In this document: piece after piece, positions 1-64,000 of the stretch
Position numbering within the stretch: the stretch's first letter is position 1
Layout of the letters: every line of letters starts with the position of its first letter
Assembly (NCBI GenBank): GCA_020073145.1
Contig: JAIQFS010000017.1
Location: 1 to 64,000, forward strand
Source: Terriglobia bacterium
Lineage (GTDB): Bacteria > Acidobacteriota > Terriglobia > Bryobacterales > Bryobacteraceae
Length of the DNA: 64,000 nt
Direction: 5' to 3'
Notes under the pieces: model-generated
Database searches by the model: none
Told to the model about the DNA's origin: nothing
The model's input: only the letters and a program-made list of their open reading frames with translations
Position numbers and translations under genes: made by a program

Positions 1-144
1 CTTCTTTTCATCGTTCAAGACATTGCTCACATTGACGGAGGGTATCGCCCTCGCGTCGAAATCAATGTCCTGAACGCTGCTTATCGTTGGCCGGTTTTCA
101 GGTGATCATGTATGGCCGGTTTTGGGTGTTCACCGAGGCTGCCA
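1..144 (-). mobile_element. End of a probable IS21-family element (partial, runs off the window)
   Basis: Two copies of TGGCCGGTTTT lie at 88-98 and 113-123, 25 bp apart, next to a TGATCA palindrome at 103-108. On the minus strand an open frame begins near position 30 (GTG) and reads MSNVLNDEKK to the window edge, which resembles from memory the N-terminus of IS21-type IstA proteins. IS21 ends are known to carry repeated transposase-binding sites. The homology of the neighbouring IS1595 transposase stops at about 147, so the element end probably lies near 144. The family assignment is an inference; the truncation and repeats are seen directly. Confidence 0.45.
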
Positions 145-545
145 GGGCCACCAAGTTTCCCGCCGACGGCTTCATCCTGCATGGCAAGCCTGACACGATG
201 GAGTAAGAACCATGCGGTCTTCTGCGAGACACCCAAAGCGCGATGCAGTTCCCATGAGGAAATGCCGTTTCTGTTACTGGCGACGAGCCACATGGCGGGA
301 AGCCACTTGTCGAGTCCGATGGGCGACTCTTCCATGATGGTCCCGGTCTTCAGCGTGAACTGGCGACGGGGATGGTGAACGCTGCACTGCCAACGGTTGT
401 GCTGAGGCTGAAACTTCACTCTTTTGGTCCCGCAGTTAGGGCACGTAACGCCATTGGGCCATCGACGGGGCACCATGTAAGCACGGCAGTTAGCGGGGTC
501 CGCGAAGTAGAGAACAGCCTCTTGGAGGGTTGTGGGTTCTGCCAT
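81..545 (-). pseudogene. IS1595-family transposase, N-terminal remnant
   Basis: The frame encodes the N-terminal half of an ISXO2-like transposase: a zinc ribbon (CPNCG, then a Cys-x-x-His-His pair that replaces the usual second CxxC) and a helix-turn-helix segment containing ALGVSQKTAWFLLHRVR. Complete members continue into a DDE domain beginning around VDETFIGG, but here the homology stops after KLGG (about 147) and the frame ends in unrelated residues before a stop at 81. The ATG at 545 is preferred to one at 590 because it begins the normal family N-terminus (MAEPTTLQEA). The DDE domain is absent, so the protein cannot transpose by itself. It was probably interrupted by the element at 1-144. 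Confidence 0.8.
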
Positions 546-640
546 GACCCAACTATAGCGGTTTCCGATGGAATAGTCAAGTATATTCATACCAAGGCAA
601 GCGGGGAGTGCTGGGCCGGCATGCCTTATAGATCTTTAGT

Positions 641-648
641 CCTAGTAC
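641..648. other. CCTAGTAC box, copy 1
   Basis: CCTAGTAC in the gene-free stretch between the transposase remnant and the PEP-CTERM gene. The same 8-mer, or its complement GTACTAGG, occurs at 11734, 32825 and 49191, each time between genes. CTAG-containing words are usually scarce in GC-rich bacteria. Function is unknown. Confidence 0.3.
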
Positions 649-679
649 ATTTTGAATTCAGTCACCGGCACAAATCCGT

Positions 680-706
680 TTGCAAGTTCCAGGACTAAGC
701 TACACT
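680..706 (+). promoter_or_regulatory. Possible sigma-70-type promoter for the PEP-CTERM gene
   Basis: TTGCAA at 680-685 and TACACT at 701-706 are separated by 15 bp, shorter than ideal. The start codon at 746 lies 40 bp downstream, leaving room for a leader that carries the AGGGGG ribosome-binding site. The match is modest. Confidence 0.3.
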
Positions 707-745
707 ATTCTTCTATCCCATACACCCAAAAGGGGGATTCTTGCC

Positions 746-1594
746 GTGAAGACACGCCGCGCGGTGGTTGCGATCTCACAGAAAGTACTGGCACTTGGAC
801 TCGTAGTTGGGTTCGCCCGCGCGGATTCGCTGGCGGTTGTGGCAGTGGATTCCAGTTTCACTATCCCCAACGTCCTGACGAGCCTGGTGACCACGGGCCG
901 GTTCACCACCGTCGACCTCCTCGATCCTGCCTCCGCCACATTTGCGAGCCAGCTCAGCGCCTACAGCGATGTCTTGGTTTGGACGTCAAACCCGCCTCCC
1001 GCAGGGTTCGGCGACACGCTTGCCGATTTCTACGATCTGGGTGGCAAGAGTCTGACCATTGCCGGCTTCGCGTTCAGCGTTCCCAACCCCATATTCGTTA
1101 GCCCACTGCTGACGGGTCGGGTCGCGACTGGTGACTATGCCGGGTTTGCGCTTCCCACGGACACCAGCAAGACCAACGGGGTTCAAACGGACGGATCCCT
1201 GGTTTCCACGCCGGCGGGCCTGAATGACCCTATCTTCAGCGGGATCGATCTGAATACGGTTTTCTATGATGCCAACCCGTCGTTGGCAAATCCACAGCTC
1301 GCGGCGGGAGCGACGCTGTTGGCGACCGACGGCGGCGGAGTCGACATGATTGCCCGCAGCAAGAATGGCGTGATCGATATCAACGTTTATCCGGCGGGGA
1401 ACATCGCCGAGGCGCAATTCCATAACAACCAGGCCCTATTCAATCTGATCGCCAACACGTTTCCCGCCGCAGCCGCGCCTCCGCCCACCCCCGACGTGCC
1501 GGAGACATCTTCTTTGGCGGCAATGGCTGTTGTCGCGGGGCTTCTCGCACTCGTGTCGCGGCGCAACCGGACCGGCCTGCCTACACGCCCGTAA
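746..1594 (+). CDS. PEP-CTERM sorting-domain exported protein
   Basis: This 282-residue protein has an N-terminal signal sequence (basic KTRR then a hydrophobic stretch ending near ARADS) and a C-terminal sorting signal: VPETSSL, a hydrophobic helix, and a final basic RRNR. That layout marks PEP-CTERM proteins, which exosortase/archaeosortase-type enzymes process at the cell surface; here the motif reads PET rather than PEP. The middle is not a family I can name. GTG at 746 is chosen because AGGGGG lies about 10 bp upstream and the signal peptide begins there. It converges on the DUF1552 gene, and the two stop codons overlap by 14 bp. No exosortase gene is present in the window. Confidence 0.75.
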   Translation: MKTRRAVVAISQKVLALGLVVGFARADSLAVVAVDSSFTIPNVLTSLVTTGRFTTVDLLDPASATFASQLSAYSDVLVWTSNPPPAGFGDTLADFYDLGGKSLTIAGFAFSVPNPIFVSPLLTGRVATGDYAGFALPTDTSKTNGVQTDGSLVSTPAGLNDPIFSGIDLNTVFYDANPSLANPQLAAGATLLATDGGGVDMIARSKNGVIDINVYPAGNIAEAQFHNNQALFNLIANTFPAAAAPPPTPDVPETSSLAAMAVVAGLLALVSRRNRTGLPTRP

Positions 1595-2921
1595 GACCGG
1601 CCAGTTCGCCGGAACTATCGCCCAGGCGATCCACTCGCACGCCAGCCTTGTCCAGCAAGGTTAGCAGCAGGTTCGTCATGGGCGTCTCTTTGGCGTAACG
1701 GTGATGACGCCCGCCCGAGAACGGTCCGCCGGCCAGGACGATGGGCAGGTCGTCGTGGCGATGCTGGTTGCCATCGCTCAAGCTGCTGCCGTAGAGCATC
1801 AGGGAGTGGTCTAGCAGGCTGCCGTCGCCATCGGGGGTGGAGGAGAGGCGCTGGAGCAGATCGGCAAACATCTGAACGTGCAGCCGGTTGATGCGCGCCA
1901 CTTTTTCGATTTTTTCCAGGTCGCCGCGATGGTGGGTGAGAGTATGGTGGCCCTCGGTCACTTCGAGCGAGGGGTAGACGCGCTCGCTGGCTTCGTGCCC
2001 GATCATAAAAGTGACCACTCGCGTCAGGTCCGCCTGGAAGGCAAGCACCTGCAGGTCGATCATCAACCGGGCATGGGCCTCGAAGGAATCGGGGATGCCG
2101 TCGGGGCGCCGCGGGACGGACAGCGGCGACCGCGCGGTGCGCGCCTCCAGATTCTGAATTCTCCGCTCCACATCGCGGACGGCCTCCAGGTACTGATCGA
2201 GTTTGCTTCGGTCGGGCGCGCCGATCCGGGACTGCAAGCGCGTTAGATCGCGGCCGACAAAATCGAGCAGGCTGCGGTCTTCGCGGGCGCGGGCGAGGCG
2301 GGAGGCGGGATCGGCGGCGTCCGGGTCTCCAAACAGCCGCTCAAAAACGGCGCGCGGGTTGGTTTCAACCGGCAAGGGGGTCACGGGGTCGCGCCAGCAG
2401 ATGGTGTTGGTGTAGGCGCAGCTGTAACCGCTATCGCACCCTCCCGCGAAGGCTGGATTTTCCAATCCGATTTCGAGCGAGGCCAATTGCGTCCACCGGC
2501 CCAGTTCCCGAGCGGCCACCTGGTCGGCCGAGATTCCGGCGCGGAGGCTGGCGCCTTCGGTCTTTCGGGGATGCACACCGGTGAGAAACGTGGCTCCGGC
2601 GCGGCCATGATCGCCCGCGCCATCCCCCAGGGCGCGGCCGTTGGCTTGGGCCAGACCGCTCAAAACTAAAAGCCGGTCCCGGAAGGGTTCGAGCGGTCTC
2701 ATCACTGGAGCGAATTCAAATCCGGCGCCTTCGGCAGCCGGGGTCCAGCGGTCCATGATGATGCCGTTGGGCACGTACACAAAGCCGAGGCGGACGGGCG
2801 CCGGCGCCGCCCTCCGTGCCGCGAACGCGGGCATCATCGCGTCGAGGAATGGCAGCGCCACGGCCGCGCCGATGCCGCGCAGCACGGCCCGCCGTGGCAG
2901 GGCTTGGTTCGTAAACCTCAC
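1581..2921 (-). CDS. DUF1552 domain protein, Tat-exported
   Basis: A 446-residue DUF1552 protein, a family common in Planctomycetes and Acidobacteria and almost always paired with a DUF1592/DUF1588 cytochrome-like protein, as here. The N-terminus has a twin-arginine motif (PRRAVLRG, residues 9-16) and a hydrophobic segment up to about residue 35, so export in folded form is likely. The domain is related to the alkaline-phosphatase/DUF1501 fold, but its reaction is unknown. Translation is coupled to the upstream gene: its start overlaps that gene's stop by 4 bp. Length is normal for the family. Confidence 0.85.
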   Translation of the reverse strand: MRFTNQALPRRAVLRGIGAAVALPFLDAMMPAFAARRAAPAPVRLGFVYVPNGIIMDRWTPAAEGAGFEFAPVMRPLEPFRDRLLVLSGLAQANGRALGDGAGDHGRAGATFLTGVHPRKTEGASLRAGISADQVAARELGRWTQLASLEIGLENPAFAGGCDSGYSCAYTNTICWRDPVTPLPVETNPRAVFERLFGDPDAADPASRLARAREDRSLLDFVGRDLTRLQSRIGAPDRSKLDQYLEAVRDVERRIQNLEARTARSPLSVPRRPDGIPDSFEAHARLMIDLQVLAFQADLTRVVTFMIGHEASERVYPSLEVTEGHHTLTHHRGDLEKIEKVARINRLHVQMFADLLQRLSSTPDGDGSLLDHSLMLYGSSLSDGNQHRHDDLPIVLAGGPFSGGRHHRYAKETPMTNLLLTLLDKAGVRVDRLGDSSGELAGLTGV

Positions 2922-4738
2922 CGCGACCTCGTCATTTGAAAAGGAGGGCTGTTCACAATACCCAGCACCAGCGAAGAAAAGGTGGAGTCGGAACCCGCCG
3001 TTCGGTCGATCGCGCGGACGGCGGGCTGGTCATAGAATTCGAGGCCGCGGCCCAGGGCGTAGGTGAGCAGCTTCGTAGTCACGGTGGCGATGAATTCCTG
3101 CCGGCGGCTCACCAGCACCTTCCGCAGTCCCGCCGGGCCGATAAATTCGGTGCCATCGGGAAGTTTGCCCGAGGCATCGATGGGCGCTCCGGCGTCATCG
3201 GTGCGCCACTTCCCCACCCCGTCGTAGTTTTCGAGGGCGAATCCCAAGGGGTCCATGCGCGCATGACAGGATGCACAAACGGCGTTCGACCGATGAAGCT
3301 GCATCTGCTGCCGGACGGACAGAGGCTTGCCGTCAGAGGCTTCCGGCTGGAGCGCGGGAACATCGGGAGGGGGCGGCGGGGGCGGCTCGCCCAGGAGATT
3401 CTCGAGAATCCATTTCCCCCGCAGTACGACCGAAGTGCGGGTGGAATAGGAAGTCAGGGTCAGAATGCTCCCCTGCCCCAGCAATCCCCCGCGGCGAGTG
3501 TCGGGGAGCGTCACACGCCGGAACTCCGCGCCCAGGACGCCGGGGATGCCGTAGTGACGGGCCAGGCGTTCGTTGAGGAACGTATAGTCGGCATCCAGCA
3601 GGTCGACAAGGCTGCGGTCCTCGTGGATCACGGATTCCAGAAACAGTTCCGTTTCGCGTTGAAAATCCTGGCGGAGGCCGTTGTCGAACTCGGAAAAGAT
3701 CTGCGTGTTCGGCCGGATCTGAGGAAGGCGGCGCAGGTCGAGCCATTGGCCGGCGAAGTTGGTCACCAGGGTGTGAGAGCGCGGGTCGTCGAGCATGCGG
3801 CGCACCTGGTGTTCGAGGACGCCGGGGTTGCGCAGCTTGCACTGCTCGGCCAGATCCAATAGTTCGTCGTCCGGGATGCTGCTCCACAGGAAGAACGACA
3901 GGCGCGATGCCAGCTCGAGATCGCTGATGCGGTGCACGGTTCCGAGAGCGCTGCCGGCCGGGTCGCGTTCGATGCGGAGCAGAAAGTCGGGAGACGCGAG
4001 CAAGGCAGTCAGGGCCCGCTCCATCCCGCGATCGAACCCGCCCGATTTGCGTCCCGCGGAAAAGAAGGAAAGCAGCGGCTTGAGGTCCGCCTGGGTGACG
4101 GGCCGGCGGTAGGCGCGCCGGGCCAGAGCGCTGAGAATGGTTCGCGCGCACGGAACATCGGCCGCGGCGGTGACAGGTTGGCAGACAAACACGGAAGGCC
4201 GGCCTTCGGGCCGGGACACGGCGAGCCGGCTGATGCGCCGCGCGGCCGAGAGAGTTCGTTCGAGCAGAGCGGGCGAGACTGACAGAACGTCCGCGATGTT
4301 GTCGAAGCCGTAGCCCGAGTCATCCGGCGGCAGGAGAGCGCTGGAGTCGATTTCCAATCCGAGCAGATCGCGGATCGCGTTGCCGTATTCGGTGCGGTTG
4401 AGACGGTGGATCGGCGGCCGGCCCGGATTCGGATCGGCGGCCGCCGCGCGGTCGAGCCCGTCCTGAACTGCCGCCACAAAGTCCGCGCGAACCGGTTCCG
4501 AAGGCCGCGGCATTCCGGGAGGCGGCATTTCCCCGGTGCGCACCTGGCGGAGAATCCGCTCCCAGATGTCGGCGCCGGACCGCACATTCTCAATCCGCAG
4601 GTCTTCAAAGGCCAGGCCCGCGGTTCTGAGTTTCTGATTGTGACAGGCCGCGCAATAGCGGTCGAGGAGGGCGCGCGAGTTGGTCTGCGCTCCGAGCCAG
4701 GGTACGCACAAAATCAGAATGAAAGGGCCCAGCCGCAA
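2918..4738 (-). CDS. DUF1587/1595/1592/1588/1585 cytochrome-like exported protein
   Basis: This 606-residue protein shows the classic multi-DUF order. After a signal peptide comes a CAACH haem motif (Cys29, Cys32, His33). Next are DUF1587 (around NRTEYGNAIRDLLGLE), DUF1595 (ARRAYRRPVTQADL), DUF1592 (ASRLSFFLWSSIPDDELL) and DUF1588 (HYGIPG to a GEPPPPPPPDVPAL linker). DUF1585 carries a second CASCHARMDP haem site. Homologues are Planctomycete-type cytochrome proteins thought to act in the periplasm or cell envelope, with no proven reaction. The start is TTG with GAGGA upstream. It is the first gene of a two-gene operon with the DUF1552 protein, and the pair probably works as one redox or degradative unit. 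Confidence 0.88.
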   Translation of the reverse strand: MRLGPFILILCVPWLGAQTNSRALLDRYCAACHNQKLRTAGLAFEDLRIENVRSGADIWERILRQVRTGEMPPPGMPRPSEPVRADFVAAVQDGLDRAAAADPNPGRPPIHRLNRTEYGNAIRDLLGLEIDSSALLPPDDSGYGFDNIADVLSVSPALLERTLSAARRISRLAVSRPEGRPSVFVCQPVTAAADVPCARTILSALARRAYRRPVTQADLKPLLSFFSAGRKSGGFDRGMERALTALLASPDFLLRIERDPAGSALGTVHRISDLELASRLSFFLWSSIPDDELLDLAEQCKLRNPGVLEHQVRRMLDDPRSHTLVTNFAGQWLDLRRLPQIRPNTQIFSEFDNGLRQDFQRETELFLESVIHEDRSLVDLLDADYTFLNERLARHYGIPGVLGAEFRRVTLPDTRRGGLLGQGSILTLTSYSTRTSVVLRGKWILENLLGEPPPPPPPDVPALQPEASDGKPLSVRQQMQLHRSNAVCASCHARMDPLGFALENYDGVGKWRTDDAGAPIDASGKLPDGTEFIGPAGLRKVLVSRRQEFIATVTTKLLTYALGRGLEFYDQPAVRAIDRTAGSDSTFSSLVLGIVNSPPFQMTRSR

Positions 4739-4781
4739 CGTGTTCCTCGCCTGCCGGACTTCAGTCTACACCGGAAACGAA

Positions 4782-4806
4782 GGCCCGGCGTACTATCTAC
4801 CGGGCC
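4782..4806 (-). terminator. Hairpin terminator, possibly bidirectional
   Basis: GGCCCGG (4782-4788) pairs perfectly with CCGGGCC (4800-4806) around an 11-base loop. On the minus strand the stem is followed by TTCGTTT and on the plus strand by GTTTT. It lies 41 bp past the stop of the FliB-like gene and upstream of the cytochrome gene, so it probably ends FliB transcription. Confidence 0.5.
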
Positions 4807-4846
4807 GTTTTGGTACTCACACCGGGGTACCGGCCGGCCGGAATCC

Positions 4847-6121
4847 TCAGAATTTGAGCAGTACGGCCACGCCCGCGGGGTTGTCGAGTCCTTTTTCCCC
4901 GAGGGTTTGCATCACGCGTTGCGGGAACGCGACGCTGTGTTCGAAGGTCCGGGTCACGGTATAGATCACCTGGATGACGTGTTGGGCGCCGAAGAACTCC
5001 TTGTGAAAGCCCGCCAGGCCGGTGAGCAGCGCCTGGATCATCGAAAAATAAACCGCCATCAACTGGAACTCGGCATGAATCGAGCGCTGCCGGTTCGGAT
5101 CGCGGAGCGCGTAGGTGTTCTCCTGCGGTCCGAAGGGAAACAGCCCGCGCCAGACATAATTCACCAGATAGTGCTCCAGGATGTGCTCATGCCGGTTGAG
5201 AAACGGCGCGCAGTATTGCGCGTAGGCTTCGCGGTAACGGGAGTCGATTTGCTCCATGCTGGAATCGGCTCCCCAGCCGAGTCCGTCCATGAACTCTTTG
5301 TAACTGGCCAGGAACTGGCGGTTGGTGAAATCCGACGTAATCCGGGCAACAATCAATTCCACGACCGTCTCCAGTTGCAACGCAGTTCGGGCCGGGAGCT
5401 GACTTAAGGTTTCATCGAACAGGCCTGCGGAAACGGCCTCCTCGTAGGCCTGGATCATTTGAGGAACCCCCTGCTCGTCTCCGCCCGCCGCCATCTCCTG
5501 TAACTTGTCGCAAAAGAGGCCGAGGATCGCGAGGCGCTTCCAGAGTGGGTGCGCGCGGTTCTGCAGAAGCTTCACGACAAAGGCGCGCACCACGGCAAAA
5601 TGGCGATAGGGCTTCTCAAGACCGGCTCCGCGGGAGCTGTCGATGGCGGAAACGCGCAGGGTGCTGAACTCCCGCGGATCCCAATCCGCTTGCTGGAACG
5701 TCATGGACTCGGGATCGAGCAGGGCGACGCGCGCAGCCTCGGGGCAACCCAAATCCAGCGACTTTTCGAGCACGCCATCCACGACGTTCCAGACGCGCGG
5801 AAAGCGCGCGCAGGTCACCGGCAGGTACGATTCGCCGAGCTGCTTGTGAATGGAGCACCAACCTTCGGCCAGGAACGGGCAGGTGGAGCTGGAGAGTGCA
5901 ATACGGGCGTAGTTATGGTCGGTGGCGCCGGTTGCTTGGATCGTGACCAGTTTGTCGAAGGAGGCGCGCCACGCGGGGTCGGGGCACTGTTGATAGCGCT
6001 CGTAGGCCGGCTTGTCGACCGTGATGGCCCAGCCGTCGCAGCAGGTGTCTTCGCAATCGCCGCCCAGGCAATGGAAGGCGGAAAGATGCCGGGGCTCGAG
6101 AAGCCGGGTTGGCGTTTGCAT
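4847..6121 (-). CDS. FliB-like lysine-N-methylase
   Basis: A 424-residue protein of the flagellin lysine-N-methylase (FliB) family. FliB of Salmonella transfers methyl groups to flagellin lysines and carries an iron-sulfur cluster bound by cysteines. The N-terminal cysteine cluster is visible as CLGGDCEDTCCDGW (Cys18, 23, 27, 28), followed by CPFLAEGWCSIH and a later CARFPRVW. ATG at 6121 is used because the cysteine block starts just after it; further upstream residues would fall inside the preceding VOC gene. There are no flagellar genes in the window, so the substrate may be a different surface protein. It lies 13 bp after the VOC gene and is probably co-transcribed with it. Confidence 0.8.
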   Translation of the reverse strand: MQTPTRLLEPRHLSAFHCLGGDCEDTCCDGWAITVDKPAYERYQQCPDPAWRASFDKLVTIQATGATDHNYARIALSSSTCPFLAEGWCSIHKQLGESYLPVTCARFPRVWNVVDGVLEKSLDLGCPEAARVALLDPESMTFQQADWDPREFSTLRVSAIDSSRGAGLEKPYRHFAVVRAFVVKLLQNRAHPLWKRLAILGLFCDKLQEMAAGGDEQGVPQMIQAYEEAVSAGLFDETLSQLPARTALQLETVVELIVARITSDFTNRQFLASYKEFMDGLGWGADSSMEQIDSRYREAYAQYCAPFLNRHEHILEHYLVNYVWRGLFPFGPQENTYALRDPNRQRSIHAEFQLMAVYFSMIQALLTGLAGFHKEFFGAQHVIQVIYTVTRTFEHSVAFPQRVMQTLGEKGLDNPAGVAVLLKF

Positions 6122-6134
6122 AAGCCCGCCCAGG

Positions 6135-6509
6135 CTACGGCAAGGGCTTTTGGCGGTGAATGAGGTGCAGGAAATTGCCGTCGCCATCGGCGAAAAAGAC
6201 GATGCAGTTTCCCTGGCTGCCGGTGGGCTCAGCCAGGAATTGCACACCGGTCTGGGTGAGGCGCTCGCGCGCCGCGTCGAAATCGTCGACTTGGATCGCC
6301 AGATGGCGGATGCCGGGATCTTTCATCTTGGGTTCGCCGCGCGCGCCTTCGGACTGAATAATTTCAAGCACGGTGCCATTGGCGGCCTTGACGAAATAAT
6401 TGCCGTCGTATTCGTAGTTGATGTGGAATTCGAGATGATCGACGTACCACTGGGCCAGCTTCTTGGGGTTGGGCGAAGCGATGGCGGTGTGCTCCAGTCC
6501 TTTGAACAT
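6135..6509 (-). CDS. VOC (glyoxalase/bleomycin-resistance) family protein
   Basis: A 124-residue single VOC domain. It begins LEHTAIASPNPKKLAQWYVD, has the central IRHLAIQVDDFDAARERL repeat, and ends with FFADGDGNFLHLIHR. The metal-ligand pattern of the family is plausible: His in EHTA, Glu in VLEIIQ, His in RHLA, and an acidic/His pair near the end. Members include dioxygenases, glyoxalases and resistance proteins; nothing here fixes the substrate. ATG at 6509 is the only good start. A promoter lies directly upstream (6517-6544), back to back with that of padR, so regulation may be shared. Confidence 0.82.
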   Translation of the reverse strand: MFKGLEHTAIASPNPKKLAQWYVDHLEFHINYEYDGNYFVKAANGTVLEIIQSEGARGEPKMKDPGIRHLAIQVDDFDAARERLTQTGVQFLAEPTGSQGNCIVFFADGDGNFLHLIHRQKPLP

Positions 6510-6516
6510 GACCCGG

Positions 6517-6544
6517 ATTGTATCAGGATTGGTCCGGCTGGAAA
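6517..6544 (-). promoter_or_regulatory. Promoter for the VOC gene, close to leaderless
   Basis: On the minus strand TTTCCA (6544-6539), a 16-bp spacer and TACAAT (6522-6517) give a good sigma-70-type match. Transcription would start about 6-7 bases on, at or within 1-2 bases of the ATG at 6509. No Shine-Dalgarno site precedes that ATG. Confidence 0.45.
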
Positions 6545-6549
6545 TTCTC

Positions 6550-6578
6550 TTGACAGGGCCTTCGATTTGCCATACGCT
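6550..6578 (+). promoter_or_regulatory. padR promoter
   Basis: TTGACA (6550-6555, perfect consensus), a 17-bp spacer and TACGCT (6573-6578). The padR ATG is at 6588, so the expected transcript would have a leader of only about 2-4 bases. The -35 box sits 5 bp from that of the divergent VOC promoter. Confidence 0.6.
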
Positions 6579-6587
6579 GTTAGAGAA

Positions 6588-6974
6588 ATGGCGAAGTCGG
6601 ATTCTCTCGGCCAGTTCGAGCAATTGGTGCTGACGGCAATCCTGCATCTGAAGGACGATGCCTACGGCGTGACGATCCACGCCAAGGTGGAGGAACTGGC
6701 GCGGCCCAAGGCCGCATCGCTGGGCGCGGTTTATGTGACGCTCGACAGGCTGGAAGACAAAGGTCTGATTTCGTCCCGGCTTTCCGATCCGACGCCGGAA
6801 CGCGGCGGCCGCTCCAAACGCTGCTACAAGCTGGAGGCGCTCGGAGAACGCGCGTTGCAGGAGTCGGCGGCCACGGCCCGGCGCGTGTGGGAAGCGGTGG
6901 CCGAGGAATGGGGAAAGGAGATCGAGGCATGGGGGCCGCGCCGCCCAAAATGGAATCCGGTCCGCCCAAAGTGA
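6588..6974 (+). CDS. PadR family transcriptional regulator
   Basis: A 128-residue winged-helix protein of the PadR family. The fold starts LGQFEQLVLTAILHLKDDAY, followed by the recognition region AVYVTLDRLEDKGLISSR and a beta-wing with RGGRSKRCYKL. PadR proteins are usually repressors released by small molecules. In Acidobacteria they commonly sit directly before permease-prefix or ABC exporter genes, as here. ATG at 6588 follows a strong promoter almost directly. The 3' end overlaps the next gene by 46 bp, so translation of the two is likely coupled and PadR probably controls its own operon. Confidence 0.88.
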   Translation: MAKSDSLGQFEQLVLTAILHLKDDAYGVTIHAKVEELARPKAASLGAVYVTLDRLEDKGLISSRLSDPTPERGGRSKRCYKLEALGERALQESAATARRVWEAVAEEWGKEIEAWGPRRPKWNPVRPK

Positions 6975-7495
6975 TGGAAACCGTGATCGGAATTCTGATT
7001 CCACCGGCCTGCCGGGAGGAGGTGCTCGGCGATCTTCACGAGCGCTACGATGGTCTCCCTCGGTATTTCCTCGAAGCCTGTTTTACCGTGCCGATGGTGA
7101 TTGCCAGCCGCATTCGCCGCACCACCGAGCCGGGCCTGCTCCTGCTCGAGGCCATGGTTCTTTATCTCTCGCTCACCGCCGGCGCTCTGGTTTCGGGGCA
7201 GACTCACTTTCTGACCGAACAGAACGGGTACAGCAAGCTGGCGGTCCTCATCGCCATGGCGCTGCTGGCTCTGGTGCTGGTGGACGCGTATGCCGGCGTG
7301 GCCGCGCGCCTGATTTTGGCGCCGGCCGCGGCATTAGGCGCCCTACTCTTCCAATTCCGGCTGCAAGCCAGTAATCCGGAACTTGCCATCCCGTCTTTCC
7401 GTATGGTTCTGTTTGGCAGTCTGGCCGGGATGCTGCTGGTGACTGCATTGCGTTGGCTGTTCGCGCCGGGCGACAACCGCACCACGGGCGCGTAA
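6929..7495 (+). CDS. PadR-associated permease-prefix membrane protein
   Basis: A 188-residue membrane protein. Near the N-terminus it has PPACREEVLGDLHERY, which matches the permease-prefix motif (LxDLxEEY type) found in front of acidobacterial ABC/MacB permeases. Here it stands alone, followed by about four hydrophobic helices instead of a full permease. ATG at 6929 is chosen because AAGGAG lies 8 bp upstream (6915-6920), inside padR. It sits between padR and an ABC exporter and is probably an accessory or sensing subunit of that exporter; this role is inferred from context only. Confidence 0.72.
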   Translation: MGAAPPKMESGPPKVMETVIGILIPPACREEVLGDLHERYDGLPRYFLEACFTVPMVIASRIRRTTEPGLLLLEAMVLYLSLTAGALVSGQTHFLTEQNGYSKLAVLIAMALLALVLVDAYAGVAARLILAPAAALGALLFQFRLQASNPELAIPSFRMVLFGSLAGMLLVTALRWLFAPGDNRTTGA

Positions 7496-7506
7496 AGGAA
7501 ATCAGG

Positions 7507-8418
7507 ATGGACGCTGTCGAAATCCAAAGTGTCACCAAAACGTTCGGCGATCTTACCGCTGTCGACGATCTCACCCTCACCGTGCCGGAAGGCTCAGTCT
7601 ACGGCTTTATCGGCCCCAACGGCTCGGGTAAGACGACCACCATGCGGATGATCGTCAACATCTTCTATCCGGACCGCGGCACGATCCGCGTGTTCGGCAC
7701 GGAATCGCACGGCACAAGTTCCGCGCACATCGGCTATCTGCCCGAGGAGCGCGGCCTTTACCGCAAGATGAAAGTGCGCGAGTTATTGGAGTTCTACGGG
7801 GAACTGCGCGGCGGCCGCAAGGTCACGGCCGAAGTCGACGGTTGGCTGCGGAAATTCGATTTATTTCAATGGGGCGATCAAAAGCTCGAAACATTGAGCA
7901 AGGGCATGAGCCAGAAAATCCAGTTCATCGCCGCCGTAGTGCCCTCGCCCAAGCTTCTGATCCTCGACGAACCGTTCAGCGGCCTCGACCCAGTGAGCGC
8001 CGACCTGCTGCGGGACGCCATCCTCGAACTACGCCACCGCGGCGCCACCATCATCCTGAGCACGCACGATATGCACGTCGCGGAAAGCATGTGCGATCGC
8101 ATCTTCATGATCTTCCGCGGCAAGAAGGTTCTCGACGGCACGCTCGAATCCATCCAGGGGCAGTACGGCAGCGACACCATTCGCGTTTCGTCCAACGGAG
8201 ACGCGGCCGCGCTGAACGGTCTGCCGGGCGTGGAACGGGTTCGTGACCTGGGGCAGGTCCAAGAACTGCGCATGGCTCAGGGCTGCGATCCGCAGGAGGT
8301 GTTGCGGGCTCTGGTGGGGCGGGCGCGGGTCTCCAGCTTTTCGATTGCCAAGCCCTCGCTGCACGAGATTTTCGTGCGCATCGCCGGCCCCGCGGCCGAG
8401 GAGGTGGCAGTTGCGTAA
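7507..8418 (+). CDS. ABC transporter ATP-binding protein (NatA-like)
   Basis: A 303-residue ATPase with Walker A GPNGSGKTT (36-44), an ABC signature in the variant form LSKGMSQ (130-136), Walker B LLILDEP (150-156) and the switch His187 in STHDMH. The extra C-terminal part after about residue 215 is typical of ATPases paired with ABC-2 permeases of the NatAB type. AAAGGAAA precedes the ATG at 7507. It overlaps the downstream permease by 8 bp, so the two are made together. The exported substrate is unknown. Confidence 0.9.
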   Translation: MDAVEIQSVTKTFGDLTAVDDLTLTVPEGSVYGFIGPNGSGKTTTMRMIVNIFYPDRGTIRVFGTESHGTSSAHIGYLPEERGLYRKMKVRELLEFYGELRGGRKVTAEVDGWLRKFDLFQWGDQKLETLSKGMSQKIQFIAAVVPSPKLLILDEPFSGLDPVSADLLRDAILELRHRGATIILSTHDMHVAESMCDRIFMIFRGKKVLDGTLESIQGQYGSDTIRVSSNGDAAALNGLPGVERVRDLGQVQELRMAQGCDPQEVLRALVGRARVSSFSIAKPSLHEIFVRIAGPAAEEVAVA

Positions 8419-9724
8419 GATTCTGTTGATCGCCAAGCGCGACTACCTGGCCGTGGTTCGAACGAAAGCGTTCCTCATCGGCCTGGTGGCTCTGCCCATC
8501 GTCTTCGGCGGAGGATCGGTGGGTTCGGCACTTGTGCAAAACCGGGCGGGCGCAAAAAGCCGGCAAGTCGCGATTCTCGACCCCACCGGTGCCGCCGCGG
8601 CCGCGATCGTCCAGGCCGCCAAGGACAAAACTGAGGAGGACCGGTTGAGCAAGACAGCCGGCCTCCAGGCCAGTCCGCAATTTGACTTTGAGACGGTCGC
8701 GCCGGATCACGCGGGTCTGGACGAGCAGCGGCTGGCGCTGTCGGACCGGCTGCGCAGCGGCAATCTGGCCGCGGTTCTCGAACTGGACCCCGACACCCTC
8801 CATCCCCGCACCAACCCTCCGCCGCCCGTCCGCTATTACACCAACTCCGGCGGAATCGACACGGCGCAAGGGTGGCTGGCGGACGCCGTCAATGAGGGAC
8901 TCCGCCGTGCGCGTCTGACCGAATTGGGCGTCGCGGAAAGCCACTTCAAGGAATTGCTGACCAATACTCCGCTGCAGAGCACGTCCCTGGTCGCGAGGGA
9001 TCCGCGCACCGGCGCGATCGGCGCGCCGCGCAAAAGGGGCCAGGCCGAGAGCTTTGCCGTCCCCTTTATCACCGTCATGCTGCTGGCCATGATCGTATTG
9101 ATCGGCGCCAGCCCCATGCTCTCCGCCGTAGCCGAAGACAAATTGCAGCGGGTCTATGAGATGTTGCTGGCCACGGCCACGCCCTTCGAGCTGATGGCCG
9201 GCAAAGTGCTCGCTGCCATCGGCCAATCGCTGACCAGTTCCGTGTTCTACATCATTGGCGGCTTACTGGTGCTGGAGGGAATGGCGTTGATCGGCATGGC
9301 GCCGCTTTGGGTGCTGCCTTGGTTCTTCATCTACCTGGTGGCGGAGGTGACGATGCTGTGTGCCATGGGGGTGGCGTTGGGCGCCACATGCGGCAGCCCC
9401 CAGGACGCGCAACACCTGGCGCTTCCCTTGTTGTTTCCAGTCGTCATACCCCTCTTCCTGATCGGGCCCATCCTGCAACAGCCCAACGGGCCGTTGGCCA
9501 CGGCTCTGTCGCTGTTCCCGCTGTTCACCCCGATCGTGATGATGCTCCGCCAGACCCTGCCGGGCAGTGTGCCAGCCTGGCAGCCCTGGGTCGGTCTGGC
9601 CGGCGTTCTGATCGTCACGCCGATCATCACCTGGGGCGCGGCGCGCATTTTCCGCGTTGCCATCCTGCTGCAAGGCCAGCGACCGAACGCCGCCCAATTG
9701 CTCCGCATGGCCGTGCGCGGCTAA
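8411..9724 (+). CDS. ABC-2 type transporter permease (NatB-like)
   Basis: A 437-residue permease with one N-terminal membrane helix, a large extracytoplasmic loop (roughly residues 40-215) and a C-terminal bundle of about five or six helices starting near VPFITVMLLAMIVLIG. This is the ABC2_membrane_3/NatB layout. The start is TTG at 8411, supported by GAGGAGG 6 bp upstream (8398-8404); the frame has no other good start. With the preceding ATPase it forms a complete exporter, probably for small toxic compounds or ions, under PadR control. Confidence 0.85.
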   Translation: MRKILLIAKRDYLAVVRTKAFLIGLVALPIVFGGGSVGSALVQNRAGAKSRQVAILDPTGAAAAAIVQAAKDKTEEDRLSKTAGLQASPQFDFETVAPDHAGLDEQRLALSDRLRSGNLAAVLELDPDTLHPRTNPPPPVRYYTNSGGIDTAQGWLADAVNEGLRRARLTELGVAESHFKELLTNTPLQSTSLVARDPRTGAIGAPRKRGQAESFAVPFITVMLLAMIVLIGASPMLSAVAEDKLQRVYEMLLATATPFELMAGKVLAAIGQSLTSSVFYIIGGLLVLEGMALIGMAPLWVLPWFFIYLVAEVTMLCAMGVALGATCGSPQDAQHLALPLLFPVVIPLFLIGPILQQPNGPLATALSLFPLFTPIVMMLRQTLPGSVPAWQPWVGLAGVLIVTPIITWGAARIFRVAILLQGQRPNAAQLLRMAVRG

Positions 9725-9735
9725 TCTCCTGCGGC

Positions 9736-11070
9736 TTACAGCTGGGGCGGTGGCGGCAGGTCATCCGGGCGGGCTTTACGCCAGCCAGGGGCATTGGGGT
9801 CGGGAGCCCGCGCCGGACTCGGAGCGGCTTGCGTCGTTGGTGAAGCGGACGTATTCGAAGGACTATCGGGATCCAGCGGCCCTTGCCGCGACCGGTCGGG
9901 AACCGGGCTCACGCCCGGCCTTCGCAAACGCGGCCGGTCCGGGTCATCGGAAGCCGGCCCGCTCTCACCGGAGCGCGTGACCACAGCCGGCTCACCCGAT
10001 CCGGACCCGTTAGCCGACACGCTGGCCGGAGCATAATAGGCGCGACGGTAGAGGACTTCGGCGGCGGGATACCGGTTGCGTGCGGAATCCGCCAGCTCGA
10101 CTTCGATTTCGCGCTGCTCACCGGCCCGGGCGCCGGGCGGCACATAAAAGTGCAGGGCGTAACGCTGGCGGATGCGCGCCAGCGTGTCCTGCAAGGCGTA
10201 CGCATCTCCGACCTGCATGGTGTCACCGCCCGACTCCCGTGCGATCTCGGCGGTTCCGGCCGACAAGGTGCGCGAACCCGTGGCCCCGCCGCCCGGATCG
10301 CCCCCGCCCGATCGGCCGCGCGGCGGGCCGAAAATGATGCCGCCGAGCGGTCCATTGCCTCCGCCACCCGGATAGCCGCCCGGATTCCGACACGCACCGC
10401 GGCTGCGGATCGCGTCCGGGGCCAGCAGGGCGCACAGGACCGCGTCCGCCCGGGTCAGCGCCCGCGACACGCCCTCCACATCACGGTTCCGCTCCGTCTG
10501 GTCGTCGGTGACGATCACAATCGCCTTGCGCGCTTCCCGCCGCCCTTCGCGCCGCACGTAGTCCGCCGCATCCAGCAGCCCCAGGGTGATGTCGGTGCCA
10601 CGGCGGAACGATTCGTCGTCGAGCAGCCGCTCCAGTTCGCGGTCCACGCTCGACTGGCTGCTCCGGAAACCCATTCTGACGCGGCTCTGCCGGTCGAAAA
10701 CCATGATGGCCACCCGATCCTGATCCCTCAACTGCCGCATCGCTTCATGGGCCGCCGCCGCAATACGCTCGATGTGCGGCCGCATGCTGGCGCTGACGTC
10801 GAGCAGCAGAAGCAGGTCCACCGGGAGGTTCTCGCTGTCGACGCTTTCGATCTTTTGCGGTCTTCCCCCGTCGTAAAGGACGAAGTCGCGGGGCGTCAAC
10901 CCGGTGATGGCGCGGTTGTCGCGATCGAGCACCTGCGCGTCCACGCGAACCAGAGAGACGTCGCTGCGGAAAACCACCGGGGCGTCCGCCCGAGCTTGGA
11001 ACAGGCCGGCCAGCCCTACGAGCAACAGCAGGCCTTCGAATGGGCGCATACCCAATACTACGCGCTGCAC
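9736..11070 (-). CDS. VWFA-related acidobacterial domain secreted protein
   Basis: A 444-residue exported protein with a signal peptide (cleavage near QARA) and a von Willebrand A domain. The metal-binding MIDAS is intact: DVSAS (Asp91, Ser93, Ser95), a Thr near residue 159 and Asp189 in VTDDQTE. The arrangement with DFVLYDGG before the domain matches the VWFA-related family frequent in Acidobacteria. A glycine-rich segment follows and the last 90 residues are proline-rich and disordered. A start at 11049 (MRPFEGLL) is also possible. It is 33 bp downstream of a receiver-like gene on the same strand and may be co-transcribed with it. Its ligand is unknown. Confidence 0.82.
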   Translation of the reverse strand: MQRVVLGMRPFEGLLLLVGLAGLFQARADAPVVFRSDVSLVRVDAQVLDRDNRAITGLTPRDFVLYDGGRPQKIESVDSENLPVDLLLLLDVSASMRPHIERIAAAAHEAMRQLRDQDRVAIMVFDRQSRVRMGFRSSQSSVDRELERLLDDESFRRGTDITLGLLDAADYVRREGRREARKAIVIVTDDQTERNRDVEGVSRALTRADAVLCALLAPDAIRSRGACRNPGGYPGGGGNGPLGGIIFGPPRGRSGGGDPGGGATGSRTLSAGTAEIARESGGDTMQVGDAYALQDTLARIRQRYALHFYVPPGARAGEQREIEVELADSARNRYPAAEVLYRRAYYAPASVSANGSGSGEPAVVTRSGESGPASDDPDRPRLRRPGVSPVPDRSRQGPLDPDSPSNTSASPTTQAAPSPARAPDPNAPGWRKARPDDLPPPPQL

Positions 11071-11103
11071 CGGCCAGCCGTTACACCGCAGTATCTACAG
11101 GAT

Positions 11104-11517
11104 TTAAGAGGAACCGCCGTCAGACGCCGTAGCCCGCCGCGCGCGCCGCTTGGGCTTGCTGGTGAGCACCTGCCGGACCGCCTGCCGCCATTCCGCCATC
11201 GCAATCTGATCCAGAATTCCCGGCTTGCTGCGCGCTGCGTTCAAGTCCTGGAGGATGGGGTCGAGTTCTTCGGTGTACCGGACCGCGGCGATCACTCGCA
11301 GACGGCCTTGCTTCCGCCGCAGGCCACGAGTGAACGGAACAGCCCCCGGTATCAACGGATTCACAATCAGAACATCGATTCGGGTCCGCAAACGCCGCAG
11401 CAGTTTCTTGGCATCCGCGACGCTCGGGGCGGGTATGGGCTTAAAGTCAGCCGCCAAGGCTTGTCCTAACCAGAAAAGAAAGCCGAGGTCATCGTCGAGG
11501 ATAAGGATTGCCGCCAT
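11104..11517 (-). CDS. Receiver-like protein with degenerate phosphorylation site
   Basis: A 137-residue single-domain protein. The N-terminal strand and acidic cluster LILDDD (Asp8-10) are as in response-regulator receivers. The strand that should end in the phosphorylated Asp instead reads VLIVNPLIP, placing Asn53 at that position. The C-terminus is basic (KPKRRARR) and has no output domain. It therefore probably cannot be phosphorylated in the usual way and may act by protein binding. It precedes the VWA gene on the same strand. The receiver assignment rests on pattern only. Confidence 0.62.
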   Translation of the reverse strand: MAAILILDDDLGFLFWLGQALAADFKPIPAPSVADAKKLLRRLRTRIDVLIVNPLIPGAVPFTRGLRRKQGRLRVIAAVRYTEELDPILQDLNAARSKPGILDQIAMAEWRQAVRQVLTSKPKRRARRATASDGGSS

Positions 11518-11733
11518 AGCGCCGGATACTAGACGGTGGAAGTCCTACTAGGCATGCGTTGGTACATCGTAATCCCTGCATCGTCACGGCGCAAATACTT
11601 TCGTTCGCGCACAGTACTCTCCCTGCTAGGACCACCGGACGGACGAATGGCGCGTCGTGACCAGGTCTCGTGCTCGCCGATCTGCCTCCTCTCGCCCGAA
11701 ACTGTAAAGAACAGCACAGGTTTTCGAAATCGG

Positions 11734-11741
11734 GTACTAGG
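11734..11741. other. CCTAGTAC box, copy 2 (GTACTAGG)
   Basis: GTACTAGG between the receiver-like gene and the PilZ gene, about 30 bp before an AATAAT at 11772. Related words CCTACTAGG and CTAGGACC lie nearby at about 11549 and 11628. See copy 1 for the other sites. Confidence 0.3.
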
Positions 11742-11795
11742 CAGTACTCGACGTCGCCAGAAGTTTCCGCGAATAATCGCAAGGGAGGTCTGGAC

Positions 11796-12215
11796 TTGGC
11801 ATTCATCATGGCGGCTGCTGCTCAACAACGCTCTGGACAGCGGCATAGCGAACGGCGATCGAGTCGCCGCTATCCAATCTGCCTCGATGTTGTCTTTAAG
11901 CTGCGGCGCGGCCGATTGGTCGAAAGCGGCGCCGGTCAGACACGCGACGTATCCAGCTGTGGAGTCTTGTTCGAATCCTCCGTAGAGCTGTACCCGGGCG
12001 CACGCATCGAACTCTGCATCGCCTGGCCGGTTTTGCTGAACGAAGATGCCGCCCTAAACCTGTTCGTGACCGGGCAGACGGTGCGCACAGAAGGCGGATT
12101 AACCGCCGTCCAGTTCGTCCGCTACGTCTTCCGGGTACGCTCCCGCCGGCGCACCGAATTGGGCGAAGGCCAGAGCCTGCCGATTTCGGTGCCTGACATC
12201 GAAGCGGGAAGCTAG
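11796..12215 (+). CDS. PilZ domain protein
   Basis: A 139-residue protein with a single PilZ domain, the common receptor fold for cyclic di-GMP. The RxxxR-type ligand motif is seen as RRSSRRYP near residues 20-27 and the D/NxSxxG motif as DVSSCG near 51-56. A basic tail segment RVRSRRR follows. TTG at 11796 is preferred because GGAGG ends 7 bp upstream (11784-11788); ATG at 11808 in the same frame is the alternative. No output domain is attached, so it probably works by binding a partner. Confidence 0.78.
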   Translation: MAFIMAAAAQQRSGQRHSERRSSRRYPICLDVVFKLRRGRLVESGAGQTRDVSSCGVLFESSVELYPGARIELCIAWPVLLNEDAALNLFVTGQTVRTEGGLTAVQFVRYVFRVRSRRRTELGEGQSLPISVPDIEAGS

Positions 12216-12278
12216 GATCCTTCTGACGGCGAAGCTCGATCAAAGCGCAGCCCCGCGTTTTATGCCACAAATGGAAGG

Positions 12279-13310
12279 GTGACCCAGCCCATCGAGTTCC
12301 CCGCCCCTCTCCGTCTCAGCGTTCTCGATCAATCGCCGATTCCGGAAGGTTCGAGCGCCGGCGGCGCGCTCCGAAACACGATCGACCTGGCCCGCCTTGC
12401 GGACCAGCTGGGCTACCATCGCTACTGGCTAGCGGAGCATCATGGCACTCCCGGCCTGGCCTGCGCCAGCCCCGAAGTCATGATCGCTCCGGTAGCGGCG
12501 GCGACCGCGCGAATCCGGGTCGGCACCGGCGGCGTCATGCTGCCGCACTACAGCGCGCTCAAAGTCGCCGAGACCTTCAGCATGTTGAGCAGCCTGTTTC
12601 CAGGGCGCATCGACCTCGGCCTGGGCCGCGCTCCCGGCACGAGCGCGACCGTGGCTCACGCGCTGCAGCGCGACCGCCGCCAACCGCTGCCCGACGATTT
12701 TCACGAGCAACTTGACGAACTCCTCGGCTACTTCGCACAGCGCAAGCACCCCGCCGGCCCCTTCCGCCAGATCCCGGCGATGCACTTCGAAAGTCCCGAG
12801 CCCTGGCTGCTGGGCTCCTCGCCCCAATCCGCCATCTGGGCCGCGGAGTTCGGCCTGCCGTATGCGTTCGCCGATTTCATCAACCCGGCAGGCGAAACCT
12901 ACGCCGCATCGTATCGCGAGCATTTCCAGCCTTCGGACCGTCTCTCCCGGCCCCGAGTCGCGATCGCGGTGTGGGCACTGTGCGCCGAGACCGAAGAGGA
13001 AGCTCTTCGCCTTTCCGCCAGCAGCCGTATGATGATGCTGCACCTTTATCGGGGAAAGTTGATTCCGGTGCCGCCGGTGGACCGTGCCCTGCGTTTTCTG
13101 GAAGACGAAGGCGTTCCCATGAAATTGCTCCCGCCCAACCGCCGCATGATTACGGGCGCCGGACCGGAGGTGCGGGCCGCCATCGAATCGGTTGCGGCCG
13201 CGTACGGCGCCGAGGAAGTGCTGGTAGTCAACATCATGCACGACCACGCAGCCCGCCGCCGTTCCTACGAACTGATTGCGCAAGCGTTCGATTTAACCCC
13301 GAGCGGGTAG
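12279..13310 (+). CDS. LLM class flavin-dependent oxidoreductase (luciferase-like)
   Basis: A 343-residue protein of the bacterial luciferase-like family. It has the N-terminal LRLSVLDQSPIPEG that marks the MsnO8/group 1 luciferase-family oxidoreductases, then YWLAEHHGTPGLACASP, the TGGVMLPHYSALKVAE segment and the FPGRIDLGLGRAPGT loop. Such enzymes use reduced flavin and oxygen on varied substrates. The start is GTG at 12279 with GGAAGG unusually close in front of it. It converges with the next gene, the stop codons being one base apart. Confidence 0.85.
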   Translation: MTQPIEFPAPLRLSVLDQSPIPEGSSAGGALRNTIDLARLADQLGYHRYWLAEHHGTPGLACASPEVMIAPVAAATARIRVGTGGVMLPHYSALKVAETFSMLSSLFPGRIDLGLGRAPGTSATVAHALQRDRRQPLPDDFHEQLDELLGYFAQRKHPAGPFRQIPAMHFESPEPWLLGSSPQSAIWAAEFGLPYAFADFINPAGETYAASYREHFQPSDRLSRPRVAIAVWALCAETEEEALRLSASSRMMMLHLYRGKLIPVPPVDRALRFLEDEGVPMKLLPPNRRMITGAGPEVRAAIESVAAAYGAEEVLVVNIMHDHAARRRSYELIAQAFDLTPSG

Positions 13311-13311
13311 C

Positions 13312-14442
13312 TCAATCGAACAGGTGCGGCACAAACGGGCTCACATTGGTGAGGATCGGCGAGGCCGACTCGCGAATGCCCATTCCTCCGGCGGCGTTGC
13401 CTTCTTCGTGCCCGATGACCCAACTGCCCAGGACGGGATATTGCTCGTCGAAGGTCTTCAAGGCGGCCATCTGTTGATACACGAAGCCTTCCGCGCCGTA
13501 GCCGCCGCCGGTTTCCAGATCCCTGCCTACTTCGTGCAGCGTGATGTTGGCGCCTTCGCGCCCGAGCAGCGGCTTCCGAACCCAGGACATCATCAGGCCG
13601 GGCCCGTCGAAGCTGGCTTCCAGGAGGTTGGGGTGGCCCGGGTAGAGCTTCCACAATACCGGGAGAATGCCTTTGTTCGAGAGCAGCATCTTCCAGGCCG
13701 GCTCCACCCACAGACACGGCGCTTGGCTGACGTGCGCTCCGAACTTTTCCGCCACCATCCACTCCCAGGGATAGAGCTTGAACACCGCGCCCAGCGTGCG
13801 GTTGTCAGGTCCCACAAACGAGCTGCCGTCCCACCCGATCTCGCCGATGGGGAAGACGGACGTGGTGAGCCCCGCTTGTTGCGCCGTGTCCTGCAGGTAG
13901 GTGACGGTCATGCCATCTTCGAGATCGTCCATGGAGCAGAAGTCGATGTGCCGCCCCGGCAGGTAGGGAAGCAGTTCCTTCCATAGCGCAATCAGCCGTT
14001 CGTGAATGGAGTTGAACTGGTCGCGTTTCGGGCTGACCTCTTGGAGCCAATACCACTGCACCACGGCGGCTTCGACCAGCGCCGTAGGCGTGTCGGCGTT
14101 GTACTCCAAAAGCTTGGGCGGATTGACGCCGTCGTAGGCCAGGTCGAAGCGTCCATACAGCGACGGCGGCTCAGCCTCCCAAGAGCTTTCAATCAGGGGC
14201 ACGGCGCTTGGGGAAATCCCCATCTTCGCGTACAACTTTTCGTCGATGACGTGCTGAGCCGCCGCCAGCGTCATCTTCTCCAGCTCATTGGTAGCAGCTT
14301 CCAGAAGATCGACTTCTTTGGCGGTGAACTCGTAGAAGGCGGACTCGTTCCAATAGGGCTGCGACTCCGAGTGCCAAATCAGCCCCGCCTCCCGCACTCT
14401 CCTCTGCCAGTCCGGCCGTGGCGTCGCCAGAATACGCCGCAT
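13312..14442 (-). CDS. Glutathionylspermidine-synthase-like ATP-grasp ligase (YgiC type)
   Basis: A 376-residue C-N ligase of the glutathionylspermidine synthase C-terminal family, as in E. coli YgiC/YjfC. Visible are SLYGRFDLAYDG, the nucleotide-site strand LLEYNADTPTALVE and the C-terminal GGMGIRES. The amidase half found in true E. coli Gss is missing, as usual for YgiC. The substrate is unknown. Its start overlaps the lipoprotein stop by one base (TAATG), reproducing the ygiB-ygiC arrangement, so the ligase may act together with that lipoprotein. Confidence 0.83.
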   Translation of the reverse strand: MRRILATPRPDWQRRVREAGLIWHSESQPYWNESAFYEFTAKEVDLLEAATNELEKMTLAAAQHVIDEKLYAKMGISPSAVPLIESSWEAEPPSLYGRFDLAYDGVNPPKLLEYNADTPTALVEAAVVQWYWLQEVSPKRDQFNSIHERLIALWKELLPYLPGRHIDFCSMDDLEDGMTVTYLQDTAQQAGLTTSVFPIGEIGWDGSSFVGPDNRTLGAVFKLYPWEWMVAEKFGAHVSQAPCLWVEPAWKMLLSNKGILPVLWKLYPGHPNLLEASFDGPGLMMSWVRKPLLGREGANITLHEVGRDLETGGGYGAEGFVYQQMAALKTFDEQYPVLGSWVIGHEEGNAAGGMGIRESASPILTNVSPFVPHLFD

Positions 14443-14798
14443 TATTCTCCCGCGCCTTCACCGCCGCCGTGACCCGTGGCTCCAAAGCCTCCGCGCTCGA
14501 CACCCGCAGCGCCAGACCCTCCCCCGCCGGGCCGCGCATAACTGCCCGCCGGCAAGGTGGTCACTGCGCCTCCCGTCGACGTATAGCGGCGGTACGAATC
14601 GTAGTAGTAGGGATAGGGATACCCGTAGGTCATCGGGAACCACGTCCCCCGCCAGTAATACCCGCCGCTGTGGACGGCGTCCTGACAGGCCTGGTCGTTA
14701 AACGCCTGGGGCTGGCACGGGTCAACCCGCTGCCGGCTACACGCGGCCATCCCGATGGTCGCAACCACCGTCAACGTCACCTGAGCCGACTTCTTCAT
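14442..14798 (-). CDS. Lipoprotein, YgiB/DUF1190-like by context
   Basis: A 118-residue lipoprotein: a basic start MKKS, a hydrophobic stretch and lipobox GMAAC with Cys20 for lipid attachment. The mature part is short, with a Tyr-rich segment (YGYPYPYYYDSYRRY) and a Gly-rich end. In enterobacteria the DUF1190 protein YgiB has a similar start and comes just before ygiC, as here. Assignment to that family is by position and N-terminus; the rest is too low in complexity to be certain. First gene of the pair. Confidence 0.65.
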   Translation of the reverse strand: MKKSAQVTLTVVATIGMAACSRQRVDPCQPQAFNDQACQDAVHSGGYYWRGTWFPMTYGYPYPYYYDSYRRYTSTGGAVTTLPAGSYARPGGGGSGAAGVERGGFGATGHGGGEGAGE

Positions 14799-14832
14799 GA
14801 GCCCGTCTGATCCGAAGCCGGAGACCGCCGGC

Positions 14833-16161
14833 TCACGGGCGCGCGGGTCCGCCGGACCCCGCGGTCCGCTTCACCCGCACCAGATCGAGCGGGTTCATGC
14901 CCGCCGGAATCGCCAAGTCGACAAAGCCGGCTAGCATCTCGTCCCAACTCTGATCACCCCAGTAGACTTCTTTCTTGGGGTCGGGGTTGTACGGATTGTT
15001 CACCGAGTTGTCATAAACGGCGGTCGCTTCCAGTTGCGTGCCCGCCGGCAACACCAGCGGCTGGGTCAAATAGTAAGTGATCTGCCAGTTGAAGTTATAG
15101 CGCGGAACATCCAGCAAAGTAAGGACTTTCCCGTCAGGAAAAGTAGCTCGATATTGGAACGATTTGCCTCGCAGATGCATGTGCGGAAACAACGCCTGCA
15201 GTTGCGCCGGCTGCTGCAACGTGACTTTGCCAACCACCTGATGGCCGGGCTCGCCCGGCGGAATCCGCAGGGACTGGTTCATGATGAAGGCGTTCACCAC
15301 TCGCTCTCTGGGCGGCTCCGTAGCAAAAATCATCCCCACTTTGGTGCGATCCGTTCCCGCGCTTCCGTTGGCGGTGTAGTGCATCTGAAAGATCAGATCG
15401 GCGCCGGCGGGGATCAGCCGCGCCTGGCCCGGCAGGGTCCGGTACGCCACGCCGCCCGGCACGTAGACGGCCGACATCTCATAAGCGCCCGCATTAATGC
15501 CATACAGGGTGGCGCGGTCGGTTTGGGGCGGCCGCTCCTTCTGCGGCCGGTCGTCGGGCGGAGGCACATAGGGGATGCCCGGCTTGGCATCGCCGACAAA
15601 CTTCGAACCTCTCGGCCGGGTGTAGACGATCACGTGGTGCACCAGCGCCTTATTGCCCGGCCTCACCTCAATCTCTTTGACCCATTTGTCTTCGGTGAAG
15701 CCGGTGGGCACCACGAAATAGGTATATTCAATAGTGCCTCGCGCGGGCACCTTGAAATCGACGCCCAGGTCCAGCACCAAGTCCGGCTTTCCGATGGACC
15801 ACCCCTCGGCGAACGCACGCGCCGGGGGTGCGTCTTTCGGCTCACCAGCCGCCGCTCCGCCATCCGCCCACGCCACCAGCGTATCGACCTCTGCCTGATT
15901 CAGAGAGCGGTCGTTCGAAAACGTGCCGAAGTGTGGATCGGCAAACCAGGGCGGCATCTTGTGCGTGAGGACCGCCGCTTTGATGGCCTTGGCCCACGGC
16001 CGCGCCTCCGCGTAGGTCAGCAGCGACATCGGCGCGACTTCCCCAGGGCGGTGACACTCCTGGCAATGCTTCTGCAGGACCGGAACCACGTCTTTGTAAA
16101 ACGTAGGGGACTGGCCAAACGCCATCCCCGCCATCAGCATGGAAAACGCCAACAGGCGCAT
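14833..16161 (-). CDS. Exported haem protein with copper-monooxygenase-like domain
   Basis: A 442-residue exported protein with a signal peptide ending near FGQ. An N-terminal cytochrome-c-like module carries HCQECH (Cys33, Cys36, His37). The C-terminal two-thirds resembles the copper type II ascorbate-dependent monooxygenase fold, with possible copper ligands in LVHHVIVY (His175, His176), FQMHY and FPHMHLRG. This domain pair is widespread in Acidobacteria and often carries a misleading thiol-disulfide isomerase label. The reaction is unknown; an oxidative role in the periplasm is likely. It stands alone, 34 bp after the lipoprotein gene region. Confidence 0.75.
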   Translation of the reverse strand: MRLLAFSMLMAGMAFGQSPTFYKDVVPVLQKHCQECHRPGEVAPMSLLTYAEARPWAKAIKAAVLTHKMPPWFADPHFGTFSNDRSLNQAEVDTLVAWADGGAAAGEPKDAPPARAFAEGWSIGKPDLVLDLGVDFKVPARGTIEYTYFVVPTGFTEDKWVKEIEVRPGNKALVHHVIVYTRPRGSKFVGDAKPGIPYVPPPDDRPQKERPPQTDRATLYGINAGAYEMSAVYVPGGVAYRTLPGQARLIPAGADLIFQMHYTANGSAGTDRTKVGMIFATEPPRERVVNAFIMNQSLRIPPGEPGHQVVGKVTLQQPAQLQALFPHMHLRGKSFQYRATFPDGKVLTLLDVPRYNFNWQITYYLTQPLVLPAGTQLEATAVYDNSVNNPYNPDPKKEVYWGDQSWDEMLAGFVDLAIPAGMNPLDLVRVKRTAGSGGPARP

Positions 16162-16191
16162 CGGCTTACCCTCGATCGTTACGACTTTCTC

Positions 16192-16220
16192 TTCAGACTA
16201 TCACAGCAGGGTTGTACAAT
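16192..16220 (+). promoter_or_regulatory. Promoter for the MDR oxidoreductase gene
   Basis: TTCAGA (16192-16197), a 17-bp spacer and TACAAT (16215-16220). The start codon at 16258 is about 31 bases from the expected start of transcription, and GGAGAGGAAG lies between them. Confidence 0.5.
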
Positions 16221-16257
16221 ACGGGCTGGATTCGATCGTAGGAGAGGAAGCGGAATC

Positions 16258-17298
16258 ATGGCCAGCGCGGCGGCAGGTCCCAAGTCAAATTACCAATGGC
16301 GGCTCGGCGCAAGGCCTCAGGGGCGCGTCAAGGAAACGGACTTCGAGTGGGTCGAAGCCAGCACGCCCGAACTAGCGGACGGCCAGATCTTGGTACGGAT
16401 CATTTATCTTTCGCTGGACCCCACCAATCGCGTGTGGATGGAGCCGGTGGATACGTACATGCCGATGCTCCCGCTCGGAAGCGTGATGCGCGGGATCACC
16501 ATCGGCGTGGTGGAGGCTTCGCGCCACCGCAGCTATGCCCCCGGGGACCTGGTGCAGGGCTTGGGGGGATGGCAGCACTACTATGCGGGAGACGCCGCCG
16601 GCTGGAGCAAGCTGCCGCGCATTCCGGGCGTTCCGCTGACCGCGTTTTTTGGCGCCCTGGGCCACATCGGGTTCACGGCGTATTTTGGCCTGCTGGATAT
16701 CGGACAGCCCAAAGCCGGTGAAACCCTGGTGGTGTCGGCCGCTGGAGGCGCCGTAGGCTCTCTGGCCGGGCAAATGGGCAAGATTGCCGGCTGCCGTGTG
16801 GTGGGCGTGGCCGGCACCGATGAGAAATGCGATTGGATCATGCGCGAGTTGGGCTTCGACGCCGCCATCAACTACAAGACCACCAATGTCGGCGAAGCGC
16901 TGCAGCGCGAGTGCCCGAAGGGAATCGATATCGATTTCGAAAACGTGGGCGGGCCGGTGATGGACGCGGTCCTGGGGCGAATCAATATCGGCGCGCGCGT
17001 GGTATTGTGCGGCTTGATTTCTCAATACAACGTCCAGGGCCCCGCGGCGGGCCCTACGAATTTCGTGCAAATCCTGTCCAAGCGTGCCCGGGTCCAAGGC
17101 CTGATCGTCACCGATTTCGCGTCCCGCTTCGGCGAGGCCACTGCGCAGATCGTACAGTGGATGCAGCAAGGCAAGCTGAAATACCGGATCGATACGGTGG
17201 AGGGCCTGCGCCAGGCCCCGGCTGCGCTCAACCGGCTGTTCGACGGAGCCAACATCGGCAAATTGCTAGTGAAAGTATCGGACGAGCCGGTGCGGTAG
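16258..17298 (+). CDS. NADP-dependent oxidoreductase, MDR family (prostaglandin reductase type)
   Basis: A 346-residue medium-chain reductase without catalytic zinc ligands, of the leukotriene/prostaglandin reductase and curcumin reductase type (NADPH-dependent reduction of enones). The catalytic domain has YLSLDPTNRVWM. The Rossmann domain has AAGGAVGSLAGQ (about 161-172) and VVGVAGTDEKC. The C-terminus ends with NIGKLLVKV. ATG at 16258 has GGAGAGGAAG upstream; the frame stays open further upstream but that part is antisense to the haem gene. Monocistronic, with its own promoter. Confidence 0.88.
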   Translation: MASAAAGPKSNYQWRLGARPQGRVKETDFEWVEASTPELADGQILVRIIYLSLDPTNRVWMEPVDTYMPMLPLGSVMRGITIGVVEASRHRSYAPGDLVQGLGGWQHYYAGDAAGWSKLPRIPGVPLTAFFGALGHIGFTAYFGLLDIGQPKAGETLVVSAAGGAVGSLAGQMGKIAGCRVVGVAGTDEKCDWIMRELGFDAAINYKTTNVGEALQRECPKGIDIDFENVGGPVMDAVLGRINIGARVVLCGLISQYNVQGPAAGPTNFVQILSKRARVQGLIVTDFASRFGEATAQIVQWMQQGKLKYRIDTVEGLRQAPAALNRLFDGANIGKLLVKVSDEPVR

Positions 17299-17310
17299 GG
17301 CTGCACCGGC
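17286..17310 (+). terminator. Hairpin at the end of the MDR gene
   Basis: GCCGGTGC (17286-17293) pairs perfectly with GCACCGGC (17303-17310); the stop codon lies in the 9-base loop. It is not followed by a T-run, so it may only protect the transcript end or slow the polymerase between two convergent genes. Confidence 0.3.
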
Positions 17311-17369
17311 CCCTTGCATCGCGACCTTTGGACACCGGATGGGCCCGGATCCGCGCGCGATCCCCGATT

Positions 17370-18998
17370 CTATTTGGTGGCCGATAGGGTCCGGCTCGCC
17401 GGTTCATCCTGCCGCTTCAGGGTGAGCACCACGGGCATCACTTCGAACGGCATCTTCTCATTGGCCGACAACAGCGGCACCGCCTTGGCCCGGATCATCT
17501 CCGTACTGTTGGACCAGGCGTCCAGACGGATGCGCGACAGCAGGGGCAGCGCCTCGATCTGGTCTTTGTTGTTGGGGGTGAGTTTCGGCGCCTCCGCGAT
17601 CAGTTGGGACAGCAACGTCGGGACACCCTCGCTCGCGACGGGGTTGCCAATCCGCGCCTGCGTCAAATTGGTGAGGGCGCCGTTCTTGGCCACCAGCGCC
17701 TTGAGGAACAGCCCCACGCCGGGCAATTGGGGAGCGTAGGGAGAGTTCCTCAAAATGTCCAGGGCTTTCCGGTTCGCCTGCACGTCCTCCTCGGAACTGC
17801 GGCGGAAGACAAACTGGCGGAAGATCTGCGTATCGTCAAACAGCATCCGATCGCTGAAGGCGTTCATCGTGTTGCTCTTGAAACCAAGGACGACCGCCGC
17901 AAGCTCGCGCGAAACCACGGCAGCCAGACTGGCTTCATTGGGGAGCACATCGATCAGGCCACGGCTCACCAGCAGCGTATGGCCCACCGTGAAGCTCTCC
18001 AAAGGCGTCGTGAGCAGAACCCGGGTGCGGATCGGCGGATCCACCGTGATTTTGTTGGTTACCATCAGGTTGTTGAGCACCGTGTCCAGGACCTTCTCCA
18101 CGTCGCCGGGAGGGCCGATCAGACCGGCTTTTTCCATCCGCTGGATGGTATTGTCCTCGGCCTGGCGCTCCCAATCGCGCAGCGCTTCGGTGCGGGAAAG
18201 TTCGTTGGCGGCGGCATCCTGGGGCGGCTCGGGCGCGTCGATCACGATATTGGTGAAGGTCTCCGTCTTATGCGGGCCATTCGATGCGTAGGACCAAAAG
18301 CGCACCAACCCCTTCAAGTCCGCGCCCGCCTGCTTGTTGGCGCTATCCGACTCTTCGATGTAGGTGATGGAGGGGAGCCATAAGCCGGGCCCCACCTGCT
18401 CACGGTAGCTGTTGAAGTGGAGGTTGGCGCCCTCGTGCTTGAAGGTATACGTTCCGCTGAACCGCACCACATGGAACGTCCGGTCTTCCACCCAGATCCG
18501 GCCGATGAACCGTCCGGCGGGCTCTTTCGGTTTGGGCTTCACATCGAAAACGATGCAGCGGACGGCACCCAGAAATTCGCCGTGAGGATTCTCAAAATCG
18601 TAGCGTTCGGTAGTGAAGTAAACCGGATCGATGAGCGCCATCCGGGCAAAGCTTCGCGGCACCAGGTGCGGCTTCTTCGACCCTCGGAGGAAATCCAGAA
18701 CGCCCGAGCCGAACGTCTTGTCCGGGTTAAAACCCTGGTAGTCGACACTGCGCCGGAACTCCGCATTCCCGATGAAATACGCGTCATCGCTGATCTGTTC
18801 CGAACCGGATGGATCGGGGGTCAGGAATTGGACATACGTCTCGACGAGCGGTTTGTATTTGGCCAGATCGTCGAGAAACGTGTTTTCCGTCTTGGTGACG
18901 CGGGCCAGGATGTCGGCCACCTGCAAGTTCTCGCCGGCGGTTTGACCTACCGCCACGCCACTGAAGCAAATCAAGCTCACCACGCAACGCAAGTTCAT
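17370..18998 (-). CDS. M48-like exported protein with inactivated metallopeptidase site
   Basis: A 542-residue exported protein with a signal peptide ending near AVGQ. The first 300 residues hold a beta-rich region resembling outer-membrane lipoprotein carriers (GRIWVEDRTFHVVRFSGTY). The C-terminal part has the layout of an M48 peptidase: SFTVGHTLLVSRGLIDVL, then the zinc-site helix, then EEDVQANRKALDIL. The HExxH helix reads RELAA (364-368), so both histidines are lost and zinc hydrolysis is unlikely. It begins 5 bp after the TonB-type gene and is surely in the same operon. Confidence 0.68.
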   Translation of the reverse strand: MNLRCVVSLICFSGVAVGQTAGENLQVADILARVTKTENTFLDDLAKYKPLVETYVQFLTPDPSGSEQISDDAYFIGNAEFRRSVDYQGFNPDKTFGSGVLDFLRGSKKPHLVPRSFARMALIDPVYFTTERYDFENPHGEFLGAVRCIVFDVKPKPKEPAGRFIGRIWVEDRTFHVVRFSGTYTFKHEGANLHFNSYREQVGPGLWLPSITYIEESDSANKQAGADLKGLVRFWSYASNGPHKTETFTNIVIDAPEPPQDAAANELSRTEALRDWERQAEDNTIQRMEKAGLIGPPGDVEKVLDTVLNNLMVTNKITVDPPIRTRVLLTTPLESFTVGHTLLVSRGLIDVLPNEASLAAVVSRELAAVVLGFKSNTMNAFSDRMLFDDTQIFRQFVFRRSSEEDVQANRKALDILRNSPYAPQLPGVGLFLKALVAKNGALTNLTQARIGNPVASEGVPTLLSQLIAEAPKLTPNNKDQIEALPLLSRIRLDAWSNSTEMIRAKAVPLLSANEKMPFEVMPVVLTLKRQDEPASRTLSATK

Positions 18999-19003
18999 GT
19001 TTT

Positions 19004-20071
19004 TTATCCTGTAATCTGAAACACAACGTGTAGGATGACGCGCTGATCGACCGGCATGCCCGCCTGGGTTGCGGGATGAAACCGGATCCGTCGCGCCGCA
19101 TCGACTGCATTTTCATCAAGACCGTATCCCAGGCCGCGCGTCACACCCAGCACGCGGACCTCTCCGGTTGCGGCAAAAATCACATCCAGAAGCACGTCGC
19201 CTTCAACCCTTTGGCTCCGTGCCTGCGCCGTATAAGCCGGCTGCGGCTTCTCCAGAATCTCGACCGGGCGCATGGACGCGGCCGCAGACGCCGCCGGCTT
19301 CGCCTGCGCCGAAACGGCTTTCACTTCATCGAAACTCGTCTTGCGGATGGCGGCATCGACAGGCCCGGTCTTGCCCTTGTCCACCTGGACATCGAAGGCG
19401 GTGCGGCCGACGTTCGTCGCCACCATCCGCGGTGCGGCCGTCTGGCCCCGGCTGGTTGGATCGAACGCCCCGGTCTGAATTGTCGCGGCTGGCGCGGCCG
19501 GCTTGGTTTCCGTCGATCGCGTATCAAAGGCGCCAACGGCGGTTGCCGCCGGCAACGGCACGACCGGCGTTGCCTTGGCACCGGGATCGAACGCGGCGCT
19601 CCGAACCGCTGGAACCGGCAGAACCGGATCCGCGCGCGGCGGCAGATTGGTGCCAAAGACGCCGGTTTGCACGGGCGGAGGGATCCGCGGGGCGGGCGCC
19701 GGTGCGGGCAAATCCAGCTCCAGACGGCGCGCCTTCGAGAGAGCCGGCGCTTCTTCCAATTGCGGCGCCGCAAGCCGTGGCTGAGTCGGAGCGACAAACT
19801 GCTTCAGCGACCGCGGTTCCGGCGGCGGAGTCACGGTGGTGACATGAGTCGGAACCGGTTTGGGAGCGGGCGCAGCTTCCGGCGGCGGAATCAGCGGTGC
19901 GTACAGCCGATACTCAGCCCGGTGGTTCACCAGAATCGCCGGCGTGGCAAAGGCCAGCAGCCCGATCACCACAGCGTGAATACAGACACTTACGGAGAGA
20001 TTGCGCACCCCGCGGCGGGGCTGCGGAGGGATCCCGCGAAACAGCAAATTCTCGGACGGAGGAGGGTGCAT
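19004..20071 (-). CDS. TonB family protein with AFD repeat region
   Basis: A 355-residue protein with one N-terminal membrane helix (about 25-47), a long proline-rich periplasmic linker and a TonB C-terminal domain (about 268-355, with YTAQARSQRVEGDVLLDVIF). TonB proteins pass energy from the inner membrane to outer-membrane receptors. Unusually, the linker holds six repeats of about 22 residues around the core AFD (Phe at 139, 161, 182, 203, 226 and 248). ATG at 20071 has little Shine-Dalgarno sequence. The promoter region carries an 18-bp tandem repeat. First gene of an operon with the M48-like protein. Confidence 0.8.
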   Translation of the reverse strand: MHPPPSENLLFRGIPPQPRRGVRNLSVSVCIHAVVIGLLAFATPAILVNHRAEYRLYAPLIPPPEAAPAPKPVPTHVTTVTPPPEPRSLKQFVAPTQPRLAAPQLEEAPALSKARRLELDLPAPAPAPRIPPPVQTGVFGTNLPPRADPVLPVPAVRSAAFDPGAKATPVVPLPAATAVGAFDTRSTETKPAAPAATIQTGAFDPTSRGQTAAPRMVATNVGRTAFDVQVDKGKTGPVDAAIRKTSFDEVKAVSAQAKPAASAAASMRPVEILEKPQPAYTAQARSQRVEGDVLLDVIFAATGEVRVLGVTRGLGYGLDENAVDAARRIRFHPATQAGMPVDQRVILHVVFQITG

Positions 20072-20088
20072 AAGCCGCGGTCAGATGT

Positions 20089-20117
20089 ACCATACCAGCG
20101 GCCCTCCCCGCCCGCAA
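20089..20117 (-). promoter_or_regulatory. Promoter for the TonB-type operon
   Basis: On the minus strand TTGCGG (20117-20112), a 17-bp spacer and TATGGT (20094-20089). The expected start of transcription is about 10 bases before the ATG at 20071, so the leader is very short. The -35 box overlaps the inner copy of the tandem repeat at 20113-20148. Confidence 0.4.
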
Positions 20118-20148
20118 GATATCGTTAGTTCGCAAGCTATCGTTGGTT
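20113..20148. repeat. Two tandem 18-bp repeats over a promoter
   Basis: CGCAAGATATCGTTAGTT at 20113-20130 and CGCAAGCTATCGTTGGTT at 20131-20148 are direct repeats with no spacer and 16 of 18 bases identical. They begin inside the -35 box of the TonB-type gene and extend upstream, the usual place for an activator or repressor. No third copy is seen. The stretch from 20149 to 20338 shows nothing else. Confidence 0.75.
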
Positions 20149-20338
20149 AAGGGCGGTAGAGCGAGACGGCATAGCCGCCCATACGGTGACCGGATCGGAG
20201 CGCCGAGCGTGGGCCTCTCTGGTGAACGAAGCCGCGGTGGAACGCTCGCCGTCGACTCTGGGATTCACTGGCCCCTGATCGATGAGGATTTGGCCGGCGG
20301 CCCACGGCTTCGGGGCAGCGTCGTCTGGAGCCTGACTC

Positions 20339-21721
20339 CTATTTCAACGACGCGCTCACCTTGATCCGGAATTCTGCCGCTTTCTGCAAAATCTGCGGCT
20401 CATCCAGGGTCAGGATCTTGGCGTCGCGCACCACGGGTTTCCCGTTGACCATCACATCGCGGACGTCTTCGGCCTTCAGCGCATAGACCATCTGGGAAAC
20501 GGGATCATACACCGGAACCGCGTTGGGGCGGTCCAGCCGCACCTCGATCAGATCCGCGCGCTTGCCGGGTTCGAGCGATCCAATCTCCTTCTCCAGACCG
20601 AGGGCCCGCGCCCCACCCATCGTGGCCATCTCCAGCACATCCTTGGCGGGGAGAGCCTGCGGATTCATCGAGGTGACTTTGGCAAGCTTGGCGGCCAGGT
20701 CCATCTCCTCGAACAGATTGAAGTCGTTGTTGCTGCCGGCGGGGCCATCGGGGCCCAGGCCCACGGCGATGCCCAGCGCCCGCATCTCCACCACCGGCGC
20801 CACGCCGCTCGCCAGCTTCATGTTGCTCGACGGGCAGTGCGCCACTCCCACGCCGCGGGCTTTCAGGATGGCGCGGTCGCCGGCGTCCACCCACACGCAG
20901 TGGGCCGCGACCGTGCGGCCGTTGAACACGCCGAGCGAATCCAGAGCCCTGACCGCAGTCATCTTGCGCTTGGCAAGCTCGTCGACATTCTCTTTCTTAG
21001 TTTCGGCGACGTGAATCAGCAGCGGTGCGTGGTACTTGTTGGCCAGCGCGCGCGCGGCTCTCAACGTGTCATCGGAGTTGGTGTAGAGGGCGTGGGGCGC
21101 CACCGCCGGGGTCACCAGCGGATCGTTGCGGAAGCGTTGGAGATAGCCTTCGGTGAAGCGCAGGGCGTCGGCTGGAGTCTTCGCGTCGGCCACCGGAAAA
21201 CCGATGATGGTTTCCCCCAGCACGCCGCGGATGCCGGCTTCCTTGGCCACCTCGGCCACCACGTCCTCGAAGTAATACATGTCGGTAAAGGTGGTGGTGC
21301 CGCCCAGCAGCATTTCCAGCGCGCCCAGCCGCGTGCCCCATCGCACGTACTCCGCGGAGAGGTTCCTCGACTCCGCGGGAAAAATGAATTTGTTCAGCCA
21401 GTCCTGCAGGTTCAGGTCGTCCGCCACGCCGCGCAGCAACGACATGGCGGCATGCGTATGGGTATCGATCAGGCCGGGAGCGAGAATCGCGTCGGGACGG
21501 TCCAGCCGCTGCTTGGCCTGGAAGCGGGCGTCGATCTCCGCTTTGGGACCCACGGCGACAATGCGTTCGGCGCGCACCGCCACCGCGCCGTTAGAGATGA
21601 CGCGGCGCCCAGCGTCCATGGTGATGACGTACCGGCCGCTCCAGATCCAGTCGGCCGGCTCGGCTGCGAGCGCGAGGGCCGTAAGTCCGGCCAGGAAGAA
21701 GACTCTACAGATACGAGACAT
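20339..21721 (-). CDS. Exported amidohydrolase, MtaD/SAH deaminase-like
   Basis: A 460-residue metal-dependent hydrolase of the 5-methylthioadenosine/S-adenosylhomocysteine deaminase (TrzA/AtzA) group. Metal ligands are in LIDTHTHAA (His88, His90), LLIHVAE and HCVWVD, with the catalytic Asp in GLGPDG. The SLEPGKRADLIEV end is typical. Unlike cytosolic relatives it starts with a clear signal peptide (MSRICRVFFLAGLTALALAA), so it probably acts in the periplasm. It is last in the nucleoside operon and overlaps cdd by 17 bp, which fits a role in deaminating purine nucleosides, although the exact substrate is not proven. Confidence 0.8.
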   Translation of the reverse strand: MSRICRVFFLAGLTALALAAEPADWIWSGRYVITMDAGRRVISNGAVAVRAERIVAVGPKAEIDARFQAKQRLDRPDAILAPGLIDTHTHAAMSLLRGVADDLNLQDWLNKFIFPAESRNLSAEYVRWGTRLGALEMLLGGTTTFTDMYYFEDVVAEVAKEAGIRGVLGETIIGFPVADAKTPADALRFTEGYLQRFRNDPLVTPAVAPHALYTNSDDTLRAARALANKYHAPLLIHVAETKKENVDELAKRKMTAVRALDSLGVFNGRTVAAHCVWVDAGDRAILKARGVGVAHCPSSNMKLASGVAPVVEMRALGIAVGLGPDGPAGSNNDFNLFEEMDLAAKLAKVTSMNPQALPAKDVLEMATMGGARALGLEKEIGSLEPGKRADLIEVRLDRPNAVPVYDPVSQMVYALKAEDVRDVMVNGKPVVRDAKILTLDEPQILQKAAEFRIKVSASLK

Positions 21722-22112
21722 CGAACGGCCTCGGGAACAGGTCCTTCAGGCGGAACGTTTCAATCTTACCGCGCGGGTTCACCAGCACGATTTCGACGTC
21801 ACCGCAGAACTCCCAGAGGATCTGGCGGCAAGCGCCGCACGGTGGCGTCAGGTTGTCGCTCTCGGCGGCCACCGCCACTCGTTTGAAGCGACGCGCCCCT
21901 TCGGAGACCGCCTTGTAGACGGCCACGCGCTCCGCGCACATGGTGAGGCCATAGGTGGCGTTTTCCACGTTGCAGCCCGTGTGGATCCGGCCGTCGAGCC
22001 CTTCGATCGCGGCGCCCACCTTGAATTTGGAAAACGGAGCGAAGGCGTTTTCGCGCGCGCCCAGCGCGGCCACTAGCAGCGGGTCGGTCATGGGCGCCCA
22101 AGCGAAGCTCAT
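21705..22112 (-). CDS. cdd: Cytidine deaminase
   Basis: A 135-residue homotetrameric-type cytidine deaminase, which turns cytidine and deoxycytidine into uridine and deoxyuridine. Zinc and catalytic residues are all present: TMCAERVA (Cys59, Glu61) and PCGACRQ (Cys92, Cys95). The start at 22112 overlaps the phosphorylase stop by 4 bp; ATG at 22091 is an alternative giving the usual family N-terminus. In this operon it feeds uridine to the pyrimidine-nucleoside phosphorylase. Confidence 0.93.
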   Translation of the reverse strand: MSFAWAPMTDPLLVAALGARENAFAPFSKFKVGAAIEGLDGRIHTGCNVENATYGLTMCAERVAVYKAVSEGARRFKRVAVAAESDNLTPPCGACRQILWEFCGDVEIVLVNPRGKIETFRLKDLFPRPFDVSYL

Positions 22113-22933
22113 GATTGCGCCTCCAGGCGCGGCAGCAGCGATTTGAGATAGCGGACCAGGGTGTCGCGCACCATAGCCCCGGTCTCGAGCACTTCCTCGT
22201 GGTTGATCTTTTGCGGCAGTATGCCCGCGGCCATGTTGGTCACGCAGGAGATTCCCAGCACTTTCATGCTCATATGATTGGCCACGATCACTTCCGGAAC
22301 CGTGGACATGCCCACGACATCGGCGCCGATGGTCCGCAGATAACGGATCTCCGCCGGCGTTTCATACGAAGGGCCCAGCACAGCCGCGTAGACCCCCTCC
22401 GTCACCGCAATTCCCAATTCGGCGGCCACCTGTTTGGCCGTTTCCCGGTAAGCCGGAGCATAGGCTTCCGACATGTCGGGAAATCGCGGCCCCAGTTCAT
22501 CGGCGTTCGGTCCCACCAGCGGATTTGAGCCTTGCAGGTTCAGGTGGTCGGAGATCAGCACCAGGCCGCCGCGTCCCAGGGCCCGGTTGATGCCGCCGGC
22601 GGCGTTGGTGAACACAATGGATCGCACGCCGAGAGCTTGCAGGACGCGCACGCCGTAGGTCACCTGCGCCGGCGAATACCCTTCGTACAAGTGGGCTCGA
22701 CCCGCCATCACCGCCACGTCCAAGCCGCCCAGCCGGCCAATCGCCAGTTTCCCGGCGTGACCCACAGCGGTCGAGCCCGGCCAGCCGGGGATCTCCGCAT
22801 AGGGAATATCGACGCGTTCTGCGAGCTCGTCGGCAAAGGCGCCCAACCCGCTGCCCAGCACCACCGCCACCGCCGGCCGGCGCTGCACGCGGGTTTGAAT
22901 GTGCCGGACAGCCTCTCGAATCGCGGCCATCAT
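22109..22933 (-). CDS. punA: Purine nucleoside phosphorylase (trimeric class)
   Basis: A 274-residue phosphorylase of the high-molecular-class-I/MTAP type, which splits inosine and guanosine (and deoxy forms) with phosphate. Landmarks are the phosphate loop LGSGLG (26-31), GHAGKL, AGRAHLYEGY, FTNAAGGIN and a C-terminal VVGMSTVPEV. The start ATG at 22933 shares its A with the nupC stop (TGATG); a second ATG follows at 22930. It sits between the transporter and cdd, so imported purine nucleosides would be split at once. Confidence 0.92.
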   Translation of the reverse strand: MMAAIREAVRHIQTRVQRRPAVAVVLGSGLGAFADELAERVDIPYAEIPGWPGSTAVGHAGKLAIGRLGGLDVAVMAGRAHLYEGYSPAQVTYGVRVLQALGVRSIVFTNAAGGINRALGRGGLVLISDHLNLQGSNPLVGPNADELGPRFPDMSEAYAPAYRETAKQVAAELGIAVTEGVYAAVLGPSYETPAEIRYLRTIGADVVGMSTVPEVIVANHMSMKVLGISCVTNMAAGILPQKINHEEVLETGAMVRDTLVRYLKSLLPRLEAQS

Positions 22934-24159
22934 CACAGAAGCATGCCAGCGATGCACGCCGACATGAAATTGGCCATGGAACCCGCCGCCACCGCCCGCA
23001 GGCCCATGCGGGCCAGATCCGACTTGCGGTTCGGCGCCAACGCGCCGATGCCGCCGATCTGGATGGCGATCGAGCTGAAATTGGCGAAGCCGCACAGCGC
23101 GTACGTCGCGATGGTGAAAGAGCGCGGATCCAGATGCGGCTTCATCGGACCCAACTGCGTGAAGGCCACGAATTCATTGAGCACCAGCCGCGTACCCAGC
23201 AGGTTGCCGATATCGGAGGCGTCCTTCCAGGAGACGCCCATGATCCAGGCCAGAGGCGCGAAAATCACGCCGAAGATCTTCTCCAGCGTCGGCGGCACCC
23301 AGCCGAAAAGCGGGAACGTGTGAACCCATCCGAGGATCCCGTTCGCCATGGCGATCAGCGCGATGAAGGCAATCAGCATGGCCCCGATGTTCAAAGCCAG
23401 CCGCAGCCCGTCCCCCGCCCCTTGGGCCGCCGCGTCGATCACGTTCACCGCGGTCTTCTCCACCCGGATTTCCACTTTTCCGGCGGTGGCCGGCTTTTCC
23501 GTTTCGGGGATAAAAATCTTGGCCAGCATGATCGTGGCCGGCGCCGTCATAATCACCGCGGTCAGGAGATGTTGGATTTCCACGTGCGCGATCAGCACAT
23601 AGGCCGCCATCACCGCGCCCGATACGTGCGCCATCCCGCTGGTCATGATGGTGAACAGTTCCGATTCCGTCATGCCGGCGATGAACGGCTTAATGGTCAG
23701 CGGCGCTTCGGTCTGGCCCATGAAAATGCTGGCGGCCACATTCAGCGATTCGGCGCCGCTGGCGCCCATGACCTTCAACATCACAATGGCCATGCCGCGC
23801 ACCACCCACTGCATGACGCCCAGGTAATACAGGATGGAAAAAAACGAGGCGATAAAGATGACAATGGGCAGCACCTGAAACGCGAACACCACGCCGAACG
23901 GACCGTCCGGACCGCCCAACTGGTTGCCAAAGACGAACGTGCTGCCCGCCTGCACGTAGTTGATCATGGCGTTCACGCCGCGGCTAACCGCCTGAAACAA
24001 TTTCCCGACGTCCGTCTTCAGAACCAGCAGCGCGAAGGCAAATTGCAGGCCCAGACCCCACGCCAGAATGCGCAGCTTGATATCGCGTTTCCGCGAGGAG
24101 AACAGCCAGGCGAACCCCAGTATGACGATGAGCCCCAGGAACCCGGTGAAGCGGCCCAT
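22933..24159 (-). CDS. nupC: Concentrative nucleoside transporter, NupC family
   Basis: A 408-residue inner-membrane transporter of the CNT family that brings nucleosides in with protons or sodium. The three family parts are visible: the N-terminal hydrophobic domain, the gate region with SIFMGQTEAPLTIKPFIAGM, and the C-terminal nucleoside transport domain with LNEFVAF and YALCGFANFSSIAIQIGG. It directly follows the pdp stop codon (TAAATG) and overlaps the purine phosphorylase by one base. Confidence 0.93.
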   Translation of the reverse strand: MGRFTGFLGLIVILGFAWLFSSRKRDIKLRILAWGLGLQFAFALLVLKTDVGKLFQAVSRGVNAMINYVQAGSTFVFGNQLGGPDGPFGVVFAFQVLPIVIFIASFFSILYYLGVMQWVVRGMAIVMLKVMGASGAESLNVAASIFMGQTEAPLTIKPFIAGMTESELFTIMTSGMAHVSGAVMAAYVLIAHVEIQHLLTAVIMTAPATIMLAKIFIPETEKPATAGKVEIRVEKTAVNVIDAAAQGAGDGLRLALNIGAMLIAFIALIAMANGILGWVHTFPLFGWVPPTLEKIFGVIFAPLAWIMGVSWKDASDIGNLLGTRLVLNEFVAFTQLGPMKPHLDPRSFTIATYALCGFANFSSIAIQIGGIGALAPNRKSDLARMGLRAVAAGSMANFMSACIAGMLL

Positions 24160-25464
24160 TTACCCCACAACTTCCAGGATGAGTTCCCGCTCGTCGGGCT
24201 TTTGCGCCGAAATCCGGAAGGCATCTTCCACCATTTCGGCGGCTTCTTCCACCCGGTCTTCGCGCGTGTAATAGAGGCGGCAGAGCACCGACCCGGCGTC
24301 CACCTTCTCGCCCACCTTGACTTCCAGAATGATGCCCACGGCGGGGTCGATGGCGTCTTCTTTCTTGTCGCGGCCGGCGCCGATCATGTTGGAAGCCTGG
24401 CCGATGTCCTCGGCGTCGATCACGCTGACGTACCCGCCGCGCGGCGAGGTAACTTCGCGCATGCCCGTGGCGTTGGGCAGCAGCTCGAACTTGTCCAAGG
24501 CTTGCGGATTCCCGCCCTGCGCCGCCACCACCTGCTTGAACTTCTGGTATCCCGAGCCGTCCACCAGGCGCTGCTCGGCGATGCGCCGGGCCTCATCCAG
24601 TGACCCAGCCTTTTTGCCCAGGTAAATCATTCGCGCTGCCAGTTCGATGGAAAGCCGCGTCAGATCGGTCGGCCCCGCGTTCTGCAGAGTCTGCGACGCT
24701 TCCATCACTTCCAGCGCGTTGCCCACCGCGTAGCCCAGCGGCTGGCTCATGTCGGTGATCAAAGCCTGGACCTTCTTGTCCCTCGGGCGGCCGATGCTCC
24801 GCATCATCTCAGCCAGACGGCGCGCGTCCACCTGCTTCTTAATAAATGCGCCGTTCCCGACCTTGATGTCCAGAACCAACGCATCCACGCCCTCTGCCAG
24901 CTTCTTGGACATGATCGACGAAGCGATCAGCGGAATCGATTCCACCGTCGCGGTCACGTCGCGCAGCGAGTATAGCCTGCCATCGGCAGGCGCCAGGCGC
25001 TCCGTCTGACCAATAAAACAGAGGCCGTGCTCCGCCAGTTGGTTGCGAAATTCCTCGGCCGAGAGGTTGGTGCGAAAGCCGGGAATCGACTCCAGCTTGT
25101 CCAGTGTGCCACCCGTGTGGCCCAGCGCGCGCCCCGACATCATCGGCACCACCACACCCGCGGCCGCCGCCAGAGGCGCCACGATGAGGCTGGTCTTGTC
25201 GCCTACCCCCCCGGTCGAGTGCTTGTCCACCTTCACGCCGGGGATGCTCGAGAGGTCCACCGTGTCGCCGGTTCGCAGCATGCAATCGGTGAGCCGGCTC
25301 ACTTCGCGATCGGACATGCCCGAAAAGAACACCGCCATCAGGAATGCCGACATCTGGTAGTCGGGGATCTCGCCGCTGGTGTAACCAGCCACCAGAAATT
25401 CAATCTCTTCAGGCGCGAGTTCTTCCCCGTCGCGTTTCCGCTGGATCAAGTCAACTGTACGCAT
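24160..25464 (-). CDS. pdp: Pyrimidine-nucleoside phosphorylase
   Basis: A 434-residue enzyme splitting uridine, thymidine and deoxyuridine with phosphate. The thymidine/pyrimidine-nucleoside phosphorylase signature SGRALGHTGGTLDKLE lies at 110-125 and the phosphate-binding KHSTGGVGDKTS at 81-92. The N-terminus MRTVDLIQRKRDGEEL matches Bacillus Pdp and fixes the start at 25464. First gene of the five-gene salvage operon (pdp-nupC-punA-cdd-amidohydrolase). No clear Shine-Dalgarno site precedes it. No operator could be identified in the 266 bp upstream. Confidence 0.92.
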   Translation of the reverse strand: MRTVDLIQRKRDGEELAPEEIEFLVAGYTSGEIPDYQMSAFLMAVFFSGMSDREVSRLTDCMLRTGDTVDLSSIPGVKVDKHSTGGVGDKTSLIVAPLAAAAGVVVPMMSGRALGHTGGTLDKLESIPGFRTNLSAEEFRNQLAEHGLCFIGQTERLAPADGRLYSLRDVTATVESIPLIASSIMSKKLAEGVDALVLDIKVGNGAFIKKQVDARRLAEMMRSIGRPRDKKVQALITDMSQPLGYAVGNALEVMEASQTLQNAGPTDLTRLSIELAARMIYLGKKAGSLDEARRIAEQRLVDGSGYQKFKQVVAAQGGNPQALDKFELLPNATGMREVTSPRGGYVSVIDAEDIGQASNMIGAGRDKKEDAIDPAVGIILEVKVGEKVDAGSVLCRLYYTREDRVEEAAEMVEDAFRISAQKPDERELILEVVG

Positions 25465-25625
25465 TATAAGACACTCAGGCTAGCACCCCAAGGCACTGAA
25501 AGTAAAGGGAAAGGTTTTGAAAAAAGAGGATGGGGCCGGTTTGGGACGCCAGGAGTCCGCCGAGCGGCCTGAAAACTCCCCGTCTGCCATCCATCGCACC
25601 CTCGGAGAGGCATAAGAATTATCGA

Positions 25626-25655
25626 TTGGACGGCCCTGGGATCTGCCGATACACT
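25626..25655 (+). promoter_or_regulatory. Promoter for the receiver-like gene at 25731
   Basis: TTGGAC (25626-25631), an 18-bp spacer and TACACT (25650-25655). The start codon is 75 bases downstream with CAGGAGA in front, a conventional leader. Confidence 0.4.
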
Positions 25656-25730
25656 GAAACCAAGTCCGGTCTTTGCCGACCCTGCTTGTCAACTCTCCGC
25701 CGAGAATCTAACCTTTCAGGAGATCTGCTA

Positions 25731-26159
25731 ATGTCTCGTGTCACGTTGCTCGGCCTGCCCGAAGATCTGGGCAATCAACTCACCCGCGTCCTGCTGGAGG
25801 AATCGCATCAGGTGAGCCGGAAACTCTACGTCTCCGACCTTGGCCGCGGACCGAAACCGTGCGCCGTATTTATATCCGGTGACAACTTGGACTATCGCCG
25901 CACCCTTTCCCTACTCCGGGAGAGCCATCCCGACCTGCCCGTCGTAGTTGTCAGCCGGATTCCGGACGCCAAACAGTGGCTGGACGCCTTGGATGCCGGC
26001 GCCACCGACTACTGCGGCGCCCCGTTTGAGCGGATGCAAGTTCGCTGGATCGTCGGTTCCGCCCTGGCTGGCCCCGCGCGCGGCGCTCCGCCGTCGCGCC
26101 AGCAGTCGTCCCTCTTAAGGGCCGGCCGTATTCTGCAGAGCGCCTTGGGTTCGCACTGA
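25731..26159 (+). CDS. Receiver-like protein without phospho-acceptor
   Basis: A 142-residue protein with the alternating pattern of a response-regulator receiver, clearest at VVVVSRIPDAKQWLDALDAGATDYCGAPF, but the motif residues are missing. There is no acidic pair after the first strand (LLGLPED), the expected Asp position reads FISGDN, and the conserved Lys before PF is replaced (CGAPF). The last 30 residues are basic and unstructured, with no output domain. AGGAG precedes the ATG at 25731. It is 31 bp upstream of a small zinc-ribbon gene on the same strand. Confidence 0.68.
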   Translation: MSRVTLLGLPEDLGNQLTRVLLEESHQVSRKLYVSDLGRGPKPCAVFISGDNLDYRRTLSLLRESHPDLPVVVVSRIPDAKQWLDALDAGATDYCGAPFERMQVRWIVGSALAGPARGAPPSRQQSSLLRAGRILQSALGSH

Positions 26160-26190
26160 TGGCACGGAGACCCGTAAGGGAAACGCGCGG

Positions 26191-26349
26191 ATGGCGGCGG
26201 AATCCGTTGTGCAGGCGAAAATCTTGCGGTTTTGCCGCTTCTGCGGGCGGGAGACCACTCACGAAGTGCGCGCCGGCTACGCGGGCCCCCTGTTGATCTG
26301 CGTTCGCTGCCGGGACCGGGCGCTGCACGAAGAACTCGACCGCGATTGA
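26191..26349 (+). CDS. 52-residue zinc-ribbon protein
   Basis: A short frame ATG at 26191 to TGA at 26349, with AAGGGA about 10 bp upstream. It reads MAAESVVQAKILRFC and contains two knuckles, CRFC (residues 15-18) and CVRC (37-40), that can bind one zinc. The end is acidic (LHEELDRD). It resembles rubredoxin-like or zinc-ribbon adaptor proteins but matches no family I can name. It lies 27 bp before the Mrp gene and is likely to be co-transcribed. Coding nature is supported by the paired CxxC motifs, a ribosome-binding site and tight packing. Confidence 0.62.
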   Translation: MAAESVVQAKILRFCRFCGRETTHEVRAGYAGPLLICVRCRDRALHEELDRD

Positions 26350-26376
26350 GCCAGCTTACTGGGAACAGTTGCTACG

Positions 26377-27210
26377 ATGGTAGCAATGACCCCCAATCAA
26401 CCGGGCATGCCGCCCAAACTGCCGATCCCCGGCGTGAAGAACCTGATCGCCGTCGGCTCAGGCAAAGGCGGCGTGGGCAAGACCACGGTATCCGTCAACC
26501 TCGCGGTCGGGTTGGCGTCACTAGGCTACAAAACCGGCCTCATGGACGCCGATGTCTACGGCCCCAACGTGCCCCTCATGATGGGCATCAACCGCACCCC
26601 GATGGCCCTGGGAGAGCGCATCCAGCCGCTCGAGCAATACGGCGTCCAGCTGATGTCCATGGGCTTTCTGAACCCCGGCGACAAGCCCCTGGTGTGGCGC
26701 GGCCCCATGCTCCACAGCGTCATTCAGCAGTTCTTGCGCGGCGTCGATTGGGGCACCCTGGACTTCCTCATCATCGATCTTCCTCCCGGCACCGGCGACG
26801 TGCAGCTCTCCCTCATCCAGACCGCGCCCATCACCGGCGCCATCGTTGTCACCACGCCGTCGGATGTCTCGCTCGAAGACGCGCGCAAAGCCATCCACAT
26901 GTTTCATCAGGTGAAGGTGCCGATTCTCGGCATTGTCGAGAACATGAGCTGGCTGATCTGCCCGCACTGCAGCGAGCGCGTCGACGTCTTCAGTTATGGT
27001 GGCGGGCGCCGCACCGCCGAGCAGATGCAAGTCCATTTCCTGGCCGAATTGCCGCTCGATCCGAAGGTCCGCATCGGCGGCGACACCGGTAAGCCCATCG
27101 TCCTCCGGGCGGGCGAGGCCGAGCCGTTCCTGGAGCTGGCGCGGAACACGGTGGTTCAGGCGCAGCAGGCCGCGCAGCAGGAAGGGCCCAAGATCGAAAT
27201 CAGCGACTGA
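26377..27210 (+). CDS. Mrp/NBP35 family iron-sulfur carrier ATPase
   Basis: A 277-residue P-loop ATPase of the Mrp/ApbC family, which carries and inserts Fe-S clusters. It has the deviant Walker A GSGKGGVGKTT (27-37), MDADVYGPNVP, the DLPPGTGDVQLSL motif and the cluster-binding ICPHCSE pair. The N-terminal DUF59 domain found in many Mrp proteins is absent, so it is the short form. ATG at 26386 (fourth residue) is an alternative start. The preceding 52-residue CxxC protein could be a partner. Confidence 0.9.
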   Translation: MVAMTPNQPGMPPKLPIPGVKNLIAVGSGKGGVGKTTVSVNLAVGLASLGYKTGLMDADVYGPNVPLMMGINRTPMALGERIQPLEQYGVQLMSMGFLNPGDKPLVWRGPMLHSVIQQFLRGVDWGTLDFLIIDLPPGTGDVQLSLIQTAPITGAIVVTTPSDVSLEDARKAIHMFHQVKVPILGIVENMSWLICPHCSERVDVFSYGGGRRTAEQMQVHFLAELPLDPKVRIGGDTGKPIVLRAGEAEPFLELARNTVVQAQQAAQQEGPKIEISD

Positions 27211-27425
27211 GTCCATCGCCAAGGACGGCATCGGTGAAGTCCATCACCTACCGGCGCCAGGAACCAGCGGACGGCGAGACGACACAAGTCCCTCACGTCG
27301 ATCGCATCAGGCCGCAGCGTTTCTCAAATTTGAAGGCCCGCTCGTAGCCAAGCCGTCCCATCTGGCGAATTCAGAGGGCCGAGCAACCACCTCCAAGACG
27401 GCTCCCTGAGGTCAACCGGGTCTGC

Positions 27426-28337
27426 CTAGTTGGAATTCTTGGCCGTGTCCGCGACGAATTCAAAGTTCGCGCCGAACGCGCGCCGCGCGGTGTATCCGTG
27501 AGCATGAAGGAATTGGACCACCTCGTTGGCGCTGGAGCCCATTGCCTGCAACTGCCGGTCGACAAGTTCCACCAGCAGCGCCGGATGATACCGGTCCAGC
27601 GTTTCGTGAGCGCCTTTAAGCACCATCATCTCCGCGCCTTCCACATCGATCTTCACCGCGTCCACGCGCGAAACGCCGGCGTCCCTGACGATATCGTCCA
27701 AGGGGCGCGCGCGCACCCGGTAGGTGGCGGCCGGGGGACCGTCCTGCGAGGCATTGCTCTGCGACAAAGAGGTTTCCCCGGTGTTGGTCCGGGATGCGGC
27801 AAACAAATCGAGGGTGGCGTCCACCTCGGCGCAGGCGAAGGGCTGCACGTTGATCGTCGTCGCGCCGCTGGCCTGAATATTGCCGTGCAGCTTGGGAAGG
27901 GTATCGGGATTCGGTTCGATCGCGATGACGTGGCCGCTCGGGCCAACCACGGGCGCGGCTCTCAGCGAGTAATATCCAATGTGCGCTCCCACGTCTATGA
28001 ACGTGTCGCCCGCGGCCAAGTGCTGCTGCAAGGCCGCCCAACTAGTCGGCTCCCACGAACCGGTCTCAAGGATCTGGTGTGAGACGTAATCGGCCGGATC
28101 GAGCCACATTCGAACGTGCGGCTCCACCTGCACCCATACCGGCGCGAGGGGATACAAGGCAGGCTCGACCGCTCGCGGCAGGAATTGGCCGTGCTCCAGC
28201 GGCCAGTGCGCCAGCCATTCCCGCTGAAACGCAAAATAACTTTGGGTTCGAGCGGCAGGACCGGCGATTGTGCCTGCCACCCCAGCCACCAGCATGAGGC
28301 CTCCAGGCAAGAACGGGAGTAGGAGTCGTTTGGGCAT
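27426..28337 (-). CDS. FkbM family methyltransferase with N-terminal membrane anchor
   Basis: A 303-residue protein with a C-terminal FkbM-type SAM-dependent methyltransferase. Motif I is FIDVGAHIGYYSL, the acidic loop is IAIEPNPDT, and the family block DAVKIDVEGAEMMVLKGA is clear. FkbM-like enzymes methylate sugar or polyketide hydroxyls. The first 30 residues (KRLLLPFLPGGLMLVAGVAG) form a membrane anchor or signal, which is unusual. GGAGAAAG precedes the ATG at 28337. It is a single gene; the 215 bp on its downstream side, toward the Mrp gene, show nothing. Confidence 0.85.
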   Translation of the reverse strand: MPKRLLLPFLPGGLMLVAGVAGTIAGPAARTQSYFAFQREWLAHWPLEHGQFLPRAVEPALYPLAPVWVQVEPHVRMWLDPADYVSHQILETGSWEPTSWAALQQHLAAGDTFIDVGAHIGYYSLRAAPVVGPSGHVIAIEPNPDTLPKLHGNIQASGATTINVQPFACAEVDATLDLFAASRTNTGETSLSQSNASQDGPPAATYRVRARPLDDIVRDAGVSRVDAVKIDVEGAEMMVLKGAHETLDRYHPALLVELVDRQLQAMGSSANEVVQFLHAHGYTARRAFGANFEFVADTAKNSN

Positions 28338-28632
28338 ATCTTTCTCCAGTTCTTATTGCAGTATTGGAGGGCCCTGCTACGCAAGATCGCCTTTGTTAGG
28401 CGCTTGCTGTATACCCACCGGGCGAAGCTCGCCGATTGGCGGCTCGCTTCGCGCCTCCGAGACCTGCCTTTCGCGGCCGGGAGCCTGGCCGCGCGCGCTC
28501 TGTCTTTCTGTCACCAAATCACTATCGATATTGGGGTTTCCCATAACCATTAACAGCCATGACAGCCTCACAGCCTCGATGTTCCGATAAGAGAGCAGCG
28601 CCACACTCACTCCGAAATCGAGGCAATCAACG
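28338..28632. other. Intergenic stretch before the TonB-dependent receptor
   Basis: A 295-bp stretch between the divergent FkbM gene and the receptor gene. Short overlapping frames exist on both strands (about 28356-28553 plus and 28377-28610 minus), but none has a recognisable motif or convincing ribosome-binding site. It probably holds the two divergent promoters; I could not fix either with confidence. Confidence 0.5.
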
Positions 28633-31600
28633 GTGACTCATTGGACACGCTTACCCTTCAGGGCCCCAGCTTTGTGGTTATTGGCAGTCCCCTGCTTGCT
28701 CGGCCAGACTCATGGAGACCTCACGGGGAGTGTAGTGGACGCTACCGGCGCGGTGGTGCCTGCGGCCAGGCTGGTTCTGACCAGCACGGAGACTGGCGAG
28801 CAGCGCAATCAGTCCGCTGACCCGGAGGGCCGCTTCGCCTTTCAGCAATTGAAAATCGGCGCTTACGAACTGCGCGCAACCGCCGCGGGCTTCCGCGACA
28901 CGCTGGCCGCCGCCCAAGTGATCAGCGGCGAAACCTCGGTCCTCACCCTCGAACTCAGCGTTGGGCAAATCACCAGCGCCGTCTCCGTCACGGCTCCAGC
29001 CAACACCGTCGATTCCGCCAGCGCTCAGATCCAGTTCGCTCTGGGCGCGCAGGAGGTCGCCGTGTTGCCGGTCCTGCGTAACCCGGTCCTCTTCACGCTG
29101 ACTGCACCCGGAATCGCCCCGGTCACCAATAACAACCCCTTCCTGACCACGAGCAGCTACAACTCCAACGGCAGCCGCGGGCGCGCCAACAATGTCACCA
29201 TCGACTCCATCACCTCAACCGACGTCGTCACCTCGGGCAACGGCGGCACCCAGATGGGTCCTTTGAACTTCGAGCAGATTCAGGAAGTCCAGCTCATCAC
29301 CAATAACTTCAACGCGGAATTCGGACGCAACTCGGGCTCGCAATTGCAGTTCATCACCAAGTCCGGCACCAACGAACTGCATGGGTCGGCGTATGAATTT
29401 GTGCGCAACAGCCTGTTCAACGCCCGCGATTTCTTTGACACCACGGGCCACCCTTCAGTGACGCGCCAGAACGAGTTCGGCTTTGCCGTGGGAGGGCCCA
29501 TCCGCCGAAACAAGACGCATTTCTTCGCCACCTTCGCGGAGAACCCCATCCGCGGACTGGGCACGGCGCGGATCGCCCTGGTGCCGACCTCGGCGATGAT
29601 CCAGCAAGTGACTGACCCCACGTCGCAGAAGCTGCTTCAGCTCTACCAACTGCCCACCTCCAGTTCGGGCAGCCTGGTACAGTCCGGCCCCAACTGGCAA
29701 AACGCCTACCAGTTCTCGGCCCGCGTCGATCACCAACTATCAAGCCGCGACAGCCTGACCGGCCGATACGCGCTGTTCAATCAGGATGGCACCAACCCCA
29801 GCACCACTTTTTCGACGTCCAGCCTGGCCGGCTTCGGAGGGAACTTCGTCAATCGGCCGCAGAACTTGAACCTCACCGAGACTCATTTGCTCTCGACCTC
29901 CCTGGTGAACGAATTTCGCTTCGGCTTGGGGCGGGTTTCTCCGGTCTTTGTGTCCCAATTCGCTCCGCCGGCGCCGTTCATTCAGATCACCAGCGGCGAA
30001 GTCTCCCCGTTCGGGGAGTCGCCCCTCTACCCCCAAGGGCGCGTGGAGAACACCTTCCAGTACGGCGACAGCCTTTCCTGGGTGAAGGGCGCACACAATG
30101 TCAAAATCGGTGCCGACGCCTTCCGCTACCAGGTGAACAGCTTCAGCAACACCAATGTTCTGGGGGCGTACCGCTTCAGCAGTTGGGCCAATTTCGCCGC
30201 TGGAATTCCCCTGCTCTACTCGCAGAGTTTCGGCACTACCTATCGCGGCGACCGCGTGACGAACTCTGCATTCTACGTCCAGGACGACTGGCGCATCCGG
30301 CGCAACTTGACCGTCAACCTCGGTGTGCGAGCGGAGGCCGCCGGCGGGGTTAGCGAGGTCAACGGCCTCATTTCCAATCTCAACCTCAGCTGCACCTCGC
30401 CCATCGGCGCGGCCGGTACCGGACCCCTCGGCTGTTTCACCACCGATCAGCCTTCCAACCGATCGCACGTCAATTGGGCGCCGCGCGTGGGCTTCGCCTG
30501 GAGCCTCGGCGCCCAGGCCCATACCGTCATCCGTGCCGGTTACGGCATCGCCTACGACTTTCTGTTCCTGAACCCGATCCTCAACCAGCGGTCTTTGCCG
30601 CCGTTCACCTACTCCGGTTCGCTGAGTGGAGGCTCGTCATTTGCGGGCACCAATAGCTTTGCCAGCCTAGTGGCCGGAACCGCGGCATTCCAAGCCGGCG
30701 GCATGGCGTCGGTCGGGGTGTTCAATCCAACCGCCCTCAATTTCGGAACGCTCAACCCCGTCATCGACACCGCGCTGCGCAATCCGCGGACCCAGCAGTG
30801 GAGCTTCGGCATTGAGCGCGACCTCGGTCTCGGTATCGTGCTCAAGGCCAGCTACGTAGGATCGAAATCCGACTTTCTCCAAAGAACCCGGCCCATCAAC
30901 ATGATCGCCAATCCGCCCGCGCCCGCCACCAGCCTCGCCGATGAAACCGCCCGGCTCTCGGCGTTCAAATCCGCGGTGGCCGCCGGCAGCGGCAGCGCTC
31001 TCGCTCCCAGCGACCGCTTCGACCCCCGCTTCAACGACGTCAATCTGCTCGATAGCTCCGCCAATTCGAATTACCACTCCTTCCAGTTTCTCGGGCAGCG
31101 CTCGTTCGCCCATGGCTACTTCCTGCAGGTCGCGTATACGTTCTCCAAGTCAATCGATGATGTCTCCGACGCCCAGGGGGTGCTCATCAACGACAGCTCG
31201 AACCAACAGAACCCTCTCAACAATCGCGACAACCGCGCGGTATCAGAATTCGATATTCCGCAGCGGCTGGCCGTCACCCATGTCTGGGAACTGCCCTTCG
31301 GCAAGAACCTCCACAGCGCGTGGATGCGGCGTCTGGCTACTGGATGGGCGTTCTCGGGGATCTCCAGTTGGCGCTCCGGGTTCCCGGTCACCTTCGATGC
31401 CGGCCCGCGTCTCGGGATTCAGCCCATCGCCCTCACCGGCGTTAGCGGCGGCGTCATGCGCGTTAATGCGGCCGGGCCCTTCTCTTTTAATCCCGAGCCC
31501 GCCGGAAGCGCGGGCGCGCCGGCTGGACTGAACACCGGCACCGTCCCCTTCTCCGCCTACGCGGCCGGCCTCGGGCTTTCCCAGCCGCTGCTCGGCAACT

Positions 31601-31845
31601 ACGGCACTCTCGGACGTAATGCCCAACGGCTCAACGCCGCCCCGGATTTCGACTGGAGTGTTCTCAAGAACACCTCCATCACCGAGCATCTCAAACTCGA
31701 ACTGCGCGGCGAGTTCTACAATATCTTCAACAACGTCGTCTTCCAGAACGTCAACCAAACCATCATCAGTTCCGCTTTCGGACAATACACCTCAGTGGCG
31801 TTCAACTCCCGGAACGTGCAACTGGGCGCCAGGTTTGTGTTCTGA
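28633..31845 (+). CDS. Oar-like TonB-dependent receptor
   Basis: A 1070-residue outer-membrane protein of the large acidobacterial receptor group. Order: signal peptide (to about residue 25); carboxypeptidase-regulatory-like beta-sandwich (GDLTGSVVDATGAVVPAARL, to about 110); a plug-like region with NNVTIDSITSTDV and EFGRNSGSQLQFITKSGTNE; then a long beta-barrel ending in the terminal aromatic QLGARFVF. Such receptors probably import large nutrients such as oligosaccharides or peptides with TonB energy. The start is GTG at 28633. The ligand cannot be told from sequence, and no degradative enzymes are adjacent. Confidence 0.9.
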   Translation: MTHWTRLPFRAPALWLLAVPCLLGQTHGDLTGSVVDATGAVVPAARLVLTSTETGEQRNQSADPEGRFAFQQLKIGAYELRATAAGFRDTLAAAQVISGETSVLTLELSVGQITSAVSVTAPANTVDSASAQIQFALGAQEVAVLPVLRNPVLFTLTAPGIAPVTNNNPFLTTSSYNSNGSRGRANNVTIDSITSTDVVTSGNGGTQMGPLNFEQIQEVQLITNNFNAEFGRNSGSQLQFITKSGTNELHGSAYEFVRNSLFNARDFFDTTGHPSVTRQNEFGFAVGGPIRRNKTHFFATFAENPIRGLGTARIALVPTSAMIQQVTDPTSQKLLQLYQLPTSSSGSLVQSGPNWQNAYQFSARVDHQLSSRDSLTGRYALFNQDGTNPSTTFSTSSLAGFGGNFVNRPQNLNLTETHLLSTSLVNEFRFGLGRVSPVFVSQFAPPAPFIQITSGEVSPFGESPLYPQGRVENTFQYGDSLSWVKGAHNVKIGADAFRYQVNSFSNTNVLGAYRFSSWANFAAGIPLLYSQSFGTTYRGDRVTNSAFYVQDDWRIRRNLTVNLGVRAEAAGGVSEVNGLISNLNLSCTSPIGAAGTGPLGCFTTDQPSNRSHVNWAPRVGFAWSLGAQAHTVIRAGYGIAYDFLFLNPILNQRSLPPFTYSGSLSGGSSFAGTNSFASLVAGTAAFQAGGMASVGVFNPTALNFGTLNPVIDTALRNPRTQQWSFGIERDLGLGIVLKASYVGSKSDFLQRTRPINMIANPPAPATSLADETARLSAFKSAVAAGSGSALAPSDRFDPRFNDVNLLDSSANSNYHSFQFLGQRSFAHGYFLQVAYTFSKSIDDVSDAQGVLINDSSNQQNPLNNRDNRAVSEFDIPQRLAVTHVWELPFGKNLHSAWMRRLATGWAFSGISSWRSGFPVTFDAGPRLGIQPIALTGVSGGVMRVNAAGPFSFNPEPAGSAGAPAGLNTGTVPFSAYAAGLGLSQPLLGNYGTLGRNAQRLNAAPDFDWSVLKNTSITEHLKLELRGEFYNIFNNVVFQNVNQTIISSAFGQYTSVAFNSRNVQLGARFVF

Positions 31846-31851
31846 GCGCCG

Positions 31852-32391
31852 CTAGAGAAGCTGTTCCATCACGTTGACCAGATATTCCTGGTCGAACGGG
31901 CCGGAGCGATAGGTGCGCGCATCGAAGAACCGCCACATCTTCTTCTCCTTTTCCAGCGTGTAGAAAAGCAGTTGCTCCTCGATCAGGTCCTTGTCGAGTA
32001 AGATCTGATTGAAGGCCCGTACCGACCCCTTCATCGTGTACGGGATGCGGAAGTCTTCAGTTGACACCAGGTCCGGAGCCGTGGCAAACTCGATCTGCAG
32101 AATCCGGCCGCGGGCGTTGACCTGGATCAGGTTCACGCCTTCTTCCCGCAGTGCCTCGGCGGAAAAATCCGGCGGGTCCAGGGTCACCTCGCTCCGAGAG
32201 AGCAACCGGTTGACCGAGGCCACAAAATCCGCGCAAATCGCATGCAGTTCCGTGGCGGCCCGGCGGCGCAGAGCGGCGATTTCGCGCGAGTGGTTCTCGC
32301 GCCGTTCATCCTTCTCCGCCAGGGCGTCAATGTTCTCGGCCAGGCGCTTCAGCCGCTTATCCCGGCCTAGCATTTGGTTTAACCGTGCCAA
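31852..32391 (-). CDS. Hypothetical protein, coiled-coil N-terminus
   Basis: A 179-residue soluble protein of unknown family. Residues 1-60 are strongly charged and predicted helical (KRLKRLAENIDALAEKDERR, then REIAALRRRAATELHA), and the rest is a compact alpha/beta region ending YLVNVMEQLL. No enzymatic motif is seen. It ends 6 bp from the receptor gene stop (convergent) and lies 53 bp after the XRE regulator on the same strand, so it may be controlled with it. Confidence 0.6.
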   Translation of the reverse strand: MARLNQMLGRDKRLKRLAENIDALAEKDERRENHSREIAALRRRAATELHAICADFVASVNRLLSRSEVTLDPPDFSAEALREEGVNLIQVNARGRILQIEFATAPDLVSTEDFRIPYTMKGSVRAFNQILLDKDLIEEQLLFYTLEKEKKMWRFFDARTYRSGPFDQEYLVNVMEQLL

Positions 32392-32444
32392 CTCAAAACC
32401 CTTTCTCGTCTCAGCATACCCAACCGGAGCGGTCCCCTATCACG

Positions 32445-32681
32445 TCAGCGTACCCGCTCATCCGGTTGGATCAAGTCTCTCACGTCCAGGTGTAATCGGC
32501 GCAATACCTGATCCGCCATGGCCACCGAGAGTTGGCGTTTCCCTTTCAGAACATTGTGCAGGTGAGGCTGAGAGATTCCGGCCACTCGGGCCAACCCCCG
32601 CTCGGTGATTTCCCCGCTTTGCACCCGCTCTTGGAGGTTCCGGATCAGCCGGATTAGGAGGTGCTCGAAGTCTAATAGCAT
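32445..32681 (-). CDS. XRE-type helix-turn-helix regulator
   Basis: A 78-residue protein consisting almost only of a Cro/C1-type helix-turn-helix: ITERGLARVAGISQPHLHNV followed by LKGKRQLSVAMADQVLRRL. It lacks any sensor domain, like small prophage or antitoxin-type regulators. No good ribosome-binding site precedes the ATG at 32681. The 277-bp region upstream is AT-rich for this genome and holds an inverted repeat (32735-32753) that could be its operator, shared with the divergent Cys-cluster gene. Confidence 0.8.
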   Translation of the reverse strand: MLLDFEHLLIRLIRNLQERVQSGEITERGLARVAGISQPHLHNVLKGKRQLSVAMADQVLRRLHLDVRDLIQPDERVR

Positions 32682-32734
32682 GGCGGGTATATTTCTTCCA
32701 GGAATAGAGGAGTACCAGATCTCTTTCCACGGAA

Positions 32735-32753
32735 AAAAATCTTACCGATTTTT
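32735..32753. promoter_or_regulatory. AT-rich inverted repeat, candidate operator
   Basis: AAAAATC (32735-32741) and GATTTTT (32747-32753) form a perfect 7-bp inverted repeat with a 5-bp centre, 54 bp upstream of the XRE gene and facing the Cys-cluster gene. Such A/T-flanked palindromes are typical binding sites of XRE dimers; binding here is inferred. Confidence 0.4.
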
Positions 32754-32824
32754 GGGCCCTTTTATGTTGCAGTTCCGCCGCACCCAACCCATATAGGACA
32801 TTTACCTTACCACACTGTTCTTTC

Positions 32825-32832
32825 GTACTAGG
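32825..32832. other. CCTAGTAC box, copy 3 (GTACTAGG)
   Basis: CGTACTAGGACC at 32824-32835, 28 bp before a perfect TATAAT (32860-32865) that faces the Cys-cluster gene. If that TATAAT is used, the box would centre near -44, a common activator position. Confidence 0.3.
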
Positions 32833-32859
32833 ACCTACGGTAGGGCTGAACGGCCCAGT

Positions 32860-32865
32860 TATAAT
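32860..32865 (+). promoter_or_regulatory. TATAAT -10 element before the Cys-cluster gene
   Basis: A perfect TATAAT. No good -35 hexamer is seen 16-18 bp upstream, so activation may be needed; the GTACTAGG box lies just beyond the -35 position. Confidence 0.35.
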
Positions 32866-32958
32866 CTTGACGATTTTCTTATCCGAGATAGAGTCAATTC
32901 AGTTGTTGTGGCGACTGCCGAAATGGATTCGGTTGCCGCCAGGAGGACATTCTCTACA

Positions 32959-33531
32959 ATGCAGTGGGATCGAACGAACACGATAGGATTGGCCAAAGTC
33001 TCCTGTTCCTATTGTCACGGATACGGCCTTCGGCTTATCCGAAAGGGCAAAGAAATACCCTGCGACTGCGTCTTCCGCGCGGTCTTTCGAGCCTGCCATC
33101 ATCGTTTCCGGGAGTGCGTCGAAAAAGGGCCGCACACCAGCACGGTCACGCTGGAGTTCTGTCGTGGCACCGAAGGCCGCCGCACCTATTCCCGCAAGCG
33201 AGAGGAATTCATGGCTGACTTCTGTCTAGTGAGTCGGCGCTCGCTCGACGATGTCGAGTATCGCATCTTCCGCTTCCACTTCCTGCTTGGGGCGGACTGG
33301 AAACTCTGCTGCCGTCAACTCCGCATGGACCGCGGCTCTTTCTTTCACCTGGTTTACCGGATTCAACAGAAGCTGGGCCAGGCCTTTGTCGAACTCCAGC
33401 CTTATGCTCTCTATCCTCTCGATGAGTACTTCAGTGGCATGATCCGGCGCGAGCCCCCGCGCGCCTTTCACCCCACTCCGTCACGACACCTGCCAGAACC
33501 TCTGGCGACCCCACTGCCCCTCTCGGCCTAG
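32959..33531 (+). CDS. Cys-cluster protein with possible helix-turn-helix, unknown family
   Basis: A 190-residue protein I do not recognise. Near the N-terminus is CSYCHGYGLRLIRKGKEIPC, whose CxxCxGxG resembles a DnaJ-type zinc knuckle, then CDC and CHHRFREC. A helical region follows (DWKLCCRQLRMDRGSFFHLV then YRIQQKLGQAF) with the look of a helix-turn-helix of sigma region 4 type, then YALYPLDEYF. The tail is proline-rich. The ATG at 32959 has AGGAGG 12 bp upstream; GTG at 32908 or ATG at 32923 are alternatives. It is divergent from the XRE gene and ends in a perfect terminator. DNA binding is an inference. Confidence 0.62.
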   Translation: MQWDRTNTIGLAKVSCSYCHGYGLRLIRKGKEIPCDCVFRAVFRACHHRFRECVEKGPHTSTVTLEFCRGTEGRRTYSRKREEFMADFCLVSRRSLDDVEYRIFRFHFLLGADWKLCCRQLRMDRGSFFHLVYRIQQKLGQAFVELQPYALYPLDEYFSGMIRREPPRAFHPTPSRHLPEPLATPLPLSA

Positions 33532-33535
33532 CATG

Positions 33536-33562
33536 CCGGGGAACAGCCGAGCTGTTCCCCGG
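33536..33562 (+). terminator. Intrinsic terminator after the Cys-cluster gene
   Basis: A perfect 12-bp stem, CCGGGGAACAGC (33536-33547) with GCTGTTCCCCGG (33551-33562), a 3-base loop, then TTTCTT. It begins 5 bases after the stop codon and is the strongest terminator seen in the window. Confidence 0.85.
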
Positions 33563-33593
33563 TTTCTTCCCGTACAATAGGGAATCCAACGGC

Positions 33594-34589
33594 ATGGATC
33601 CCCTGACTCACACCGCAACCGGCCTGTTTTTGAGCCGCGCGGGCCTCAACCGCTGGACGCCCAATGCCGCCCCGATCCTCATGCTGGCGGCCAATGCTCC
33701 CGATATCGACATCGTCACCGCCAGCGGCGGCTCGCTCAATTACCTCCATTACCACCGGCATTTGACCCATTCCCTAGTAGCGATGCCGGTGATGGCCATC
33801 CTGCCGGTCCTACTGGTGTGGGGGGTCTTCCGCAAACAGGTTCATTGGACCGGCGCCTTCCTGGCGGCGCTGATCGCGGTGGCTTCGCACTTGCTCCTGG
33901 ACTACACCAACGTCTACGGAATCCGTCTGTTTCTGCCGTTTTCCAGCCAATGGCTTCGGCTCGATCTGACCGGAGTCGTCGACTTCTGGATCTGGGGCGC
34001 GTTGCTGCTTGGCATCGTGGGCCCTGCGCTGGCACGGTTGGTGGCGTCCGAGATCAGCTCCGGCAAAGCGCGTACGGTTCACCATGGCCGTGGGTTCGCG
34101 ATCTTCGCGCTCGCCTTTGTTTTCTTCTACAACAGCGGACGAGCCGTGCTCCACGCGCGCGCCGTTGCCGCTCTCGACTCTCGTCTCTATCAGGGTGAAA
34201 CCCCAACCCGCGTCGTGGCGATCCCTGGGTTCAACCCTCTGCGGTGGCGCGGCCTCGTCGAAACACGCGAATTCTACCAGGTGTCTGACCTCGATTTGAC
34301 CGGCTCCTTCAACCCAGCACGCGGGCAGCTCTTCTACAAACCCCTAGCGGACCCGGCCCTCGAGATTGCCCGCCGGACCGCGACCTTCCAGCAGTTCCTC
34401 GCGTTTGCCCAGTTTCCGTTGTGGAGCGTCAGAGCCACCAGCCAGCCGGAGAATGGCAAGGTCGTGGAATTGTTCGACATGCGCTTCGGCACCCCTCTGG
34501 AGCCCGGATTCATGACCAGAGCGGCCCTTGATAGCCGTGCGACCGTGCTCGAAACTTCCTTTCAATTCGGCGTCGCGCGGCCTCGCTAA
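33594..34589 (+). CDS. YdjM/DUF457-type metal-dependent hydrolase, inner membrane
   Basis: A 331-residue integral membrane protein of the DUF457 (YdjM, LexA-regulated membrane hydrolase-like) family. The N-terminus MDPLTHTATGLFLSR and APDIDIV carry the family His and Asp pairs, followed by YHRHLTHSLV and SHLLLDYTNVYG. About five membrane helices are followed by a roughly 150-residue soluble C-terminal part. The hydrolase activity is assumed from the metal-ligand pattern only. TACAAT at 33573 lies shortly before the ATG. It stands alone after the terminator. Confidence 0.82.
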   Translation: MDPLTHTATGLFLSRAGLNRWTPNAAPILMLAANAPDIDIVTASGGSLNYLHYHRHLTHSLVAMPVMAILPVLLVWGVFRKQVHWTGAFLAALIAVASHLLLDYTNVYGIRLFLPFSSQWLRLDLTGVVDFWIWGALLLGIVGPALARLVASEISSGKARTVHHGRGFAIFALAFVFFYNSGRAVLHARAVAALDSRLYQGETPTRVVAIPGFNPLRWRGLVETREFYQVSDLDLTGSFNPARGQLFYKPLADPALEIARRTATFQQFLAFAQFPLWSVRATSQPENGKVVELFDMRFGTPLEPGFMTRAALDSRATVLETSFQFGVARPR

Positions 34590-34659
34590 GGTTCTTCCGG
34601 CTTGCGAACCCAGTATTTGACCGATTTCAAAACGTCGCGTACACCGCCAGAATCAAGCT

Positions 34660-35007
34660 GTGAACGCCTTCGAGGGAACTCCCCCCCTAGATCGAGACCA
34701 ACTCCGGGATGTCACGCTCAACGATGGTGAGTTGATGCGCGAGATTCTGGCTGCGCTGATCAACGATACGTCCCGCCAGATGCTCCTGCTGGCCACGGCC
34801 ATCGACGACCAGGACGCCACGCGATGCATGCATCTGGCGCATTATTCCAAAGGAGCCTGCGCCAATCTCGGAGCCAATGCCGCCGCCGATCTGTTTCGCG
34901 AAATCGAGCGCCGCGCCGCCCGCCATGATTTTCGCGAATGCAAGGATGCCCTCGGCCGCTTGGCCGGAGAAGTCGAGGTGTTGCGGTCCGAGGCCAGCAC
35001 CCTATAG
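34660..35007 (+). CDS. Hpt (histidine phosphotransfer) domain protein
   Basis: A 115-residue four-helix phosphotransfer protein with the Hpt signature AHYSKGACANLGA, His61 being the phosphorylated residue, followed by AAADLFREIERRA. Hpt proteins relay phosphate between receivers in phosphorelays. No histidine kinase or functional receiver is nearby; both receivers in this window lack the acceptor Asp. The start is GTG at 34660. The gene converges with the IscU-like gene, and the two overlap by 6 bp at the stop codons. Confidence 0.8.
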   Translation: MNAFEGTPPLDRDQLRDVTLNDGELMREILAALINDTSRQMLLLATAIDDQDATRCMHLAHYSKGACANLGANAAADLFREIERRAARHDFRECKDALGRLAGEVEVLRSEASTL

Positions 35008-35364
35008 AGTGGGCGTCCGCCGCAGCAGACTGTTGACTCCATCCAGACACAGCACTGCGGCGTGTTTCGACTCGGGGGCCAGCCCGCCCACCGCATCCTC
35101 GATCGTCGCCAGATCGAGAACCGCCATCTCCGCCCGGGTCTTGCCCGTGATCCACTCGGTGAGCGCCGAACCCGCCGCGATGGAGGCCGTACAACCCCGC
35201 ACTTTGTAGCGCGCTTCGCGGGCGATCTCTCCCTCGAATCGCACCCCCAGACGCAGAATATCACCACAAGCCGGGTTGGACACCTCCACCGTAACCGCTG
35301 GCGCCGGCAGGTCTCCGACGTTGCGCGGGTTTTGGAAATGATCGAGCAGCCGCTCCGAGTACAT
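35002..35364 (-). CDS. IscU/NifU-N-like iron-sulfur scaffold
   Basis: A 120-residue protein beginning MYSERLLDHFQNPRNVGDL, the IscU/NifU N-terminal family start. The three cluster cysteines are present in PACGD, RGCTAS and VLCLDGV. ATG at 35364 is preferred because GGAGGGG lies just upstream; GTG at 35376 is the alternative. There is no cysteine desulfurase or HscA nearby; this short acidobacterial form may belong to the SufU-like group. It is 15 bp downstream of the universal stress protein gene on the same strand. Confidence 0.85.
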   Translation of the reverse strand: MYSERLLDHFQNPRNVGDLPAPAVTVEVSNPACGDILRLGVRFEGEIAREARYKVRGCTASIAAGSALTEWITGKTRAEMAVLDLATIEDAVGGLAPESKHAAVLCLDGVNSLLRRTPTL

Positions 35365-35379
35365 CCACCCCTCCACCGG

Positions 35380-36255
35380 TCAAGAGCCCACCGGAATCGC
35401 CAGCACTGGGCATCGCGCGGAATGGATGATCTGGTTCGTCACGCTGCCGCGAAGCGCCCCCAGGAACCCGTGGGAGCCGTGGGTGGTCATCACGATGAGG
35501 TCGGAGTCCAGGGTGGCTGCCGCGTCCAAAATCTCTTGGGCGACCGGGCCGGTGCGGTTGATGGTCTCCCAGGACAGATAGGGACGCACGGGAATCTCAA
35601 CCTGGGGCGCCGCATCGCCGTTTCCGACATGAACCACAGCCATCCGAACCAGTTCTTCGGTCGAGAACACGGCTGATCGGAAGGCATAGGTGATGGCCGG
35701 GCGGGGATCCGGCTGGTGTTTCACGGGAACCAACACGCGCTGTAGCGTGAAGCCGCCATGGTCCAAGGAGACGAACCCCTTGCCGGCCGCCGGGACGAAC
35801 AAAGTCATCACTCGCGAGTCGTGGATCAGGCTCTCCGGAAGGGAGCCCCGCAGCCAGGAAACCACCCCTCTCGGCCCCTCCGTTGCAAGCACCACGAGGT
35901 CCACCGGGTCTTCTTTCAAATGGTCCCGCAGAGCGCTGAGCGCATTCTCCGCGACCACTTCCACTTTCCGTACGCGCACCGCCACTTTCTCGAACACCGC
36001 GCTCCGTGGACTTCCTTTTTCGAGATACCCCCACTTCTCCAGGACACCCCGCACCAGCGGCACGCGGGCCCACTCTACGCCGAATTCATCACCCTTGTCC
36101 ACGTGAAACAAAGTGAGGTCACAGCGAAGGTTCATGGCCATCATGAGAGCGTGGGCAAACGCGTTCAGGCTGGGGGGTGAGAAATCCGTTACGCATAAAA
36201 TCGACTGGACAAAGGCTTCCCGCGAGTAGCGGGAATCCGCAGGCTCTTTCGGCAT
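35380..36255 (-). CDS. Universal stress protein, tandem UspA domains
   Basis: A 291-residue protein with two Usp domains. The first starts SILCVTDFSPPSLNAFAHAL and its nucleotide loop is altered (TEGPRGVVSWLRGSLPESLI). The second starts RVLVPVKHQPDPRPAITYAF and ends with the ATP-binding motif THGSHGFLGALRGSVTNQII then CPVLAIP. Tandem Usp proteins act in stress survival, often by binding ATP. It is probably co-transcribed with the IscU-like gene, 15 bp downstream. Confidence 0.88.
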   Translation of the reverse strand: MPKEPADSRYSREAFVQSILCVTDFSPPSLNAFAHALMMAMNLRCDLTLFHVDKGDEFGVEWARVPLVRGVLEKWGYLEKGSPRSAVFEKVAVRVRKVEVVAENALSALRDHLKEDPVDLVVLATEGPRGVVSWLRGSLPESLIHDSRVMTLFVPAAGKGFVSLDHGGFTLQRVLVPVKHQPDPRPAITYAFRSAVFSTEELVRMAVVHVGNGDAAPQVEIPVRPYLSWETINRTGPVAQEILDAAATLDSDLIVMTTHGSHGFLGALRGSVTNQIIHSARCPVLAIPVGS

Positions 36256-36410
36256 AGTTCGTTCCAGAATACACCGGAGACCTGGACTCTAGCAGATCAC
36301 CAGCCCCAAACGTCAGCCTGGGGGGCGATCACAGCCCTCCCCGAAGCCGCCCTCGATCCGCCGGGGCCCCCGCAACGGCTTGAAGGCGGCGATCCTGGCA
36401 CAATACAGGG

Positions 36411-36791
36411 ATGGTCCAGGTGGTGGCGGCGATTCTCGAGCGGGACGGGCGGATTCTGATCGGACGCCGCAGGCCCGAACAGTCTCATCCGCTGCAATGG
36501 GAATTCCCGGGCGGGAAAGTGGAGGCCGGTGAAACACCCGAGCAAGCACTGACCCGCGAATTGGATGAGGAACTCGGCATCCACAATGCCGCGGGCCCCG
36601 AACTCGCCCGCTACCCGTACACCTATCCGGGCAAAGACCCGATCGTACTCATCTTCTTCCAAGTGACGTCTTTCACCGGCGAGCCGCATAATTTGATTTT
36701 TCAGGAGATGCGCTGGGAGCTACCCGCGAAGCTGAAGGAGCTCGATTTCGTCGAGGGCGACCTCGATTTTCTGCGCTCCCTCGCCGGATGA
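36411..36791 (+). CDS. mutT: NUDIX hydrolase, MutT-like (8-oxo-dGTP diphosphatase)
   Basis: A 126-residue protein with the complete Nudix box GKVEAGETPEQALTRELDEE and the MutT-like start VVAAILERDGRILIGRRRPE. The FPGGK before the box and the short length fit MutT, which removes oxidised guanine nucleotides. Substrate is inferred from similarity. First in a co-oriented run of genes leading to AnmK; the next gene starts 33 bp later. Confidence 0.87.
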   Translation: MVQVVAAILERDGRILIGRRRPEQSHPLQWEFPGGKVEAGETPEQALTRELDEELGIHNAAGPELARYPYTYPGKDPIVLIFFQVTSFTGEPHNLIFQEMRWELPAKLKELDFVEGDLDFLRSLAG

Positions 36792-36824
36792 TCCGGGGGC
36801 GTGCCCGCCTCTATACTGGTGGCT

Positions 36825-37331
36825 ATGGCAACCGCAATCAAGATGGTGGACCCGCAGGCCGACGAATTCCTGGCGGGTCTGGAAAGCAAGACTAAACGCG
36901 TCAATCACTTTTTTCGCACCATGGCTAATCGACCGGAGGTCCTCAAGACATTCGTGCCGCTGTACGGCGCGGTGGTGGGGCCCGGATCAGTCGAGCGGCG
37001 CGTCAAGGAATTGGTGTATCTCACCTGTTCGTACGCCAACCAGTGCGCCTACTGCAGCGCGTCTCACACGGCGAGCGGCACACGGGCTGGCATCTCCGAG
37101 AAGGAACTACAAGCCTTGCACGCCGGACAGGATGACGCTTTCTCCGGCGCCGAGCGCGCGGCCGTTCGCTACGCCCGGGAATTGACGCGGACAGCCCAGG
37201 CTTCCGCGACGCGCGACGAGTTGCTCGCCCACTTTACGAACGAGCAGGTGGTGGAACTCACGCTGGTGGCCGCCATGGCGAACTTCACCAACCGGTTCAA
37301 CAACGGCCTGATGCTGCAGCCGGAATCCTGA
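36825..37331 (+). CDS. Carboxymuconolactone decarboxylase/AhpD-like protein
   Basis: A 168-residue all-helical protein of the CMD/AhpD family. The redox motif CAYCSASH (two Cys and a His) is intact, preceded by RRVKELVYLTCSYANQ. With both cysteines and the His it is more likely an alkylhydroperoxidase-type antioxidant than a decarboxylase. ATG at 36825 is used; GTG at 36801 is possible. Its TGA overlaps the ATG of rlmB (ATGA-type junction), so translation is coupled. Confidence 0.83.
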   Translation: MATAIKMVDPQADEFLAGLESKTKRVNHFFRTMANRPEVLKTFVPLYGAVVGPGSVERRVKELVYLTCSYANQCAYCSASHTASGTRAGISEKELQALHAGQDDAFSGAERAAVRYARELTRTAQASATRDELLAHFTNEQVVELTLVAAMANFTNRFNNGLMLQPES

Positions 37332-38047
37332 TGGCGATCCTCAGCGGAATTCACCCGGTGGCGGAAGCGCTCCGCGCGGGCCGGCCTTTTGAGCGGGTGC
37401 TGGTGGCCACGGGCGCGGGCGGGCCGCGCCTGCAAGAGATCATCGACCAGGCGCGCCAGGCCGGCGTGCCGGTGCGGTTCGAGCCCCGGGCGGCCCTGGA
37501 CCGGTTGGCCGGCACTCCCGCGCATCAAGGCGTGGTGGCACTGGGAGCCGCCCAGAAATACGCCGATCTCGATTCATTGGCCGCGGCCGAAATGCTCGTG
37601 GTTCTGGATGGCGTGGAAGACCCGCACAACCTCGGCGCCATCATCCGGTCCGCTCACGCCGCCGGCGCCTCGGGCGTGGTCATCCCCGAGCGGCGCGCCG
37701 CCGGCATCACCGACGTGGTGGCCAAGGCCGCGGCCGGCGCCATTGAGCACCTGCCGGTCATCCGCGTGACCAACATCAACCGGACCCTCGAAGACCTCAA
37801 GAAACGCGGCTACTGGATCTACGGCCTCGACGAGCGCGGCACCGAGACTTACGACCGCGTGGAGTACACCGCCCCCACCGCTCTGGTGCTGGGCGCCGAA
37901 GGCAAGGGCCTACATGAGCAGGTTCGCAAACACTGCGATGTCTTGGTGCGCATCCCCATGGATGGCAAAATTGCGTCGCTTAACGTCTCCGTCGCCGCGG
38001 GCATCGTCCTGTTCGAGTGGAAGCGCCGCCGCGCGAAGTCATCATAG
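37331..38047 (+). CDS. rlmB: 23S rRNA 2'-O-methyltransferase RlmB-like (TrmH/SpoU family)
   Basis: A 238-residue SpoU-type methyltransferase with a short N-terminal substrate-binding domain and the knotted C-terminal domain. Motifs are VEDPHNLGAIIRSAHAAGAS (1), LVLGAEGKGL (2) and IPMDGKIASLNVSVAAGIVL (3). Length and motifs fit RlmB, which methylates G2251 of 23S rRNA; TrmH-type tRNA activity cannot be ruled out. Its start overlaps the end of the AhpD-like gene by one base. Confidence 0.88.
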   Translation: MAILSGIHPVAEALRAGRPFERVLVATGAGGPRLQEIIDQARQAGVPVRFEPRAALDRLAGTPAHQGVVALGAAQKYADLDSLAAAEMLVVLDGVEDPHNLGAIIRSAHAAGASGVVIPERRAAGITDVVAKAAAGAIEHLPVIRVTNINRTLEDLKKRGYWIYGLDERGTETYDRVEYTAPTALVLGAEGKGLHEQVRKHCDVLVRIPMDGKIASLNVSVAAGIVLFEWKRRRAKSS

Positions 38048-38134
38048 TAGAATCGAGGTTAGCCCGTCTGTCACCGTGCGGTCGGCGGCGCAGGAACGCG
38101 AGGCCCGCGGCGTTCCAAAGGACACGAACAACGA

Positions 38135-38977
38135 ATGAATCATGTATTGTCAACGCACCTGTTTGCCAACCATCGCCTGACCACCACGATGTTGAGTAAG
38201 ATCCAGCAAACGGGCATTCCGGCGGTGGAGGTCTTCTGCGCGCGCCAACACCTGGACCATACCAATAAGGCCCAGGTGACGGAACTCGGTCACTGGTTCC
38301 GCGACTCCGAATTGAAACTGCATTCCCTGCACGCCCCCATGTACAACGATGAAATCTGGGGCCGCAGCGGACCGCAATCGGTCATTACGATCACCGAGAC
38401 CGTGAAGGGACAGCGGTTGAAGATGGTGGATCAGATCAAGCGGGCCATCGAGATCGCCGAGACCATCCCCTTTAAGTACCTGATCCAGCACATCGGCGTC
38501 GGAGGCGAGGAGTACGACCTGCGCAAATTCGATGCGGCTTTCAGCGCACTCGAAGAGTTGAGCTTATTCTCCCGGCAGCGCGGCGTCGAGATTCTGCTCG
38601 AGAACATCCCCAATGAGTTGGCCAGCGCTGAGCGTCTGCTCCAATTCGTAGACATGACCCACATCGGGCTGAATTTCGTGTTCGATACCGGCCACGCCCA
38701 CATGATGGAAGGCGTGCCGGAGGCCTTCAACCTCATGAAGGACCGGATTCGGTCCACCCACATTCACGACAACAACGGCAAACAGGACCAGCACCTGTTT
38801 CCTTTCCTGTCCGAGGGCGGCACCATCGACTGGAAGAGCACCATGAACCTACTGCGGAGCCGCGAGAAGCAGTTTCCGCTTCTGCTGGAACTCAAAGAGC
38901 AGCCGCAGTTCCCGAATCCGCTGGACAGCGTCAAGGAAATCTTCGACCGACTGGAACAACAGGAAGCCGAGCCGTGA
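38135..38977 (+). CDS. Sugar phosphate isomerase/epimerase-type TIM barrel
   Basis: A 280-residue xylose-isomerase-like (AP endonuclease 2 fold) protein. Metal-site positions are seen in [49 protein letters not shown] and PLLLELKE. These enzymes isomerise or epimerise sugars and related acids, and the substrate cannot be named. The stop overlaps the asnS start (GTGA), so both are made from one transcript; a link between them is not obvious. Confidence 0.85.
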
Positions 38978-40371
38978 TTCTACCCGGAAACTACGTTCGC
39001 GACTTGTTGCGCAGCGCTCCCGGCGCCGCCGTGACCGCTCGGGGATGGGTCAAGACGCGCCGCGACGGCAAAAACGTCCACTTCATCCAGTTGAACGACG
39101 GCTCCTCGCCCACCGATCTGCAGGTGGTGCTCGATGAAGGCTTGGTCGCCGCAGAGGTCGTGGCCAAGATCACCACCGGCGCCTGCCTGAGCGTGGAAGG
39201 CGAGCTGGTCGCTTCCCTGGGAAAGGGCCAGGCGGTGGAGCTGAAAGCCCGGACCCTGACCGTCCATGGCGCTGCCAATCCGGAAGATTATCCGCTCCAG
39301 AAAAAGAAACACAACCTGGAAACCCTGCGGCCGCTCGGGCATCTGCGCGCGCGAACCAACACCTTCGGCGCCGTGTTCCGTGTGCGCAACGCGCTGGCCC
39401 GCGCCATCCACAAGTTTTTTCAGGATCGCGGATTCCTATACGTGCACACGCCCGTGATTTCGTCTTCCGACGCCGAAGGCGCGGGCTCCATGTTCCAGGT
39501 GACCGCGCTCGATCTCGACCAGACGGCTCGCTCGGGGGAGCCGCCGGATTTCGCGCAGGATTTCTTTGGCCGCCGCACCTTCCTCACCGTGAGTGGACAA
39601 CTCGAAGCCGAGATTCTGGCGCTGGCTTTTGCCAACGTCTACACCTTTGGCCCCACCTTCCGGGCCGAGAACTCGAATACCCCGCGCCATCTCGCCGAGT
39701 TCTACATGATCGAGCCCGAGATGGCGTTCTGCGACCTGAAAGACGATCAGGATCTGGCCGAGGCGTTTCTCAAGAGCCTGGTGGAACAGGTGCTGGGCGA
39801 TTGCCGTCCCGACCTGGAGTTCCTGAGCAAGTGGTATGAACCCGAGCTGTTCAAGAATCTCGAAGTCGTCCTCGCTGGCGGTTTCGAACGCATTTCCTAC
39901 ACCGAAGCTGTGGCGCTGCTCCAGAAATCCGGCCGCTCCTGGGAATTTCCCACCGAGTGGGGCTGCGACCTGCAGAGCGAGCACGAGCGCTACCTCACCG
40001 AGGAACTGATCAAGAAGCCCGTGATCGTCACCAACTACCCGCGCGAGATCAAAGCCTTTTACATGCGGAGCAATGACGACGAAAAGACGGTCGCCGCCAT
40101 GGACGTGTTGGTTCCCCGCATCGGCGAGATCATCGGCGGAAGCCAGCGCGAAGAGCGGCACGACGTGCTACTCGCCAAGATTCGCGAGCAGGCCGCCCGG
40201 GGAATGAAGGAAGAAGCCTACTGGTGGTACCTGGAGCTGCGCCGCTTCGGAGGCGTCGAGCACGCGGGCTTCGGCATGGGCTTCGAACGCATGATGATGT
40301 ACCTTACCGGGATGAAGAACATTCGGGACGTCATTCCGTTCCCGCGCACCCCCGGGAATGCCGAGTTCTAG
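38974..40371 (+). CDS. asnS: Asparaginyl-tRNA synthetase
   Basis: A 465-residue class IIb synthetase. The N-terminal OB-fold ([20 protein letters not shown]) binds the anticodon. The catalytic domain shows motif 2 in [20 protein letters not shown] and motif 3 in [15 protein letters not shown], and the end [10 protein letters not shown] is diagnostic of AsnS rather than AspS. The start is GTG at 38974, overlapping the previous stop. Full length for the family. Confidence 0.95.
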
Positions 40372-40437
40372 AGACATGCCGCACGAGGCCCGGAACACGA
40401 CGGCAACGCAAGTCGTGGGGCGGGCGGTCCACGACGC

Positions 40438-41352
40438 ATGAAGCCATCTCACATCGCGATCATCGGAGCTCCCCTCGACCTTGGCGCGGGCCGGCGGGGC
40501 GTCGACATGGGGCCCTCCGCCCTGCGCATGGCCAATCTCAACCGCCGGGTGGCCGCTCTGGGCTACGACGTCGCCGATTTGGGCAACGTTGACGTCGCCC
40601 AGCCCGAGACCGCGGCCGAAGGGAGCAGCCACGCCAAGTACCTGCCGGAAATTGCCGCCACCTGCGGCCGCCTCGCCACAACAGTCGCTCAAGCGCTCGC
40701 GCGCGGCAGTCTACCCGTGGCCTTGGGCGGCGATCATTCCATTGCCGTGGGCACCACCAGCGGAGTCTCACACTTCTTCCGTGAAAAGAACCAGAAGATT
40801 GGAATCATCTGGCTGGATGCGCACGCGGACATGAATACCCCCGACACCAGCCCCAGTGGCAACGTGCACGGCATGCCGTTGGCGTGCATCGTGGGGATGG
40901 GTCCTCGAGAACTGACGCACCTCTCCGGCCAGGCACCCATGGTGGACCCCCGAAATGCGGTGATCGTCGGCTTGCGCGACGTGGACCAGATGGAGAAGCC
41001 CCACGTCCGCGACTCCGGGGTCCGCGCCTTCACCATGCGGCACCTCGACGAGCGCGGGCTGCGCTCGGTCATGGAAGAAGCGATCCGCCTGGCCTCGGAC
41101 CGAACCGCTGGCATCCACGTTTCTCTCGACATGGATTTCGTCGATCCGCAGGACGCTCCGGGGGTCGGTACGCCTGTGCGCGGCGGCGTCACCTACCGGG
41201 AAGCGCATTTGGCAATGGAAATGATCTGTGATTCGGGACAGATGGTCTCGATGGAAGTGGTCGAGGTAAATCCGGTGATCGACGAGCACAATCGCACAGG
41301 CGATCTCGCGGTGGAGCTGGTGATGTCCGGGCTGGGAAAACGAATTCTATGA
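40438..41352 (+). CDS. rocF: Arginase
   Basis: A 304-residue manganese arginase, which splits arginine to ornithine and urea. The binuclear Mn ligands are all present in LGGDHSIAVG, WLDAHADMNTP and SLDMDFVDP, with SGNVHGMPLA next to the active site. It is the Bacillus RocF type by length and the N-terminal IIGAPLDLGAGRRGVDMGP. It ends overlapping ddl by 4 bp. Glutamate dehydrogenase further along the run could take up the carbon and nitrogen from arginine breakdown. Confidence 0.94.
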   Translation: MKPSHIAIIGAPLDLGAGRRGVDMGPSALRMANLNRRVAALGYDVADLGNVDVAQPETAAEGSSHAKYLPEIAATCGRLATTVAQALARGSLPVALGGDHSIAVGTTSGVSHFFREKNQKIGIIWLDAHADMNTPDTSPSGNVHGMPLACIVGMGPRELTHLSGQAPMVDPRNAVIVGLRDVDQMEKPHVRDSGVRAFTMRHLDERGLRSVMEEAIRLASDRTAGIHVSLDMDFVDPQDAPGVGTPVRGGVTYREAHLAMEMICDSGQMVSMEVVEVNPVIDEHNRTGDLAVELVMSGLGKRIL

Positions 41353-42326
41353 AACTACGGGTAGCGGTCGTTTATGGCGGCCGCAGCGGTGAACACGAGA
41401 TCTCGATCCGCTCCGCTAAAACCATCCTGGAGCGCATGGACCCCGCCAAGTACGAGAAAATCGAGTACTTCATCGATAAGAGCGGCAAGTGGAGCCCGCG
41501 GCCCATCCTTCCCGAACCGGGCGCGCATCCAGACATCGACGTAGTCTTCCCCGTCCTGCACGGCACCTTCGGCGAGGACGGCACGGTCCAAGGCCTTCTC
41601 GAAATGGCCGACCTCCCTTACGTCGGCGCCGGTGTGATGGCGTCCTCCGTTTCCATGGACAAAGAGATGATGAAACGTGTCTGTCTGGAACGGATGTTGC
41701 CGGTGGTCGACTACGCCACCGTCACACGAGATAACCCGGATCTGGACGGCATTCGCAAGCGTCTGCCCTTTCCCCTCTTCGTCAAACCCGCCAATCTAGG
41801 CTCCTCGGTGGGTATTTCCAAAGTCCGCAACGCCGCTGAACTCGAAGCTGCCGTTCGCCTGGCCGCCGAGTACGACCGCAAGGTGATCGTCGAGCGCGGC
41901 ATCGTGGGCCGCGAACTCGAGTGCGCCGTGCTCGGCAACGAAGCCCCCGTGGCTTCCCTCCCCTGCGAGATTCTGCCCTCGCGCGACTTTTACGATTACG
42001 AAGACAAATACCTGCTCGACCGCGCCGAAACCCGAGTTCCCGCCGATCTGCCTCACGATAAGACCGAAGAGTTGCGCGCGCTCGCCGTGGGCTGCTACCG
42101 CGCGGTCGAGTGCGAAGGCATGGCCCGCGTGGACTTCTTCCTCGAAACGGCCACCGGCCGGCTCTACATCAACGAGATCAACACCATCCCGGGCTTCACC
42201 TCCATCAGCATGTATCCCAAAATGTGGGAGCACAGCGGCATCCCCTTTCCGGCCCTGATCGACGAATTGATCGGCCTCGCGCTGGAACGCCACCGGCGCA
42301 AGAAGGCGACAAAATTCACGCGCTAG
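41349..42326 (+). CDS. ddl: D-alanine--D-alanine ligase
   Basis: A 325-residue ATP-grasp ligase making the D-Ala-D-Ala dipeptide of peptidoglycan. The N-terminus has VVYGGRSGEHEISIRSA, then the ATP lid region PLFVKPANLGSSVGISK and the metal loop INEINTIPGFTSISMYPKMW. The serine in SVGI and the glutamate in SGEHE fit Ddl. It overlaps arginase (ATGA) and is followed 21 bp later by a C-terminal processing protease, giving a small envelope group. Confidence 0.95.
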   Translation: MKLRVAVVYGGRSGEHEISIRSAKTILERMDPAKYEKIEYFIDKSGKWSPRPILPEPGAHPDIDVVFPVLHGTFGEDGTVQGLLEMADLPYVGAGVMASSVSMDKEMMKRVCLERMLPVVDYATVTRDNPDLDGIRKRLPFPLFVKPANLGSSVGISKVRNAAELEAAVRLAAEYDRKVIVERGIVGRELECAVLGNEAPVASLPCEILPSRDFYDYEDKYLLDRAETRVPADLPHDKTEELRALAVGCYRAVECEGMARVDFFLETATGRLYINEINTIPGFTSISMYPKMWEHSGIPFPALIDELIGLALERHRRKKATKFTR

Positions 42327-42347
42327 AATAGAGACATCAAACGCTGG

Positions 42348-43814
42348 ATGTCGATACGACGGTTCGCCGCGGTTTTCCTCGGGTGTGCAGGCGCCCTCCT
42401 GGCCGCCGACGATCTCGACTCCCAGATGAAGAGCGTCATCGACGCCTACGCGGCCCTCGAGCAGAATGCGGCCGACCCGGTTTCCTCCGAGCAAGCCTTC
42501 TACCAGGGCGCCATTCCCGGGCTTTTGCGCAAGCTCGATCCGCATTCCATCTTCTTCGACCCCGGCCAGTTCCAGCAGCTCCAGAAGCTCGAAACTTCCA
42601 CTCAAAAAGGGTTTGGAACCGTAGTCTCCATCGTGCCGGGGCGCGTCATCGTGCTCCAGACGCTTCCGGGCACTCCCTCCGCCAAGGCCGGTCTGACGCC
42701 GGGCGACGAGATCCTCGGCATCAACGGCTACCAGATCAGCCGGCTCGATTCCGACCAGCTCATGGAACTCCTCGGCCAGGCGCGGCAGATGCCGGCCGCG
42801 TTGGATGTGCGGCGCGCGGGCACGTCCCGGGTGATGCGATTCACGTTAATCCCGGAGGAAATGCAGCAGCCCAGTGTCGAGCGCTCGTTCTTCGTGGCGG
42901 CCGGTATCGGCTATATCAAGGTTGGCAGCTTTGAAGAAAGCACCGCGAAGCTCATCCAGGAGGCGATCGAGAAGCTCGGCGGTGAAAATCTAAACGGCCT
43001 GGTCCTGGACCTCCGCGGCAATCCTGGCGGCTTGTTGACGGCCGCGGTGGAAACGGCCTCATTGTTTCTCCCGCCCGGCGCGCCCATCGTCACCGTGCGC
43101 GGCCGCAACGTTCCCGAACACACCGAGAAGGTTCCCGCCACCGCCAAACCCTATCGCTTCAAGCTGGCCATCTTGCTCAACGAGAAGACCGCCAGCGCTT
43201 CGGAGATCGTCAGCGGCGCCATGCAGGATCACGACCGCGCCACCATTCTCGGTGTCCCCAGCTATGGCAAAGGGCTGGTCCAAAGCGTCTTTCCGTTGAG
43301 CGAATCCACCGGGCTGGCCCTCACCACGGCCCTCTATTACACCCCCAGCGGCCGCTCCATCCAGAAGCCGCTCGACGCCGCCCGATTCGAGCTGGCCGCT
43401 ACAACCGCCCATCCCAACGGCGTCAAACAGTTTCATACCGACAAAGGCCGCATTGTCACCGGCGGCGGCGGCATTCAGCCCGACATTGTGGTCTATCCGC
43501 CCGCCATGAACCGCTTGCGCGCCGCCCTCGAAGGCAGCGCCTCGTTCCCCAACTACGCCACCGAATACCTCTCCCAACATAAGGTGACGGACGACTTTGA
43601 AGTCACTCCGGAATTGCTCGACCAGTTTAAGGCCTATCTTTCCGACCGCGCCATTCAGCCCGGCGTCGCCGAATGGTCGGCGGAGCGGGAATACGTTGAG
43701 AACCGCCTGAAAACGGAAATCCTCAATCAGGCTCTGGGAGTGGACAAGGGCGACCAGGTCGAAGCCCAGCGCGACCCTGTGATTCTGCGAGCCCTCGAAA
43801 CGCTCGGCAGGTGA
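42348..43814 (+). CDS. S41 family C-terminal processing peptidase
   Basis: A 488-residue exported serine protease with a signal peptide (to about residue 20), an N-terminal helical part, a PDZ domain (about 85-165, with [16 protein letters not shown]) and an S41 catalytic domain. The catalytic Ser is in [12 protein letters not shown] (about 283-285) and the Lys is Lys308 in YGKGLVQ. Such CtpA-type enzymes trim periplasmic proteins and regulate peptidoglycan hydrolases, which suits its place next to ddl. Confidence 0.9.
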
Positions 43815-43842
43815 AGTCCAGCCGCCAGCGCCACCTGTCATA

Positions 43843-45147
43843 ATGAAATCGGAGGCCGGTCTCTTGTCCACGCTCACCTCACCCGTTTCCATGTCGCAGG
43901 AGGATGAAAGAAATCCCTGGCTGGCCGCCGCGGCGCGCTTCGATGAGGCGGCCATGCGGCTCCATCTCGATGACGGCATGTGCAAGGTCTTGCGATCGCC
44001 CGCCCGCGAGATCACCGTTCATATCCCGGTGCAGCTCGATGACGGCCGCCTGGAAGTCTTCACGGGCTACCGCGTCCAGCACTCGATTGCCCGCGGGCCC
44101 GCCAAGGGCGGGATCCGCTTCGCACCCGACGTGACCCTCGACGAGGTGCGCGCCCTGGCGTCCTGGATGACCTGGAAATGCGCCGTCGTCAACATCCCCT
44201 TCGGCGGCGGCAAGGGCGGCGTCATCTGCGATCCCAACCTGCTCTCCCCGGCTGAGCTCGAAAAGCTCACGCGGCGCTACACCGCCGAAATCATCGATTT
44301 CATCGGGCCCGAACGCGATGTGCCCGCCCCCGATGTCAACACCAACGAGCAGACCATGGCGTGGATCATGGATACCTATTCCATGCACTCGCGTCATACC
44401 GTGACCGCCGTGGTGACGGGCAAGCCGCTGGCGCTGGGGGGGTCCCGCGGCCGCCCCGAAGCCACCGGGCGCGGCTGCATGATGGTGACGCTCGAAGCCC
44501 TCAAACGCTTCGGGCTCACCCCCGATTCGTGCCGCGTGGTCATTCAGGGTTTCGGTAACGTTGGCGGCATGGCCGCGAAACTGATGGCCGCCAAAGGCTT
44601 CAAAATCGTCTGTATTGTCGAATACGACGGCGCGGTCTACAATCCCAAAGGCCTCGATATCGCCGCCCTGGCGCAGCACCGCAAGGAAACCGGGTCGATC
44701 GTCGGCTTTTCCGGCGGCGAGGACATGGACAAGGATCAGGCCCTGTTCCTGGAGTGCGATGTGCTCCTGCCGGCCGCCACCGAAAACGTCATCACCTCTC
44801 AGAATGCCGCCCGGCTACGTTGCCGAATTCTCTGCGAGGGCGCGAATGGCCCGACCACCCCGCTGGCCGATGAAATTCTGGCCGAAAAGAAAGTTTTCGT
44901 GGTCCCCGACATCCTGGCCAACGCCGGCGGTGTCACCGTCTCCTATTTCGAGTGGGTGCAGGACCGCCAGGGCTTCTTCTGGAACGAGCAACTGGTCAAT
45001 GACCGGCTCGCCGAGATCATGGTGGAAAGTTTCGACGCGGTGGTGCACTATGCCCAGACCCACGGCGTGAATAACCGCATCGCGGCTTATATGCTCGCCC
45101 TCGACCGCGTCGCCTTTGCCATCAAGCTGCGGGGGATTTACGCGTAG
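43843..45147 (+). CDS. gdhA: Glutamate dehydrogenase
   Basis: A 434-residue hexameric-type glutamate dehydrogenase converting glutamate and 2-oxoglutarate. The signature region [14 protein letters not shown] contains the catalytic Lys, after [20 protein letters not shown]. The nucleotide fold is [20 protein letters not shown], and an acidic residue follows the second strand (VEYDG), which favours NAD. An alternative start lies a few codons in ([10 protein letters not shown]). Same orientation as its neighbours, with a separate gap on each side. Confidence 0.95.
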
Positions 45148-45203
45148 GCGAAATCCGGTCCGAGGGCCGTCTGCGGACCCCAGCCTCCGCCCCACTACCA
45201 CTG

Positions 45204-47813
45204 ATGTCCGCTGACGCTTCCACGCCGCTGATGCGGCAGTACAACGCCATCAAACAGCAGGCCCCGAACGCGCTGCTGTTTTTTCGCCTGGGCGATTTCT
45301 ACGAGCTGTTTTTCGAAGACGCCGTGGTGGCCGCCCGTGAGCTCGAAATCACTCTCACGGCGCGCAACAAGGAAAAAGAAACCGCCATCCCCATGTGCGG
45401 CGTGCCCTACCACGCTGCCGAGGGATACATAGCGCGCCTAATTCAGAAGGGCTACCGCGTCGCCATCTGCGATCAGATGGAAGACCCGCGCTTCGCCAAG
45501 AAGCTGGTCAAACGCGAGATCACGCGGGTGGTGACGCCCGGCACGGCCATGGATGCCAGCTTGGTGCGGCCGCGCGAAAATAATTACCTGGCGGCCGTGA
45601 CGCGCACCGGTTCGCGTTCCGCGGTGGCCCATGTGGATGTCTCGACCGGCGAATTTCGCGTGACCGAGGTGGAAGCCGCCGACGTCGCTGGCACACTCGA
45701 AAACCTGGGCGCGCGCGAAGTACTGTTTCCCGCCGACCTGCCCCTGCTCACTGGCGAAGACCGCGCCGGACCGCGTTTCGTCCGCACCGAGCTCGAAGAG
45801 TGGGTTTTCAGCCACGATTACGCCGACCGGACCCTGCGCGACCATTTCAAGCTCCTGTCGCTCGATGGCTGCGGCCTGGCCAACCGCCCCGCGGCAGTCG
45901 GCGCGGCGGGCGCGGTCTTGCACTACCTTCGTGACACGCAGCGGGCCGCGCTCGATCATCTCGACCGCCCCGCGTATTACGACCGCGCCGATTTCATGGT
46001 GCTCGACGCCGTCACCGTACGCAATCTGGAACTGACCGAGCCGCTGTTTTCAGCTGACGCCGGAGGCCCGCAAAATGCCGCAACCGTGCTCGCCGTGCTC
46101 GACCAGACCCAGACTGGCATGGGCGGACGCCTGCTGCGGCAACGCCTCCTGCGCCCTTCCATGGACCGCGCCGAGATCGAGCAGCGCCTCGATGCCGCCG
46201 CAGAATTGGCCCAGCAGACCATCCTTCGCGCCGAACTGCGTAAACAGCTCGCCGGCATCCTCGATGTCGAACGCCTCCTCGCCAAGGTGACGCTCGGCTC
46301 GGCGGGCCCACGCGATCTCTTGGCGCTCGGCCGGTCGCTCGAAAAGATTCCCGCCGTCAAGCGCTGTTTCGATACCCAGCAGGCGGCGCGCCTCCGCTCC
46401 ATTCATGAACGCCTCGACGAACTGCCGGATGTGACCGACCTGATTCTCGAAGCCATCGCCGATGAACCACCGCTCAACCTCGCCGACGGCGGCACCATCC
46501 GCGCCGGCTTTCACGCAGAGCTCGACGAGCTGCGCGACCTGAGCCTCAACGGCCGCCAGTACATCGCGCAAATCGAGGCGCGCGAGCGCCAGCGCACCGG
46601 CATCGGATCACTCAAGGTGCGCTTCAACAACGTGTTCGGATATTACATCGAGATCACGAGAGCCAACCTCCACCTGGCGCCTCCCGATTACGAGCGCAAA
46701 CAAACCCTGGCCAACGCCGAGCGCTTCACAACACCGGAACTCAAGGATTACGAGGGCAAGGTTCTCGATGCCGAGGAAAAAATCCTGGCGCTCGAAAAAG
46801 AGTTATTCGCCGAGGTCCGCAAGTCCGCTGCCGCGCAGGCGCAGCGCATTCGGGCCTCAGCCGGCGCCATTGCCGAACTCGATGTGACAGCATCGCTGGC
46901 CCAGGTGGCGGCCGAGAACCGCTATCAGCGGCCGGCGTTTTCTGACGACGGCGAAATGCGCATCATGGCCGGCCGCCATCCCGTCATCGAACGCCTGGCC
47001 GAACAGGAATCCGGCCGCTTCATCCCCAACGACCTCTACCTCAACGACAGCGCCGACCTGATCGCCATCATCACCGGGCCCAACATGGGAGGCAAATCCA
47101 CCTACCTGCGCCAGGCCGCCCTCATTGCGATCCTCGCGCAGATGGGCTCGTTCGTCCCGGCCGAGTCCGCGCGCCTTCCTTTGATCGACCGAATCTTCAC
47201 CCGCATCGGCGCTTCCGACAATTTGTCCCGCGGCCGTTCCACCTTTATGGTGGAAATGACGGAGACCGCCGTGATTCTCAATACCGCCTCGCCGCGCAGC
47301 TTCATCGTGCTCGATGAAATCGGCCGCGGCACCGCCACCTTCGACGGCCTAGCGCTGGCCTGGGCCGTGGTCGAGCACATCCATGTCCGCACCCGCGCCA
47401 AAACCCTGTTCGCCACTCACTACCACGAGCTCACCGAACTCGCCGAACAGCTGGACGGGGTCCGCAATCTGCGCGTCTCGGTTAAAGAGGCCGGCGACCA
47501 CATCATCTTCCTGCGCAAAGTCGAGCCCGGACGGGCCGACCGCAGCTATGGGATCGAGGTGGCGCGCCTCGCCGGGTTGCCGCTCAATGTGATCGAACGC
47601 GCCCGCGAGGTCCTCAAACTGCACGAACGCACCGAGCACGTCGTCACCGAGGAGCTCTCGCATGCCGAGCCCGGCTCGCTGCAAATCCAGTTGTTTGAGC
47701 CGGTGGGCTACAACATCGCTGAGCGCATCCGCTCGCTCAACGTGGATGAGCTCCGGCCCATTGAGGCATTGCAGCTTCTCCACGAGTTGCAACAGGAGCT
47801 GAAACGGTCATGA
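45204..47813 (+). CDS. mutS: DNA mismatch repair protein MutS
   Basis: An 869-residue MutS. The mismatch-reading domain carries the Phe-x-Glu motif in FFRLGDFYELFFEDA. Core and clamp domains follow, then the ATPase with Walker A GPNMGGKSTYLRQ and Walker B DEIGRGTATFDGLALAW. The length is normal. No Shine-Dalgarno site is visible before the ATG at 45204. The stop overlaps the anmK start by 4 bp. MutL is not in the window. Confidence 0.97.
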   Translation: MSADASTPLMRQYNAIKQQAPNALLFFRLGDFYELFFEDAVVAARELEITLTARNKEKETAIPMCGVPYHAAEGYIARLIQKGYRVAICDQMEDPRFAKKLVKREITRVVTPGTAMDASLVRPRENNYLAAVTRTGSRSAVAHVDVSTGEFRVTEVEAADVAGTLENLGAREVLFPADLPLLTGEDRAGPRFVRTELEEWVFSHDYADRTLRDHFKLLSLDGCGLANRPAAVGAAGAVLHYLRDTQRAALDHLDRPAYYDRADFMVLDAVTVRNLELTEPLFSADAGGPQNAATVLAVLDQTQTGMGGRLLRQRLLRPSMDRAEIEQRLDAAAELAQQTILRAELRKQLAGILDVERLLAKVTLGSAGPRDLLALGRSLEKIPAVKRCFDTQQAARLRSIHERLDELPDVTDLILEAIADEPPLNLADGGTIRAGFHAELDELRDLSLNGRQYIAQIEARERQRTGIGSLKVRFNNVFGYYIEITRANLHLAPPDYERKQTLANAERFTTPELKDYEGKVLDAEEKILALEKELFAEVRKSAAAQAQRIRASAGAIAELDVTASLAQVAAENRYQRPAFSDDGEMRIMAGRHPVIERLAEQESGRFIPNDLYLNDSADLIAIITGPNMGGKSTYLRQAALIAILAQMGSFVPAESARLPLIDRIFTRIGASDNLSRGRSTFMVEMTETAVILNTASPRSFIVLDEIGRGTATFDGLALAWAVVEHIHVRTRAKTLFATHYHELTELAEQLDGVRNLRVSVKEAGDHIIFLRKVEPGRADRSYGIEVARLAGLPLNVIERAREVLKLHERTEHVVTEELSHAEPGSLQIQLFEPVGYNIAERIRSLNVDELRPIEALQLLHELQQELKRS

Positions 47814-48877
47814 GGGTCGCGGGGGTGATGAGCGGTACGTCGCTCGACGGCATCGACGTCGCCATTATCGAAATCCGCGGTCGGCGCATCCAAACCGTCG
47901 GCTTTCAATCCACACCGTACCCGCACACCGTCCGCACCGCGTTGCTGGGCCCCCTGGATGCCGCACGGATCTCCCGCCTCAACTTTCACCTGGGCGGCCT
48001 TTATGCGAATTCGGTCCGGAAGGCGGTGCGGCAGTTCGGGGCCGTCAGCCTGATCGGCTGCCACGGACAGACCATTTTTCACGAGGGCGGCGCCAACACG
48101 CTGCAGATCGGCGAGCCGGCGGTCATCGCCGAGCGCACCGGCGTGCCCGTGGTCTCGAATTTCCGCACCCGCGACATCGCCGCCGGCGGCCAAGGCGCGC
48201 CCTTGGTCCCCTACGTGGATTACCTGCTGTTCCGGCATCCCACACGCACTCGAATCGCGCTCAACATCGGCGGCATCGCGAACATCACGGTCATTCCGCC
48301 CGCAGCCCGTCCGCAAGACGTGATTGCCTTCGATACCGGTCCCGGCAACATGGTGATCGACGCCCTCACACTCGAATTCACGCGGGGTAAAAAGACATAC
48401 GATCGCGCGGGAAGAATCGCCGCGTCAGGCCAGGTGAACCGGAAGGTGCTGGATGACCTACTTCGTGATCCCTACTACCGCCGCCGCCCGCCCAAGAGCG
48501 CCGGCCGCGAGCAATACGGCGTCGAATTCGTGGCGCGGTTGAAGCAGCGGAAGATCCCGCCGCGCGACCGCATCGCCACCGCCACCGTGCTCACCGCCGC
48601 CACCATCGCGCACGCGGTTCACAGCGTAAGCCGCGCACCCGCGGACCTGATCGTCTCCGGTGGCGGTGTGCACAACCCCAAAATCATGGCTCACCTGGCC
48701 GGCTTCCTCCCTGGAGTTACCATCGTCACTTCCGCGGCCTACGGGATTGACCCCGATGCCAAGGAAGGCATTGCCTTTGCGGTGCTTGCTTACGCCACCT
48801 GGAAGCGCCAGCCGGCCAATCTGCCTTCCGCCACCGGCGCGGCTCACGCCGCCATCCTCGGCAACATTACATTGTGA
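47810..48877 (+). CDS. anmK: Anhydro-N-acetylmuramic acid kinase
   Basis: A 355-residue sugar kinase that opens and phosphorylates 1,6-anhydro-MurNAc during peptidoglycan recycling. The N-terminal GTSLDGIDVAII, the GCHGQTIFHE loop, LNIGGIANIT and FDTGPGNMVIDAL are all present. It overlaps mutS by 4 bp, an arrangement that couples the two genes without an evident common role. It is the last gene of the long plus-strand run. Confidence 0.93.
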   Translation: MRVAGVMSGTSLDGIDVAIIEIRGRRIQTVGFQSTPYPHTVRTALLGPLDAARISRLNFHLGGLYANSVRKAVRQFGAVSLIGCHGQTIFHEGGANTLQIGEPAVIAERTGVPVVSNFRTRDIAAGGQGAPLVPYVDYLLFRHPTRTRIALNIGGIANITVIPPAARPQDVIAFDTGPGNMVIDALTLEFTRGKKTYDRAGRIAASGQVNRKVLDDLLRDPYYRRRPPKSAGREQYGVEFVARLKQRKIPPRDRIATATVLTAATIAHAVHSVSRAPADLIVSGGGVHNPKIMAHLAGFLPGVTIVTSAAYGIDPDAKEGIAFAVLAYATWKRQPANLPSATGAAHAAILGNITL

Positions 48878-48896
48878 GAACTGTGGGTGAAGCGGT

Positions 48897-49127
48897 TTAG
48901 CGAAAGCTCGGCTGCACTTCTGGCGTCGGTTTCCGTTGCCGAACCGGCGCGCCCATGCGCATCTCATTCCAGTCGTACGCCAGTTCCTTGCCGCAGTCCA
49001 GGCACGCGACGTAGGTCCCAAACCGCGTCGCACCCGCCAGAGTAGACCCGCCGCTCTTCCGCGGAGTGACCGGAAAAGTCGTCCTCCGATGCGAACAACC
49101 GAAAAGCAGATTGATGAACTGAAGCAT
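48897..49127 (-). CDS. Small zinc-binding protein, acidobacterial type
   Basis: A 76-residue protein with a likely zinc site formed by GCSHRRTTFP and YVACLDCGKELAYDW (Cys-x-His and CxxC). No named family comes to mind, but the pattern of a short C-x-H motif, a basic stretch and a CLDCGKE knuckle looks like a conserved small protein. GAGGGATT precedes the ATG at 49127 and a promoter is visible at 49149-49178. It converges on anmK. Confidence 0.7.
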   Translation of the reverse strand: MLQFINLLFGCSHRRTTFPVTPRKSGGSTLAGATRFGTYVACLDCGKELAYDWNEMRMGAPVRQRKPTPEVQPSFR

Positions 49128-49148
49128 GTCAGGAATCCCTCACTATGA

Positions 49149-49178
49149 TAGATACAATTTCCTGCGCAAAAGTTTCAA
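49149..49178 (-). promoter_or_regulatory. Promoter for the small zinc-binding protein
   Basis: On the minus strand TTGAAA (49178-49173), an 18-bp spacer and TATCTA (49154-49149); the expected transcript leader is about 15 bases. The CCTAGTAC box at 49191-49198 lies 12 bp upstream of the -35 box. Confidence 0.45.
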
Positions 49179-49190
49179 TGGAGACGATCC

Positions 49191-49198
49191 CCTAGTAC
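49191..49198. other. CCTAGTAC box, copy 4
   Basis: CCTAGTACGA; on the minus strand it reads TCGTACTAGG, sharing the nine bases CGTACTAGG with copy 3. It sits just upstream of a promoter for the small zinc-binding gene. Confidence 0.3.
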
Positions 49199-49266
49199 GA
49201 GACACTTGTCATTTTGTAGACACTATCACCTTGTGGTTTTGTTTTGGAATTACGCTGCAAATCCGG

Positions 49267-50249
49267 TCAGCCAAACAGGTTGGCTGCGATGGATTGCGCG
49301 ATCAGCTGCCCGTGGAAACGGCCGTTCTCAATAAAAATCTCGTTGGTGTGCATGCCGGCCACAATCACGCCCGCCAAATAGATCCCCGGACGCTCGCTCT
49401 CCAGTGTCTTTTCATTCGTTCGCGGCCTAAGTGTTTCCCGTTCTAGGGTTATGCCTGTGGAATTCAGAAACTCCAAGTCCGGCTGGTACCCGATTAGAGC
49501 GAAGACGAAGTCGTTCCTTAACGAAATTTCACCTTCCGGAGTGGCCACGCGCACCGCATCCGGTTGAATCTCGACCACGGTCGATCGAAAGTAAGCGGGA
49601 ATTTCTCCGTTCTTAATGCGGTTCTCAATATTTGGCTTGATCCAGTACTTTACCGAATCCGAAATTTTCTCGCCGCGGTGAATCAAAGTGACACGGGCGC
49701 CCGTCCACCATAATTCCAAAGCTGCGATGGCCGCCGAATTCTTGGCGCCAATCACCACCACGTCGTGATTGTAGTAAGGGTGCGCTTCCTGATAATAGTG
49801 CAGCACCTTGGGCAGCTCTTCGCCGGGCACGCCCAGCCGGTTGGGAACGTCGTAGTATCCCGTGGCCAGGACGATTTTGCGCGCTTGGTAGACCTGCTGG
49901 CAACCGCGCCGGTCGGTGGTGAACACCTGGAAGGCCTGGTCCGCACCGCCGATCCGGTCCACGCGCTCGTATTGCCGGATCTCCAGATGATAGTGGTCCG
50001 CCACCCGCCGGTAGTATTTCAATGCTTCGGCGCGGTTGGGCTTGTCGTTCAGGCTGGTCATCGGGAGATTGCCGATTTCGAGCAGCTCCGGCGTGGTGAA
50101 GAAGGTCATATTGGTGGGGTAGTGATACAGCGAGTTCACCACACAGCCCTTCTCGATCAGGACCGCCTTCAGGCCGCGCTGCTGCAGTTCGATGCCGCAA
50201 GCGAGGCCGGTCGGTCCCGCCCCCACCACGACCGCGTCAAACGACTCGC

Positions 50250-50253
<4 letters not shown>
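49267..50253 (-). CDS. YpdA-type FAD/NADPH disulfide reductase
   Basis: A 328-residue flavoprotein of the YpdA (bacillithiol disulfide reductase, Bdr) family. The FAD site is VVVGAGPTGLACGIE and the NADPH site VVVIGAKNSAAIAALEL, with the family hallmark NSLYHYPTNMTFFTTPELLE. In Firmicutes YpdA recycles bacillithiol disulfide; no bacillithiol synthesis gene is in this window. The GTG start at 50253 overlaps the alaS stop by 4 bp (GTGA), so it is the second gene of an alaS operon. Confidence 0.87.
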
Positions 50254-52886
<2,633 letters not shown>

Positions 52887-52965
52887 ACAGAATCCTTCGG
52901 GAAAATACGCTAAAGACTAATTGTAGCGTGGGGCCGGCTTCCGGCCAGTTCAGGGCGCCGGTGCG

Positions 52966-54216
52966 CTATCCAATCGCCGCCAGCGCCTGCTCGAAATCGG
53001 CCAGCAGATCGCGCCAGTCCTCGATCCCCACCGAAATCCGCACCAGCCCGTCGGTCACGCCCGATTCCGCCAGTTCCTCCGCCGTCATGCCGGAGTGCGT
53101 GGTGGTCTTGGGGTGGCACGTCAGCGTCTCCACGCCACCCAGCGAAACCGCGTTGCGCGCAATCTGCACGTGGCGCAGAAATTCGAACGCGGCCTTCTTG
53201 CCGCCTTTGAAATCGATCGAAAAGAGGGCTCCCGGATAGGCGCACTGCTTGCGGAAGATCCGGATCTGTTCCGCGTCTTCGAACAATGTCGGGTAGATCA
53301 CGCGGCTCAGGTGTTTGTGGCCGTGCAGCGCTTCCGCCACCCGCTGCGCGTTCTTGCTCTGGCGGTTCATGCGCAGAGAGACCGTCGGCAACCGCCCATC
53401 GAGCATCCAACACTCGTCCGGCTGCAGAATGTTCCCGAACATCACCCGCCGGCTGCGCAGCGTCTGGATCATCTCCGCGTTCCGCGCCAGCGCCACGCCG
53501 GCCACCATGTCGCTGAACCCGGAAAGAAACTTGGTTGCCGAGTACAGCACCAGGTCGGCGCCCAGTTGCAGCGGATGCTGAAACGCCGGCCCCAGAAACG
53601 TGTTGTCCACCATCACCACCGGCCGGTCCGGATGCCGCGCCGCGGCTTCCGTCACCTGCTCGATGTCCGTCATTGTCATGGTCGGATTGGCCGGAGTCTC
53701 GAGGTAGACGATACAGCAGTTCTGAGCGCCGCGGATGGCGGCCGCAATTCCCGCCGAATCCCCCGACGCCACCGGAATGCCCTTCACCCCGAACGGCTCC
53801 AGAAAATTGTGGATCAGCCCCGTGGTGCCGCCGTAAAGCGGGGTGGTATAGACGATGGTCCCGTGCGGCCGCGCAAACGTAAAAAACGCCGTCATGATCG
53901 CCGCCATGCCCGAATTGAAGACCGCCGCTTGGCTGGCGCCCGGCTCCAGCGGCACGATCTGGTCTTCCAGAATTTCCGCGTTGGGGTGAGAGATGCGCGA
54001 ATAAATCAGATCGGCCCGCTCGCCCGGCTGCGGGTGAATCTTTCCCAGCGCCATGGCAAAAGCCCGCTCCGCCGCTTCCGGGCTGGCAAACACGTACGTC
54101 GAACTGCGAAACACCGCGGGCCGCGCCGACCCCACCGAAAGAGCGGGGTCGAATCCGCGCGTCAACACCGCCGTGCGCGGGTGCACTTCGCCATGCAGAT
54201 CGTCATGTTCGGACAT
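52966..54216 (-). CDS. Cys/Met metabolism PLP-dependent enzyme
   Basis: A 416-residue enzyme of the trans-sulfuration family (cystathionine gamma-synthase, cystathionine gamma-lyase, methionine gamma-lyase). Landmarks are YSRISHPN, FNSGMAAIMTAF, YLETPANPTM, VDNTFLGPAFQHPLQLGADL and the PLP Lys in SATKFLSGFSD, with a C-terminal GGVETLTCHPKTTTHSGM. The family member cannot be set with certainty; the sequence is closest to methionine gamma-lyase/CGS-like forms. ATG at 54216 begins the family N-terminus; the frame is open further upstream but crosses the neighbouring gene. Confidence 0.88.
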   Translation of the reverse strand: MSEHDDLHGEVHPRTAVLTRGFDPALSVGSARPAVFRSSTYVFASPEAAERAFAMALGKIHPQPGERADLIYSRISHPNAEILEDQIVPLEPGASQAAVFNSGMAAIMTAFFTFARPHGTIVYTTPLYGGTTGLIHNFLEPFGVKGIPVASGDSAGIAAAIRGAQNCCIVYLETPANPTMTMTDIEQVTEAAARHPDRPVVMVDNTFLGPAFQHPLQLGADLVLYSATKFLSGFSDMVAGVALARNAEMIQTLRSRRVMFGNILQPDECWMLDGRLPTVSLRMNRQSKNAQRVAEALHGHKHLSRVIYPTLFEDAEQIRIFRKQCAYPGALFSIDFKGGKKAAFEFLRHVQIARNAVSLGGVETLTCHPKTTTHSGMTAEELAESGVTDGLVRISVGIEDWRDLLADFEQALAAIG

Positions 54217-54371
54217 AAGGACTCTCTGCTCCGAGTGTAGCGCCCTGCGCGGTGCGTGGGGCAACACTCGCTGCCGAACCCTGGGGCTGCGGTTGCCGCC
54301 TTGGGTCCAGCCCTGCCGGTCACGGCAGGGGAACGGAGCCCTCGATGAGCAGACTGGGCGACTGCCCTCCC

Positions 54372-54968
54372 TCAGGCCTGCGCTTGGCGCTGCGGCTGTG
54401 GCGTGACCTCGCTTCCGCAGTGCGGGCAGTAGTGGTCCACTTCGCCCACCTCCCGTTGGCATTGCTGGCACGTGGGCCGCAGGTTGTATTTGCACCCTGG
54501 GCAGTAGTTGAACCGCGCGCTCACCAGCACCCCGCACTGTGTGCAATGGTACGGCAATGGCTCCCGGACCAGAAAGTAAATCACAAATCCGATAAACAGC
54601 CAGCCGGGTAGCAACATGATCACCAGCAGCGTCCACAGGACCGCGTTCATCCCGCGCCGCCGCGCATCCTGGCTGATGTAGCCGATCAGAAAAATGATGC
54701 AGGCCATGGGAATGGCCGCCGCCGTGATGACTCCCGCCAGCGCCCAGTTGCTCTGCACCTGGGTCAGATCGGGTTGGCCGAACCCTTCCTCCAACCGATT
54801 GAGGATTTGGCCGACGGCTTGCGCAATCACGAACAGCCCCGCCACTACCCACACCAGAGTCCGTGGGATCAACCGGATCTCATCCGCAAACCGCAGGTTC
54901 TCCTTCCGCATGCGGAACCGGATCAGCCGCATCTTTTCGTTCAGCAGGGGCCGTTGATAATCCGACAT
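54372..54968 (-). CDS. Membrane protein with C-terminal double zinc ribbon
   Basis: A 198-residue protein: a basic N-terminal segment, membrane helices around 36-55, 75-98 and 110-135, then two zinc ribbons (CTQCG with CPGCK, then CQQCQ with CPHCG). ATG at 54968 is preferred because AAGGTGAG precedes it; GTG at 54977 overlaps the anti-sigma stop. It is the third gene of a sigma/anti-sigma unit with overlapping reading frames, so it is probably a target or an accessory of that system. Confidence 0.75.
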   Translation of the reverse strand: MSDYQRPLLNEKMRLIRFRMRKENLRFADEIRLIPRTLVWVVAGLFVIAQAVGQILNRLEEGFGQPDLTQVQSNWALAGVITAAAIPMACIIFLIGYISQDARRRGMNAVLWTLLVIMLLPGWLFIGFVIYFLVREPLPYHCTQCGVLVSARFNYCPGCKYNLRPTCQQCQREVGEVDHYCPHCGSEVTPQPQRQAQA

Positions 54969-54973
54969 CGTTC

Positions 54974-55447
54974 TCACCTTGTTCGATACCTTTCCCCGTC
55001 CGATCGGTCAATCAGCAAAGCGCCCGCTGCCAGCAATGCCGGCGCCGCCCACCACAGGGCGAACCCCATCTTCCACACCAGCGACGGTAGCCCGCTCAGG
55101 TGGCCCATCCATTCGAAAGCCCGCCAAACATACGGAGCGCTGGCGATCCCCGCCGCCCAAGAGACTCCACACGCCGCCCACACCATCCACCCCCCGCGCC
55201 GCCGCTTCTGCAGATCCTGGGCGCGCAGATACACACGCAGTTGCGTGCGGTTGGCCAGCGCCGGGGGAATCGCAACCGAAAGAGCGCGCAGCGATTGGAG
55301 CGCGTGATCTGTGGCTTCCGCCAGCCGCACACACTCCGGACACGTCTCCAGGTGACCGTTGAGCCACTCGTGGTCGGCGGTGGAAATGCCGTCCACCCGT
55401 TCCCGCCCTATCAGATCCCGCGCCCTTCCGTGCGGATTTTCGTTCAT
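54974..55447 (-). CDS. Anti-sigma factor, zf-HC2 type
   Basis: A 157-residue protein with an N-terminal anti-sigma zinc finger (HEWLNGHLETCPECVRL, the His-x3-Cys-x2-Cys pattern) and two membrane helices in the C-terminal half (about 85-105 and 125-145). Such proteins hold an ECF sigma factor at the membrane until a signal releases it. The start overlaps the sigma stop by 4 bp and the stop overlaps the next gene, so the three are one unit. Confidence 0.85.
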   Translation of the reverse strand: MNENPHGRARDLIGRERVDGISTADHEWLNGHLETCPECVRLAEATDHALQSLRALSVAIPPALANRTQLRVYLRAQDLQKRRRGGWMVWAACGVSWAAGIASAPYVWRAFEWMGHLSGLPSLVWKMGFALWWAAPALLAAGALLIDRSDGERYRTR

Positions 55448-56016
55448 CGGGGCTCCTCCGCGAACAGTGCGCGCAGTGCGTCCAGCCCACGATACAGTCG
55501 CGATTTCACCGTCGAAAGCGGCGTCCCCAGAACCGCGCCGATCTCCTCCAGCGTTATCTCTTCCTGAAACCGCAGCAGCAGCACTTCGCGATAGACCGCG
55601 GGCACCTGTCCCAGCCGTGCCTGTATTTGCGCTTTCGTCTCCTGGCTGGACACCTGGTCGAAAGCCGAAACCCCCGCCGCCGCCGGCTCCTCGCTCAGCA
55701 TGTTCATGCCGTCCGGCCTCTTCCGCCGGGCCAGGTCAATCGTCAGATGTCGGGCGATGGCAAACAGCCACGTCTCAAACTTCGATTGCCCGTCGTACTG
55801 GTGGCCTCGCTCCAGCACCCGGATCCAGGTTTCCTGAAACAGGTCCTCGGCGGCTTCCGCGCTTCCCGTCAGATAGAGCAGATAGCGATAGAGCCGGTAC
55901 TGGTATTGCTCGATCAGGCCGTCGAGCAGCTCCGGATCCCGGCGGCGCAAGCCTCGGGCCACTGCCTGGGTATCTGGAGCCATCAGTGCCGAGAAGAAAG
56001 CAGCCGCGGCGGTCAT
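55444..56016 (-). CDS. ECF-type RNA polymerase sigma factor
   Basis: A 190-residue sigma-70 family factor with region 2 (EQYQYRLYRYLLYLTGSAEAAEDLF then QETWIRVLERG) and region 4 (EEITLEEIGAVLGTPLST then VKSRLYRGLDALR); regions 1 and 3 are missing, as in ECF factors. ATG at 56016 is taken as the start; GTG at 56037 and ATG at 55983 are possible and no clear ribosome-binding site decides. It is followed by its zf-HC2 anti-sigma with a 4-bp overlap. The regulon is unknown. Confidence 0.87.
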   Translation of the reverse strand: MTAAAAFFSALMAPDTQAVARGLRRRDPELLDGLIEQYQYRLYRYLLYLTGSAEAAEDLFQETWIRVLERGHQYDGQSKFETWLFAIARHLTIDLARRKRPDGMNMLSEEPAAAGVSAFDQVSSQETKAQIQARLGQVPAVYREVLLLRFQEEITLEEIGAVLGTPLSTVKSRLYRGLDALRALFAEEPR

Positions 56017-56067
56017 TCTATCAGGTATACGAACCACCCCCGCAAAAAGACCCGGACCAATGGGCCG

Positions 56068-56283
56068 CTACGGGATTCGCTGCCCGCACAACGGGCAGAA
56101 GGAGCCCAGTGTGGGGATTTGCTGGCTGCAATGGGGACAAGACCTAGCGGGAATCAGCAAGCCTTGCTGGCGGCGGTTGAGCAGGGTCCATACCAGGACG
56201 ACACCCGCGATCAGGGGCAGCAACAGGAACAGGATCGCCACCATGAAGACGACCACCAACTCCGGGAACCCGATACTTCGCAA
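56068..56283 (-). CDS. Small membrane protein, TatA-like N-terminus plus zinc ribbon
   Basis: A 71-residue protein. The first half, IGFPELVVVFMVAILFLLLP, resembles the N-terminal helix of TatA/TatB (IGxPELLVI), followed by more hydrophobic residues. The second half is a zinc ribbon CPHCSQQIPTLGSFCPLCG. The combination is unusual; it lacks the amphipathic helix of true TatA, so translocase function is unlikely. The start is TTG at 56283, close behind a good promoter (56296-56324). Confidence 0.65.
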   Translation of the reverse strand: MRSIGFPELVVVFMVAILFLLLPLIAGVVLVWTLLNRRQQGLLIPARSCPHCSQQIPTLGSFCPLCGQRIP

Positions 56284-56295
56284 ACGGTTCCGTCA

Positions 56296-56324
56296 ATTGT
56301 AAGTCAAGGTTGGTGCGGGAACAA
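56296..56324 (-). promoter_or_regulatory. Promoter for the 71-residue zinc-ribbon protein
   Basis: On the minus strand TTGTTC (56324-56319), a 17-bp spacer and TACAAT (56301-56296). Transcription would start near 56289, about 6 bases before the TTG codon, another nearly leaderless arrangement. Confidence 0.5.
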
Positions 56325-56403
56325 CCCCCGGGATGCGAAACGTGGTTGTGGGGATCCTGCACTCCGCTTACCAAGTGGCGCTCTGCCGGCCCGTTTCCTG
56401 GCC

Positions 56404-56676
56404 CTACAGGAACGCCATCGTCTTGATGCCCGAGATATCGAACCGCTTGCGGCAGCGCAGATTCTTGCACGCCACCTTGTCGTCCAGCAGCACCATGTAA
56501 CTCTGCGCCTTTTGGAACTTGGCGCGGTCCCGCTCGTCGGCGCCTTGCGGGATGCGGTCCTTCTTCTTGCGCACCATCCACCGCAGTTCGTAGCTCTCGG
56601 CGCTGTGGCAATAGGGACAATTGAGAGTCGCCGGCTTGCTGGCCGGGGCCTCGCTGTAAAAGGCTCGCTCGTCCAT
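56404..56676 (-). CDS. Zinc-ribbon protein, unknown family
   Basis: A 90-residue basic protein with a split zinc site: CPYCHS near residue 20 and CKNLRC near 70, separated by a Lys/Arg-rich segment (MVRKKKDRIPQGADERDRA). It could bind nucleic acid, but nothing proves it. It starts 2 bp after the citrate synthase stop and is part of that operon. Confidence 0.65.
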   Translation of the reverse strand: MDERAFYSEAPASKPATLNCPYCHSAESYELRWMVRKKKDRIPQGADERDRAKFQKAQSYMVLLDDKVACKNLRCRKRFDISGIKTMAFL

Positions 56677-56678
56677 GG

Positions 56679-57800
56679 CTATCGGTCCGCCATCGGTATC
56701 CAGGTCTGTCCGTCCGGATTGCCTTTGTATTCGGCCCGCGGACGAATCAGCCGGTTGTTGTGATACTGCTCCAACACGTGCGCGGTCCAGCCCGCCATCC
56801 GGCTCACCGCGAAGATCGGCGTATACAGATCGATGGGGATGCCCAGCGAATAATAGGTGGAGGCCGAGTAGAAGTCCACGTTGGGGTTCAGCCCTTTCGC
56901 CGTTTTGATCGCTTCCTCCATGGTCTTGGAGAGCCGGTACAGTTTCTCATGGCCAGTCCGCTTGCCTAGTTCCTCCGAGAGCACGCGCAGGTGCGTGGCG
57001 CGCGGGTCTTCGGTCCGATACACGCGATGCCCGAATCCGGGAATTTTCACCTTGCGCGCCAGCGTGTTCTTCACCCGCTCCACGGCTTCCCCTTCATCGC
57101 CCAATTCCAGCAGCCAGTGGATCACCTCCTGGTTGGCGCCGCCGTGCAGCGGCCCTTTGAGGGCTCCAATTCCCGACGTGATCGACGAATAAATATCCGA
57201 CAACGTGGCGGCGGTCACGCGCGCCGCAAACGTCGACGCGTTCAGCTCGTGGTCCGCATGCAGGATCATGGCCACGTCAAAGGCCCGCTCCATCACATCG
57301 TCCGGCTTCTTCCCCGTCAGCGTGTACAGAAAATTAGCCGAAAACCCCAGAGTCCCATCGCCTGCGAACACCGCTTTGCCGTTGCGCAGCCGGTCGAAGG
57401 TGGTCACGATCGTCGCCGTCCGGGCCATCAGCCGTACCGCCTTCCGGTGATTGGCCTCGGGCGACATGTCCTGCGCTTCGCGGTCGTACAGGCTCAGCAT
57501 AGAAACCGCCGTGCGCAATACGTCCATCGCATTGGACTTCGGGACGCTCTTCAGAAAATCCGTCACTGCGGCCGGCAGTTCCCGCTCGGCCGTCAGGTCC
57601 TTCCGGAGTTGGCTCAGCTCGTCAGACTTGGGAAGCCGGCCGTACCAGAGCAGGAAGATCACTTCTTCAAAATTCGCGTGCTGTGCCAGCGTATGAATGT
57701 TGTAGCCGCGATAACTCAGAATGCCCAGGTATCCGTCGATGTAACAGATCTCCGACTCGCCTGCGATCACACCTTCCAGACCCGCCATTGTTGTTCCCAT
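56679..57800 (-). CDS. gltA: Citrate synthase
   Basis: A 373-residue citrate synthase of the short (type I-like, Bacillus/archaeal) class. Catalytic residues are visible: His in HADHELNASTF, His in PGFGHRVYR and Asp in NPNVDFYSA, with GPLHGGANQ in between. Paralogous 2-methylcitrate synthase is hard to separate by eye. ATG at 57800 is used; a second in-frame ATG lies four codons on. The zinc-ribbon gene follows directly. Confidence 0.92.
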   Translation of the reverse strand: MGTTMAGLEGVIAGESEICYIDGYLGILSYRGYNIHTLAQHANFEEVIFLLWYGRLPKSDELSQLRKDLTAERELPAAVTDFLKSVPKSNAMDVLRTAVSMLSLYDREAQDMSPEANHRKAVRLMARTATIVTTFDRLRNGKAVFAGDGTLGFSANFLYTLTGKKPDDVMERAFDVAMILHADHELNASTFAARVTAATLSDIYSSITSGIGALKGPLHGGANQEVIHWLLELGDEGEAVERVKNTLARKVKIPGFGHRVYRTEDPRATHLRVLSEELGKRTGHEKLYRLSKTMEEAIKTAKGLNPNVDFYSASTYYSLGIPIDLYTPIFAVSRMAGWTAHVLEQYHNNRLIRPRAEYKGNPDGQTWIPMADR

Positions 57801-57842
57801 ATCCCCTGTCTTCGCTTCAAAAACATCTCAAGTCCGTAATGC

Positions 57843-58349
57843 TCACGACCCCGCCGGAGGGACGGAACGCCCGTGGAGACGGTACCGGAGATTCCGCCAG
57901 AAATCGTGAATGCGGTTCCCTTGTGGGCACCGCTCAAACGGCGGGTACCCCAGGAGGCGCGAATTCCGCTCCACCCACAGTTTCTTATCGCCGGCCTGGC
58001 CCGCCTGGATGTCTACGATCACGCCCGAACCGCACGATTCGGTGTCCAGCACTTCCACGTCCGCGGACTGCACGGGCGGCGAACCCCAATCCTTCATGAA
58101 TTCGGCCATATCGTAGTCGCGGCAAGGTTTGGCTTCGGTGCATCCCCACAAGGCATAAGCCGCTTTGTAGTCGTGCGCTTCCAGCAGGGCGAAGAAGTTC
58201 TTCGTCTGCCGCTCTTCGGGGTAATTATGGAAGACCGCGTAGAGAATGCCGGCGCCCACCAGCAGCACCACGGCCGAAATGACGGCGGTTTTGATGACTT
58301 TCTCCCGCCGCTCCTCCCCCGCGCCGTAATTCTCCAGATAGCCGGCCAT
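57843..58349 (-). CDS. Membrane-anchored hypothetical protein
   Basis: A 168-residue protein with one membrane helix (about 21-43, TAVISAVVLLVGAGILYAVF) and a soluble domain beginning YPEERQTKNFFALLEAHDYKAAY. That domain holds cysteines in WGCTEAKPCRDYD and ESCGSG that may form disulfides if it faces the periplasm. No family is recognised; the fold looks like the NTF2-like/DUF4878 type of small periplasmic domains. It lies between skp and gltA on the same strand, 16 bp after skp. Confidence 0.68.
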   Translation of the reverse strand: MAGYLENYGAGEERREKVIKTAVISAVVLLVGAGILYAVFHNYPEERQTKNFFALLEAHDYKAAYALWGCTEAKPCRDYDMAEFMKDWGSPPVQSADVEVLDTESCGSGVIVDIQAGQAGDKKLWVERNSRLLGYPPFERCPQGNRIHDFWRNLRYRLHGRSVPPAGS

Positions 58350-58365
58350 CTCCTCCTCGGATCGA

Positions 58366-58893
58366 CTATTTCTTCGCCGGGTACGCCAGGTTGTACGCCG
58401 CGATCACGTCGTCGGTGATCTCCATCGCCGGCTTCACGTAGACCGCGTTGGAGGTGTCCAGCACCAGATCGAACCCCTTCTGCTCCGCGATCTTTTTCAC
58501 CACGTCGCCCATCTTCTGCGTGCTCTTTGACAGGATGTCATTCCGTTCCCGTGTCACGTCGGCCTGCAAATCGTCCTGCAGGCGCTGCAAGTCGCGCTGC
58601 TTGCGCTGGCCTTGGGACTGGAGATCGGACTGGGCTTGCGGCGACAGCTTCTCGCCCCCCGTCTGCAGTTGCTGCGAGATGTTGGCCAAGTCTTTCTGCA
58701 ACTGCTCGATCTCCGTTGTGCGCGGCTTGTACCGCACTTCCATCTCGTCCGAGGCCTTCTTGATCTCGGCCGACTCCAGCACCGCCCGCTGCAAATTGAC
58801 TACGGCTATCTTGGTTTGTGCCGGCATCAGCCGGGCACTGGCGCAAAGCGCCGCCGCCACCACAACGGCCCGCAGCCCCATCCGTAAACGCAT
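58366..58893 (-). CDS. OmpH/Skp family periplasmic chaperone
   Basis: A 175-residue exported protein with a signal peptide (to about LMPA) and the OmpH/Skp layout: a short beta segment TKIAVVNLQRAVLES, a long charged coiled-coil (roughly 45-125) and the closing GFDLVLDTSNAVYVKPAMEI. Skp trimers hold unfolded outer-membrane proteins. ATG at 58893 is preferred because AGGAG lies 7 bp upstream. It follows groES by 47 bp, giving a folding-related pair. Confidence 0.85.
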   Translation of the reverse strand: MRLRMGLRAVVVAAALCASARLMPAQTKIAVVNLQRAVLESAEIKKASDEMEVRYKPRTTEIEQLQKDLANISQQLQTGGEKLSPQAQSDLQSQGQRKQRDLQRLQDDLQADVTRERNDILSKSTQKMGDVVKKIAEQKGFDLVLDTSNAVYVKPAMEITDDVIAAYNLAYPAKK

Positions 58894-58940
58894 GAAACTA
58901 CTCCTGCTTAGTTTGTACACCGTTATTCGTAGTGTAACAC

Positions 58941-59228
58941 CTACTCCAGCACGCCGAGAATCTCGTCTTCGCGCAGAATCAGGTACTCATGGCCCTCAAT
59001 CTTGATGTCCGATCCGGAATACTTGCCGAACAGAATCCGGTCGCCGGGCTTCAGATCCGGAGCCACCCGCTCCCCGGTTTCCAGCAGCTTGCCGCTCCCA
59101 ATCGCGGTTACTTCCGCTTGTTGCGGTTTCTCTTTGGCCGTGTCCGGGATGATAATCCCCCCGCGGACTTGTTCGCCCTGCTCCAGTCGTCGGACCAGGA
59201 TCCGGTCGTGTAACGGACGTAGTTCCAT
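58941..59228 (-). CDS. groES: Co-chaperonin GroES
   Basis: A 95-residue GroES. It has [14 protein letters not shown], the mobile loop [18 protein letters not shown] that binds GroEL, and the end [25 protein letters not shown] precedes the ATG and TATAAT lies at 59252-59247. No groEL follows: the next gene is skp. No CIRCE-type inverted repeat is visible before it, so control by HrcA is not evident. Confidence 0.95.
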
Positions 59229-59246
59229 TCGATTCGCTCCTCAACG

Positions 59247-59252
59247 ATTATA
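59247..59252 (-). promoter_or_regulatory. TATAAT -10 element before groES
   Basis: A perfect TATAAT on the minus strand between the phosphatase stop and the groES ribosome-binding site; expected transcript start about 12 bases before the ATG. The -35 region is not convincing. Confidence 0.35.
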
Positions 59253-59266
59253 TAGTGGCGCGGGGC

Positions 59267-60787
59267 TTATTCCGCGAACATTTCCGACAAGACGCGGCCC
59301 GCCGATCCACTCGGCGTTTCGACATCCAGCATGGTGGCCAGCGTTGGCGCGATGTCATTGGGCGTAATCGACCCGTAGTAGCGCCCCGAGCGAATCCCCG
59401 GACCCATGAAGATCACCGGGACGTGTGTGTCATAGTCGAATGCCGTTCCGTGCGTGGCGCCGCGTTGCGTGAAAATCCAATACGGCTCCAGCAGAATCTC
59501 CACATCGCCGCTCCGGCTCGCGTAGAAGCCGTTGGTCACCCGCCGGCTGATCGCGTCCGCCGTTACCGCCCCATTCATCAACTGCTCGAACGTATACACG
59601 CGAAACACGTGCGGAATGCCCCGAATCGCCTCGGCCGCAGTCCGATTCACCTCCGCCCGGTCCAGCTTCCGTTCGGCGATCAGCGTCCGGTTGAAATAAA
59701 GCGAGTGTTCCGAACTGCTCACGATCCACTTTCCGTCGCCGTATTTCTGGACCAGCGCTTCCTGCGCTGTCTTGTTGACAATCCCCGCCGGCGGCCGGCC
59801 GCCCGGCATGCGCCGCGTCGCGTTCACCTCGGGAAGCGGAGCCACGCCGTGGTCTGCGGTCAGCACCACCAGTACGTTGTCCAGGCCCACCGCGCGCTCC
59901 ACCGTCTCGAACAAGCGCCCCAATACCTGATCGGTCCGCTCCGACATCTCCCGTACTTCGGCCGCGTCCGGACCCACCTCGTGCCCCACATAATCATTCG
60001 AGGAGAAACTCACTGCCAGCACGTCTGTGAAATCATGCTTGCCCAGGTCTTCCGCCTCCAGGGCGCGCTCCGCGAAGGCCTCCACCAACTCATTGCCGAA
60101 CGGGCTCGCCGCCAGCGCCGCGTTCAGTTGTTTGGGGTCGGCCGGCATCGTATGGCCGAGCCAGATTGCCCCCGCATAATGGGCTGCTGGACGGCTATCA
60201 TTAAACGCCTTCACCCAGGGAGGCACGTCCGCAAAGTAAAACGTGCTGCTCACGAAGTTCCCCGTGGCGTTATCGAACCAGTAGGCCCCGTTGGCCATGT
60301 GTCCGGCCGGCAGAATCGCGGACCGGTCTTTCAGGGAAATTCCGATCACTTTGGACCGGCCTTGGTCGGCAATCTTGAGTTCATCGCCGATCGTGCTCAC
60401 CAGCATCCGGTCCGGCGACGACCCCGCGCCGCCTCGGCCGCCCACCAGTTGCGTCTTGGAATCGGACACACTGGTCACCTCCCGGCCCTCTTGCCGGTCG
60501 TACCAATCGTTGCCGATGATCCCGCTCAGAGCCGGCGTAGCGCCCGACAAGAACGTGCTGTGCCCCACCGCCGTGACCGTCGGAAAATGCTCGTAATTCG
60601 CGTTCGTGAACACCGCGCCGTGCGTCAACAGCCGGTCCAGACCGGCCTTGTAGTCGCTCCGGAACCGCGTCAGATAGTCGTAGCGGAACTGGTCCACCAC
60701 AATCGCCACGACCAGCTTCGGTTTCTTCGGCGCCGCCGCCACCAGGCTGGCTGCCGCCAGCACGCACAGCAAGACCTTTCGTTGCAT
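59267..60787 (-). CDS. PafA-like alkaline phosphatase family protein
   Basis: A 506-residue exported enzyme of the type I phosphodiesterase/nucleotide pyrophosphatase and PafA-like alkaline phosphatase group. After a signal peptide it has the metal strand VVAIVVDQFRYDYL, the Thr nucleophile in HFPTVTAVGHSTFLSG (first Thr), and zinc ligands in LTADHGVAPLP and THGTAFDYDTHVP. It probably frees phosphate from organic esters in the periplasm. ATG at 60787 begins the signal peptide. It ends 38 bp before groES. Confidence 0.87.
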   Translation of the reverse strand: MQRKVLLCVLAAASLVAAAPKKPKLVVAIVVDQFRYDYLTRFRSDYKAGLDRLLTHGAVFTNANYEHFPTVTAVGHSTFLSGATPALSGIIGNDWYDRQEGREVTSVSDSKTQLVGGRGGAGSSPDRMLVSTIGDELKIADQGRSKVIGISLKDRSAILPAGHMANGAYWFDNATGNFVSSTFYFADVPPWVKAFNDSRPAAHYAGAIWLGHTMPADPKQLNAALAASPFGNELVEAFAERALEAEDLGKHDFTDVLAVSFSSNDYVGHEVGPDAAEVREMSERTDQVLGRLFETVERAVGLDNVLVVLTADHGVAPLPEVNATRRMPGGRPPAGIVNKTAQEALVQKYGDGKWIVSSSEHSLYFNRTLIAERKLDRAEVNRTAAEAIRGIPHVFRVYTFEQLMNGAVTADAISRRVTNGFYASRSGDVEILLEPYWIFTQRGATHGTAFDYDTHVPVIFMGPGIRSGRYYGSITPNDIAPTLATMLDVETPSGSAGRVLSEMFAE

Positions 60788-60846
60788 TTGATTGTCAGCG
60801 TAGCACGACACCGTTTCGGTGCCGCGCAAATCGCATGAAGGGCTGG

Positions 60847-61182
60847 TTACGACGCTTTGCTAGGGGGGGGCGAAGCTGACGACGACGGCTTACTCTCGCT
60901 CTTCGATTCGGTCTTCTTTGATTCGGTCTTCGTCGCTTCTGTCTTCGAATCCGATTTGGTCTCGGTCTTGGCTTTGTTGTCCGAACTCGGAGGCACTTTC
61001 CCGTTCCGGCCGTAATCCGTTACATACCAGCCCGTTCCCTTGAACTGGAGGGCCGGCACCGACACCAACCGCTCCACCGGGCCGCCACAACCCTCGTGAT
61101 TGGTCAGCGGCTCATCGGCGAACTTCTGCCGAACCTCGAAGTTCTCTCCGCATTGTCGGCAATGGTACTCGTAAAGAGGCAT
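60847..61182 (-). CDS. FmdB family zinc-ribbon protein
   Basis: A 111-residue protein whose first 60 residues are the FmdB zinc ribbon: MPLYEYHCRQCGENFEV, then the second pair NHEGCGG, where one Cys of the usual CPxC is replaced by His/Cys spacing. The last 45 residues are a low-complexity Lys/Ser/Thr/Glu tail. FmdB proteins were linked to formamidase regulation, but their general role is unknown. A good promoter lies at 61203-61230. Confidence 0.88.
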   Translation of the reverse strand: MPLYEYHCRQCGENFEVRQKFADEPLTNHEGCGGPVERLVSVPALQFKGTGWYVTDYGRNGKVPPSSDNKAKTETKSDSKTEATKTESKKTESKSESKPSSSASPPPSKAS

Positions 61183-61202
61183 AACCCAGAAATCTTAGTC
61201 TC

Positions 61203-61230
61203 ATTATAGCAGATTCTTTCACTGCCCCAA
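61203..61230 (-). promoter_or_regulatory. Promoter for the FmdB gene
   Basis: On the minus strand TTGGGG (61230-61225), a 16-bp spacer and a perfect TATAAT (61208-61203). The expected leader is about 14 bases, without a strong ribosome-binding site. Confidence 0.5.
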
Positions 61231-61299
61231 CTGTGACGTGGGGGATTTATCCTGCCACCCCGCTAACCTTTCGCGTGGATCCGTCGTCCTATTATCAGA

Positions 61300-61515
61300 A
61301 TGAAGCGCAAAGCATTCACGATCGGCTTGGTGGCATTGGGGTTGACCGTGGTTGCGGTCCTGCCCCCCTCCTATAACCGGATCGCGACCTCCCGGCAGAA
61401 TTTCCAGGAATACTTCCGGGATCTGAACCAGCCCGGGAGTTCCCTGAACCCGGTGGAGCGCTTTGTTTTCAGCCTGGTTCTGGCCAATTCCGAGGCGGCG
61501 TCCAGCCAAAAGTAA
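61300..61515 (+). CDS. Small exported hypothetical protein
   Basis: A 71-residue protein with a signal peptide or membrane anchor at the start (MKRKAFTIGLVALGLTVVAV) and a short soluble part of 45 residues. No family is recognised. It converges on the secreted TPR-like gene, the two stops being 16 bp apart. A conserved hydrophobic start and clean frame make it likely to be real, but evidence is limited. Confidence 0.55.
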   Translation: MKRKAFTIGLVALGLTVVAVLPPSYNRIATSRQNFQEYFRDLNQPGSSLNPVERFVFSLVLANSEAASSQK

Positions 61516-61531
61516 CCCGCTTGGTCGTCAC

Positions 61532-62848
61532 TCACTTCTTAGGAATACCGCTCCGGCTGCCGCGCCGTCCAGTTCCGGCTGCGCAGGATTCCAACTCGAG
61601 GCCTTCCACCTTCGCCTTTTCCGTATCCATGGTGACCAGGAACGGCTCGGCCGTGAATGCGCTCGGGACACCTTCCCACTGGATCTCCTTTCCCGTCTTG
61701 GGCTTGCCCGTTAGAGCCATGTCCAGCTTCAGCGTCACTTCCGGATGCATATCGTCGGAAATCGCCACTTTCAGTTCCTTGGAACGGCAAGCCGGGGTGG
61801 CTTCCACCAGCGTGCCCTTCAATTTCGGCACGCCCGCTCCCTTCATGCTCATCTCAAAATACTGAGCGCCGTTCGGGCCGGTGAGTTCCTTCTTGATGTT
61901 CATCCACAGAAACAGTTGCGGGTTCTTCTCTTGAAACGCCTGTTGGTTCTCGGCCAAAATATCGGCAGCCGTCTTGATTTTGAAATCCGGCGGCGGCAGG
62001 GGCGACCCGAGGGCCAGCTGTTTGAGTTGCTGCAAGCCTGCGTCGTCGGCGCCGTGATACGAGGTGTAGATCTTATTCAGATACGTCTCCACCTGCTTTC
62101 GCGTCGGCTCCGGCAGTCCGCCCTTGGCCGGATCCATCGCCACAGCCCGGGCGATTTCGTACAGGGCTTGCGGGAATTTATTCGCGTCCCGCTCCGACAC
62201 GAGCGTCGAACCCAGCTTGTAGGCGAATTGTCCGTTGTCGGGATACTGCTGCAGCGCCTTGGTGAAGGCTTGTTCCGCCGCTGCGTAATCCTTTTTCTGG
62301 AGAGCGTCCTCTCCCGGCTTGTCCACGATCCACACCAGCGTCCCTTTGGCGAGGCCCTCCAGTTTGGGCCGCACCTGGTCCCAGGCCGCGTCCGCCGTAC
62401 CCGCAGGCTTCAGCGAATCCAAGTTGTCCAGCAAGGTCTGCGCCGCCTTCTGCGCAGCCGCCATCTGGTCCGCCGTGGGACTTGGCAGTTTCTGCACATT
62501 TCCGGCGACCAGCGTCAGTGCCACCAGGCTCTTGGAATCGCTGGCCAGCAGCTTCTCTCCCAGTTCCACCACCTTCGCCGGCTGATTCACTTGATCGTAG
62601 AGCTGCAGCCGCTCTTCCTTGAAATCGGTATCCGGATATTTCTCCGTCCATTGATTTAGGTACTGCAGTTTCTTGGATGGGTCCGTGGCGGTCACCGCGC
62701 TGTTGTACAGATCGTACTCGCCCTGATCCTTCACCTTCTTCTGCGGCGCGGTCTGTCCCCGCGCCAAGCCCGGCATCATCGCCCAGACCAATCCAGCGCT
62801 GAGGCACATCATCGCCATCCCCGTTAGTCTTTTGTGATTTTTGTGCAC
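61532..62848 (-). CDS. Secreted TPR-like repeat protein
   Basis: A 438-residue exported protein with a signal peptide ending near ARGQ. It has helical TPR-type repeats, seen at EYDLYNSAVTATDPSKKLQY, KVVELGEKLLASDSKSLVAL and AAEQAFTKALQQYPDNGQFA. The last 120 residues form a beta-rich domain (FEMSMKGAGVPKLKGTLVEA). Probably a scaffold in the periplasm or envelope. It is a single gene; the 221 bp upstream hold a small hairpin (CCGCT-GGTT-AGCGG) and no other feature. Confidence 0.78.
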   Translation of the reverse strand: MHKNHKRLTGMAMMCLSAGLVWAMMPGLARGQTAPQKKVKDQGEYDLYNSAVTATDPSKKLQYLNQWTEKYPDTDFKEERLQLYDQVNQPAKVVELGEKLLASDSKSLVALTLVAGNVQKLPSPTADQMAAAQKAAQTLLDNLDSLKPAGTADAAWDQVRPKLEGLAKGTLVWIVDKPGEDALQKKDYAAAEQAFTKALQQYPDNGQFAYKLGSTLVSERDANKFPQALYEIARAVAMDPAKGGLPEPTRKQVETYLNKIYTSYHGADDAGLQQLKQLALGSPLPPPDFKIKTAADILAENQQAFQEKNPQLFLWMNIKKELTGPNGAQYFEMSMKGAGVPKLKGTLVEATPACRSKELKVAISDDMHPEVTLKLDMALTGKPKTGKEIQWEGVPSAFTAEPFLVTMDTEKAKVEGLELESCAAGTGRRGSRSGIPKK

Positions 62849-63069
62849 TTGCGTCTCCCTGCCGTTCCGTCAATTTCCGGGGAATCGGCGCCAATTGCCG
62901 ATGGGTCGCCGCTACCCGGCGTCGACGCCCAGCCGCTGGTTAGCGGTGGGTTCCCTGCGGAGTACACCGAAACCTCCGCGGTCCCGCAACTGGTTTGGAC
63001 ACCGCTGCGCCCCGCTGGGTTCCGTACGACAAATCATAACAGATCAACGCTATGCTAAAAGGCGCCGTC

Positions 63070-64000
63070 ATGCGCTACCTGGACCTCGGGGTTATCCTCG
63101 CTTATCTGGCCGGAATCACTTGGTTCGGCGCGCGCTTTCGCCGCCATCAAAAGGACCTCCGCGACTACCTCCTGGGCGGCCGAACCGCGCCCTGGTGGGC
63201 GATCAGCCTGTCTATCGTCTCGGCCGAGACCAGCACTCTTACGATCGTCGGCACGCCCGCCCTTTCCTTCACCGGCGACCTCGGGTTTCTCCAACTCGTC
63301 TTCGGTTATCTGCTAGCCCGCATCGTCATTTCCGTGGTCTTTCTCCCCCAATACTTCCGCGGCGAGATGTTCACCGCCTACGAACTCATGCGGCGCCGCT
63401 TCGGCGAGTCCGTCCGCAAACTCACCGCCTCCATCTTTCTCATCACCCGCGCCTTGGCTGAAGGCGTTCGCGTCTTCGCCATTTCGCTCGTGGTCTCCAT
63501 CGTGCTGGGCACCAACGAAATCTGGTCCATTATCGTGATTGTCCTGCTGACCCTCGTTTATACCTTTGAAGGCGGCATGACCGCCGTCATCTGGACCGAC
63601 GTGGTTCAGATGAGCCTCTACGTGGTGGGCGCCGTGGTCAGTTTCTTCGTCATCCTGGGCCATATCCCCGGCGGATGGACTCACGTGGCCGCCGTGGCCG
63701 GCACCGCGGGCAAATTTCACCTGTTCGATTTCCGGTTTGCGCTGGACTCCCAATTCTTCTCCCGCACCTATACCTTCTGGGCTGGTCTCGCGGGCGGTTG
63801 TTTCTTAACCACCGCCAGCCATGGCACCGATCAACTGATGGTCCAGCGCCTGCTCAGCGCGCGCAGCGAGCGCCAGAGCCGCACCGCCCTGCTCACTAGT
63901 TGGGCCGTGATCTTTCTTCAGTTCAGTCTGTTTCTGTTCATCGGCATCCTATTGTTCGTGTATTACCGGGACACGCGCCTCCCGCTGCCCTCCGATCTCG
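63070..64000 (+). CDS. Sodium:solute symporter family protein (partial, runs off the end)
   Basis: The first 310 residues of an SSS-family membrane transporter with sodium-coupled uptake. It shows the N-terminal helix LDLGVILAYLAGITWFGARF, the family block YLLGGRTAPWWAISLSIVSAETS, then TFEGGMTAVIWTDVVQM and the SHGTDQLMVQRLLSARS motif. ATG at 63070 has AAAAGG 7 bp upstream; ATG at 63052 in frame is an alternative. The reading frame is still open at the window edge, so the C-terminal helices are missing here. The substrate is unknown. Confidence 0.88.
   Translation, partial: MRYLDLGVILAYLAGITWFGARFRRHQKDLRDYLLGGRTAPWWAISLSIVSAETSTLTIVGTPALSFTGDLGFLQLVFGYLLARIVISVVFLPQYFRGEMFTAYELMRRRFGESVRKLTASIFLITRALAEGVRVFAISLVVSIVLGTNEIWSIIVIVLLTLVYTFEGGMTAVIWTDVVQMSLYVVGAVVSFFVILGHIPGGWTHVAAVAGTAGKFHLFDFRFALDSQFFSRTYTFWAGLAGGCFLTTASHGTDQLMVQRLLSARSERQSRTALLTSWAVIFLQFSLFLFIGILLFVYYRDTRLPLPSDL

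Follow-up and report, generated by a model that had tools for sequence, protein, structure and literature searches.

A cysteine-knuckle protein encoded beside an XRE regulator in one Acidobacteriota family and its relatives in phages

A gene encoding a protein with a four-cysteine knuckle (Cys gene and Cys protein in the following) is a core gene of one Acidobacteriota family, and relatives of this gene are found in phages. In a genome of this family, it is encoded divergently to a gene for an XRE regulator within a window of 64,000 nucleotides, the whole stretch of DNA that was analysed. On balance, and with moderate confidence, the two genes are best read as a family-core chromosomal regulatory locus whose Cys protein is a transcription regulator that has been captured repeatedly by phages, probably for late transcription. 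Conserved intergenic sequences, structure models, the distribution of both genes, and a tree of host and phage copies bear on this reading and on several less probable ones.

Layout of the locus and conserved intergenic sequences

The XRE gene (32445..32681, minus strand) and the Cys gene (32959..33531, plus strand) are separated by 277 bp. As had been claimed in an earlier note on this DNA, the locus is an AT-rich patch, with a GC fraction of 0.51 vs. about 0.6 in the surroundings, and the XRE protein is indeed minimal, consisting of 78 amino acids that match the XRE/lambda-type helix-turn-helix family PF01381 with 23.2 bits (cut-off 23). Downstream of the XRE gene and on the same strand, a 179-aa protein without significant family match is encoded (31852..32391, minus strand), relatives of which were found near XRE in 31 loci, the window's two included.

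An XRE gene on the minus strand, divergent to the Cys gene, is present in 75 of 80 loci. Four of the five exceptions (L042, L043, L063, and L073) begin less than 400 bp from the end of the locus; the fifth is L052, which like L003 retains the Cys gene without XRE. With an XRE profile at E 1e-12, matches were obtained in 179 of 237 family genomes and in 117 of the 148 good ones, compared to 146 of these 148 for the Cys gene. Thus, the two genes do occur together elsewhere, which had been proposed as a check, but no XRE was detected in part of the genomes bearing the Cys gene.

The intergenic regions between XRE and Cys gene were compared in a set of 75 loci, the window included. In front of the XRE start, the palindrome TATTTC-N5-GAAATA is found exactly in 34 and with one mismatch in 23 of these regions, whereas shuffled sequences yielded 0 and 0. 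The window copy TATTTCTTCCAGGAATA (32690..32706, no strand), which the earlier note does not mention, has one mismatch and is located directly 5' of the XRE start codon. Judged from the position and conservation of this predicted operator, XRE looks most likely autoregulated and would, as a shortened CI-like repressor, repress its own promoter. Between the operator and the Cys promoter there are about 160 bp, and this position gives no hint of direct repression of the Cys gene. The motif AGTACT is present in 23 of the 75 regions compared to 2.3 expected, often a few bases past the operator and also elsewhere in the intergenic region; the window has AGTACC a few bases past the operator (32711-32716).

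It is unlikely that XRE and the Cys gene simply adjoin each other without being functionally linked, with XRE regulating itself and perhaps the 179-aa gene or distant sites. A conserved palindrome at the XRE start rather than at the Cys promoter would agree with such an independence, as would the persistence of the Cys gene where XRE was lost, but the divergent pair has been kept in those 75 loci despite differing outer genes.

Exact copies of the operator palindrome occur in 101 of the 237 family genomes, once in 83 of them, compared to 9 genomes for the reversed control (own count); the window's own genome has zero exact copies. Among the 75 sites listed from 58 genomes, 38 are located within 400 bp of XRE or the Cys gene, 28 are elsewhere, and for 9 no placement was possible, so that the exact pattern is not confined to XRE. 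XRE is present in 26 of the 30 operator loci that were kept, these loci being the first of a list and not a random draw. Ten of the sites elsewhere were inspected. Seven lie within long reading frames, four of these in a gene resembling that for cytochrome oxidase subunit II (by eye), and these seven copies look like chance. The remaining three (L214 1535, L215 1508, and L216 1561) are from one genus, are intergenic, and have the flanking G of real operators; they may be real distant targets of XRE. These copies are away from XRE and less than 1 kb from another helix-turn-helix-like reading frame. Seven further sites elsewhere are found in a single genome (G410), of which the one inspected is beside a recombinase-like gene: a perfect copy at the end of a contig (L178 119-135) adjoins a serine-recombinase-like gene. 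The same palindrome is found near several contig ends of this genome, which suggests a repeated element.

The Cys gene is preceded by a probable promoter (32867..32894, plus strand) consisting of TTGACG, 16 bases, and TAGAGT. TTGAC is found in 55 of the 75 intergenic regions and is lacking in 20, and it is mostly followed by a TAnnnT hexamer after 16 bases. The TATAAT box named in the earlier note is present (32860..32865, plus strand), but it is located just 5' of the −35 hexamer of this conserved promoter and is therefore probably not a −10 element. A leader hairpin (32910..32940, plus strand) immediately precedes the ribosome-binding site AGGAGG (32941..32946, plus strand), which is part of a GGAGGACATTC-type leader that recurs in relatives. 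The hairpin has a z of −3.3 in the window, and the family mean is −1.15 (n=79 leaders) vs. −0.14 for control genes (n=150). A search of RNA families returned a single sub-threshold match to an enterovirus element, which was taken as chance, and tRNA genes were not found in the window.

Two further elements had been regarded as parts of a switch. The AAAAATC/GATTTTT palindrome does exist as the perfect inverted repeat AAAAATC-TTACC-GATTTTT (32735..32753, no strand), but it was rejected as an operator and is probably a chance repeat that is not conserved. Of 1000 dinucleotide shuffles of the intergenic region (277 bp), 57 contain a repeat of this kind. The palindrome is missing from three genomes of the same genus that retain an operator and a TTGAC promoter, and among the 75 intergenic regions a similar one is found only in the window and in L060. 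No perfect hairpin found in the window is stronger than the terminator-like one directly 3' of the Cys gene (33535..33563, plus strand; −25.8 kcal/mol, z −5.7), which had been described as the strongest terminator, although its T run is poor and it is absent from the output of the terminator scan. The small switch that had been suggested is a fair reading as far as a two-gene regulatory locus is meant, but not with the named palindrome as its operator.

Predicted folds of the XRE and Cys proteins

The window XRE ends after the helix-turn-helix and has no C-terminal S24-like domain, whereas 30 of the 75 relatives are long. The model of one long relative, L037 (pLDDT 90.9), has the CI/LexA fold with a helix-turn-helix and an S24-like domain; its best match among solved structures is the lambda-186 hybrid repressor, and LexA was also matched. 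In Pfam, S24 matches 7 of 27 long XREs with a best E of 0.00049, and L037 reaches 14.2 bits vs. a cut-off of 23.3. The active-site serine of LexA-like S24 domains is visible by eye in 2 of the 27 (L017 and L078) and missing in 25. The window XRE, being without this domain, does not have the Ser-Lys dyad of RecA-stimulated self-cleavage. The window XRE is a short form of a CI-like repressor: it shares the XRE helix-turn-helix with repressors of the CI/LexA type such as lambda CI, 186 CI, and LexA, from which the window copy differs in stopping after this domain and most long copies in the missing serine.

The Cys protein consists of 190 amino acids from the conserved start ATG 32959 and contains, as had been noticed from the sequence, a CxxCxGxG motif. 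This is part of the knuckle CxxCxGxG-x11-CxC formed by C16, C19, C35, and C37, which are invariant in 81 of 81 host rows. L026, whose reading frame is broken, L004, found on the minus strand of its locus, and the weak L005 are not part of these rows. In phages, these cysteines are present in 54 to 55 of 60 rows. The knuckle is probably metal-binding. The last residue of the protein (window codon 33526-33528) is Ala in 80 of 81 host proteins vs. 77 of 560 other genes, an excess whose p-value is overstated by the relatedness of the host rows, and 36 of 64 phage copies end on Ala vs. 129 of 520 other genes, the tail being otherwise variable. A terminal Ala after a variable tail is possibly a protease signal.

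The protein had been called unrecognised, and this description stands, as no match was obtained in Pfam, NCBIfam, or PHROG; a known housekeeping family, for which a check had been suggested, was not found either. Searches of 64 members against Pfam gave only weak hints, including Sigma70_r4_2 in five members with a best E of 0.018, and no family of sigma region 2, the part that recognises the −10 element and binds the core enzyme, was among these matches. A search of solved structures with the Cys sequence gave none. The possible helix-turn-helix of the earlier note is predicted in the AlphaFold2 model, which has a mean pLDDT of 79.6 and values of 96 to 97 for residues 91-140. Alignments of about 60 to 77 residues link the C-terminal half of the model to region 4 of numerous sigma factors, with VIA Z scores of 7 to 8, a range that VIA's own note calls common, and 3vfz superimposes with 1.3 A over 62 residues of this half. 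Sigma-region-4 chains dominate the structure matches, the matched chains spanning mainly residues 58-149 of the model. For solved structures, Foldseek gave weak E-values (best 0.32), and only one viral match is strong, the uncharacterised phage protein A0A6J5LCE3 (E 6e-10). The C-terminal half is thus predicted to form a sigma-region-4-like helix-turn-helix, and from this predicted fold the Cys protein would most likely act at the −35 region or on RNA polymerase.

Like the Cys family, WhiB-like proteins also have phage copies, e.g. that of TM4. WhiB-like proteins bind a 4Fe-4S cluster through four cysteines, and four conserved cysteines are present in the Cys protein, too. In Actinobacteria, WhiB-like proteins contact region 4 of sigma (PMC6282962). 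They resemble the Cys protein in being a family of one lineage with a cysteine cluster and a transcription role linked to sigma region 4; in contrast, WhiB contacts sigma region 4, whereas the Cys protein is itself predicted to resemble region 4, and the sequences differ. No WhiB family was among the Pfam matches of the 64 members. Ltr, RinA, or ArpU families were likewise not among these matches or among the PHROG matches of the window protein; a distant kinship is possible. RinA and ArpU are relatives of the Ltr late regulators. Ltr proteins are late transcription regulators of Gram-positive phages (PMC13123087), and they share with the phage-borne Cys proteins the character of a small phage regulator encoded beside late or packaging genes. 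Unlike Ltr, the Cys protein has the four-cysteine knuckle and a counterpart in the host core genome.

Distribution and exchange between hosts and phages

In profile searches, the Cys gene was found in 224 of the 237 genomes of the window's family, in 146 of the 148 good-quality ones, and in 75 of 76 genera. It is nearly always single-copy, 22 of the 237 genomes listing two or three Cys matches (own count). A sample of the phylum comprised 396 genomes, 3 from the window's family and 393 outside. Outside the family, the single-sequence search matched one genome (E 3e-4) and the profile search one different genome (E 0.0075), both weakly. The Cys gene also has recurring neighbours in many relatives, namely a glyA-like gene in 31 and a glycosyltransferase-like gene in 36 of 80 loci (identified by eye); those of the window itself are different. 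With presence near-universal rather than patchy and with these recurring neighbours, a mobile element or prophage at this site was rejected, and the mobile-element origin considered in the earlier note is not supported for the locus.

Relatives of the Cys protein are encoded on 75 viral contigs, most of which are without known host. The underlying scan required GADWKLC or RGxFFHx[VIL]YR, so that the full conservation of the latter motif in the phage rows is partly built in. Dropping 11 near-duplicate loci left 64 rows, and dropping 4 further fragments left 60. Relatives of XRE were not found in any of the 75 viral loci as fetched, with up to 5 kb on each side. Among named phages, the only match had an E of 0.7, and plasmids gave none. 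A DNA site shared with the hosts was sought, but the TTGACG and AGTACT motifs of the host intergenic regions are not enriched beside the phage genes.

After removal of near-duplicates, 34 of 39 upstream and 50 of 60 downstream neighbours were compared with PHROGs. The nearest long upstream gene matches the large terminase subunit (phrog_2) in 15 of 34 cases, and the 50 downstream neighbours include 9 with a match to a head-tail adaptor, 8 to terminase (phrog_2), and 5 to a portal family (phrog_145). For nine phage copies that are host-like, all ten neighbours that were scanned singly match a terminase, portal, or head-tail adaptor, the terminase matches of L098 being weak. In prophages of two family genomes (G628 and G520), both among the 22 with more than one Cys match, the Cys gene is located directly downstream of TerL, so that phages of this kind can be linked to the host family. 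From this frequent position beside terminase and portal genes, the phage copies would most likely control late transcription.

In one phage locus (L145 2658-3200, by eye), TerL is flanked by a sigma-factor-like gene immediately upstream and by the Cys relative immediately downstream. The window's own genome contains a prophage-like region with the gene order TerS-TerL-portal (L203 5270-5869 on G000:C86, by eye), in which no Cys relative was found above noise; a NusG-like gene (by eye) is located some way upstream of its terminase genes.

The same position, often immediately adjacent to genes for terminase and portal or sandwiched between them, would also be expected if the phage protein were a packaging factor such as a terminase partner, the host copy having another, derived role. 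We consider this very improbable, as the Cys gene is a core gene in the hosts, no terminase is among its recurring neighbours there, and the structure matches are dominated by sigma-region-4 chains.

The relationship of host and phage copies was analysed with a careful, unrooted tree of 59 rows (42 host and 17 phage), which were picked to span the host clades and to include phage copies near host ones. At least eight changes of the host/phage label are forced by well-supported branches, none of 200 bootstrap trees contains a single host group, and a single host clade is rejected (AU p 7e-6). In a quick tree of 141 rows, 13 changes were counted, at least 7 of them forced. The careful tree has 12 label changes; shuffling of the labels gave 14.9, and 25 of 500 shuffles were as low. 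The rows being hand-picked, this indicates only a thorough mixing of the labels within this selection. With a host gene that is core and almost always present as a single copy, repeated capture by phages is the simple reading, and gene position and tree together suggest that phages took the regulator gene repeatedly and without the repressor. The longest branches of the quick tree are phage rows, so that an older phage origin of the family is possible.

Little probability is given to a role of the host protein as an anti-phage or superinfection factor, with its copies in phages serving as decoys or counter-defence. Repeated phage capture and family-wide retention could be explained in this way, but no direct evidence speaks for it, the phage copies are surrounded by packaging genes, and in most of them the metal knuckle and the helix-turn-helix have been retained.

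Known parallels and significance

Regulator families shared between hosts and phages have been described before. PMC10462132 and PMC9437464 report XRE factors common to Caulobacter and phage phiCbK and the reading of host CtrA by phages of Alphaproteobacteria, respectively. Both cases resemble the present one in that a host regulator family is shared with, or used by, phages. They involve other families, and in the present case the shared Cys gene is found amid packaging genes while XRE is the part unseen in phages.

For Pseudomonas aeruginosa, PMC12796719 describes PrtR/PrtN and AlpR/AlpA, in each of which a LexA-like repressor is combined with a small activator or antiterminator. The two genes of the locus would be a comparable pair, but no repressor site was found at the activator promoter and no target cluster is known here. 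A domesticated prophage switch of this type, in which XRE would restrain a Cys activator of a lysis, bacteriocin, or gene-transfer programme, is decidedly unlikely. It would account for an activator-like gene adjoining a long XRE relative with CI/LexA fold, and for the packaging genes adjoining phage relatives of the activator. However, the operator lies away from the Cys promoter, the window XRE is without a cleavable domain, and the LexA-like serine is seen by eye in only 2 of 27 long XREs. Furthermore, TerL of one such phage (L145) was found in only 13 of the 237 genomes, and by this one probe no universal phage-derived cluster was seen; the same count led to the rejection of a universal gene-transfer-agent cluster under the control of the Cys protein.

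In the literature covered on late regulators, repressor-activator pairs, phage regulators of Acidobacteria, and phage regulators shared with hosts, with subscription journals mostly outside the coverage, a description of the Cys family was not found. Each aspect of the locus has known parallels, and as far as tested their combination is new.

Beyond the preferred reading of a family-core regulator captured by phages, a broader one is put forward as tentative and rather doubtful. The Cys protein may found a lineage-specific class of metal-knuckle regulators directed at RNA polymerase, an acidobacterial counterpart of WhiB, that perhaps originated in phages as a late regulator, was domesticated along with a CI-like repressor, and has repeatedly been recaptured by phages for their own late transcription.

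For this abundant group of soil bacteria, knowledge of transcription control is, as far as we are aware, sparse. If the preferred reading is true, the host transcription machinery would have a control point at this core regulator, which is kept nearly family-wide and was recaptured by phages. The Cys gene is a marker both of the family's genomes and of the packaging region in its probable phages, and thereby offers access to the phages of a group from which few hosts have been cultured.
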